Source of the DNA: Candidatus Avelusimicrobium bubulum
GTDB taxonomy: Bacteria; Elusimicrobiota; Elusimicrobia; Elusimicrobiales; Elusimicrobiaceae
Reading direction: 5' to 3'
Length of the DNA: 39,300 nt
Assembly: GCA_902798835.1 (NCBI GenBank)
Contig: CADBYN010000007.1
Span: 1 to 39,300, forward strand
How positions within the stretch are numbered: position 1 is the first letter of the stretch; each line of letters opens with the position of its first letter. Shown here piece after piece: positions 1 to 39,300 of this stretch. The position numbers and the translations under genes were made by a program. The notes under the pieces are model-generated. The model did not search any database, was not told the DNA's origin, and saw nothing but the letters and a program-made list of their open reading frames with translations.

Positions 1-2420
1 GTTAAACTGTTAAATTCATACTCGGTAGATTTTAAGTCCAATTCTACGTTGTTTTTTTGGATACGTACGTCGTAGAGTGAGGCGCTTACCGTATTAATTT
101 CGTTCTTAAGCGTTTCGGCCTGTTCACGCAATTTCTGCTGATGCTCTTTGATATCTGCGGAGCGCTTTTCGCATGCAGCGTGCCGCGTTTTAATATCGGT
201 CAGCTGCTCTCCAAGTGTATGGATTTGCGCTTTGCGGCTATCTACTTGCAGCGTGATCTCCTGTTTGCGAGCAGTGGCTTTTTGTAGCATTTCTTGCACA
301 GTTTTCAGCTCGCGCTCTTTATTAGTGCGCTCGTTTTGTACCGAGTTTAATGCCAAAATAACCTCTTGCTCTTTGGTACGCAGGGTTTTTAGTTCTTCCT
401 CGGCCTTAGCAAACGCTTTTACATTGGCATCTAAAGCCTGGGTCACTTTTTCTTCCTCGGCACTCTGCGCGGCAATTTGCTCTTTAACAGATTCTTCTTC
501 GCCCCAATACGCCTCAGGTGCGCGGACACTTTCATCGCCGCCGCTTACAAAAAACCCGCCGTCAACCGTTCCGTTTTGATAGGAATAATTGCCAATGATG
601 TAATCAATTAAATCTTCCAACTCTTTTTTATAGGTAAGTTGTTTTTTAAGTGTGCCGGATTTTTCTACCGTAGCTTGCGGCACACTTTCCAAAACGATAA
701 ATTTCGCACGTGCCTTGCCGTTTTTTTGCAATAGTTCTATGGCTTTTTGCACGGTAGCGTGTGTGTCACACAACATGGCATCTAAATATTTTCCAAACGC
801 CTCCTCGACAACTACTTGCAACTCTTTAGGGTATTTAAGCGCTTTGCGAAGGGTTCCCTTCACACCGGGCAAATTAGCCTCGGTAATGGTTTTGACACCC
901 ACCCAATACGGGTCGTTTTTTCCCTGGGTTTGGATGAGTTCCAACTTGGCCACAAACCCCGCGCGGGCCGATTTCACAGAAGATAGTTTTTCATTAAGCG
1001 TGCTGCGCTCTTGTTGCAGCGTGCGCAATTTTGTTTCCCCTTCCACAATAGCTTTATGGGAAAGATCTGCTTCGGTCTGTTTGCCTTGCACGCGCACGGT
1101 TACCTCTTGTAGACTTTCTTCAAGCGCGGCAGCGGCTTTTGTTTGCTCCTGATTCGCTTTTTCGGCCGCCACTAAATCTTCCTCTTCACGTTGCGCCGTG
1201 GATTCTTCCAGCGAAATTTTATTGGCTACTTCCATTTGCTTTTGCACTAAATTCATCAGCTCGTTGGAAGTTTTTTGCAACTCGCTCTCGGCGCCGCGCA
1301 AGTCGTTTTCCAATTGTTGCGCCTGAGCGGTCTTGGTATTGTACGTCTCTTGCAGCGGAGTTAATTTCCCCGTGATTGCTGTTAATTGCTCGCGCAGTTT
1401 AGCAATGGCCGGGGTAAGTTCAGCCAGGCGGTTTTGCCCGCGCTGCGCTTCCGCGCCCGATGACGCAATTTGCGCTGTAAGTTCAGCCGTCAAGTTATCG
1501 CAGTTTTTAATAGCACCTTCCAACAGACCTACTTGGTACTTGCTGGCAGAAATTTTCTCGTTAAACTCAGCGGCTTCTTTTTGTTTGTGCGTTAAATTCA
1601 AATCTAATGCGGCCGTGGCGCCTTCTTGTGCGGAAATGCGGTTTTCCAAGTCGGCCAATTTTTGTTCAATCGGTTGCAGCTCGCCGGCGTGTTTGGCAAT
1701 AAGCGCGGTAGATTCTTTTAAGGAGTGTAACGAAATGGCAATCTCGCTTTCTTTGAGTTCTTCGCGATACTTTTGATATAGGCGCGCTTTTTTAGCTTCG
1801 CTATCTAATTTTTTAATTTGCTCGGTAATTAAAGCCACCGTATCGGACAAGCGCGCTAAGTCCATATCCACTCGCTCTAAACGGCGGATACACTCCTCGC
1901 GTTTGGCCTTGTATTTAGAAACGCCAGCCACTTCTTCAAACATTTCGCGGCGTTCTTCGGGAGAAGCTGAAAGTACACTTTCCACACCGCCCTGGTCGAT
2001 AATAGCATACCCACCGCCGCCGATACCGGTATCCAAAAATAAATCGCGAATATCGCGCAAGCGGCATTGTACTTTATTTAAATAGTATTCACTTTCGCCG
2101 GAGCGGAAAATTTTACGTGTGACGGTAATTTCGTTAAAATCTAAGGGAAGCTGGCGTGAAGAATTATCAAAAATCATGCTGACTTGCGCCATGTTAAGCG
2201 GCGCACGCTTGGCGGTACCATTGAAAATGATATCCACCATAGAGCCGGAGCGTAATGCCTTCCAACTCATCTCACCAATGGTCCAACGCACAGAGTCAAT
2301 TACGTTGGATTTTCCACAACCGTTTGGCCCTACTACGCAGGTAATGCCGGGCTCAAAATCTAAACGGGATTTGTCAGCAAATGATTTAAAACCGATAATT
2401 TCAATAGCTTTTAAGTACAT
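1..2420 (-). CDS. smc: Chromosome segregation ATPase SMC (3' end cut by window edge)
   Basis: SMC proteins dimerise, bind ATP and compact and segregate the chromosome. Translating the minus strand from the ATG at 2420 gives an N-terminal ATPase head that begins MYLKAIEIIGFKSFADKS, then Walker A GPNGCGKSN (about residues 33-41). A Q-loop region IIDQGGVESVL and the usual PEERREMFEEVAG segment follow. A long Glu/Lys/Gln-rich coiled coil runs from about residue 165 to 490. A hinge-like domain spans roughly 495-640 (it starts near PYWVGVKTI), and the return coiled coil continues to the window edge. The C-terminal signature and Walker B are outside the window. The 806 residues seen out of about 1,150-1,200 are uninterrupted. 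The conserved GEQSA motif reads GEMSW here. An AAGGGA ribosome site precedes the start. The family call is certain; whether scpA/scpB are linked cannot be seen. Confidence 0.96.
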   Translation of the reverse strand, partial: MYLKAIEIIGFKSFADKSRLDFEPGITCVVGPNGCGKSNVIDSVRWTIGEMSWKALRSGSMVDIIFNGTAKRAPLNMAQVSMIFDNSSRQLPLDFNEITVTRKIFRSGESEYYLNKVQCRLRDIRDLFLDTGIGGGGYAIIDQGGVESVLSASPEERREMFEEVAGVSKYKAKREECIRRLERVDMDLARLSDTVALITEQIKKLDSEAKKARLYQKYREELKESEIAISLHSLKESTALIAKHAGELQPIEQKLADLENRISAQEGATAALDLNLTHKQKEAAEFNEKISASKYQVGLLEGAIKNCDNLTAELTAQIASSGAEAQRGQNRLAELTPAIAKLREQLTAITGKLTPLQETYNTKTAQAQQLENDLRGAESELQKTSNELMNLVQKQMEVANKISLEESTAQREEEDLVAAEKANQEQTKAAAALEESLQEVTVRVQGKQTEADLSHKAIVEGETKLRTLQQERSTLNEKLSSVKSARAGFVAKLELIQTQGKNDPYWVGVKTITEANLPGVKGTLRKALKYPKELQVVVEEAFGKYLDAMLCDTHATVQKAIELLQKNGKARAKFIVLESVPQATVEKSGTLKKQLTYKKELEDLIDYIIGNYSYQNGTVDGGFFVSGGDESVRAPEAYWGEEESVKEQIAAQSAEEEKVTQALDANVKAFAKAEEELKTLRTKEQEVILALNSVQNERTNKERELKTVQEMLQKATARKQEITLQVDSRKAQIHTLGEQLTDIKTRHAACEKRSADIKEHQQKLREQAETLKNEINTVSASLYDVRIQKNNVELDLKSTEYEFNSL

Positions 2421-2447
2421 AGGTTTCCCTTAGGATAGTATGCTTTT

Positions 2448-2456
2448 ATTATAGCA
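2448..2456 (-). promoter_or_regulatory. Extended -10 promoter of smc
   Basis: On the minus strand the sequence reads TGCTATAAT, a perfect -10 hexamer with the extended TGn element, 27 nt upstream of the smc start codon. There is no good -35 hexamer at 16-18 bp, which is typical when an extended -10 is present. An imperfect inverted repeat (about 2457-2483) lies immediately upstream, where a -35 would be. Confidence 0.6.
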
Positions 2457-2551
2457 TTTTCCTATATATGTATAGGGAAAAATGAGGATTTTTACCTTCT
2501 ACGCGTACTAATATAAATGGGGTACGAGGGGACCCCGTCTAAAAAAAACGC

Positions 2552-2580
2552 TTGCAAAAAATTATTTTTTTTATTACACT
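2552..2580 (+). promoter_or_regulatory. Sigma70-type promoter of the 74-aa protein gene
   Basis: TTGCAA (2552-2557) and TACACT (2575-2580) are separated by 17 bp. An A/T-rich tract fills the spacer, and an A8 run lies just upstream as a possible UP element. This predicts a leader of about 55 nt before the ATG at 2645. Confidence 0.5.
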
Positions 2581-2587
2581 AGGGGGG

Positions 2588-2616
2588 TACGTTAAATATG
2601 TACGTTAATATTAACG
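2588..2616. promoter_or_regulatory. Candidate operator: palindrome plus direct repeat in leader
   Basis: CGTTAATATTAACG at 2603-2616 is a perfect 14-bp palindrome. Its left half TACGTTAA (2601-2608) also occurs at 2588-2595, giving a 13-bp-spaced direct repeat. Both lie just downstream of the predicted transcription start and ahead of a strong AAAGGAGGA ribosome site (2628-2636). They could be a repressor site or a small RNA hairpin; no regulator is identified. Confidence 0.35.
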
Positions 2617-2644
2617 ACTATTCCTTTAAAGGAGGAGTTTCAAA

Positions 2645-2869
2645 ATGGCAGAAAAAGTATTGAAAGTAGGCATGGACCGCGAAGACGGTTTCTTGTACTA
2701 CATTGATAAAGATGGTGATATTGCTCGCGTGCAAATGGCCCGCGGTGGCAAAAAAGGTGGCAAACCGAAAAAAGTAGAAAAAACGGGTATTAAAAAAGAA
2801 AAAGGATATCTCTATTTCTTAGATAAGAAAGGTGATATCTCCCGCGCCAAAATGGTAAACGCCAAATAA
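2645..2869 (+). CDS. Small basic protein with duplicated GYLYFLDKxGDI motif
   Basis: This is a 74-residue protein of unknown function. It consists of two copies of a 26-residue unit, residues 7-32 and 46-71, identical at 13 of 26 positions. The shared core is G-(F/Y)-L-Y-(Y/F)-(I/L)-D-K-x-G-D-I-x-R-x-x-M. A Gly/Lys linker (about 34-43) joins the copies. There is no signal peptide or membrane segment, so it is probably cytoplasmic, and the lysine-rich linker could contact nucleic acid. The gene has its own promoter, a near-perfect Shine-Dalgarno sequence (AAAGGAGGA, 8 nt before ATG) and a strong terminator, which together suggest high expression as a single-gene transcript. I recall similar short proteins with one such motif in other bacteria but cannot name a characterised family. 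The gene call is strong; function is unknown. Confidence 0.85.
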   Translation: MAEKVLKVGMDREDGFLYYIDKDGDIARVQMARGGKKGGKPKKVEKTGIKKEKGYLYFLDKKGDISRAKMVNAK

Positions 2870-2886
2870 GTTTACTAAATAAAATA

Positions 2887-2915
2887 ACCCCTCGTAGAAA
2901 TACGAGGGGTTTTTG
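2887..2915. terminator. Rho-independent terminator, probably bidirectional
   Basis: There is a perfect 10-bp stem (2887-2896 with 2901-2910) with a GAAA tetraloop, followed by TTTT. The other flank is A-rich, so it can also end the convergent pilin transcript, whose stop codon lies 16 bp away. Confidence 0.88.
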
Positions 2916-2930
2916 ATTCCATAATTCTAT

Positions 2931-3443
2931 TTAACAAACGCCACACAATTCATTTTCATCATTACTCACATCTTGTAAACCAAGCAGTTCCGCATAATTA
3001 TATTTAGGATCAATAGTAGAACAGCCGTCTCCTTGGCGCACTACAAATCGACCGTCATTTAAGTAACAGACACTCACATCCACATCCCAGCTTTGCACAT
3101 AACCTTTCATTTCATTTCCATACTCATCGTGTCCAAATCCATAATAAAAATGCTCAGTAAATAGCCTGTAATCGTCTTGATTATGTGGATCTGTATTAGG
3201 CACAATAACGTCTAATTCATCTAGTTTACATCTTTCTCCTTTGCGCAGTACACATATTTCATAGGCATCTGCCAAAGTTTTTAAAGTAGATATACCTTCC
3301 ATCATTCGGCTTTTGGCTACCGCTTTTTGATATTGCGGCAGAGCAATTGCCGCCAAAATGCCAATGATTAAAACAACCACTAAGAGTTCAATTAAAGTGA
3401 ACCCTTTTTTGTTTATACGGCCTTTAAAACAACTTTTTTTCAT
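2931..3443 (-). CDS. Type IV pilin-like protein (prepilin, type III signal)
   Basis: This is a 170-residue prepilin. The leader [14 protein letters not shown] ends in Gly, followed by [20 protein letters not shown], the canonical N-methylated hydrophobic helix with Glu at +5, and then LPQYQKAV. This is the substrate signature of prepilin peptidase, so the protein is expected to be processed and assembled into a type IV pilus or pseudopilus at the inner membrane. The C-terminal globular part has five cysteines after the leader (including one near residue 81 and the terminal CGVC) that could form disulfides. I chose the ATG at 3443: a G-rich AGGGGGG lies upstream and the promoter at 3490-3518 fits. 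A longer reading frame upstream would run through a poly-A tract and the promoter. The N-terminus nearly matches the second pilin at 27536-28090, while the rest differs. No other pilus gene is nearby. Confidence 0.9.
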
Positions 3444-3461
3444 AACAGGTACCCCCCTATT

Positions 3462-3518
3462 TATACAAAAATACTTTTGTATATAGCCCATTATAAGAAA
3501 AAAAAAAAAACGATTCAA
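3462..3518 (-). promoter_or_regulatory. Pilin promoter with leader hairpin
   Basis: On the minus strand TTGAAT (3518-3513) and TATAAT (3495-3490) are 17 bp apart; the spacer contains a 13-nt T-run. Between the predicted start of transcription and the ATG lies a perfect inverted repeat, arms 3462-3470 and 3475-3483 with a 4-nt loop, which may be an operator or mRNA-stabilising hairpin. The homopolymer in the spacer could allow slippage-based variation. Confidence 0.6.
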
Positions 3519-3566
3519 GCGGTATTTTCTTTTTGGCAAAAAAACACAAATATTAAATACCCCCCC

Positions 3567-3594
3567 TTGAAATTTTTGCATTTATGCTTATACT
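3567..3594 (+). promoter_or_regulatory. Upstream promoter of the hpf leader
   Basis: TTGAAA (3567-3572) and TATACT (3589-3594) are 16 bp apart, on the strand of hpf. Transcription would begin near 3601, giving a leader of about 210 nt before hpf. The promoter is divergent from the pilin promoter at 3490-3518. Confidence 0.5.
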
Positions 3595-3600
3595 ATGAGT

Positions 3601-3729
3601 ATCCGCTGGGTAGGAGGGATAACCAAAGAACGCTGATTTTTACTTACCGCCCTTTGCTTGCGCCTGATTTCCAAGCGTAAGCAAGGGCAGCGTTTTGTGT
3701 CGGAAGATCGTACGCGCAAGCGCGCGTAT
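3601..3729 (+). ncRNA. Structured leader or small RNA upstream of hpf (unidentified)
   Basis: No gene is visible on either strand between 3519 and 3810. Most of that space folds well. A 13-bp hairpin pairs 3649-3662 with 3676-3688, with one bulge and one G-U pair. It is enclosed by a 6-bp stem (3629-3634 with 3689-3694) that leaves an asymmetric internal loop. A second perfect 7-bp hairpin follows (3711-3717 with 3722-3728, loop AAGC). The promoter at 3567-3594 precedes it and a second promoter-like pair (3740-3769) follows. It could be the regulatory leader of hpf or an independent small RNA. I could not match it to 6S, tmRNA, SRP RNA or a riboswitch I know, and there is no U-run to mark a 3' end. 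Confidence 0.35.
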
Positions 3730-3739
3730 ATACAAATAG

Positions 3740-3769
3740 TTGACAGCCGCCCCCGGATAATGATTTAAT
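3740..3769 (+). promoter_or_regulatory. Promoter-proximal candidate promoter of hpf
   Basis: A perfect -35 TTGACA (3740-3745) and TTTAAT (3764-3769) are separated by 18 bp, placing a start near 3776 and a 35-nt leader before the hpf ATG. Confidence 0.45.
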
Positions 3770-3810
3770 GAATATACGGGGTTTTCTCGTAAATATTCTT
3801 GGAGGACATT

Positions 3811-4359
3811 ATGGACATTAAAATTACGGCCAAAAACATTAAACTCACACCGGCCATTAGAGAATTTATTAATACGCGCGTAAGCAAAGTGGAAAACTTC
3901 TTTGACAATATCGTTTCTGCCCAGGTGCTTATTTCCGTAGAGAAAAAAATCAACCAACGCGCGGAAATCATCTTGCATACCGGCGCCAAAACAACCATTA
4001 ACGCCAGCGCCGTAGAAAGCAATTTGTACAAAGCTATTGATGCCGCGGCCGTCAAAGCCGAAGCGCAGGCCAAAAAAATTAAAAACAAAGCTAAAGCACG
4101 CAAAATCTCTAAAAAATCTGTAAAAACTTTAGAGATGGAACCGTTTGCCGAAGTAATGTTGCCGCAAAACGACGTAAAATTCTCCGTCATTAAACAAGTA
4201 GAAGTAACCCCCATGAACCCGGAAGATGCCGCCTACGAAATGGAACGATTAGGTTATTCCTTCTGGATGTTCTTGGATGAAGGTTCCAAACAAATCAACC
4301 TCATCTTCAAACGTTTAGACGGAACTTACGGTTTAATTAAACCCATTAAGAAAAAATAA
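3811..4359 (+). CDS. hpf: Ribosome hibernation promoting factor, long form (HPF)
   Basis: Long HPF binds the 30S decoding region and dimerises 70S ribosomes into inactive 100S particles in stationary phase or stress. The 182-residue product has an S30AE/YfiA domain (about 1-100, beginning MDIKITAKNIKLTPAIREF). A lysine-rich linker follows (about 90-115). The C-terminal dimerisation domain (about 125-180) carries the typical run from KQVEVTPMNPEDAAYEMERL to KRLDGTYGLIKP. The ATG at 3811 is chosen because GGAGG at 3801-3805 is correctly spaced; a TTG at 3799 overlaps that site and is unlikely. hpf is followed after 17 nt by hprK, an arrangement that recalls the hpf/rapZ/PTS clusters of proteobacterial rpoN loci, but rpoN is not here. 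Confidence 0.95.
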   Translation: MDIKITAKNIKLTPAIREFINTRVSKVENFFDNIVSAQVLISVEKKINQRAEIILHTGAKTTINASAVESNLYKAIDAAAVKAEAQAKKIKNKAKARKISKKSVKTLEMEPFAEVMLPQNDVKFSVIKQVEVTPMNPEDAAYEMERLGYSFWMFLDEGSKQINLIFKRLDGTYGLIKPIKKK

Positions 4360-4376
4360 TCCGCACGGAGTGACCC

Positions 4377-5327
4377 TTGGAATTTACCAAGTCTATTACC
4401 GTTAAAGAACTGCTCCAAGTGAAAGCCCTTCGCTTGGAGCTGGTTTGCGGTAAACGCTATATCCACCGTGAAATTACCGAGCCGCGCGTCAACCGCCCGG
4501 GCCTGGCACTAGCGGGACAGTTGGAAAACTTCCGCGCCAGTTCCGTGCAAGTATTCGGCCGAAGCGAATATTCGTTTTGTCAAAAAGAAAACAAAACGCG
4601 TCTGCGCGCCAACATTACCAAAATGTTGAGCGAAGGGGATGTGCCGTGCCTAATTATGACGGCCGGGCTTGATCCGCACCAAGCTATCCGTAAAGGCAGT
4701 TTAAGTGCGGATGTGGCGGTATTGAAAACCGAGATGGACTCGTCAGCGTTCTTGGCGGCCTTTTCCCGATTTTTAGACGAAAAACTTTCCCCCGTCACCC
4801 ATGTACACGGTGTATTGGTGGACGTAAGCGGTGCTGGGGTGCTCATCCGCGGAGATGCGGGTATCGGCAAGAGTGAGTGCGCGTTGGAACTGATTAAACG
4901 CGGACACATTTTAGTAGCTGATGATGTAATTGAAGTACAAAAACGCGGACGCTACTTAATGGGCAGCTGCCCTGCCATGCTAAAGCACTATATGGAAGTG
5001 CGCGGACTGGGCGTATTGGATGTGCCGTTACTTTTTGGCGTAGGTGCCACCCTGGATGAAACTAAAATCGATATGGAAGTAGTGCTCACTTCCCCAAATA
5101 AATCTCCGCTGGATCGCTTAGGCGTGGAACAAAAAATGACCGATTTGCTGGGTGTGGAAATTCCTTCCTTGGTGTTACCCGTAACGCCCGGACGAAACTT
5201 GGCCGTGCTAATTGAAGTGGCCGCCCTTAATCAACAATTAAAGAGCCAAGGAATTTTTTCAGCCAAAGAATTTAGTCAGAAAATTTTAGATAAGATGAAA
5301 CAAGGTAAGAAAAATGAAAAAAACTAA
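4377..5327 (+). CDS. hprK: HPr kinase/phosphorylase
   Basis: HprK/P phosphorylates HPr on Ser46 using ATP or pyrophosphate and reverses this with phosphate, linking PTS activity to energy status. The 316-residue protein has the N-terminal domain (about 1-130), then the catalytic domain. Visible there are the conserved His144 in HGVLVDVSG, Walker A GDAGIGKS (159-166), Asp182/Asp183 and the HprK signature [11 protein letters not shown] (206-216). The target Ser46 is present in the HPr encoded at 8475, so the pair should be functional. The start is a TTG at 4377, six bases after GGAG. The 3' end overlaps rapZ by 14 bp, implying coupled translation. Confidence 0.95.
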
Positions 5328-6171
5328 ACGGCGCATCTTCATTATTACCGGGTTAAGCGGCGCGGGCAAATCCCAGGCGCTCAAGATTTTTGGTGACTTC
5401 GGCTTTTACTGCGTAGACAACTTACCCTTGGCTTTGTTTGAGAATTTCATTGACTATGTAGCCCATAGTACCGAATATGAAAATATCGCCCTGGGCATAG
5501 ATATGCGCGCCGGAGATGGCTTAAAAAATTTACCTAATCTAATCAAAACGATTAAAAAACAAGACTTCGCCGTCAAAGTAATTTTCTTGGATGCGTCCGA
5601 TGAATGTTTGATCCGCCGTTTCTCCGAAACCAAACACCGCCATCCTATCCATAAAAAATTGGCTGCCGCCATTGCGCATGAGCGCGAAGCTTTGCGAGGA
5701 ATTCATACAAAAGCCGATAAAGTTATTGATACGAGTGATTTAAAACTCGGCGAGCTGAAAGAAAAATTATCTTTTTTGCTTAATTCCAAACGCACCGATG
5801 ATATGCAAATCTCCGTCGTTTCGTTTGGGTTTAAAAACGGTATTTTAAAAGATTGTGACATCGTCATGGACGTACGTTTCTTGCCCAATCCATATTATGT
5901 ACCGGCCCTTAAAAATAAAACAGGGCTTGATAAGCCCGTGCAAGATTATATCTCTTCATTCAAAGAAACAGAAGAGTTCGCTAGCAAATTTACCAGTTTA
6001 GTAAAATACTTGATCCCTAAATATATCAAAGAGGGAAAAAGTTATTTGACCATTGCCATGGGATGCACAGGCGGAAAGCACCGTAGCGTCTTCATGGCGC
6101 ATGAGCTGGCTAAACGTTTAAACGAAGCGGGGCTCACAGCCTCGGAATTTCATAGGGATATAGGACTCTAA
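5314..6171 (+). CDS. rapZ: RapZ / YvcJ family nucleotide-binding RNase adapter protein
   Basis: RapZ-family P-loop proteins bind nucleotides and, in E. coli, sense glucosamine-6-phosphate and guide RNase E to the small RNA GlmZ. The 285-residue product has Walker A GLSGAGKS (13-20), FYCVDNLPL, the Walker-B-like region VIFLDASDE, the VIDTSDL segment and the family C-terminal motif GCTGGKHRS (250-258). An RNase E/G homologue is encoded in the same window at 30216-31673, but an adapter relationship is only inference. Placement between hprK and the PTS genes fits a carbon-signalling role. The gene overlaps hprK by 14 bp, and EIIA starts 2 bp after its stop. Confidence 0.93.
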
Positions 6172-6173
6172 TT

Positions 6174-6578
6174 ATGGTAAAAATTATACTGGTTACACAC
6201 GGCCAATTGGCCAAAGAAATGTTGGAAACTGCCGGGGTGATTATCGGTAAACCGGCTGAAGGATTTGATACTTTCGCTGTTACCACGGCAGCTTCAGTGG
6301 AAAAAGAAGCAGCCAAACTTAAAAAAGTATTGGAAAACTGCCCAGACGGCGCCCTTATTTTAACAGATATTTTCGGTGGGAGCGCCACCAATATCTCTCT
6401 TACTGCCAGCAAGGATTGCCCGAATTGCCACGTAATTACGGGTCTGAATTTGAGCATGTTACTTACCGCTATTAATAGCCGCAAAAAATTAAATGCTAAA
6501 GAACTGTCCGAGAAAATTGAAGCGGACGGTAAACGCGCTGTCATCAACGCAACGGAACTTTTAATTAAGGGGTTGTAA
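6174..6578 (+). CDS. PTS mannose/fructose/sorbose-family EIIA
   Basis: This is the cytoplasmic phosphocarrier that takes phosphate from HPr and passes it to EIIB. The 134-residue protein starts MVKIILVTHGQLAKEM, with the phospho-accepting histidine at position 9 in the standard THG context. The family motif LILTDIFGGSATN is near residues 61-73. The domain is free-standing, not fused to EIIB as in E. coli ManX. It lies 2 bp after rapZ, and its stop codon overlaps the EIIB start by one base. Confidence 0.93.
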   Translation: MVKIILVTHGQLAKEMLETAGVIIGKPAEGFDTFAVTTAASVEKEAAKLKKVLENCPDGALILTDIFGGSATNISLTASKDCPNCHVITGLNLSMLLTAINSRKKLNAKELSEKIEADGKRAVINATELLIKGL

Positions 6579-7042
6579 TGCCAATTATTTTTGCCCGGGT
6601 AGATGACCGGCTTATCCACGGACAAGTAGTGCAAGCCTGGCTGCCCGAACTAAACGTAGACGAAGTAGTAATACCTTGCGCTAAGCATCACAAATCTATG
6701 CTTAACCAGGCGTTGCTTCGCCTTAGTTTGCCCTATGAATATGCCCTGACTATTTTGGACTCTCACGCCACTGTAAAATATACGCGCAACTCCAAAAAAC
6801 GTATTTTCCTCTTAATGAGCACCCTAGAAGAAATGGCCGACCTTATTGAAGACGGACTACAAATAAAATCAATCAATATTGGGGGAATGCATTTTAAAGA
6901 AAATGCCCAAAAATTAGCGGAAAATGTGTTTTTGGATGAGCAGGATAAGCACTTGTTAAAGATCATTAACGGATTGGGCATCCGCATCGAAACACGCTCG
7001 GTTCCCAACGCCACTTCCATTACTGTAACGGAGGCCCTATAA
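6578..7042 (+). CDS. PTS mannose/fructose/sorbose-family EIIB
   Basis: EIIB receives phosphate from EIIA and phosphorylates the sugar as it crosses through EIIC/EIID. The 154-residue protein has the diagnostic active-site segment RVDDRLIHGQVV with histidine 14, followed by a typical IIB Rossmann-like fold. Length and motif are normal for the family. The gene is joined to its neighbours by TAATG one-base overlaps at both ends, so EIIA, EIIB and EIIC are translationally coupled. The sugar cannot be inferred from sequence alone. Confidence 0.93.
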   Translation: MPIIFARVDDRLIHGQVVQAWLPELNVDEVVIPCAKHHKSMLNQALLRLSLPYEYALTILDSHATVKYTRNSKKRIFLLMSTLEEMADLIEDGLQIKSINIGGMHFKENAQKLAENVFLDEQDKHLLKIINGLGIRIETRSVPNATSITVTEAL

Positions 7043-7644
7043 TGACGCAAGTGTTACTTATCTGTATTATAGGGGCGCTATTGGAATTGGATACTACGTA
7101 CGCTTTTCAATTGACATTATCACGCGGAATTATTGCGGGGCCTCTTCTCTCTTTAGTTACCGGAGATTTAATGGCCGGCTTGCAGATAGGTATTTTTACG
7201 GAACTTCTTTTCATTGACATTAGCCCGTTGGGCGGATTACTTCCCCCCAGCGCGGCAGTATGTTGTACGCTTTCTATGGCTTTGTGCAGTTTGGGAATTC
7301 CCGTATATTTTGCCTTTTTCTTTGGTGTAATAGGGGCAGTTTTGTTCTCTGTATGTGAAGTGCTGATTCGCAAATATCGTTCCCTTTGGTTGATTCGGCA
7401 AGAACATACTATCTTGCGCAAACCTCCTTACATTTCTATTGTAGTGATTAAAGCACTTGTTCTTTCGTTTGCTATGACGCTTTCTTTCTTGTTGTTCTAT
7501 AGCGCCGTGATAGGGGGCTCTGTTGCCAGGTTGCTGCCTTTTGTACCTGAAAAACTACATTTGGCCAGCAAATTTGCTTTTATGGCTGTGCCGTGGATTG
7601 GGATGGCTACCTTAGTCTCCACTTTCCGGCTTAAAACGAGGTAA
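7042..7644 (+). CDS. PTS mannose-family EIIC (short form)
   Basis: EIIC is the membrane permease subunit that forms the sugar path together with EIID. The 200-residue, strongly hydrophobic protein carries the family pattern in its first half (SRGIIAGPLLSLVTGDLMAG, then TELLFIDISPLGGLLPPSAA). Enterobacterial EIIC proteins are around 260 residues. This one ends about 60 short, soon after an inner helix region (FAFMAVPWIGMATL), so the last membrane segments appear to be missing. The reading frame is clean with a GGAGG ribosome site, and EIID begins 2 bp later. It may be a natural short form or a partly degenerate permease. Confidence 0.85.
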   Translation: MTQVLLICIIGALLELDTTYAFQLTLSRGIIAGPLLSLVTGDLMAGLQIGIFTELLFIDISPLGGLLPPSAAVCCTLSMALCSLGIPVYFAFFFGVIGAVLFSVCEVLIRKYRSLWLIRQEHTILRKPPYISIVVIKALVLSFAMTLSFLLFYSAVIGGSVARLLPFVPEKLHLASKFAFMAVPWIGMATLVSTFRLKTR

Positions 7645-7646
7645 AT

Positions 7647-8471
7647 ATGACACGTTGGATGCAATTTGAATTGTTTTGGCGTTCCTTCTTCCTGCAAACA
7701 GGGTGGAACTTTGCCAAATACCAAAATGTGGGATTAACCTTCGTCATGACGCCCTTTTTGAAGAATCTGTACAAACAATATAAACGGGATCTTCCTTCTG
7801 TGCTAGAACGATACTTAGAGGGATTTAATACGCAGCCCATGATGGCTTCGTTCTGTTTTGGTGCACTTGCCAAACAAGAAGAACGCATGGCAAAAGCTAA
7901 AACATTGGCTGAATACCGCGAACGTTTAAGTGAATGGAACAGCTTAAAACGCAGCTTATCTATTACAACAGCTTCTTTGGGGGACCGGCTTTTCTGGGGC
8001 ACTTTAAAACCTTTTACTTTACTTTTGGCACTTTTTATTTGGTTAGCGCTTAACATTAACTTTTTTGAAGCCACCCCCCAACAAGAAGTATATTGGATAG
8101 ATGTATTCGGGGCCTGTATTGTAGCTTTTTTTGCATTTAATGCCGTAGCGTTGTTTGTAAAATGGAAAGGAATATCCCTTAGTTACAATGCCCCCAATAA
8201 CGGTTGTTTTGGCCTCACTCAATTCGACTGGAACAAAACAATCTATAACACCAAACTTTTTGGGATGCTATTGGCTTTGGGACTTTTACTGGGTGGATTG
8301 TATTACTTTTTGCATGATCTGGAGACGTTTTTGGGACTTCAATTTATTACCCGCGCCGTTATTGTACTTTTCTTTGTGAGTATCAGTTTAATGACGCGGG
8401 ATTTACGCATTCCCAATATGTACTTATACATTGCGGCAATGCTCGTATTTAACATTGTGTATTTATTTTAG
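7647..8471 (+). CDS. PTS mannose-family EIID
   Basis: This is the second membrane component of mannose-type PTS permeases. The 274-residue product begins with the amphipathic region WRSFFLQTGWNFAKYQNVG and contains FNTQP (about 60-64), a hallmark of EIID. Hydrophobic segments follow at about 122-140, 155-170, 208-225 and 232-274. Length matches the family. It has an ACGAGG ribosome site overlapping the EIIC end. Together with EIIA, EIIB, EIIC, HPr and enzyme I it completes a PTS in one operon. Confidence 0.9.
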   Translation: MTRWMQFELFWRSFFLQTGWNFAKYQNVGLTFVMTPFLKNLYKQYKRDLPSVLERYLEGFNTQPMMASFCFGALAKQEERMAKAKTLAEYRERLSEWNSLKRSLSITTASLGDRLFWGTLKPFTLLLALFIWLALNINFFEATPQQEVYWIDVFGACIVAFFAFNAVALFVKWKGISLSYNAPNNGCFGLTQFDWNKTIYNTKLFGMLLALGLLLGGLYYFLHDLETFLGLQFITRAVIVLFFVSISLMTRDLRIPNMYLYIAAMLVFNIVYLF

Positions 8472-8474
8472 CTT

Positions 8475-8744
8475 ATGGTACAAAAGGAATTAACTATTTT
8501 AAATCGCTTAGGATTGCATGCACGGCCCGCTGCACGTATTGTGCAGACTGCTGCTATGTTTGAGAGTGATATTGAGCTCACAAAGGATCATGTTACCATT
8601 AACGCTAAAAGTATCATGGGCGTAATGATGTTAGCTGCCGAATTCGGAGCTAGCGTATGTGTAACCGCCAAAGGCTCCGATGAGGTCCAAGCTATAGCCG
8701 CATTGGAAAAGTTATTTAATGATAAATTTAACGAGGAGTTTTAA
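8475..8744 (+). CDS. ptsH: Phosphocarrier protein HPr
   Basis: HPr transfers phosphate from enzyme I to EIIA. The 89-residue protein has the active-site histidine 15 in GLHARPAA and the regulatory serine 46 in NAKSIMGV, the target of HprK. Both phosphorylation routes should therefore operate. Spacing to EIID is 3 bp, with no clear Shine-Dalgarno sequence, so translation is probably coupled. ptsI follows after 8 bp. Confidence 0.95.
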   Translation: MVQKELTILNRLGLHARPAARIVQTAAMFESDIELTKDHVTINAKSIMGVMMLAAEFGASVCVTAKGSDEVQAIAALEKLFNDKFNEEF

Positions 8745-8752
8745 GGAAAATT

Positions 8753-10492
8753 ATGCTAGTACTCAAGGGAATCCCCGCTAGTCCTGGAATAGCTATTGGT
8801 CGGGCCATAGTAGTTCCCGGAGAAAGTTTAGCTACCACGAAACACTATATCGCATTGGAAGCGGTAAGCGGAGAATTGCATAAATTTCAACAAGCTTTGC
8901 AAAAAACAATGCTTGAATTAGACGAATGTTCCCAGAAAGTACGTGCCACGTTGGGTCCAGAGTATGCCGGACTTATGGAGACACATAAGCTGATTTTACA
9001 GGATCCAACTTTGAAAGACGCTGTAATCCATAAAATCAATACCGATTATCTAACTGCCCGTTCTGCCATCTCCCTTACTCTTGGCGAATTAGCCGCCAAT
9101 TTCGACAAAATTGAAGACCCGTTTTTTAAGGAACGCCGCAATGATATTTTTGATGCCGGCAAGCGTCTACTTGCTAATTTAGAAGGGAATAAGAGAGATT
9201 TTTTAAGCTCCATTAAACGCCCTTCCCTATTAGTAGCTCATGATTTGTTCCCTTCAGATACAATTAGTTTACCGGAAAAACAAATCCTAGGTTTTTGTAC
9301 TGACGTCGGTGGAAAAACCAGCCATACAGCACTGCTGGCCCAAAGTTTAAATATTCCTGCTGTAGTGGGCTTGTCTACCGCTTCGAAAGATGTTGCAAAC
9401 GGAGATCAACTTATCATTGATGGAGAAAATGGCCTGTTGGTCATCAATCCGGACCGCTATACACTAGCCAATTACAGACAGATTAAGCGCGAAATTAAAA
9501 AGACTGAGTCGTTATTAAAAACTATCAATCATTTGCCTGTAATTACGCAAGATGGCCACCGCGTACATCTTTATGTCAATTATGATCCGCGCACAGACAA
9601 CAAATATAATAAAACCCTTATTACGGACGGTTTGGGGTTACTGCGTACCGAATTTTTATTTATGAATACCCCTGTTCCTCCCGCTGAGGAAGCACAATAC
9701 AAAATCTATCTATCTGTAGCCAAACGATTTGATATGCGCCCGGTCACAATCCGTTTAGCTGATTTGGGCGCAGATAAAATGCCCGACTTTGCATTGGATG
9801 AGCTGGATGAGGATGATAACCCGTTTATGGGATGCCGGGGGATCCGTTTACTCCTCAAAAACCCCGAGTTGTTGCATACACAGTTGCGCGCTATTGTACG
9901 TACGGCGTGTGAAGTTCCGGCACAAATCAGAGTAATGATTCCAATGGTATCTTCTGTAGAGGAAGTACGCCATGTGCGTGCTGCTTTCGATCAGATACTT
10001 CAAGAATTTGCTGAAAAAGGGAAAAAACCTCTTAATAAAATTGCGTTGGGCGCTATGATTGAAGTCCCTGCCGCTGCGATTGCTTTGGATGGCATGATTA
10101 ACGACTTGGATTTCATTTCCATCGGAACTAACGATCTTATTCAATACCTGGTGGCCGTAGACCGCGTAAACCCGGAAGTGGCCCACATGTATGATCCCTG
10201 CCATCCCGCGGTAGGACGAACTATTCACAATATCATTCAAACTGCCCATAAACGCAGCAAAACCGTCTCTATTTGCGGTGAAATTGCTTCCGATAGCAAG
10301 ATGCTTCCTCTCTTGCTAGGTTGGCAAGTGGATAGCTTGTCGGTTACCCCGCGTATGTATTTACGTGTTAAAAACAATATACGCAACTTAAATTTTGAAC
10401 ACTGCTCAGACATGGCGCAAGCCGCTCTTTTGATGGGCAGTTCAGCCGAAATAAGAAATTTAGTAGAAGACAATCAGTATGAAAATTCGTAA
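8753..10492 (+). CDS. ptsI: PTS enzyme I (phosphoenolpyruvate-protein phosphotransferase)
   Basis: Enzyme I autophosphorylates from PEP and passes phosphate to HPr. The 579-residue protein shows the N-terminal KGIPASPGIAIG start, the phosphohistidine His191 in GGKTSHTALLAQ, and the PEP-binding TIM-barrel with LRTEFLFMN and GCRGIRL. The conserved catalytic cysteine (about 508) lies in SICGEIASD. Length is standard. A good AAGGA ribosome site precedes the ATG. Its last 14 bp overlap lepA, which joins the sugar-uptake genes to a translation factor gene. Confidence 0.96.
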   Translation: MLVLKGIPASPGIAIGRAIVVPGESLATTKHYIALEAVSGELHKFQQALQKTMLELDECSQKVRATLGPEYAGLMETHKLILQDPTLKDAVIHKINTDYLTARSAISLTLGELAANFDKIEDPFFKERRNDIFDAGKRLLANLEGNKRDFLSSIKRPSLLVAHDLFPSDTISLPEKQILGFCTDVGGKTSHTALLAQSLNIPAVVGLSTASKDVANGDQLIIDGENGLLVINPDRYTLANYRQIKREIKKTESLLKTINHLPVITQDGHRVHLYVNYDPRTDNKYNKTLITDGLGLLRTEFLFMNTPVPPAEEAQYKIYLSVAKRFDMRPVTIRLADLGADKMPDFALDELDEDDNPFMGCRGIRLLLKNPELLHTQLRAIVRTACEVPAQIRVMIPMVSSVEEVRHVRAAFDQILQEFAEKGKKPLNKIALGAMIEVPAAAIALDGMINDLDFISIGTNDLIQYLVAVDRVNPEVAHMYDPCHPAVGRTIHNIIQTAHKRSKTVSICGEIASDSKMLPLLLGWQVDSLSVTPRMYLRVKNNIRNLNFEHCSDMAQAALLMGSSAEIRNLVEDNQYENS

Positions 10493-12308
10493 TTTTTCCA
10501 TTGTAGCGCACATCGATCACGGCAAGACCACGCTTTCAGACCGCATTTTAGAAGATACAGGCACCGTTCCCAAGCGCAAGATGCAAGCTCAACTTTTAGA
10601 TGGAATGGATCTAGAGCGCGAGCGTGGCATTACTATTAAAGCCAAAGCCGTACGCATTCAATACAAAGACTACATTTTAAATTTAATTGATACCCCCGGG
10701 CATGTAGATTTTTCGTATGAAGTATCCCGTTCGCTGCGCGCGTGCGAGGGAGTTCTTTTACTAGTAGATGCCTCTCAGGGAGTAGAAGCGCAGACCGTGG
10801 CACATGCTCACCTAGCACAAAGTTTAGGCCTTAAAATTATCCCCGTAATGAACAAAGTGGATTTATCTCAGGCAGATGCTGATGCGTCCGAGGAACAACT
10901 GTGGGATATTTTGCATGAACCTATCGAAGCGGAGCGCGTAAGCGCCAAAACAGGCATGGGCATTGAGCATTTATTAGACCGCATTATTACCGATATCCCC
11001 GCCCCTTCCGGCTCGGCAGACAAACCGTTACGAGCGTTAATTTTCGACTCGTATTATGATGCATTTCGCGGTGTAATCATGTACATCCGCTTGGTAGATG
11101 GCACTCTTAAACCCGGGCAAACTATCCAATTTATGTCTTCAGGTGCGACATATAAGGCCGAAGAAATCGGTTTTATGACACCTAAGCAATTACACAAATG
11201 TAACCAGCTTTCTGCAGGAGAAGTAGGTTATTTGGCGGCCGGAATTAAAGATATCCACCAAGTGAAAGTGGGTGATACCGTTACGGTGGCAGATAATCCC
11301 GCCAAAGCTCCTTTACCCGGATATGAAGAAGCTAAACCTGTTGTATTTGCCAGCATTTTCCCGGTTGAAACAACTGATTTTCCCCTGCTTAGAAAAGCTC
11401 TAGAAAAGCTGCACTTGTCGGATAGTTCCTTCCAATATCAAAGCGAAACCTCCAAAGCATTGGGGTTCGGATTTCGCTTAGGGTTTATGGGAATTTTGCA
11501 TATTGAAATTGTAAAAGAACGCTTAGAACGTGAATTTAATTTATCGCTTATTGCTACTTCTCCAAACGTAGTTTATCACGTTAAATTTACCCCCCGCAAA
11601 TCACACTCGCAGGAACTAGCCGCCTTGCCGGAAGCGCCGGACGATCCCGGCTATAAAATCATTGATAACCCGGCCAACTTCCCGCCGTATGGAGATATTA
11701 TCGACATTAAAGAGCCTGTTATCCATATTACTATCGTTACCCCCGTGGAATTTATGGACGGCGTAATGACGCTACTCAAAGAAAAACGCGGCACGTTTAT
11801 GAGCATGGATCACCTGTCCAATCAGCGCGTGATTATCAAGTATGAAATGCCGATGGGAGAGATGGTTATTGATTTCTACAACAAGTTAAAATCTGTCTCC
11901 AAGGGATATGCCTCGTTTGATTACGAAGTGGCCGGGTTTAGAAGTTCCAACGTGGTACTCATGGAAATCTTGCTACACGGATCTGCAGTAGATGCGCTTT
12001 CCACTGTGGTGCATAAAGACAAAGCACAAACTATCGGCCGCGCGTTGTGTGCAAAATTAAAAGAACTTATCGGCCGTCAACAATTCGAAGTAGCCGTACA
12101 GGCTGCTATTAACGGGAAGGTGATTGCACGCGAAACCATCCCTGCCTATCGTAAAGACGTGATCGCCAAGTGTTACGGCGGCGATATTACACGCAAACGC
12201 AAACTGTTAGAGAAACAGAAAGAAGGCAAAAAACGCATGAAATCCATCGGCAGTTTAAACATCCCGCAAGAAGCATTTGTGGCCATGCTCAAAATTGACG
12301 AGGAGTAA
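10479..12308 (+). CDS. lepA: Elongation factor 4 (LepA) GTPase
   Basis: EF4 is a ribosome-associated GTPase involved in translation initiation and elongation under stress. The 609-residue protein has G1 AHIDHGKTT (10-18), the switch region ERERGITIKA, G3 DTPGHVDF, G4 NKVD, EF-G-like domains II, III and V, and the LepA-specific C-terminal domain with YGGDITRKRKLLEKQKEGKK. Length is standard. It overlaps ptsI by 14 bp and ends 17 bp before folD. Confidence 0.97.
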   Translation: MKIRNFSIVAHIDHGKTTLSDRILEDTGTVPKRKMQAQLLDGMDLERERGITIKAKAVRIQYKDYILNLIDTPGHVDFSYEVSRSLRACEGVLLLVDASQGVEAQTVAHAHLAQSLGLKIIPVMNKVDLSQADADASEEQLWDILHEPIEAERVSAKTGMGIEHLLDRIITDIPAPSGSADKPLRALIFDSYYDAFRGVIMYIRLVDGTLKPGQTIQFMSSGATYKAEEIGFMTPKQLHKCNQLSAGEVGYLAAGIKDIHQVKVGDTVTVADNPAKAPLPGYEEAKPVVFASIFPVETTDFPLLRKALEKLHLSDSSFQYQSETSKALGFGFRLGFMGILHIEIVKERLEREFNLSLIATSPNVVYHVKFTPRKSHSQELAALPEAPDDPGYKIIDNPANFPPYGDIIDIKEPVIHITIVTPVEFMDGVMTLLKEKRGTFMSMDHLSNQRVIIKYEMPMGEMVIDFYNKLKSVSKGYASFDYEVAGFRSSNVVLMEILLHGSAVDALSTVVHKDKAQTIGRALCAKLKELIGRQQFEVAVQAAINGKVIARETIPAYRKDVIAKCYGGDITRKRKLLEKQKEGKKRMKSIGSLNIPQEAFVAMLKIDEE

Positions 12309-12310
12309 TT

Positions 12311-12319
12311 TGCTACAAT
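12311..12319 (+). promoter_or_regulatory. Extended -10 element directly before folD
   Basis: TGCTACAAT lies immediately after the lepA stop, and its hexamer (12314-12319) ends exactly 6 nt before the folD ATG, so transcription would start at or beside the start codon. No Shine-Dalgarno sequence lies in range; the GAGGAG at 12299-12304 is 21 nt away. Confidence 0.5.
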
Positions 12320-12325
12320 AGTACT

Positions 12326-13186
12326 ATGATTTTAGAGGGACGAACACTTGCCAAACAAATCCGCGAACCCCTAGCCGATAGGGCAAAGGACGTTTGCCGC
12401 CAAATCGGGCGGCCGATTATGCTTGCCGCCATTGGCTCTACGGAAGATTATGGCGCTTATGTGTATTTGAAAAAAGAAATAGAAGCTGCCCAAAAAATTG
12501 GACTCTCCACTCAGATTTTTGAAGTAAATAATCAAACTCCTCCTATAGATTTTGTATCCTTGGTAAAGCGTTTATCAAACGATGAGAAAGTGGATGCTAT
12601 TTTAATCCCTCGTCCGTTACCCGCTCATTTGGCCGCCACCGATTATGCAGCTTATTTAGCCCCTCAAAAAGATGTAGACGGGATGTCTAATGTGAATATG
12701 GGCAATTTGTTTTTGTGCAAAACGTGGGAAGAAATCAAATCCTTGCCCGGTTTTGTACCTTGCACGGCAATGGCCGTTATCAAGCTTTTGGAATTTCATC
12801 ATATTGACTTAGCCGGGAAAGAAGTGGCAGTCATTGGACGATCCTCTACCGTAGGGCGACCTCTGGCCCATTTGCTTACCTGCAAAAATGCTACCGTCAA
12901 AATTTGCCACCGGCACACCGACTTACCGCGCGCTGTAAAAGATGCCGATATCGTTTGCTCTGCCGCAGGAACTGCCGGGCTTTTACAAGCTGATTGGTTA
13001 AAAACAGGAGCCATCGTAATTGATATTTCTACCAATTGGCACAACAATCAATTAACCGGGGATGCGGATCCTGTGGCTTTGACAAAACGGAACGTTGCTT
13101 ATTCCCCTGTTCCTGGAGGAGTAGGACCAGTTACTCTTGCGGTATTACTAGAAAATATGGTATTTTCAAAAGAGAGGTTATTATGA
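12326..13186 (+). CDS. folD: FolD: methylene-THF dehydrogenase/cyclohydrolase (divergent active site)
   Basis: FolD interconverts 5,10-methylene-, methenyl- and 10-formyl-tetrahydrofolate with NADP. The 286-residue protein has the Tyr45-x3-Lys49 pair in AYVYLKK, KDVDG (115-119), the NADP-binding GRSSTVGRP and the C-terminal PGGVGPVT. It departs from the family at the usual VQLPLP motif, which reads IPRPLP (94-99), so the active-site glutamine (Gln98 in E. coli numbering) is a proline (Pro95). PCTPxG also reads PCTAMA. The general fold and the Lys/Tyr/Asp residues remain. It may be a FolD with altered cyclohydrolase or dehydrogenase balance. It appears to be read from a leaderless transcript, and the lipoprotein gene overlaps its stop. 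Confidence 0.88.
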   Translation: MILEGRTLAKQIREPLADRAKDVCRQIGRPIMLAAIGSTEDYGAYVYLKKEIEAAQKIGLSTQIFEVNNQTPPIDFVSLVKRLSNDEKVDAILIPRPLPAHLAATDYAAYLAPQKDVDGMSNVNMGNLFLCKTWEEIKSLPGFVPCTAMAVIKLLEFHHIDLAGKEVAVIGRSSTVGRPLAHLLTCKNATVKICHRHTDLPRAVKDADIVCSAAGTAGLLQADWLKTGAIVIDISTNWHNNQLTGDADPVALTKRNVAYSPVPGGVGPVTLAVLLENMVFSKERLL

Positions 13187-13599
13187 AAAAATGGACTTTT
13201 TTGGTCGCAATTTTAGCAATAGCTGGTTTTCTAAGTGCTTGTAAATCTACCGGGGATACTCCTCAAGAAGGGGAGCGTTATGCCAAAAAAATCTACCTGA
13301 CTAAAGAAGACTATATGGAAGATTTAGGTAATGCTGCCAGCGTAGAACGCCGCGATTTACGCCCTAACGTAGAGTCTAAATATATCTTCAATGTAACCCC
13401 TCAAAATACCGATAATCCCACTATCTACTTTTTTGACCAACACCAACAACCTAAAGTTCCGGGGGAATATACCGCAAACGATTATAAAAATGAAAAGCGT
13501 TTATGGCAAAAACCTAAACGGTACACACCGGAACAGTATTATGGCATGCAGGGAAGCGACAATTCCTCGAACGAAGATAATGCAAGTTATAGCTATTAA
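13183..13599 (+). CDS. Small predicted lipoprotein, function unknown
   Basis: This is a 138-residue protein with a lipoprotein signal: MKKW, a hydrophobic stretch (5-16) and a lipobox FLSAC with the lipid-anchored cysteine at residue 20. The mature part is hydrophilic and Tyr/Asn/Asp-rich, with no further cysteine and a Ser/Asn-rich tail. It would be exported by the Sec system and acylated; Lnt and SecA are encoded in this window. The ATG at 13183 overlaps the folD stop (ATGA), with AGAGAGG upstream. A longer in-frame reading starting inside folD is rejected because the signal peptide would be internal. I do not recognise a family. Confidence 0.8.
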   Translation: MKKWTFLVAILAIAGFLSACKSTGDTPQEGERYAKKIYLTKEDYMEDLGNAASVERRDLRPNVESKYIFNVTPQNTDNPTIYFFDQHQQPKVPGEYTANDYKNEKRLWQKPKRYTPEQYYGMQGSDNSSNEDNASYSY

Positions 13600-13603
13600 C
13601 TAA

Positions 13604-13626
13604 CCCCCGCGCAAGCGGGGTTTTTT
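13604..13626 (+). terminator. Rho-independent terminator of the hpf-PTS-folD run
   Basis: The GC-rich stem CCCCGC/GCGGGG (13605-13610 with 13615-13620) has loop GCAA, followed by T6. The U-run overlaps the stop codon of the convergent glpQ gene. Confidence 0.9.
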
Positions 13627-14320
13627 ATGGCGTAAAGAGAGTTACATCGTTTGTGAAAATGCCATCTACCCCTTGCTTGGCCAGTTCTGCCGCCAGGGTC
13701 CTATCGGTAACTGTATAGCAATATACTTTCAAACCGTTTTTATGGCAAATTTGTGCGATCTGTGGTGTAAAACGAATATAGTTGATATGCACACTTTCGG
13801 CCCGTAGAGCAAGTGCTTTTTTTATGTCAAATTGACGTGTAAGCAGCCCAACCCGTACGTTAGAAGATAATGTGCGCACACGCACCAAAGTATCATAATC
13901 AAAGCTAGATATCAAAATTTTCCCTTCCAACTGCGGATGTAGACGCAATAAACAGAGTAACTCCTCCTCTATGCCAGGATAAATATTATGATCGTTTTTT
14001 ATCTCTATATTTAATAGCTTAAGGTTCGGTAAAATAACCGGCAGCACATCCTGTAAGAGCGGAATAGAAACTTTCTCTTTTGAAGATGGGTTTATAAGGG
14101 GATATTCTGCTAAATCTACACTAGCCAGATCTTTTAGTTTTACATCCACTCCGGCAGTGCGTAGTAGGGAATAGTCGTGATGTACCGCCAGTTGCCCATC
14201 TTTTAACAAGTGCACATCCAACTCATAATGCGTAACTCCCTGCTTTTGTGCCAATGCAAAAGCAGAAACCGTATTCTCAACACGCTGCGTGTTAGCACCG
14301 CGATGCGCAAAATAAATCAT
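13625..14320 (-). CDS. Glycerophosphodiester phosphodiesterase (GDPD family)
   Basis: GDPD enzymes hydrolyse glycerophosphodiesters to glycerol-3-phosphate and an alcohol. The 231-residue protein has the catalytic HRG (6-8), ENT near residue 22, the metal-binding ELDVHLLKDGQLAVHHD, an internal NIEIKND and the C-terminal GVDGIFTND. There is no signal peptide, so it is a cytoplasmic UgpQ-like enzyme, not periplasmic GlpQ. It is encoded as a single gene: the mscL terminator-like hairpin lies upstream and the lipoprotein gene converges. Its start lacks a Shine-Dalgarno sequence but has TACACT 6 nt before the ATG. Confidence 0.9.
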   Translation of the reverse strand: MIYFAHRGANTQRVENTVSAFALAQKQGVTHYELDVHLLKDGQLAVHHDYSLLRTAGVDVKLKDLASVDLAEYPLINPSSKEKVSIPLLQDVLPVILPNLKLLNIEIKNDHNIYPGIEEELLCLLRLHPQLEGKILISSFDYDTLVRVRTLSSNVRVGLLTRQFDIKKALALRAESVHINYIRFTPQIAQICHKNGLKVYCYTVTDRTLAAELAKQGVDGIFTNDVTLFTP

Positions 14321-14326
14321 ACTTAT

Positions 14327-14332
14327 AGTGTA
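14327..14332 (-). promoter_or_regulatory. -10 element 6 nt before the GDPD start codon
   Basis: On the minus strand TACACT is followed by exactly 6 nt and then the ATG at 14320. A TTGCTT lies 18 bp further upstream as a possible -35. No ribosome-binding sequence is present, which suggests a leaderless mRNA. Confidence 0.45.
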
Positions 14333-14354
14333 AAAAAATTACGCCACTAAAAGC

Positions 14355-14388
14355 AACGAAACTCAATCCTAATAGATTGAGTTTCGTT
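14355..14388 (-). terminator. Long hairpin downstream of mscL
   Basis: There is a perfect 14-bp stem (14355-14368 with 14375-14388) with a 6-nt loop. Read on the minus strand it is followed by GCTTTTAG, a weak U-run. It most likely ends or protects the mscL transcript; it lies upstream of the GDPD gene. Confidence 0.65.
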
Positions 14389-14404
14389 ATAAAAGAAAAC
14401 TCCC

Positions 14405-14872
14405 TTATTTAATTTCGGAAGTGCAGTGCGGACAGCGAACGGCACCTAAAGGAATTTCGCTAAAGCAGAAAGGACATTTCTTGGTGGTCGGAGCAGCGGC
14501 AGCCTCTTCTTTTTTACCAATAGAATTCAACTTATTGATAAACTTAATTAAAGCAAAAATACAGGCAGCCACTATTAAAAAGCTGATAACCGCATTTAAG
14601 AATAATCCCAGATTAACCGTGGTAGCACCTGCTTCTTGAGCGGCAGCAATCGTGGTGAAATGGCGGGCACCGTTAGCACCGGCTTTAACCACAATAAACC
14701 AGTTCGAAAAATCAACTTGGCCTAAGGCTAACCCAATAAGCGGCATTAAGACATCCGCTACCATGGAATTAACAATTTTTGTAAATGCGCCGCCAATAAT
14801 GATACCAACGGCCATATCAATTACGTTGCCGCGCATGATGAACTGCTTGAATTCACTAGCTATACCTTTCAT
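14405..14872 (-). CDS. mscL: Large-conductance mechanosensitive channel MscL with C-terminal zinc ribbon
   Basis: MscL opens under membrane tension and releases solutes on hypo-osmotic shock. The 155-residue protein has the N-terminal helix (EFKQFIMRGNVIDMAVG), TM1 with IIIGGAFTKIVNSMVADVLMP, a periplasmic loop and TM2 (about 88-110). After the channel part it carries a CxxC-x10-CxxC zinc-ribbon tail (Cys133, 136, 147, 150), a known variant in some MscL proteins. The start has a good GAGGAG site and lies directly next to the end of the cofE-like gene, so the two are probably cotranscribed. Confidence 0.95.
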   Translation of the reverse strand: MKGIASEFKQFIMRGNVIDMAVGIIIGGAFTKIVNSMVADVLMPLIGLALGQVDFSNWFIVVKAGANGARHFTTIAAAQEAGATTVNLGLFLNAVISFLIVAACIFALIKFINKLNSIGKKEEAAAAPTTKKCPFCFSEIPLGAVRCPHCTSEIK

Positions 14873-15586
14873 TTATTTCTCCTCTTCTATTAATTTTGCC
14901 GCCCTAAGTAAAGGCGTATACAAATCGTTCTTTACGGGGTATTTAATCTCATCCCGATCCATAATATCCCTAAACACTACAGGAGCACCTTCAATAATGC
15001 ATAAGGGGCACTGTTCTGCCGCTTCTCCCATCACAAGTGCTGCTGCCGTAGCCAGGCTATCGGCCACATTTACCAGTGTGGTTTGTAATTTCTTACCGAA
15101 AATATCTTGTTGGCCGCGCAAATCTTTTACACCCTTAAAGCCTGCATATCCTACAGCGGCGGCTATTACTCCGGCGCGCAGCGGAAGAATCATGCTATCT
15201 GTTACCACAATACCCAGATTATGCACCTTCCACATTTTTTGCAACGCAATGCGCAGCTCATGGGCACAATCATAACAATCCGGCAATAAAATCAGCTTCC
15301 CGTTGGCATTAGACTCATCAATCCCAGCGTTCGTCATAATCATTCCGTCTTTGATGGTCAACCACGCAAGCGGGGTTTTGAGTGCCCCCTGACTATACTG
15401 CTTAATGAGCTTTTCCTTCTGAGCAAGACTTTGATAGGCTAGGGTATTCCCTTTCCAAAGTGCCACCACCTTAGAAGATACCGCTAATACCGTATTTTCC
15501 GCTACAGAAGGTATAAAACGCACAACAAATGCCGCTAAATCGGCTTTTTCTTCAAAGATCTGTGTATGCACAGCCCTTATTTTCAT
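14873..15586 (-). CDS. CofE/FbiB-like gamma-glutamyl ligase family protein
   Basis: The protein resembles coenzyme F420-0:L-glutamate ligase (CofE), which adds gamma-linked glutamate to the deazaflavin cofactor; related domains in organisms without F420 are of unclear role. The 237-residue product shows AVSSKVVAL (37-45), DGMIMTNAGIDESNANG, the VVTDSMILPLRAGVIAAAVGYAG segment and a late VADSLATAAALVMGEAAE stretch, all in family order. No other F420 or deazaflavin gene is in the window. It overlaps hemW by 4 bp upstream and abuts mscL downstream. The family call is good; the substrate is unknown, with a folate-type or other gamma-glutamyl acceptor as an alternative. Confidence 0.75.
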   Translation of the reverse strand: MKIRAVHTQIFEEKADLAAFVVRFIPSVAENTVLAVSSKVVALWKGNTLAYQSLAQKEKLIKQYSQGALKTPLAWLTIKDGMIMTNAGIDESNANGKLILLPDCYDCAHELRIALQKMWKVHNLGIVVTDSMILPLRAGVIAAAVGYAGFKGVKDLRGQQDIFGKKLQTTLVNVADSLATAAALVMGEAAEQCPLCIIEGAPVVFRDIMDRDEIKYPVKNDLYTPLLRAAKLIEEEK

Positions 15587-16686
15587 AATTCCTCAAAAGG
15601 GGCCACAAAACTGCGCATTACTTCATTGGCCAAATAAAGGCCCTCTTTACTTAATTTTACCTTTTTCTGAGTGCGTGTGAGAAGTCCGTTTTGAATATGT
15701 TTTTCTATTTCTGACCCGAAAAGAGCAATTTGCCGTGGGGTTAACTCCACTCCCTCTAATTGTCTAAACGCCAGCATAAGCGTTTCCCCTTCTTTGGCTT
15801 TGCCGGTTAACTGTTCCGAAAAAGCGATGGGAGTCTTCCCACTCTCCATACATTCGATATATTCTGCCACGGAGGATGTATTCTGCCGGCGAACACCATT
15901 TCTATAGGAAGCAGCCGCACTGCCCAACCCCAAATATTCTCCATTCTGCCAGTAATTTGTATTATGTTGTGCGCGTCTGCCTGGTAACGCATAATTAGAA
16001 ATTTCGTAGTGTTCGTATCCCATCTCTACAAGCCGATTATGTGTCTCTTCTAACATAGAGCGCATCAGATTCTGATCGCATACAATTCCTTGTTTAAAAA
16101 ATGGAGTACCCTCCTCAATTTGTAACCCATATACAGAAATATGCTCCGGGTGCAGTTCAATAAGCCGCTGCAAACCACCCAAAAAACTATCTAGCGTTTG
16201 CGTGGGAAGCCCAGCAATTAAATCCACGTTAATATTTTTAAACCCCGCCTCGCGGGCGGCTTGGTAAGATTGCAAAAATCTTTCTGCAGTATGTATGCGC
16301 CCTAAAATCTTTAGTTCTGCATCATTAAAACTCTGTAATCCCATGCTCAAACGATCAAAACCCATCTCATGCAGCAATGCGGCTTTTGATAACGTTAAAC
16401 TCTCTGGGTTGGCTTCAAAGGTGCTTTCTGTAAAATTGGCAATCGGACAGAAATTTTTGCGAATGATTTTATCCAACTTACGCAATTGATGTTCCGCAAG
16501 TAAACTGGGAGTGCCTCCCCCAACATACAACATATTACATTCAAGCCCTTTATAAAGGGCGGCTTCGTGTGCTAAAGCATCTAAATAAGCGTCTATATAT
16601 TGTTCTTGGCCCGCAAAGGAAGAAAAGTCGCAATAGTTGCACTTCTGTTTACAAAAAGGAAGGTGGATATACAGCCCGCGGTTCAT
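15583..16686 (-). CDS. hemW: HemW-like radical SAM protein
   Basis: HemW is a radical SAM protein related to oxygen-independent coproporphyrinogen oxidase HemN and is thought to be a heme chaperone. The 367-residue product starts GLYIHLPFC and has the radical SAM cluster motif CxxxCxxC (Cys12, 16, 19) followed by DF. It also has [37 protein letters not shown] and the C-terminal HemN domain. HemW, unlike HemN, lacks the N-terminal extension before the cysteine motif, as seen here. It overlaps prfB by 4 bp and the cofE-like gene by 4 bp, so all belong to one minus-strand operon. Confidence 0.93.
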
Positions 16687-17804
16687 GCTTGTTTACGTTG
16701 AGCTTCGTAATTAAGATACGCCAAGATAAAGGGGTCAAGGTCTCCGTCCATAACAGCCGCAATTTGGCTGGTTTCATAACCGCTACGCAGATCTTTGACT
16801 AATTGATACGGCATAAAAACATAGGAACGAATTTGATGCCCCCAGGCAATTTCCCCTTTTTGACCGTAACGTTTTTCAGCTTCCCCGCGTTTTTTATCCA
16901 TCTCTAATTCATAGAGCTTGGCTTTAAGCATTTTCATGGCAGTCTGGCGATTTTGCAACTGACTGCGCTCGATACGGCACGATACCACAATCCCTGTCGG
17001 TTTATGTAGTAAACGCACGGCACTTTCTACTTTATTAACGTTTTGCCCGCCATGGCCACCGGCACGGGATGTTTCCAACTCGATATCGCTTTCCGGAATT
17101 TCAATATTGATATCCTCATCAATATCTGGCAGTACGTCACAGGAAGCAAAAGAAGTGTGCCGCCGGGCATTTGCATCAAAGGGAGATACACGCACCAAAC
17201 GATGCACGCCATTTTCCCCCTTTAAATACCCATACGCAAAGGGACCTTCCACCATGGCAGAAAGTGTTTTAATGCCGGCCTCGTCCCCAGGCTGGGAATC
17301 TAAGATAGAAAATTTGAATCCGTGCTGTTCGGACCAACGCGTATACATACGCACCAACATTTGCGCCCAATCACATGATTCGGTTCCGCCGGCACCCGCA
17401 TGTATAGTTAAGATGGCATTAAGTTTATCATTGGGTTCACTAAGACGTATAGCGGCTTCTTTTTGAGCAACTTGTTTTTCGGTTTCTTGCAAAGAATGGA
17501 ATAGGTTTTCAAGCTCTTGCTGATCTTGCATTTCTTTGCACAATTCAAACAAAGCTCGTGCATCCTCTAACCGTTTTTGTAGTTCAAAAAAAGTATCAAT
17601 GGCCGTCTTAAGCATGTCAATTTGACGGCTTACTTCTTTGGCTTTGTGCGTGTCATTCCAAAATTCCGGAGCAGCCGATATTTGCTGCAAAGAGGCCAAC
17701 TCTGTTTGCTTATCATTTACTTTATCAATAGCCTCAATTTTGGCTACCCGTGCAGCCAATTCTTCGATTTTTTGTTCTACATCTTTAAACTCAATGTTAT
17801 TCAT
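16683..17804 (-). CDS. prfB: Peptide chain release factor 2 (no programmed frameshift)
   Basis: RF2 recognises UGA and UAA stop codons and triggers peptide release. The 373-residue protein has the RF2 stop-recognition tripeptide SPF (207-209) and the catalytic GGQ (252-254) in [19 protein letters not shown]. The frame is continuous from the ATG through the region where many bacteria use a +1 programmed frameshift near codon 25, so this gene lacks that autoregulation. It overlaps lnt upstream by 8 bp and hemW downstream by 4 bp. Confidence 0.96.
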
Positions 17805-19419
17805 AAAAAAATACGACGGTAGAAATCCCTATCGTAAAAAACAAAATAGCACATATCCACGCAAACCAATCGCCCCATTGCGTGTAAAACGTATTGCGAT
17901 CTGTTACAGAAAGAGGAACGCTGAGCGTTAAAATTTCTTGCGTGAACAAGTTGGATTGCTCTTTTATGTTGCCAAACGCATCTATGTAGGCGGAAAATCC
18001 CGTATTGGCAGCCCGCAATACAGGCCGGCCGTTTTCCACAGCACGCAATACATTGGCTGCCAAATGTTGATAAGGCGCTGCCGTATTAAAAAACCAGGCG
18101 TCATTGGTAATGTTTATAAACAATTGCGCTCCTTCTTTATTTCGTTCACGCCATAACTGCGGAAAGATAGCTTCATAACATACCGTGGTGCCCAGTTTCA
18201 CGCCTCCAGCATCCAACAAGGGTTGTACGGAAGGCCCCGCAGAGAAGGAGCCCAGGGCCCCCATAACTTCAACATCCTTAAGTATGTAACGAAAAAATCT
18301 TTCAAACGGAAAGAATTCCCCGAACGGAACTAATTTTTCTTTACGATACGCGGATAGTCCTTGCGCATCTGGACTTAACAGATAGGCGCCTACGTACTGC
18401 TCATTTCCATCGGAAAAAATGTTCGAACCGATAATTTGATAAGCACCGCTGTTTTGGCCAATATTCGAAAATAAATCAAAATATTTTTCATCGGTTAAAG
18501 AACCCGGGACAGCGCTTTCTGGCCAAACCGCCAAATAGAGCCCTTTATCGGTTAATTGAGCACCCATATCTTTTAAAGTAGCATCAATTTCTTCTTCAAA
18601 TTCAGCAGTCCATTTTTTGTATTGGTCTATATTAGGTTGCATAAGCGCTGCTCGCACCGTAAGCAAAGAGCGAGGATTGGCTAAAAAACGAGCGAATTTA
18701 TCTTGCATATGTTTGCCTGCTCCATATACACAAGCAAATACAACCGTAGCTATGATTAATTGCCACACTCCTTTTCCAAAACCATTTTGCCCAAAACACC
18801 ACCCAACGCTGGACCCCACGAAAGCTAATAGAAAACTTAAACCATATACACCTGTAAAAGAAGCTATATACAACACTTGGGGCATATTCCATTGGGTGTA
18901 ACCCAGCATAATCCATGGGAACCCCAGCCCATAAAAAGCAATCGTTTGATGTAACCATTCCAGAGCCACCCATCCACATGCAGCCAAAAGCGGGAAAAAT
19001 GCACCTGTTTTCTTTAAGAAATAACAAGCACCCCCAAATACAGCAAATTGCACAGCCAGCAAACCAGATAACCCTAACCAAGCCGCCAGCGATAATGTCC
19101 TGGAAAGTCCTCCCCCGTGCAGACAAGTATAGTAAATCCAGGATAAAAGCAAAGCATTACTAAGCAATCCTGTTAACCAACCATATCCTACCGATCCCCA
19201 AAAACCACGCACATGACATATCCCCCAAATAAAAGGGGCAAGTATAAGCCAGGCTACAAAAGGAAGGGATATTTTTGGATAACTAAGATAAAATAATCCT
19301 GCACAAAGCACTAAACAAGCCGTCAAGAATGCCCAACGACTCAAATGGCAGAAAAGAGCCTTTCCCCGTCGCCAAAGCGAAGAATCCTGTTTAGTAGAAG
19401 TATCTTGCGATTCGGACAT
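17797..19419 (-). CDS. lnt: Apolipoprotein N-acyltransferase
   Basis: Lnt adds the third acyl chain to the N-terminal cysteine of lipoproteins in the inner membrane, which is usually a trait of diderm bacteria. The 540-residue protein has an N-terminal block of membrane helices (about 28-235) and a nitrilase-like periplasmic domain. The catalytic triad residues are all visible: Glu301 in WPES, Lys362 in EKLVPFGEF and Cys414 in VCYE. A final membrane helix lies at about 515-538. There is no Shine-Dalgarno sequence before the ATG, but the preceding stop codon is 2 nt away, so translation is probably coupled to the eight-cysteine protein. Confidence 0.95.
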
Positions 19420-19421
19420 AA

Positions 19422-19853
19422 TTAATAATCAATTTTGCACACATGAGCCTTACACACAGCTCGTGCGGAAGGGCTGCATTCTTTAATCACCGAAACTTGA
19501 TCTGCACAGGCCTTCGTGAGCATTTTAGAACCTTGTAATGCGTTAAAATCAGTAATATAGTTCACGTTAATGGCCACTACACCGCTAGGGCCTGCGGCAC
19601 AACCACACGGGTCTTTATCCACAATCAAACAATCTTCATCTTGTTGACATGAATAAATCCGGTTTAAACGCACTTTGCGAGCCGCCTCTTGTTCAGCTTT
19701 GGCGGAGGCCTCTTTTTTGGCCAATAATTCTTCTGAACTTAAACGAGGAATTTTCACCACAATAGGGGAATCATGCGCCATAAATAAGGGAATTAACATC
19801 AACACACATATAGTGCAGGTTAATAAAAAAATATTTGTGATCATTTTTTTCAT
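19422..19853 (-). CDS. Membrane-anchored or secreted eight-cysteine protein
   Basis: This 143-residue protein has an N-terminal hydrophobic segment (about 5-25), an Ala/Glu/Lys-rich helical stalk (about 38-62) and a compact C-terminal domain. That domain contains exactly eight cysteines (69, 75, 83, 85, 116, 126, 134, 139) in the order C-x5-C-x7-C-x-C...C-x9-C-x7-C-x4-C. The spacing suggests four disulfides or a metal site outside the cytoplasm, and resembles what I recall as an eight-cysteine-cluster domain; the function of that domain is not known to me. The ATG at 19853 overlaps the secA stop (ATGA), with GGAG correctly placed; a longer upstream start would lie inside secA. The gene sits between secA and lnt. 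Confidence 0.75.
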
Positions 19854-22441
19854 TGGTTTGCTCCACAACATTTTTTGTATTTTTTCCCGCTTCCACAAGG
19901 ACATGGATCATTACGCCCGATATGTTTTTGCACGGGGGCGTTTTGATCCGGATTTTTAGCGGCTGCCGCCTGGGCACGCTCAGCGGCTGTTCGCCGAGGA
20001 GGCAATTGCAGGCGGAAAATATAACTAACCATCAAATCGCGAATACGGTTCATCATGGCCGTGTACAACTTGTAAGACTCTTTTTGATATTCGATCAATG
20101 GATCTTTTTGTGCATATCCACGCAAACTTACGCTATTTTGTAGTTGATCGAGCTCATACAAATTTTGCTTCCAAGCTGTATCGATAATTTGCAATAAAAG
20201 CATGCGCTCGATTTCTCCAAAATCAAGCCCCTGCTCGGCAAAATAAAGAGTACGTTGGGCATATAAGTCCTTAACCGTATTCATGATATCATCAACTAAT
20301 TCATCCTGCGATTTCTTACCCACACTTTGCGCCGTAAGTTCAAACGGCAGTGGGAAGAATTGGTGCAATCCTGCATTTAACGCCGTGAAATTGGATTTTT
20401 GCGGATGTTGCGGATGATAGTATTGTTCCACAAGTTCCACTACAATTTCCTCCATCATTTGATGGGATTTTTCCGTCATATTTTCACCGTCTAATATGGC
20501 ATTGCGAATCCCGTAGATGGCCGTACGTTGCTGATTCATTACTTTATCGTAATCTAACAGTTGTTTGCGGATGTCGAAGTTGCGCCCTTCTACCATACGT
20601 TGAGCACCTTCAATTTGGCGAGAAAGCATAAAAGATTCAATGGCTTCTCCTTCTTTCATTCCCACACGAGATAAAATGGCTCCGATCTTTTGGGAATTGG
20701 CAAACAAACGCATCAGTTCGTCATCCAACGCAATGTAAAAGCGTGAACTACCCGGGTCCCCCTGACGTGCACAACGCCCGCGCAACTGGTTGTCAATACG
20801 CCGACTCTCATGCCGTTCACTTCCAATTACGTGCAGCCCCCCCAACTTCACAACAGCTTCTTGTTCTTCCGGCGTGGTAGGATTTCCGCCCAATACAATA
20901 TCGGTTCCACGTCCGGCCATGTTCGTAGCAATGGTAACAGCCCCTTTGCGACCCGCCTGGCTAATGATTTGGGCTTCCATCTCGTGGTATTTGGCATTTA
21001 ATACTTTGTGAGGAATCCCCTTTTGGCGAAGCATTTGACTGAGTTTTTCGGATTTTTCAATACTGCGCGTCCCCACCAGCACAGGGGCCCCTTGTTTCCA
21101 CAATCCTTCCACTTCATCTACAATTGCATTGAATTTAGCTCGTTCGGTAAGATATACACTATCCGGGTAGTCAATACGCTTGGAAGGACGGTTCGGACGA
21201 ATTTCGACTACATCTAATTTATAAATCTGCCAAAACTCATTGGCTTCCGTCATAGCTGTACCCGTCATACCGGAGAGTTTGTTGTACAGTTTAAAGAAAT
21301 TCTGGAATGTAATTGTAGCGAGCGTCTGGTTTTCTTCTTTAATCTGCAACCCTTCTTTAGCTTCTACCGCTTGGTGCAACCCATCACTCCATCGTCGGCC
21401 CGGCATTAGACGCCCGGTAAATTCGTCTACAATAATTACTTCGCCGTCTTTGATTACATAATCTACGTCCCGTTCGTATAGATGATGTGCGCGCAACGCC
21501 TGGTTAATGTGATGCACCCATTCGGATTGCACATCATCATACAAGTTGGTTACGTTTAAGAATTTTTCAGCTTTAGCAATACCAGTATCTGTAAGCGTGG
21601 CCGTTTGCGCTTTCTCATCAATGATAGCATCTACGCCTTCATCCAAATTAACCCCCTCGTATTTAGCTTTTACCTCATCTTTTTCCGTAATGAGACGCAC
21701 TTTTAAAGAGGGAATTAAACGATTGACGATATAATATTTATCGGTGCTTTGATCTGACGGACCGGAAATAATAAGCGGGGTGCGGGCTTCGTCAATTAAA
21801 ATGGAGTCCACTTCGTCAACAATACAGTAGTTTAACGGCCGCAAGACACGGTCTTCTCGGTTAATTACCATGTTATCGCGCAAGTAATCAAACCCTAATT
21901 CGTTATTGGTCACGTAGGTAATATCTTTTTGATACATCTCGCGGCGTTCGGAATTTTCCATATCGTGGCCGATAAAACCTACTGTGAGACCCAAAAATTC
22001 GTGGATGGGACCCATCCATTGGCGGTCACGCTTGGCTAAATAATCGTTAACCGTTACTACATGCACCCCTTTGCCGGTAAGTGCATTTAAGTAGGACGGG
22101 AGCACGGCCACTAATGTTTTCCCTTCCCCAGTACGCATTTCGGCAATTTTGCCTTGGTGAAGTACAATACCACCTAATAATTGCACATCATACGGACGAA
22201 GACCGATAACACGTTTGGCCGCCTCACGCACCGTTGCAAATGCTTCGGCCAATATATCATCCAACGTTTCTCCCTCTGCCAAACGTTTTCTGAATTCCTG
22301 CGTTTTGGCTTTCAATTGATCGTCGCTAAGGGCTTCCATCTGCGCAGCTAACGCGTTGGCCTTGTCTACATAGTGTTGAATTTTCTTTAAGTCTCTTTCG
22401 CTTTTCGTTCCAAAAATTTTGTTAATTACAGTTTGAATCAT
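19850..22441 (-). CDS. secA: Preprotein translocase ATPase SecA
   Basis: SecA drives export of unfolded proteins through SecYEG. The 863-residue product has Walker A GEGKT in [14 protein letters not shown] (about 103-115), Walker B-like [44 protein letters not shown] and the C-terminal zinc-binding, SecB-binding tail [13 protein letters not shown] (Cys847, 849, 858, 859). All motor domains are intact. A Gln/Ala-rich linker precedes the zinc tail. An AAAGGA site precedes the ATG. The upstream secreted-protein gene stops 44 nt before, so cotranscription is likely. Confidence 0.97.
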
Positions 22442-22485
22442 AGTTAAATCCTTTTGAGTAAAATTTATAAGACAACGCTTATTTT

Positions 22486-23124
22486 CTACTCGGCTACCGG
22501 TTTTTTATGCTTGGTTTTAATTTGCAAATTAGAGGCTTGCTTTAGAGTTGTTTGCTCCGCGAGCACGCGCGCGCGAGTTCGCTCAAGCCTATCTTCTACC
22601 AACCCAATAATTTGCTCCCCAACATTCGTTTTTAAATTTTTTAAATCGTTCTCCAACGCTGAGATAACCTCGCGATCACCCTGAAATTTTGAAGATTTGT
22701 ATTGTGCTAATAACTCTTCTTTAATTTGTATGCTAACTGCCCAAATGCGAGAGAAAATTTTACGCAGCTGTTCTTGCGCATGTTGTCGTGCTGCAGGCTC
22801 TATATTTTCTGCGGCGTAAGAATAACGAACGGCCTGTTGGTATTCTTGCGTAGCATCGTACAACGCCAGCGAATTATCAAAATTGCGTGCCAAGGCGGCC
22901 AATTCGTATTTTGTATCTAAGTTATCGATGGGCTTTTGGGCTAAATACGCAGAAATTAATCCTTCTACTAACTCGGAAATATTTTGATCTTGCGAAGCTT
23001 TTTCCAATAATTGCGGATTAAAGTTTCCTACAATTTCGCGTGCTTTTTCAGGTGTAAGTATCTGCTGCGCGTAGAGCGCAGAAGATAACGTAACCGTAGC
23101 TAATAGAAATAAACCGCGTTTCAT
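22486..23124 (-). CDS. Secreted helical protein of unknown function
   Basis: This 212-residue protein has a clear Sec signal peptide (MKRG, hydrophobic core 5-14, SALYAQ with cleavage predicted after Ala19). The mature protein has no cysteines and is rich in Gln, Glu, Ala and Leu. It looks mostly alpha-helical, with likely coiled coil in 120-190 and a basic tail ending KTKHKKPVAE. I do not recognise a family; a periplasmic scaffold or chaperone-like role is possible but unsupported. It is the gene directly upstream of secA on the same strand. The last codons include a (CG)n tract that is repeated upstream of the gene. Confidence 0.7.
   Translation of the reverse strand: MKRGLFLLATVTLSSALYAQQILTPEKAREIVGNFNPQLLEKASQDQNISELVEGLISAYLAQKPIDNLDTKYELAALARNFDNSLALYDATQEYQQAVRYSYAAENIEPAARQHAQEQLRKIFSRIWAVSIQIKEELLAQYKSSKFQGDREVISALENDLKNLKTNVGEQIIGLVEDRLERTRARVLAEQTTLKQASNLQIKTKHKKPVAE
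22565..22579. repeat. 15-bp (CG)n direct repeat, copy 1
   Basis: ACGCGCGCGCGAGTT occurs here, near the 3' end of the secreted-protein gene, and is repeated exactly at 23161-23175 upstream of the same gene. Such an alternating CG tract is unusual in this moderately AT-rich sequence. Confidence 0.5.
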
Positions 23125-23160
23125 AGGAAATCCCTTCTATTATTTTACTATATTCCAGGT

Positions 23161-23175
23161 ACGCGCGCGCGAGTT
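23161..23175. repeat. 15-bp (CG)n direct repeat, copy 2
   Basis: This is an exact copy of the sequence at 22565-22579 in the same orientation. It lies 37 bp upstream of the start codon of the gene at 22486-23124, in or near its promoter region. Confidence 0.5.
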
Positions 23176-23221
23176 TTTCCACTTTTACTCCCTAAATTTG
23201 TTAAATGGTGTTTCAAAAAGT

Positions 23222-23249
23222 AAAGGCGCTAGCATTTGCTAGCGCCTTT
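23222..23249 (-). terminator. Terminator of the CcmI-like gene
   Basis: There is a perfect 12-bp stem (23222-23233 with 23238-23249) with loop ATTT. Read on the minus strand it is followed by a T-rich tract (ACTTTTTG). It lies 20 bp past the stop of the gene at 23269. Confidence 0.85.
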
Positions 23250-23268
23250 TAATTAAGTTACGTAAAAC

Positions 23269-23742
23269 TTACCTAGCGGCCGTCCGAAAGAAATTGCCTT
23301 TGACGTTTTTGGCCAATTGCACTTTGCCCAATGTCTTATCAGCCTCTACAACGATGTCTTGGGCATTGGCGGTTACAAACCCGTCCACAGAGCCAAATAC
23401 ATCGCCTTCTTTAATGATACCCAGCTGGCCATGGCTATTAATTTGAACTTCCAATTTCAAGCCGCCCTCCACGCTTTCGGTCAGCAAATCCCCTTCTCCC
23501 ATAGAAAAGGCTAACGGGAATTTAGGATTTACTACCCGCTTAATGGCCACCGGAACGTCTGCCTCGTTTTTCACAATAATGGCACACGCGTTATTATCCG
23601 CTTGCGCCAATTGCAACAAACGCTGCGGTACGTTTACAGTACCGGCCAAGTCAAAACGGGCCTTTTGCGGGGCACAATGCATACAATAGTAACATACACC
23701 CACACTCACAGCAGCCACAATCAATGCGAAGATCTTTCTCAT
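23269..23742 (-). CDS. Membrane-anchored protein with a CcmI/CycH C-terminal-like domain
   Basis: This 157-residue protein has one N-terminal hydrophobic segment (about 3-20), then a beta-rich domain. The order of its motifs recalls the C-terminal part of cytochrome c biogenesis factors CcmI/CycH: a GTV start, an ACAIIVKNEADVPVAIKRV strand pair, PLAFSMGEGDLL, a LEVQINSHGQ strand and EGDVFGSV. In CcmI that domain binds apocytochrome c, but no cytochrome c biogenesis gene is in the window, so the role may differ (for example a generic periplasmic beta-domain). The gene stands alone, with its own promoter and terminator. The start has no Shine-Dalgarno sequence and TAAAAT lies 6 nt before the ATG. 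Confidence 0.6.
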   Translation of the reverse strand: MRKIFALIVAAVSVGVCYYCMHCAPQKARFDLAGTVNVPQRLLQLAQADNNACAIIVKNEADVPVAIKRVVNPKFPLAFSMGEGDLLTESVEGGLKLEVQINSHGQLGIIKEGDVFGSVDGFVTANAQDIVVEADKTLGKVQLAKNVKGNFFRTAAR

Positions 23743-23748
23743 ACTAAT

Positions 23749-23778
23749 ATTTTATCCTAAATTGGACAAGTTTGGCAA
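23749..23778 (-). promoter_or_regulatory. Promoter of the CcmI-like gene (leaderless type)
   Basis: On the minus strand TTGCCA (23778-23773) and TAAAAT (23754-23749) are separated by 18 bp. The -10 ends 6 nt before the ATG at 23742, so the transcript should begin at the start codon. Confidence 0.55.
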
Positions 23779-23799
23779 GTCCCCTGAGCGCCAAAAGCA

Positions 23800-23829
23800 C
23801 GAAACACACAATTTTACTTGTGTGTTTCG
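23800..23829 (-). terminator. Terminator of the SH3-protein gene
   Basis: There is a perfect 12-bp stem (23800-23811 with 23818-23829) with a 6-nt loop. Read on the minus strand it is followed by GTGCTTTTGG. It lies 28 bp past the stop at 23858. Confidence 0.75.
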
Positions 23830-23857
23830 TTTGTTAAATCAACTAGCTATTGTGAGA

Positions 23858-24325
23858 TTATTGCTTAAAGAATCCCCACAAATTGGCGTTATATACCCAA
23901 CCTTTGCAAACGCCATCGGAAGCTTTAAGCGGTTCGTCTTGCACTTGGATCCATTTTCCTTTTTTGGAAATATATTTAAACGGATAGCCTTTTTCTACCG
24001 TGCAAACAATATCGCCGCTGGCGGACGGAGTAGCGCGTACGTTCAAATCAATTTTAGCAGACATCCCACCGTTGGGGCTTAACAACGAGGAAGAAATCCA
24101 ACCTTGATACCCTTCAAAATCTTTTACAAGCACCCATTCTTTATTCTCGTTGGCTTTAATCATGATGAGCGGCGTATAGCGCCAAGCGTGCCATTTAATT
24201 GCACAATCTGTACTTGCACAGGTGCGAATGTTAGCTTCTTTGGTGTTCACGCTGGCGTATTTTTGGGCGAAGGTCGGAACACTAAGCAACATACAAAGTG
24301 AAAATAAAGCAATTAGTTTTTTCAT
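23858..24325 (-). CDS. Secreted protein with tandem bacterial SH3 domains
   Basis: This 155-residue protein has a signal peptide (hydrophobic core 4-17, cleavage predicted after the Ala of TFAQ). Two SH3-like repeats follow. The first (about 22-85) has EANIRTCASTDCAIKW and EGYQGWISSSLL; the second (about 88-155) has KIDLNVRATPSASGDIV, KGKWIQVQ and GWVYNANLWG. Such domains bind peptidoglycan or cell-surface ligands, so a periplasmic, envelope-related role is likely. It has four cysteines in the mature form, pairs of which may be disulfide bonded. A GAGGAGA ribosome site and its own promoter are present. Confidence 0.88.
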   Translation of the reverse strand: MKKLIALFSLCMLLSVPTFAQKYASVNTKEANIRTCASTDCAIKWHAWRYTPLIMIKANENKEWVLVKDFEGYQGWISSSLLSPNGGMSAKIDLNVRATPSASGDIVCTVEKGYPFKYISKKGKWIQVQDEPLKASDGVCKGWVYNANLWGFFKQ

Positions 24326-24362
24326 AAATCTCCTCTTTAGCTAAGGTCTGTCCTATGTTATA

Positions 24363-24392
24363 AGTATAGCAATACTAAGAAAACTTTTGCAA
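24363..24392 (-). promoter_or_regulatory. Promoter of the SH3-protein gene
   Basis: On the minus strand TTGCAA (24392-24387) and TATACT (24368-24363) are 18 bp apart, and the -10 is preceded by TGC (extended -10). The predicted leader is about 30 nt. Confidence 0.6.
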
Positions 24393-24429
24393 GTGTTTTT
24401 TCACATTCCCGGTCAATCCCCAAAAAAGG

Positions 24430-24457
24430 TATAATGTAAATATATCTATAGAGGAGA
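24430..24457 (+). promoter_or_regulatory. Promoter -10 and ribosome site of the nfu gene
   Basis: TATAAT at 24430-24435 is a perfect -10; the -35 region is poor. GAGGAGA (24451-24457) is well placed before the ATG at 24462. The promoter is divergent from the SH3-protein promoter. Confidence 0.5.
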
Positions 24458-24461
24458 TTTT

Positions 24462-24686
24462 ATGAAAGAAGCCGTAGAAAAAGTAATTAACGAAATCCGC
24501 CCCATCTTACAATCTGATGGAGGCGACATTCAACTTATTGGTGTAGATGAAAAAACCGGTATTGTAACGGTGGGGCTACGCGGCCATTGTGGCAGTTGCC
24601 CACATGCACAAATGACGTTACAAGCCGTCGTGGAACGCCGCATTAAAGAAGTTGTCCCCGGCGTGACCGCTGTAGAACGCGTATAG
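24462..24686 (+). CDS. NifU C-terminal-domain (Nfu-type) Fe-S scaffold protein
   Basis: Nfu domains carry a [4Fe-4S] cluster between two subunits and deliver it to target enzymes. The 74-residue protein is a minimal Nfu domain: IRPILQSDGGDIQLIGVD, then the cluster-binding CxxC (Cys43, Cys46) in GHCGSCPHAQMTL, and the closing VVPGVTAVERV. It lacks the degenerate A-type domain of NfuA and the IscU domain of NifU. Radical SAM HemW, encoded in the same window, is a possible client by family, not by evidence. The PHP gene follows after 6 bp and is probably cotranscribed. Confidence 0.93.
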   Translation: MKEAVEKVINEIRPILQSDGGDIQLIGVDEKTGIVTVGLRGHCGSCPHAQMTLQAVVERRIKEVVPGVTAVERV

Positions 24687-24692
24687 CTTTCT

Positions 24693-25502
24693 ATGCCAGT
24701 AATCGACCTACACACACATTCTTTTTTTTCCGATGGAACATGCTCGCCGGAAGAGGTGGTGCACGCTGCTTTAAAAAGCGGGGTGCAAATCTTTTCGCTT
24801 ACTGACCACGATACGATGGACGGCGTTGCCCGCGCGCAACTGCTTGCAAGCGAGCGAAAACTAAAGTTTGTGTGCGGGGTGGAAATCAGCACGTGCGAAC
24901 ATGATCACTTACATTTTACCGGATATAATATAGACGCAAATGATGTTTCCTTCCAAACTTTTCTCAAAGAAAACCGCGAAAAACGCATCGGCCGCATCCG
25001 CCAAGTAATTAAACAATTGCAAGAAGCGGGTGTGGAAATCACCGAAGAAGATGTGTTTTCGCGCGTGTCTAATACGGTGTCGCGTGCACACGTGGCCGAC
25101 ACACTAAAAGCCAAGGGGTATGCTCCCACACGTCAGGCGGCTTTCCGCAAGTATTTAATAGAGGGCCAACCGGGATATGTGGCCCCGATAGGGGTAACGG
25201 CTACACAAGCCATTGCTCGCATTAAAAAAGCCGGCGGGCTAGCAGTTATTGCACACCCGGGTATTGTAACGGATCATTGGGATTTCCCCGCGTGGAAAGA
25301 AGCCGGCCTAGATGGTATTGAAGTATTTTATCCGGCACACTCGTTTAGCATTCGCCAAGAACTTTTGCACTTGGCAGACAAGTATGGTTTATTTGCAACA
25401 GCCGGGTCGGATTATCACGGCCCCAAAGGCGGCCGCAGCTCTACCCCCGGAATACAAATTCCCCAAAATCACTACAATAAATTGCTTAGCACTTTGTTTT
25501 AA
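24693..25502 (+). CDS. PHP-domain phosphoesterase (TrpH / YciV-like)
   Basis: PHP enzymes of this type are trinuclear-metal phosphoesterases. The E. coli homologue (RNase AM) removes nucleotides from RNA 5' ends, and others hydrolyse 3',5'-bisphosphonucleotides. The 269-residue protein has all four PHP motifs: DLHTHS (His7, His9) with FFSDG, LTDHDTMDG (Asp38, His39), GVEIS (Glu64) and, late, VIAHPG and GSDYHGPK. An inserted helical region (about 95-165) contains SRAHVADTL, as in the family. Length is standard. Its own strong terminator follows. Confidence 0.9.
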   Translation: MPVIDLHTHSFFSDGTCSPEEVVHAALKSGVQIFSLTDHDTMDGVARAQLLASERKLKFVCGVEISTCEHDHLHFTGYNIDANDVSFQTFLKENREKRIGRIRQVIKQLQEAGVEITEEDVFSRVSNTVSRAHVADTLKAKGYAPTRQAAFRKYLIEGQPGYVAPIGVTATQAIARIKKAGGLAVIAHPGIVTDHWDFPAWKEAGLDGIEVFYPAHSFSIRQELLHLADKYGLFATAGSDYHGPKGGRSSTPGIQIPQNHYNKLLSTLF

Positions 25503-25510
25503 CTTAAAAA

Positions 25511-25538
25511 CGCCCCGGGCAAAACCCGGGGTGTTTTT
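25511..25538. terminator. Strong bidirectional terminator
   Basis: The GC-rich 9-bp stem (25511-25519 with 25525-25533) has loop CAAAA. T5 follows on the plus strand and an equivalent T-run is present on the minus strand. It separates the convergent PHP gene and the pseudo-protease gene. Confidence 0.9.
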
Positions 25539-25590
25539 ATTATAGGAGACCTCTTTGTGTGGCTTAAGCACAAAGAAGTATTTTTGCAAA

Positions 25591-26328
25591 TTAAAAGCGG
25601 ATAATAGCCAGGGGGCTTTCGCTCACTCCACCAAAAATACCGCGCCGAAAGAAAGATGGAATCTGCCGCACCAGCGCAATCACTTTTCCCCGATAAATAA
25701 CAGGTTCCCCTACTTTTACTGTAGTGGAACGTCTGTAAGGATTTCCCCCAATTCGGCAACGGCCGCGAGAAGGCACTCCCTTTTGGCGAAAGAAACTTAA
25801 CAAAAAGTCTTCTATTTGATTCCCAAATGTTTTTTGCAAACTTTGCCCTTGCGGAATTTTAGAAAAAGCCAACCCGTGCAGTCCGCGCGTAACATCTTTT
25901 TTCACGGCAACATACGCCACGTCTTCTTTTACAGAAACGGCCCGGCCTGTACCCATGGCCACTTTGCCATTGGAAAACTGCAGCTTAACCGAGGATAGTG
26001 CATAATCTTTTTTACTAACACAATCCGCAGTAACATAAACACGCTGTCCGCCTTGCTCAAGTGTGCCGCGGCAGGTATTGGTCTTTGTTTCGTAAGAGAT
26101 GATTTGATCTTTACATCCGCGAACGGGACGGCACATCATATCCGACATTTTAACCGGTTTTTTTAACGTAGCCGTAACAGTTACTGCGGCCTGTTGAAGT
26201 TGTTGGGCCTGCGTTTGCGTCGCACTAACCACACGTTCCACGCGGGTAGAGAGTTGCGCAGAACTAGCCAGCGGCGCACTAATCAACAACGCCCCCAGCA
26301 TAAGTGTAAGATAATTTTTACGTTTCAT
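25591..26328 (-). CDS. Secreted trypsin-like fold protein lacking the catalytic triad (pseudo-protease)
   Basis: This 245-residue protein has a signal peptide (hydrophobic core 6-20, cleavage near SSAQ, residue 25) and a helical linker to about 60. It then shows the landmark pattern of a chymotrypsin-fold protease: CRGTL (86-90), VYVTADCV where TAAHC would be, DVAYVAV (136-142) where the catalytic Asp region would be, and VGEPVIYRGKVIALV (206-220) where GDSGGP is expected. The catalytic His is replaced by Asp102 and the catalytic Ser by Val206; Asp136 is kept. It is therefore probably a non-enzymatic binding protein. Mature cysteines are at 66, 72, 86, 103 and 191. AAAGGAG precedes the start, and a promoter lies at 26359-26387. 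Assignment to the fold is by pattern only. Confidence 0.65.
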   Translation of the reverse strand: MKRKNYLTLMLGALLISAPLASSAQLSTRVERVVSATQTQAQQLQQAAVTVTATLKKPVKMSDMMCRPVRGCKDQIISYETKTNTCRGTLEQGGQRVYVTADCVSKKDYALSSVKLQFSNGKVAMGTGRAVSVKEDVAYVAVKKDVTRGLHGLAFSKIPQGQSLQKTFGNQIEDFLLSFFRQKGVPSRGRCRIGGNPYRRSTTVKVGEPVIYRGKVIALVRQIPSFFRRGIFGGVSESPLAIIRF

Positions 26329-26358
26329 ATAAGCACTCCTTTAAAATGAGGTACTTAT

Positions 26359-26387
26359 ATTATACAAAAGTTAGGTTAAACTAACAA
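26359..26387 (-). promoter_or_regulatory. Promoter of the pseudo-protease gene
   Basis: On the minus strand TTGTTA (26387-26382) and TATAAT (26364-26359) are 17 bp apart. The spacer holds GTTAG and CTAAC half-sites (26370-26385). The 10-bp sequence at 26376-26385 recurs as an inverted copy at 26438-26447. Confidence 0.55.
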
Positions 26388-26442
26388 GTATTTTATTTTA
26401 TATTCGTAGTAATGCGTAAATTTTGCTAAATAAATAGTTAGT

Positions 26443-26961
26443 TTAATATAACAAAAATCCTAATAGTCCGCTCATTACCAGCACAAAAATAGGCCCACGT
26501 TTTAGTTTCCACACGGCCAAAAATGCTGCCGCACCCAAAAGCACGCTTTTATAATCTATAAAATTTTCCGCATTACAAAGCGTCAGCGCGGCCGAGGCAA
26601 TGAGCCCAATAACGACTAAGCGTAACGCGCGCCAAACGACCGGATATTTTTCCCGCGTGGAAAACACATATTTCCCGGCCAAAATCAGCAAAATAAATGA
26701 GGGCAAACATACCGCCAACGTGGCTAGCGCCGCTCCCCATACGCTCCCGCTGGTGGCGTAGCCCGTGTAAGTGGCCAGGTTAATCCCCACCGGGCCGGGG
26801 GTGACTTGGCTGATGGCTACAATATCGGTAAACTCGGCGGTAGAAAGCCAGGCCTGCTTATAGACCACTTCGTTCTGCAAAAAAGAAATCATGGCGTATC
26901 CACCGCCAAAATTAAACAGGCCTATTTTTAGAAACGTGAAAAAGAGTTTTATATATATCAT
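26443..26961 (-). CDS. Chromate transporter family protein ChrA, second half-size subunit
   Basis: CHR-family membrane proteins export chromate in some bacteria; short paired forms are common and their physiological substrate is often unknown. The 172-residue protein has the CHR signature FLKIGLFNFGGGYAM near the N-terminus and VTPGPVGIN (about 54-62), followed by four to five hydrophobic helices. It is a single CHR domain and is paired with the adjacent gene, which it overlaps by 4 bp. Together they equal a full-length two-domain ChrA. Confidence 0.9.
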   Translation of the reverse strand: MIYIKLFFTFLKIGLFNFGGGYAMISFLQNEVVYKQAWLSTAEFTDIVAISQVTPGPVGINLATYTGYATSGSVWGAALATLAVCLPSFILLILAGKYVFSTREKYPVVWRALRLVVIGLIASAALTLCNAENFIDYKSVLLGAAAFLAVWKLKRGPIFVLVMSGLLGFLLY

Positions 26962-27491
26962 TTAGCACGCTCCTTTTTATCAATAAGTAACGCCCCCAAC
27001 ACAGCCAACAATACTATATAAACGGGCGAAATTCCCAATAGCCATACCGCCAGCGCCACCGCGATGCAGAGCCACACGGTTTTAAATGTAACACCGGCCG
27101 ATTTGGCCAAGTTAAACACGGGCACCATAATAAGCGCCACCACCGCCGGACGGATCCCTTTAAATACGCTTACTACTACCGGGTTTTCGGCAAATTTGCG
27201 AAAGAAAAGCGCTACTGCTAGAATAATCACAAACGAGGGAAGCGCCGCTCCGCACGCCGCCGACACTGCACCCGGCACACCGTATAAACGTTGCCCCGTT
27301 AAAATAGCCACGTTAATGGCCATAATGCCGGGGGCCGACTGCGCCACCGCGGTAACATCTAAAAAATCTTCTTTGGAAAGATACGTGCCCACCAGTTCCT
27401 TTTCCATCAGCGGCAACATGGCGTATCCGCCACCCAGGGTAAACAGACCGATTTTGGCAAAAATAAAAAATAGTTTTGTAAAGTTTTTCAC
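26958..27491 (-). CDS. Chromate transporter family protein ChrA, first half-size subunit
   Basis: This is a 177-residue single CHR domain with FAKIGLFTLGGGYAMLPL near the N-terminus and SAPGIMAINVA (about 52-62) replacing the TPGP motif of its partner, plus several hydrophobic helices and a charged tail. It starts with GTG at 27491, and the start is supported by alignment of the signature. There is no Shine-Dalgarno sequence; TACAAT lies 6 nt upstream of the GTG, suggesting a leaderless mRNA for the chrA pair. The pair is an antiparallel heterodimer by analogy with other short-chain CHR proteins. Confidence 0.9.
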   Translation of the reverse strand: MKNFTKLFFIFAKIGLFTLGGGYAMLPLMEKELVGTYLSKEDFLDVTAVAQSAPGIMAINVAILTGQRLYGVPGAVSAACGAALPSFVIILAVALFFRKFAENPVVVSVFKGIRPAVVALIMVPVFNLAKSAGVTFKTVWLCIAVALAVWLLGISPVYIVLLAVLGALLIDKKERAK

Positions 27492-27497
27492 AAAACT

Positions 27498-27503
27498 ATT
27501 GTA
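27498..27503 (-). promoter_or_regulatory. -10 element 6 nt before the chrA GTG
   Basis: On the minus strand TACAAT is followed by 6 nt and then the GTG start at 27491. No convincing -35 and no Shine-Dalgarno sequence are present. Confidence 0.4.
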
Positions 27504-27535
27504 CTAATTCTAACAAATCTCTGCGGAAATCTTAA

Positions 27536-28090
27536 TTATTCATTCCCATCGTATATTTGCCAACTACCTTGACCGCGCAGCGTACTGCAAGCGCGCTCAC
27601 CCGCATTATCAAAATAATAACAATACGATTCCCATTGGTTGGTAGAAGCGGGGCGATACATGCCTAAAAAATAAGAATCTTCACTATTATAAGCTCCGAA
27701 AGTGCGGTAAGCATCAATATAACATCCCCAATTATTGCACACGGCGTCATAGAAAAAATTTGAATCCGTGGGCCAACCGCTACTATCACAATGATATATT
27801 CCCTTCATATCAATTGGAAGTTCTAGATGACGAAGATTTGAATCCATACACCACAAAATGTCATATTCAGATTGTGTGGAATTGCTAGAGGTTACATATC
27901 TCTGCGGGTAGCCATTTTCCAATAAATACAAATCTATACCTTGGGCAACTGTTTTTATTACAGAGATAGCGCCCGCTATGCGCGCTTTTTCCACGGCTTT
28001 TTGATATTGCGGCAACGCAATTGCGGCCAAGATACCAATAATTAACACTACCACTAACAACTCAATGAGTGTAAATGCTTTTTTATTCAT
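27536..28090 (-). CDS. Type IV pilin-like protein with Ala at the cleavage position
   Basis: This is a 184-residue prepilin with a very short leader MNKKA and then [20 protein letters not shown] with Glu at +5, [12 protein letters not shown] and a globular part. The residue before the cleavage site is alanine, where most prepilins have glycine; prepilin peptidases often tolerate this. The globular domain is rich in Tyr, Ser and Asn and has six cysteines, with pairs likely to be disulfide bonded. The first 30 mature residues match the pilin at 2931-3443 closely, while the remainder differs. An AAAGGAG ribosome site and a TGCTATAAT promoter precede it. A candidate regulator is divergently encoded. 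It is probably a minor pilin, pseudopilin or adhesive surface pilin. Confidence 0.9.
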   Translation of the reverse strand: MNKKAFTLIELLVVVLIIGILAAIALPQYQKAVEKARIAGAISVIKTVAQGIDLYLLENGYPQRYVTSSNSTQSEYDILWCMDSNLRHLELPIDMKGIYHCDSSGWPTDSNFFYDAVCNNWGCYIDAYRTFGAYNSEDSYFLGMYRPASTNQWESYCYYFDNAGERACSTLRGQGSWQIYDGNE

Positions 28091-28113
28091 TTTTTTCTCC
28101 TTTATTTTCCTTT

Positions 28114-28122
28114 ATTATAGCA
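28114..28122 (-). promoter_or_regulatory. Extended -10 promoter of the second pilin
   Basis: On the minus strand TGCTATAAT lies 23 nt before the pilin ATG. The 13-nt context ATGCTATAATAAA is the same as in the smc promoter. The -35 region (about 28137-28142) has no good hexamer and overlaps the C-box-like site. Confidence 0.6.
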
Positions 28123-28130
28123 TAAAATGA

Positions 28131-28151
28131 TACTTATAGTCCGTGTACTTA
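28131..28151. promoter_or_regulatory. C-box-like operator between pilin and XRE regulator
   Basis: TACTTATAGTC at 28131-28141 has the form ACT-N3-AGT followed by CGTG, as in C-boxes bound by controller (C) proteins of restriction-modification systems. From memory, 28132-28145 is identical to part of the C.Esp1396I operator. A second half-site TACTTA begins at 28146, 15 bp on, with a degenerate right arm, as expected for a weaker second site. It sits over the -35 region of the pilin promoter and at about -43 relative to the start codon of the XRE gene. Confidence 0.55.
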
Positions 28152-28166
28152 AAAAATGCAAATCAG

Positions 28167-28172
28167 TAACGT
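28167..28172 (+). promoter_or_regulatory. -10-like box 6 nt before the XRE start codon
   Basis: TAACGT fits the TANNNT pattern and ends 6 nt before the ATG at 28179. There is no Shine-Dalgarno sequence. C-protein genes are often transcribed as leaderless mRNAs from weak, activator-dependent promoters. Confidence 0.35.
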
Positions 28173-28178
28173 ATATGT

Positions 28179-28409
28179 ATGAAAAACACATATACCAAAA
28201 AAGACAAACTCTACCTGCAAAAATTTGGTGCACGCGTGCGTGCTTTACGCAAAGCGGCCGGATATTCTCAAGAAGATTTTGCGCTAGAGATTGGACTAGA
28301 CCGAACTTATATGGGTGCCGTAGAGCGCGGCGAACGAAACATTGCGCTACTTAACATCCGTAAAATTGCGCAGGGATTACGTATTTCAGAAAAAGAGTTG
28401 TTTTCGTAA
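28179..28409 (+). CDS. XRE-family regulator resembling restriction-modification controller (C) proteins
   Basis: This 76-residue protein is a single helix-turn-helix domain. [20 protein letters not shown] forms helices 1-2, and the recognition part is [16 protein letters not shown], followed by [17 protein letters not shown]. The GLDRTY...ERGERN...NI-KIA pattern and the small size are characteristic of C proteins and close relatives. A C-box-like site lies just upstream. No restriction enzyme, methyltransferase or toxin gene adjoins it. The divergent neighbour is a pilin gene and amiC converges 21 bp downstream. It probably autoregulates and may regulate the pilin. Confidence 0.9.
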
Positions 28410-28429
28410 CGCTAACCAAATTTAAAACA

Positions 28430-30181
28430 CTACTTTTGAAGTCCTTCTTTTTTCGCGTAGTTTACAATGCCGTTATAGATCCCTTGGGCCATTTTCTTTT
28501 GCACCGTGCTTTGAGAAAGTTTCGCGCGGTCTTTGGGGCTACTAATAAAACCCATCTCCACCAAAATAGCAGGGCTCTGTACCCCTTTAAGCACATAGAA
28601 ATTAGCTTGACGAATGGCATTTTTCTGCGCCACGGCAATCCCAATACCCGATTGTTGATGTACGGCATTCTTTACATAGCCGGCCAGTTTGGAGCTTTCA
28701 TTAATATATTCATTCTTTGCCATTGATTGCAACAACGCATCTACAAAATTATAGTGCACTTCTTCGTATTGCATGGCTTCGTTTTCCAAAGATGCCGTGG
28801 CGGCGGCTTCTTTATCGGTTGCTTTTTCAGAGCGGAAATATACCTGAAAACCGTTTGCTTGTGAGTCTTTGGTAGAGTTCACATGGACCGAAACAAACAA
28901 GTCGGCTTTAAAATTATTGGCAATTCGGCTGCGTTCAGACAATGCGATAAAAACATCTGTGCTACGCGTAATTTTGACTTCAAAACCGCCTTTTTCGAGC
29001 AAGCGCGCCAGCTCCTTGCCAACGGCCAAATTCCAATCTTTCTCGCGATACTTACCACGTACCGCGCCTGGGTCTTTCCCGCCATGACCGGGATCCACCA
29101 CAATGCGTATTTTTTTATTAGCTTTAATGGCTAACGGATGCGGCTCAGCCTTAATAACCGGAGCAGTTACCGCAGGAGCAGGTGCAGGAACCGGATCAGC
29201 CGGTGCAGCATCTGCGTCTACAAACATTTCTTCAAAATCATCCTCTTCTACCACGATGGTAGAAGACGTATCTACCGGCGGTTGAGCAAAGGCTTGCGGA
29301 GCTTCTGACGGGGTTTGCTCCACTTGGGAGGCGGGGACTTCTTCCGTTTCATCATCTTCCTGCATTACACTAGGTACCAGTTCTTCTCTCGCGGCCTTGA
29401 TGACGGGGGTAGGCGCAGTAGTAATCACAGGAGTCAAAGGCACCTCTGGGGAGGCTTTAGCTGCTCCCGCACGGAATATAAACTTATTGCCTTGCTGCGT
29501 AAAACTCCAATCGTTTGCTTTGTCCCCCAACACTATATGCAGTTGCGCATCCGTACGAACTTGATACATATCGGCGGAAGCGATATAGTTCGTACGCAGT
29601 TTCTTATACTCATCACGCTTGAGTACCACATCTTTGAATGTCACCAGCACCGTGTGCGCTGTGGTCTGCTCCGCTGTAAATTTAAACTCGTTTTGTGCGT
29701 CGAAGATCAACAAATTGTCCTTCTCGCTGAGCACAATATCCGCCAATTCCACGTTAAACCGACGTTCTATGTACAAAACGCCGTCTTTGAATTCGATGAG
29801 TTTATTTACCGCTGTTTGAAAGGAGGGCAGAAGGAAAATCTCAACTGGGGCCATCAGCTTACCGCCGCGTACTTCTACCGGGCCGCTAATACGAACATGC
29901 TTGCCATTGACAATAGCCTCATCCAACGACCCGGTTAGGATAATAAAGAATCCCTTAGACGTAATTTTGGCTTGCCTGGAAGTAGCAAACAACTCCACCC
30001 GCGCCCCTAGTTTGCGAGCTGTAGCTTGCACGTCTACATACGTGATACCATTTAAATCGATGGAACTGACCGACCCGGCCGACCGACCGCTTTCTTTAAT
30101 GTATACCTTGCCTTGAGCAAAAGCAAGTTGCCCAATCAAAAGAAAAAGTATCCCTAAAATAAGCGACCCAATACGTTTCAT
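28430..30181 (-). CDS. N-acetylmuramoyl-L-alanine amidase (AmiC-type, Amidase_3)
   Basis: The enzyme cuts the amide bond between MurNAc and the peptide stem of peptidoglycan, usually during cell separation. The 583-residue protein has a signal peptide (cleavage after Ala22 in AFAQ). A beta-rich region resembling copper amine oxidase N-terminal or AMIN-type domains covers about 25-240. A long acidic, Pro/Ala-rich linker follows (about 242-350). The catalytic Amidase_3 domain (355-580) has DPGHGGKDPGA (zinc ligand His366), Glu380, VSVHVNS (His433) and the late ILVEMGFIS glutamate. The zinc site is complete. It is the last gene of the minus-strand envelope run. Confidence 0.93.
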   Translation of the reverse strand: MKRIGSLILGILFLLIGQLAFAQGKVYIKESGRSAGSVSSIDLNGITYVDVQATARKLGARVELFATSRQAKITSKGFFIILTGSLDEAIVNGKHVRISGPVEVRGGKLMAPVEIFLLPSFQTAVNKLIEFKDGVLYIERRFNVELADIVLSEKDNLLIFDAQNEFKFTAEQTTAHTVLVTFKDVVLKRDEYKKLRTNYIASADMYQVRTDAQLHIVLGDKANDWSFTQQGNKFIFRAGAAKASPEVPLTPVITTAPTPVIKAAREELVPSVMQEDDETEEVPASQVEQTPSEAPQAFAQPPVDTSSTIVVEEDDFEEMFVDADAAPADPVPAPAPAVTAPVIKAEPHPLAIKANKKIRIVVDPGHGGKDPGAVRGKYREKDWNLAVGKELARLLEKGGFEVKITRSTDVFIALSERSRIANNFKADLFVSVHVNSTKDSQANGFQVYFRSEKATDKEAAATASLENEAMQYEEVHYNFVDALLQSMAKNEYINESSKLAGYVKNAVHQQSGIGIAVAQKNAIRQANFYVLKGVQSPAILVEMGFISSPKDRAKLSQSTVQKKMAQGIYNGIVNYAKKEGLQK

Positions 30182-30215
30182 AAACGTCTTTCATCCCCTA
30201 ATACAATACTGGGAA

Positions 30216-31673
30216 TTATTCCAACACGATTTTATAATCTTCCCACGCTAATTGCGCATCCGCCTGAATCTTAAGTGAACGATGAATATTCTCTTCGATA
30301 TCCGATTGACGGTGGCGGATAGCTTCTGCCAATGTGGGATGCAGCACAACCCGTAAATTCCCACCCGGGCGGCCACTTGTTAAATCATAAATTTCACGTT
30401 GAATTTTAATACGCATACTCTCGGCCGATAATACACGTCCGGACCCATGGCATTGCGGACATTCTTCGCTGATGAAACTCCCGGTACTGGCACGCTTTCG
30501 TTCACGCGTCATTTCCACAAGTCCCAATTTAGTAATCGGCAGTATGCGGATTTTTGCGCGGTCCCCTTGCACGGCACGCGAAAGCGCATCCACTACACGA
30601 TGACGGCTGGAAGCCTTACGCATATCAATAAAGTCAATAACAATAATTCCGCCAATATTACGCAAACGTAATTGATGTGCGATTTCGTTGGCGGCCTCAA
30701 TATTAGTTTGTGTAACGGTTTCTTCTTGCGATTTGCTGCCTGTGAATTTACCCGTGTTTACATCAATAGCACACAAACTTTCGGCCTCTTGAATGATAAT
30801 ACTTCCTCCGTTGGGCAGCGGCAATTTAATTTTACGTAAATTATCAATTTCCGGCTCGATATTATAAGCCTCAAAAATGGGTGTTTTCCCTTTGTAAAGT
30901 TGCACGCGATTGGCAAGATCGGGCGAATTCTTTTCCACAAAATCACGCACCCGTTCGTAATCTTTGCGATTATCAAGCAAATACACTTTGGCGTTTTCGG
31001 ATAGAACATCACGCGCCACTTGCAGCACCGCATCCATATCTTCATGCAACAAATGCGGCCCGCGCACCGATTCAAACTTTTTAACAATGGACTGCCATTG
31101 GCGATAAAGATATTTTATTTCGCGTTCCAATTCTTCTTTCGTGGCTTCTTCGGCTTCTGTACGCACGATACATCCCATGCCTTCGAGGTGTTTGTCAGCC
31201 AACTCTTGCATGACTTCATTTAATTTGTGGCGCACTTCAGCGTCTTCAATGTTTTTGGACAATCCTACAAAGCTTTGGTTAGGTGTAAGTACTAAGTAAC
31301 GACCCGGCAGCGTAACATCCATCGTAACCTTCATCCCTTTGGTGCTGATGGCATCTTTGACTACTTGGACCATGACCTCTTGCCCTTTGCGAAGCACTTT
31401 ATCAATATTCTTTTTGTCTCCGCCGATCACATCGGAAATATACAAATAGGCATTTTTTTCATATCCAATATTCAAAAATGCGCTGGAAATACCCGGAAGT
31501 ACATTTTCCACAATCCCTTTGTAGATATTGCCTACAATATTCAATGCTCCGCGGCGTTCCCATAAAATCTCATTAACGCGATCATTCTCCAAAATGGCAA
31601 TACGCGTTTCTTCAAATGAAGTGTTTACTAATACTTCTACAGTCGGTTTGTTTTCTTCTACAGCTTGTGTCAT
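30216..31673 (-). CDS. rng: Ribonuclease G (RNase E/G family)
   Basis: RNase G/E are 5'-end-sensing endoribonucleases that process rRNA and decay mRNA. The 485-residue protein has an embedded S1 domain (about 38-125), the 5'-sensor/RNase H-like region, and catalytic magnesium-binding aspartates Asp304 in AIDVNTG and Asp347 in IVIDFIDM. It also has the zinc-link CPQCHGSGR (Cys405, Cys408) that joins dimers. There is no long disordered tail, so it is RNase G-like, not E. coli RNase E-like. The gene lies directly downstream of the DUF2344 gene, as in many genomes. RapZ encoded at 5314 is a conceivable partner. Confidence 0.95.
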   Translation of the reverse strand: MTQAVEENKPTVEVLVNTSFEETRIAILENDRVNEILWERRGALNIVGNIYKGIVENVLPGISSAFLNIGYEKNAYLYISDVIGGDKKNIDKVLRKGQEVMVQVVKDAISTKGMKVTMDVTLPGRYLVLTPNQSFVGLSKNIEDAEVRHKLNEVMQELADKHLEGMGCIVRTEAEEATKEELEREIKYLYRQWQSIVKKFESVRGPHLLHEDMDAVLQVARDVLSENAKVYLLDNRKDYERVRDFVEKNSPDLANRVQLYKGKTPIFEAYNIEPEIDNLRKIKLPLPNGGSIIIQEAESLCAIDVNTGKFTGSKSQEETVTQTNIEAANEIAHQLRLRNIGGIIVIDFIDMRKASSRHRVVDALSRAVQGDRAKIRILPITKLGLVEMTRERKRASTGSFISEECPQCHGSGRVLSAESMRIKIQREIYDLTSGRPGGNLRVVLHPTLAEAIRHRQSDIEENIHRSLKIQADAQLAWEDYKIVLE

Positions 31674-31701
31674 ACAAAAATCTCCTAGGGCCTTAGTTCC
31701 C

Positions 31702-32397
31702 TTAAATTAGGTGAAGGTTCCCGGCGCTATCTTGCCAGTACAAGCCTTCCCTTATTACGTTAAAATGCTCATCCGTTAACTCTGTCAGCGGGCCTAAAAT
31801 TTCCATTCCCAACCACGCATATATACAAACTAACGGGTTTATCCACTTACCTTCTACCGGGAGTAAGGTTAATTCCATTTGCTTCTCCCCTTTGCAACGG
31901 GCACTACGCACAAACGGACGAATATCTGTTGTAAGACGCATTCCATTACTAGCCTGCTCAACAACTTCTAACCGCGCGGCTGCTGCCCATTTTTCAATCG
32001 TCTGTTTGGGAGCATAAGTGGAAAAGTCTCCCTCTACTACATAAATTGCGGCACAAGCCAATTGCTGAACAGAAGCCAACGAATAAGGCACACGTTTTAC
32101 ATCTAATAATGCCATTTCTTTGGGCTTACTTTTTTCTAGCTGTTCACGCACATACTCTGCCGAAACAGACGTTTTCAAATAAATATCTATATACTCACGC
32201 CGGGCTATTTGTCCTCGACCCACCGAAGGGCCATATGACAACCGCGGCCAATGCGCATTTACTTTAGCCGGCATATAGTTAAGCCCGCTATGCAAAATCA
32301 TGTTGCGCACTATGTTTAGCGTGTCCTGGCGTTTAGGGCCATTTTCGGACATATTAAACACTATACGCATTTTATAAATTTTTGACGTATTTATCAT
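31702..32397 (-). CDS. DUF2344 (radical SAM-linked domain) protein, stand-alone
   Basis: This 231-residue protein matches the pattern of the DUF2344 domain usually fused to, or encoded next to, a B12-binding radical SAM enzyme of the TIGR03960 type and followed by RNase G. An initial beta-strand MRIVFNMSENG leads to a helix (LNIVRNMILHSGLNY), then PRLSYGPSVGRGQIARREYIDIYL and a second half with RPFVRSARCKGEKQMELTL. The role is unknown; an RNA or tRNA modification link has been suggested for the family. Here no radical SAM partner is adjacent, since rodA precedes it by 5 bp. The start lacks a strong ribosome site, so translation may be coupled to rodA; an ATG nine codons later is the alternative. 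Confidence 0.7.
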   Translation of the reverse strand: MINTSKIYKMRIVFNMSENGPKRQDTLNIVRNMILHSGLNYMPAKVNAHWPRLSYGPSVGRGQIARREYIDIYLKTSVSAEYVREQLEKSKPKEMALLDVKRVPYSLASVQQLACAAIYVVEGDFSTYAPKQTIEKWAAAARLEVVEQASNGMRLTTDIRPFVRSARCKGEKQMELTLLPVEGKWINPLVCIYAWLGMEILGPLTELTDEHFNVIREGLYWQDSAGNLHLI

Positions 32398-32402
32398 CTT
32401 TT

Positions 32403-33740
32403 TTATGCCCGAAGCCTATGCGAATATACAGATTGTACAACCCCTAGCGCCCACAAGCTGGCCACTAAATTGGATCCTCCATACGAGATAAATGGCAAAG
32501 GAATCCCCGCTACAGGCACAATTCCTAAAAGCATACCAAAATTTACCAACATATAGGTAAAAAACATTCCAAATATGCCACCACAAACCAAATAACCATA
32601 ACGATCACTGGCCATGTACGCAATCACCACAATACGCCACAAAATAAGTAAATATAATCCCAAGACTAGAAACATTCCCCACAAGCCAAGCTCTTCCCCC
32701 ACTACGGCCAAAATAAAATCGGTATGTTTTTCGGGAACAAACCCTAAACGTGATTGCGTCCCCGAAAAAAGCCCTTTCCCCAATACGCCGCCGGAACCCA
32801 TCGCAATTTGTGCCTGTAATACGTTATAACCGGCCCCTTGCGGATCAGAATTGGGGGCCAAAAATGTTTCGATACGTTTGCGTTGGTGTGGTTTCATGTG
32901 ATTTTCTACAAAAATACCGCCAAATAATCCCGCCAGTACTACCAAGGTAGCTAAAACAAAGTAAAAGAAAGGGAACAAAATGCGTAATTGTTTGAAAAAC
33001 CACCAAGCCCCATATCCCAGCATTGCAATTAATAACGAAAATCCAAACATATACCATCCATTGTGCGCTAATTGATTCAATACAAACCCAAGTCCATATT
33101 GCGTTAAATCCGGGTGCAAATACAAATATGTCCACGCAATTGTAAAAAATCCCGCCACACCGGCAAACAAGGCTCCCAATCCCAGATAAAATAAATTAGC
33201 CCCGGCACAATATAACAAAACCGCAATGGCCGGCAGGGTAACTACTACGGAAGAAAAATCGGGTTGCAACATAATCAGCCCAAAAATGGGTGCTAGCAAT
33301 AAACCTAACCACAACAATGTGGAAGTGTCATAAATATAGCGCCCCCGGCGTGTTAAAAAGGCAGCTGCCACCAAAATCGTACAAACACGGCAAATTTCCG
33401 AAGGTTGCATTGAAAAAAATGGAAATACAAACCACGAACGACTTCCCCGCTGATAAGATCCAAATAAAAGAACCCCTACCAGCAACATCAAGATAAAACT
33501 ATAAAGCCATTTCCACTGTTCGTCATAAACCTGATAGTTAAAACTCCACCCTACTGCAAAGGCCATAATCCCTAATGGTAATGCTACTAGGTGTGTTCGC
33601 ACAATAGTGTTTGACCAAGATAAACTGTTTACCGCAGACATAATGCATAAAGCCCCTAATACCACTAAACCTATCATGGCATATAACAAAATAGAATCCA
33701 TACGATTACGAGCATTTTGCACTGTCTTAAGCACCGGCAT
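32403..33740 (-). CDS. rodA: Rod-shape SEDS glycosyltransferase RodA
   Basis: RodA polymerises glycan strands for lateral wall growth with its partner PBP2. The 445-residue protein has about ten membrane helices and SEDS signatures, including the MLQPDFSS segment and, near the C-terminus, GIVPVAGIPLPFISYGGSNLV. A VGEELGLWG motif precedes these. The ATG at 33740 is chosen because GGAGG is placed 6 nt before it. This start overlaps mrdA by 14 bp; a longer reading from 33779 would run deeper into mrdA. Length is slightly above the usual 370-420. Confidence 0.95.
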   Translation of the reverse strand: MPVLKTVQNARNRMDSILLYAMIGLVVLGALCIMSAVNSLSWSNTIVRTHLVALPLGIMAFAVGWSFNYQVYDEQWKWLYSFILMLLVGVLLFGSYQRGSRSWFVFPFFSMQPSEICRVCTILVAAAFLTRRGRYIYDTSTLLWLGLLLAPIFGLIMLQPDFSSVVVTLPAIAVLLYCAGANLFYLGLGALFAGVAGFFTIAWTYLYLHPDLTQYGLGFVLNQLAHNGWYMFGFSLLIAMLGYGAWWFFKQLRILFPFFYFVLATLVVLAGLFGGIFVENHMKPHQRKRIETFLAPNSDPQGAGYNVLQAQIAMGSGGVLGKGLFSGTQSRLGFVPEKHTDFILAVVGEELGLWGMFLVLGLYLLILWRIVVIAYMASDRYGYLVCGGIFGMFFTYMLVNFGMLLGIVPVAGIPLPFISYGGSNLVASLWALGVVQSVYSHRLRA

Positions 33741-35526
33741 TCGTTGCCTCCGCAGAAGGAGCATTTGAATTAAGCCCAAAATAGGCCTCTAACATGGCAC
33801 GGGCAATGGGTCCGGCCGCAGAACTGCCTCCTTCTCCAAATTCTACAAAAACAGCTAATGCAATTGAAGGTTCTTCCCCTTCCTTCCCGGCAAAGGCCAT
33901 AAACCAACCATGATCCGCGCCATGCGGATTTTGTGCTGTTCCGGTTTTGGCATATACATCCAACCCTTTAATTTTAACACGACGAGCCGTGCCGTTATCT
34001 ACCGTATGTTTAAGTGCCTTGTATAACAAGTCATATGTTTCTGGTTTTAAATCGGCTCGTTGCAATATTTCCGTTTGGCCGACCTTCTGCTCTTTTCCCG
34101 TTTGATTGCTGACAATTTTATCCACGTAATAGGGGCGATATACATTCCCACGGCTTGCTAAAGCAGCGGCGAATTGAGCTAGTTTAATAGGCGTAACCAA
34201 AAGTTCTCCTTGGCCAATAGACAAATTAAGCGTATCCCCTACAAACCAATACGTTTTATTGCGGGCCCGACGTGTAGGCCCGTATAAATTGCCCGCTTTC
34301 TCACCGGGCAAATCAATCCCTGTCGGGCGACCGAACATAAATTTTCGTTCCATACGCTCAATAGGTGCCGGCCCCATCGAAGCTGCCAACGCATAAAAAT
34401 ACACATCACAGGAATTGCTCATGCCATCAAAAAAATTCACCGGTCCATGCACGCCCCAACACTTAAAAACACGCGGACCGGAATCGTATTTCCCGGTGCA
34501 TGTAACTTTACGATTTACATCTAAATCCGTTTCTTCTAAAGCGGCGGCAGCCGTAATAATTTTAAATGTAGAAGCTGGCGGATAAATACCTTGAATAGCC
34601 AGGTTGTATTCGTTAATTTGCTTAGAAGCGTTTGTAGTTTCTTGATCGCTATAAGGCACAAACAAGTTTGGATCATACGCCGGAGCACTAGCCAACGCCA
34701 ACACAGCTCCATTTCTAGGATCTAATGCAACCGCCGCTCCACGCCCCGTTTTAGAATTTTTAAGTGCTTCTTCGGCTACTTGTTGCAGCGTAAAATTTAA
34801 AGTTAAGTAAATATCACTTCCAGCAGCCCATTTTTTATCTTGAATAATTCGCTTCACACGCCCGCGGTAATCAACTTCCAAATATACTCCGCCGTCTTTA
34901 CCTTTTAGTTGCTCTTCAAATTTTTGCTCAATTCCATTTTTTCCGATTTTAGAAGCAAGCCGATATCCCGCGTTTATATCTCGTTTACGCCATTGGCGCT
35001 CATCCATACTGCCAATATAACCCAGCAAATGACTAGCTAATGTGCCGTATGGGTAACTGCGTTTGGCCTCCTCCAGTAAATAAATCCCCGGATAATATTG
35101 TTGTAATTCTTGCAAGGCAACCGTACTTTGCGTAGATAAATTTTCTACGAGCGCCATTGCTTTTCCCGTCTTTCCGCTTGTTTCCAAACCGGTACGTATC
35201 GTTTGGGGAGCTAATTTTATATAAGGTGCAATATCTGTAACTAATTGATTTAAGTATTCTGTTCCCGAGGAAGTATTCCCCAGATAATACAAACTAAATG
35301 AAGGGCTATTGGAAGCAATGGCAACTCCATCTGCCGTGAAAACGCGCCCGCGAGGAGCTGTTTGATATAGAATTTGAGTGCGATTACGCTCAGCCAATTG
35401 CATATAGTTTTGATGATGCAACACCTGAATGTTGATGAGACGTAATGCAATCACACTTCCTACTATCAGCGCAGCTTTTAATAAGATTTTTAGACGTCCG
35501 TTAAATACTTCTTTAGTGATTGCCAT
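33727..35526 (-). CDS. mrdA: Penicillin-binding protein 2 (elongasome transpeptidase)
   Basis: PBP2 cross-links peptidoglycan in the elongation complex with RodA. The 599-residue protein has one N-terminal membrane helix (about 13-33), a pedestal domain beginning NRTQILYQTAPRGRVF, and a transpeptidase domain. The active-site motifs are all visible: Ser319-x-x-Lys322 in PPASTFK, Ser372-Cys-Asp374 in the SxD/N position and Lys527-Thr-Gly in AKTGTAQNP. The ATG at 35526 is preferred: mreD stops 5 nt upstream and the hydrophobic anchor begins soon after. A reading frame extending to 35637 would overlap mreD by over 100 bp. Confidence 0.95.
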   Translation of the reverse strand: MAITKEVFNGRLKILLKAALIVGSVIALRLINIQVLHHQNYMQLAERNRTQILYQTAPRGRVFTADGVAIASNSPSFSLYYLGNTSSGTEYLNQLVTDIAPYIKLAPQTIRTGLETSGKTGKAMALVENLSTQSTVALQELQQYYPGIYLLEEAKRSYPYGTLASHLLGYIGSMDERQWRKRDINAGYRLASKIGKNGIEQKFEEQLKGKDGGVYLEVDYRGRVKRIIQDKKWAAGSDIYLTLNFTLQQVAEEALKNSKTGRGAAVALDPRNGAVLALASAPAYDPNLFVPYSDQETTNASKQINEYNLAIQGIYPPASTFKIITAAAALEETDLDVNRKVTCTGKYDSGPRVFKCWGVHGPVNFFDGMSNSCDVYFYALAASMGPAPIERMERKFMFGRPTGIDLPGEKAGNLYGPTRRARNKTYWFVGDTLNLSIGQGELLVTPIKLAQFAAALASRGNVYRPYYVDKIVSNQTGKEQKVGQTEILQRADLKPETYDLLYKALKHTVDNGTARRVKIKGLDVYAKTGTAQNPHGADHGWFMAFAGKEGEEPSIALAVFVEFGEGGSSAAGPIARAMLEAYFGLNSNAPSAEATNAGA

Positions 35527-35531
35527 GGCAT

Positions 35532-36026
35532 TTATCCCTGCCGGCGTAACGAAGAATTCCCCGCTACTTTCCGTATCATCCAGAACACTAGAGGCGCAAA
35601 CAATGCATTCAATATTGCTCCCCCTAAAATGCTCCAAAAACCAGGCCAGGCGCTACTATCTGCAAATACAGCCACCAACACCGTATTTAGAAGGCCTGCC
35701 AACCAACTCAGTCCAAAAACAGCCACCATTTGGGGGAACAATTCATCAAAATCAAATCGATCTACTATATTGCAAACCAAACAAGCACATACAGTAAATG
35801 TAAAGGCGTTATTACCAAACAATTTCGTACTGAAAAAATCCAAGAATAGCCCACACAAAAAAGCCATGCTATAAGCTAAAGGCTCCTTTAATAATGCACA
35901 AAAAGCAGTTACAAAGACTAATATAATATTTACACTAAATCCCCAACGCACAAACAATGAAGCAAACGCCCAGTGGAATACTGTAGCTAGTATAAATAAA
36001 CAAATGAGTTTGAGCGCATTTAACAT
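35532..36026 (-). CDS. mreD: Rod shape-determining protein MreD
   Basis: MreD is the small integral membrane subunit of the Mre complex. The 164-residue protein is almost entirely hydrophobic, with about five membrane helices and a final basic tail. Sequence conservation in the family is low, so identity rests on size, topology (including AFLCGLFLDFFSTKLFG, the typical GLxxD segment) and position between mreC and mrdA. It starts 3 nt after the mreC stop. Confidence 0.9.
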   Translation of the reverse strand: MLNALKLICLFILATVFHWAFASLFVRWGFSVNIILVFVTAFCALLKEPLAYSMAFLCGLFLDFFSTKLFGNNAFTFTVCACLVCNIVDRFDFDELFPQMVAVFGLSWLAGLLNTVLVAVFADSSAWPGFWSILGGAILNALFAPLVFWMIRKVAGNSSLRRQG

Positions 36027-36029
36027 AAA

Positions 36030-36890
36030 TTACCGTTTTATTCCGTCTTCTAAAATTACAAAAACTTCTTTTACCGCAGAGGCACGCACCTGAGGGGTTA
36101 TATTCACCGTAAGAGCTGTTTGAAAATTTTCCCCTTCATACGTTTCGTTTACTTCACCGACCAGTATTCCTGCAGGGAATACACTGCTGGAAAGTGATGT
36201 ATATACTTTATCTCCTTTATTCACTTGCGCAAGCAAAGGAATATACTTAATTTGTACGGGGCGCGGGCCATTCCCAACGAGCAGGCCCTCATCTCCGTTT
36301 TCTAAACGTACCGCGGCCGAAAATTCCTCGTCACGAACAAGCAACACTTTTGAAGTGCTTTCCGTGGCTTCCACTACTACTCCGGCCAGTCCCTCCTGGC
36401 CGTTTTCGACGGCAATAACGGCACTGCGTTCTTTAATTCCGTCAGCTGTTCCTTTGTCCAAAATAACTGTATTCCACCGTGTGGGTTCCCGATAAGCTAC
36501 TTTAGCCCAAACACCCCTCCAAGGATGGGAAAACGGCAATTTGAGTAGTTGGGTAAGCCGCTGATTTTCGGCAAATACTTCCGTGGCCTGCGCAGAAAGC
36601 AGTTGGGCTGTTTCAATTTCCTGTTTAAGTTGCTGATTTTCATAGTGGGCCCGTAAAAGCTCTTGTACGGTATTAGAGACTCCTTGTCCATATTGCACTA
36701 CACTATGTGAGACACGCACTTGAGGAATAAAAATATATGAGAGCACAGCCTTGAGTGAGGAAATAAACCCTTCTAACGGCAAAATCATGAGTAAAAAAGA
36801 GAGAAGCAAAAAACTGCCTGGCAACAACCAACGACGCTTCCAGGAATCAATAGGAGTATATAACTTCTTTTTGTGCGCAATTCCCTGCAT
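36030..36890 (-). CDS. mreC: Rod shape-determining protein MreC
   Basis: MreC is a bitopic membrane protein whose periplasmic part activates PBP2/RodA. The 286-residue protein has a basic N-terminus, one membrane helix (about 20-45), a short coiled coil (about 75-115, with ENQQLKQEIETAQLL) and a beta-rich domain. That domain has TVILDKGTADGIKERSAVI and the family signature SSVFPAGILVGEV near residue 236. It lies 77 nt downstream of mreB, separated by a hairpin at 36912-36949. Confidence 0.94.
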   Translation of the reverse strand: MQGIAHKKKLYTPIDSWKRRWLLPGSFLLLSFLLMILPLEGFISSLKAVLSYIFIPQVRVSHSVVQYGQGVSNTVQELLRAHYENQQLKQEIETAQLLSAQATEVFAENQRLTQLLKLPFSHPWRGVWAKVAYREPTRWNTVILDKGTADGIKERSAVIAVENGQEGLAGVVVEATESTSKVLLVRDEEFSAAVRLENGDEGLLVGNGPRPVQIKYIPLLAQVNKGDKVYTSLSSSVFPAGILVGEVNETYEGENFQTALTVNITPQVRASAVKEVFVILEDGIKR

Positions 36891-36911
36891 ATATCTCTAC
36901 ACTTAAAATCA

Positions 36912-36949
36912 AAACGGACACCGTTCTTGTTATAGAACTGTGCCCGTTT
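36912..36949 (-). terminator. Imperfect hairpin between mreB and mreC (possible attenuator)
   Basis: A 14-bp stem with two mismatches (36912-36927 with 36934-36949) has a 6-nt loop, read on the minus strand into a T-rich tract (TTTTGATTTT). It may terminate a fraction of transcripts, so that mreB is made in excess of mreC, mreD and mrdA. It could also be an mRNA processing or stability element. Confidence 0.55.
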
Positions 36950-36967
36950 GAACGTTATTACTGTTAC

Positions 36968-38011
36968 TTAAAACGATTTGCGGCGAAATCCCCAAAATCG
37001 GGAGCCTTTTTCGTTCAATTGTTCCAAGTATTTCCCGGTACCCAGCGCCACACAGTTAAGCGGATCTGCCGCACGGTGCACGGGAATATCTGTTTCTTTA
37101 CGTATCAGTTCCGTAATACCACGCAAAAGACTACCGCCACCAGCTACCATAAGCCCGCGGTCTACTAAGTCAGCCGCCAACTCCGGTGGGGTTTCTTCTA
37201 GAGTGCTTTTGATAACATCTAAAATAAGCCGCACAGGTTCCATAAGAGCCTGACGGATTTCTTCCGAAGTAACCGTCAACGTGCGAGGAAGCCCTTGCGT
37301 TTGGTCACGCCCTTTTACTTCCATGGACTTTTCTTCTTTAAGGGGATAAACAGAACCTAAATTAATTTTTACTTCTTCAGCTGTAGTTTCACCCACAATC
37401 AAATTGTATTTCTTGCGGAAATACTGAACAATACATTCCGTGAGTTCGTCTCCAGCCACGTCAATAGACTTAGCTACTACCATCCCGCCTAGAGAGATAA
37501 CCGCTACTTCTGTGGTACCGCCACCAATATCTACAATCATGCTGGCGTGTGGTTCAGCTACAGGCAAATCAGCCCCCATAGCTGAAGCCATGGGCTCTTC
37601 AATTAAATATACTTCGCGAGCACCTGCCTGGCGAGCCGCATCATCTACAGCGCGACGTTCCACACCGGTAATATCCGAGGGAATACCAATGACAATCCGG
37701 GGGCGCAACAAACTGCTGCGTGTATGCACTTTACGAATGAAATAACGAATCATCTCTTGCGTAACTTCAAAGTCCGCAATGACTCCATTTTTCATCGGGC
37801 GAACAGCTACAATATTTGCAGGCGTTCTACCAAGCATCTGTTTGGCTTGCTTACCGACGGCTTTTACTTCGCCGGTTTCTTTTTCCATAGCTACCACGGA
37901 AGGTTCGTTAAGCACAATTCCTTTATCCTTGACATAAATCAAGCAGTTGGCCGTGCCCAAGTCCATTCCCAGGTCCGAAGAAAACAGCCCCCCCAGATAG
38001 TCTAGCACCAT
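36968..38011 (-). CDS. mreB: Rod shape-determining actin homologue MreB
   Basis: MreB forms membrane-bound filaments that orient lateral cell-wall synthesis. The 347-residue protein has phosphate-1 [16 protein letters not shown] (from residue 16), [13 protein letters not shown]-type segment, phosphate-2 [18 protein letters not shown] and [15 protein letters not shown] near 290, as in actin-fold proteins. Length matches the family. It begins 3 nt after the rplQ stop. The GGTGGAC over the rplQ stop may serve as a weak ribosome site, so translation is probably coupled to L17. Confidence 0.97.
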
Positions 38012-38014
38012 AAA

Positions 38015-38359
38015 TTAGTCCACCAGTTTAACAATAGCTACTTGCGCATTATCACCTTGGCGCAAGCCAGCACGGTAAATGCGGCAGAAACCACCCGGGC
38101 GATTGGCGTAGCGAGCAGCTAAAACGTCAAACACTTTCTTAACGGCGGCTGCGTCTTTGAGCGTGTCCTTTACAGCACGTTCATCTTTCGCTTTCGCTAA
38201 GGTAATTAAACCTTCTACCACACGGCGCACTTCTTTGGCTTTTTGAAGTGTTGTGGTTACTTCTTCATGCAGAATAATGCTGGTAGCCATGTTATTTAAC
38301 ATAGCTTTGCGGTGTGAGGCCGTTTTACCCAGTTTTCTGTATCCAGTATTTTTAATCAT
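38015..38359 (-). CDS. rplQ: 50S ribosomal protein L17
   Basis: L17 is a large-subunit protein. The 114-residue product begins with GYRKLGKTASHRKAMLNNMATSIILHEEVTTTLQKAKE, which is the family hallmark, and ends with RPGGFCRIYRAGLRQGDNAQVAIVKLVD-type sequence. It follows rpoA by 14 nt with an AAGGAG ribosome site, as in the standard alpha operon. Confidence 0.97.
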   Translation of the reverse strand: MIKNTGYRKLGKTASHRKAMLNNMATSIILHEEVTTTLQKAKEVRRVVEGLITLAKAKDERAVKDTLKDAAAVKKVFDVLAARYANRPGGFCRIYRAGLRQGDNAQVAIVKLVD

Positions 38360-38373
38360 ACGGCAAATACTCC

Positions 38374-39300
38374 TTAAATTTTCATGCCAAGTGTTAATTT
38401 CATCTCGGCTAATTTTGCTTTGATTTCGTCCATAGATTTGGCGCCAAAATTTTTGATGAGGTTAAGTTCCCCTTCCGTCATTTTGACTAAATCACGCACG
38501 GTGTTGATATTGGCCGACTTCAAGCAGTTAATGGAACGAGAAGAAAGCTCAATAAACTCAATGGATTGGCCTAAAGTTTCTTCTTGTTTGCTTTGCGCAG
38601 TAGACATCGTAGCTGCTACAGGAGAAGCTTCTTCCATTACTTCATCGCTAACGGTTTTTACACAATCATCTTCCCCTTCAATGGTGAAAATGTGCAAGGA
38701 ATTCGATAGTAATACCGCCGCACGGTGCAACGCACGCGCAGGGGATAGCGTACCATCGGTAGTAATTTCCAAAATTAAGCGATCATAGTCCGTCTTCTGA
38801 CCCACGCGAGCGGGTTCAACATCGTAATGCACTTTGACTATAGGCGAGAATAAAGCATCCACCGCAATAAAACCTGCCGGGCGTTGCACTTTGGCCAATT
38901 CTTCGCCGGGCATATAGCCTTTACCACGAGAGACTTCAATTTCAATTTCCAACTTACCGCCGGCCTCTAATGTAGCCAACACCAAGTCTTTATTAATAAT
39001 TTCTACGCCATCTACTTCTTCAATATCGGCAGCAGTTACTACGCCGGGTTTAGAAGCATGCAATTGTAAATATTCACGGTTTTTGCCTTCCATTTTAACA
39101 CGTAAGTGTTTGAAATTCAGCAAGATATTGATCACATCTTCGCGCACGTTAGGCACAGCACTAAATTCATGCACAGCGCCGGTAATACGTACTGCCGTTA
39201 CCGCAGCTCCTTCCATACCGGAAAGCAAAATGCGGCGCAGGGAATTCCCTACCGTGTGACCATAACCGCTTTCGTACGGTTCAGCAATAAACTTACCGTA
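38374..39300 (-). CDS. rpoA: RNA polymerase alpha subunit (5' end beyond window)
   Basis: The alpha subunit assembles RNA polymerase and contacts UP elements and activators. The frame is open through the window edge: bases 39229-39300 read YGKFIAEPYESGYGHTVGNSL and on into SGMEGAAVTAV, so the ATG at 39228 is internal and about 30 N-terminal residues are missing. Seen are the N-terminal dimerisation/assembly domain, a linker with an acidic and Ser/Gln-rich segment, and the C-terminal domain with ELSSRSINCLKSANINTV and the helix-hairpin-helix FGAKSMDEIKAKL. rplQ follows after 14 bp. Confidence 0.97.
   Translation of the reverse strand, partial: YGKFIAEPYESGYGHTVGNSLRRILLSGMEGAAVTAVRITGAVHEFSAVPNVREDVINILLNFKHLRVKMEGKNREYLQLHASKPGVVTAADIEEVDGVEIINKDLVLATLEAGGKLEIEIEVSRGKGYMPGEELAKVQRPAGFIAVDALFSPIVKVHYDVEPARVGQKTDYDRLILEITTDGTLSPARALHRAAVLLSNSLHIFTIEGEDDCVKTVSDEVMEEASPVAATMSTAQSKQEETLGQSIEFIELSSRSINCLKSANINTVRDLVKMTEGELNLIKNFGAKSMDEIKAKLAEMKLTLGMKI

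Follow-up and report, generated by a model that had tools for sequence, protein, structure and literature searches.

The hpf locus and its upstream region

Within the window, the 39,300-nt stretch analyzed here (part of a 65-contig assembly totaling 1.35 Mb), hpf is followed on its 3' side by hprK, rapZ and PTS genes; these were confirmed by Pfam, bearing out the gene order hpf-hprK-rapZ-PTS proposed in the initial annotation. The closest named relatives of this hpf come from rumen and gut assemblies labeled Elusimicrobium sp. or Elusimicrobiaceae. Six open reading frames (ORFs) of at least 20 amino acids overlap positions 3590–3800 by mechanical count, hpf itself among them; none of the others was convincing, in agreement with the earlier view that the region between the two promoters holds no plausible ORF. 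Read 5' to 3', a distal promoter (P1), a GGAGG, a conserved segment, a strong hairpin with a T-run, a GC palindrome, the hpf promoter (P2), a small hairpin and a Shine-Dalgarno sequence precede hpf:

3567–3594, plus strand: distal promoter P1, TTGAAA (3567–3572), 16 nt, TATACT (3589–3594)
3601–3697, plus strand: predicted short RNA of ~97 nt (alignment A2 and covariation), its start placed 7 nt past the -10 box and its 3' end at the T-run
3613–3617, plus strand: GGAGG, Shine-Dalgarno-like, with no start codon in range (counts in P1 regions)
3623–3636, plus strand: conserved segment CCAAAGAACGCTGA, consensus YCAAAGAAnnCU (alignment A3, 38 loci)
3649–3697, plus strand: putative intrinsic terminator, hairpin 3649–3688 then GCGTTTTG (TTTTG) (covariation; shuffles in nine of nine near loci)
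3711–3728, no strand assigned: GC palindrome TACGCGCAAGCGCGCGTA beside P2
3740–3769, plus strand: proximal hpf promoter P2, TTGACA (3740–3745), 18 nt, TTTAAT (3764–3769)
3775–3791, plus strand: small hairpin TACGGGGTTTTCTCGTA in the hpf 5'UTR, resembling that of most relatives by eye
3811–4359, plus strand: hpf (PF02482 and PF16321), ATG at 3811, Shine-Dalgarno GGAGG at 3801–3805

Farther upstream, a 74-amino-acid Lys/Gly-rich ORF with two similar halves (2645–2869, plus strand) is followed by a terminator at 2886–2911. It gave no match in Pfam, and its end recurs upstream of hpf in several relatives. Between this terminator and P1 lies a type IV pilin-like gene with an N_methyl domain (2931–3443, minus strand); a gene end resembling it by sequence was observed upstream of hpf in two other genomes (G004 and G006).

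Conservation of the promoters and the 5' module

Both promoters, TTGAAA/TATACT and TTGACA/TTTAAT, were found where the initial annotation had placed them. A consensus scan returned five promoter-like sites against 6.2 expected and is therefore no promoter evidence by itself; the evidence is conservation. A P2-like pair was present in all 74 distinct hpf upstream regions and a P1-like pair in 55 of them, P1 being picked by pattern and shared ancestry uncorrected in this count.

The GGAGG lies ~12 nt from the predicted RNA start. Because the loci of alignment A3 were chosen by a GGAG...AAA pattern, as were the 38 in our start-codon survey, we took the GGAGG counts from the 74-region survey instead. 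There, GGAGG lay at most 40 nt from the P1 -10 box in 41 of the 55 P1 regions, compared with 3.2% in shuffles that were mononucleotide only, and its offset was 17–20 nt in 31 of the 41. Alignment A3 comprises 38 loci with P1 and the 5' module; L067 and the window were added by hand, L094 (near-identical to L093) and L117 (a chance pattern match) were omitted, and L133–L135, which are not Elusimicrobiota, were unused. Across A3, the AAA of the segment after GGAGG is invariant.

Ten P1 regions, including Candidatus Avelusimicrobium (L110), lack GGAG and have another conserved block in its place. We observed a nearly invariant GC-rich block, GTCCGCGACGCGCCGnCACCGGCCCGCGGC, replacing the GGAGG module after P1 in L105, L108, L110, L111, L124 and L132, a group that includes Candidatus Avelusimicrobium; it also occurs in G001, G008, G016, G020 and G034, and sits 100–130 nt upstream of the hpf P2. 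The P1 leader also has a third form (L106, L107, L112 and L039), in which GGAGG is followed by a CCCTGCCAnYGG-like block with no start codon nearby.

We then followed the element across genomes with search models; two of these, R1 and R2, recover species that had gone into building them. R2 was run against 61 genomes, 37 of the genus and 24 of the sister family, and gave 23 matches at E < 1e-7, in 22 of the 37 genus genomes and none of the 24 sister-family genomes; because most of the sequences behind R2 came from these very species, the matches speak for uniqueness and not for independent discovery. All but one adjoin hpf on the same contig (22 of 23); the remaining match (G012:C4) lies at a contig end and corresponds to a truncated copy in which the hpf contig stops. 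Weaker R2 matches were rejected as further genomic copies, as they mostly cover the promoter end only, with the proviso that strict filters may lose weak ones. A model built from 29 loci outside the near clade recovered all nine near loci in place, at E values from 1.3e-12 to 0.0092, and its best other match had an E value of 0.63. The RNA part of this model alone found L067 clearly (4.8e-5) and the window marginally (0.028) and missed the other near loci, so much of the model's signal is promoter. The comparison shows that many of the genus's species conserve P1 and the 5' module (GGAGG, YCAAAGAAnnCU), in single copy and beside hpf.

By eye, the module was absent from 14 sister-family sequences upstream of hpf. 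In that family a GC hairpin followed by TGTTTTA often comes soon after the hpf promoter (L043–L048, L053, L054 and L056), possibly another terminator-like hpf leader.

The terminator hairpin and neighboring structures

The leader region has a predicted folding energy of -62.6 kcal/mol, which 2 of 200 shuffles equaled (z -3.5), and the opposite strand folds nearly equally well (z -3.1; none of 200 shuffles). Within the fold, the 13-bp hairpin of the initial annotation was recovered, and its stem covaries. In A2, an alignment of the nine loci of the window's clade (the window, L062–L068 and L081), the stem was paired in 87.3% of cells and none of 500 shuffles was as high; related sequences may beat shuffles without structure, and the number of doubly changed pairs is the sturdier measure. 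By that measure, 7 of 14 pairs were changed on both sides, which none of 500 shuffles reached, and structures shifted by 1–3 columns had only one or two such pairs.

This hairpin is best read from its sequence as an intrinsic terminator. When hairpin and T-run were scored against 60 dinucleotide shuffles of each locus's own segment, none of the 60 was as strong in any of the nine near loci; a stable GC-rich hairpin with a U-tract, beyond chance, is hence found in the window and its eight near relatives. The same scan was notable in one of the 29 remoter loci (L070; 2 of 60 shuffles), and L101 received no significance from the scorer, though a hairpin and T-run are visible there by eye. In the window itself, two basal stem pairs are lost and the U-tract is short (UUUU), so this terminator may be weaker than those of the relatives. 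Six R1 matches away from hpf were inspected, and they resemble ordinary terminators behind ORFs in other genomes. We also observed a self-complementary GCTAGC in the hairpin loop of six of the nine near loci (L063, L064, L065, L066, L068 and L081; absent from the window, L062 and L067), constant against a varying stem; it could conceivably form a kissing dimer.

The initial annotation had nested the hairpin in a 6-bp stem with an asymmetric loop. This stem, AACGCU/AGCGUU, pairs perfectly in the window, is extended to 7 bp by the fold prediction and is drawn by RNAalifold, but it was matched by shuffles (doubly changed pairs in 190 of 500, covariation score in 156 of 500); it stands as a prediction for the window, and covariation among relatives lends it no support. 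The second, GC-rich hairpin was likewise predicted, but its membership in the same RNA was not supported: it also lies beside P2 in four genomes in which no P1 was detected (G004, G006, G031 and G032), and we therefore assign it to the hpf promoter. As the palindrome has one exact copy in the genome, a repeated operator was ruled out. Its purines and pyrimidines nearly alternate, it lies directly 5' of the P2 -35 box, and its length varies among relatives; an operator is one possible role, a tract prone to form Z-DNA another.

Searches for known RNAs agreed with the statement that the region matches no known family. No Rfam family reached its gathering score in the window, and relaxing the threshold to E <= 10 over 3450–3850 gave one meaningless match on the opposite strand. 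6S RNA (RF00013) was found in none of 41 genomes and in 5 of 14 control genomes, and identity of the element with tRNA or tmRNA was tested and rejected.

Readings of the P1 transcript

The initial annotation had offered a regulatory leader or a separate small RNA, and these proved to be the right pair of alternatives; for the sensing of a nutrient signal, which it had also suggested, we found nothing in support. Our own proposal, to which we give about an even chance, is that the ~97-nt RNA is an attenuated, that is, prematurely terminated, hpf leader acting in cis. The elements stand in the order expected of one, with a terminator between promoter and gene (P1, terminator, hpf), but P2 lies between the terminator and hpf.

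According to this proposal, the hpf-hprK-rapZ-PTS run would have P1 as an additional, more distant promoter. We infer that P1 is transcribed from the predicted start and that its transcript opens with a GGAGG, potentially a 30S binding site, that starts no protein and is followed by YCAAAGAAnnCU. As most relatives retain P1 and the module but show no clear terminator, P1 transcription in them is expected to run on into hpf and give a long 5' leader; that the remoter loci keep both mostly without a terminator also suggests a leader function independent of termination. The window's clade would have added a strong terminator (3649–3697) before P2, leaving the ~97-nt RNA, and would make hpf mainly from P2, plus a possibly regulated fraction of P1 transcripts that read through. 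Since hpf keeps P2 downstream of the terminator, termination need not affect its expression.

The main rival is a stand-alone, trans-acting sRNA of ~97 nt that merely neighbors hpf and uses YCAAAGAAnnCU as its seed. It would account for an RNA with its own promoter and terminator next to a gene with a promoter of its own, and for a conserved stretch that several near-clade folds leave mostly unpaired, but not for a location invariably beside hpf or for the missing terminator in most remoter relatives. The conserved segment pairs no better with the species' own hpf 5'UTR than with those of other species (p 0.71), and such pairing was rejected. Hfq (PF17209) was found in none of 41 genomes (controls, 5 of 14), making a classic trans-acting sRNA less likely, and CsrA (PF02599) was also found in none of the 41 (controls, 3 of 14). 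On balance, we regard this rival as possible but somewhat unlikely. The same CsrA result ruled out a CsrA site at the GGA, and the indirect repression by CsrA reported for E. coli raiA (PMC10746276) cannot apply here.

Alternatively, there may be no regulation: P1 would simply be an additional promoter, and the terminator an insulator shielding P2 from transcription from P1 or upstream. That the terminator sits shortly before P2 and has its origin in a single clade, and that similarly built terminators end ordinary genes, would suit this account; the GGAGG and YCAAAGAAnnCU conserved in terminator-less loci are left unexplained by it, and we consider it doubtful.

We judged it very improbable that the GGAGG serves as Shine-Dalgarno sequence for a very short leader peptide. 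A frame NNY AAA GAA NNC stop is frequent, and L062 has ATG ACC AAA GAA TGC TAA, but an ATG, GTG or TTG lies 4–12 nt 3' of the GGAGG in just 3 of 41 regions, and we rejected this role; five near loci have an ATG 1 nt after GGAGG, four of these in a frame that hits a stop immediately, and an in-frame start anywhere in the transcript occurs in only 3 of 38 loci.

A divergent raiA-motif RNA (ModT) is barely credible: it shares the neighborhood, is non-coding and has its own promoter upstream of the hpf homolog raiA, which follows modT in 66% of cases as reported in PMC11706538, but the element has ~97 nt and one hairpin against 209 model positions (about half the length), was found here in only one genus of Elusimicrobiota and has no RF03072 match in its region, so that membership was refuted at the sensitivity of RF03072, for which none of the 41 genomes held a match over cut-off (the sole weak one, 23 bits at G009:C128, is on a contig other than that of hpf) and the 14 control genomes likewise none, leaving that sensitivity unvouched.

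Returning to the attenuated leader, we compared it with known systems. It resembles the B. subtilis vmlR leader, as described in PMC9226507, in its promoter, short leader and intrinsic terminator before a translation-related gene, and differs from vmlR attenuation as given there in having no demonstrable antiterminator or translated leader ORF, and a second promoter after the terminator. The purine run pairs with the 5' arm of the terminator in some predicted folds only, and because the run is invariant, covariation cannot test an antiterminator. The nearest published analog known to us is the STAB-SD of cry3A, a start-less Shine-Dalgarno sequence at the mRNA 5' end where, according to PMC4113751, 30S binding blocks RNase J1 in Bacillus. 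Both have an SD-like sequence near the (here predicted) 5' end that initiates no translation, but 30S binding is conjectural here and RNase J (TIGR00649) was over cut-off in none of the 41 genomes, with no match whatever in G000, so the STAB-SD mechanism does not hold as described. A version of the leader that senses 30S subunits directly, with plentiful free 30S covering GGAGG so that the terminator forms, and scarce 30S letting the purine run pair with the 5' arm and transcription read through into hpf, seems to us quite improbable.

Among the papers listed by our literature searches, none dealt with this element or with such an RNA in the phylum. We conclude that the feature, probably a short terminated hpf leader, is real, apparently undescribed and of a familiar kind: a conserved, lineage-specific RNA element before a ribosome-hibernation gene. 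With raiA/ModT as the first, it would be the second non-coding RNA to neighbor hpf. Through its start-less Shine-Dalgarno sequence, the idea that hpf is tied to ribosome availability becomes open to test, and if 30S-sensing were true, the level of the hibernation factor would be set directly by the ribosome pool.
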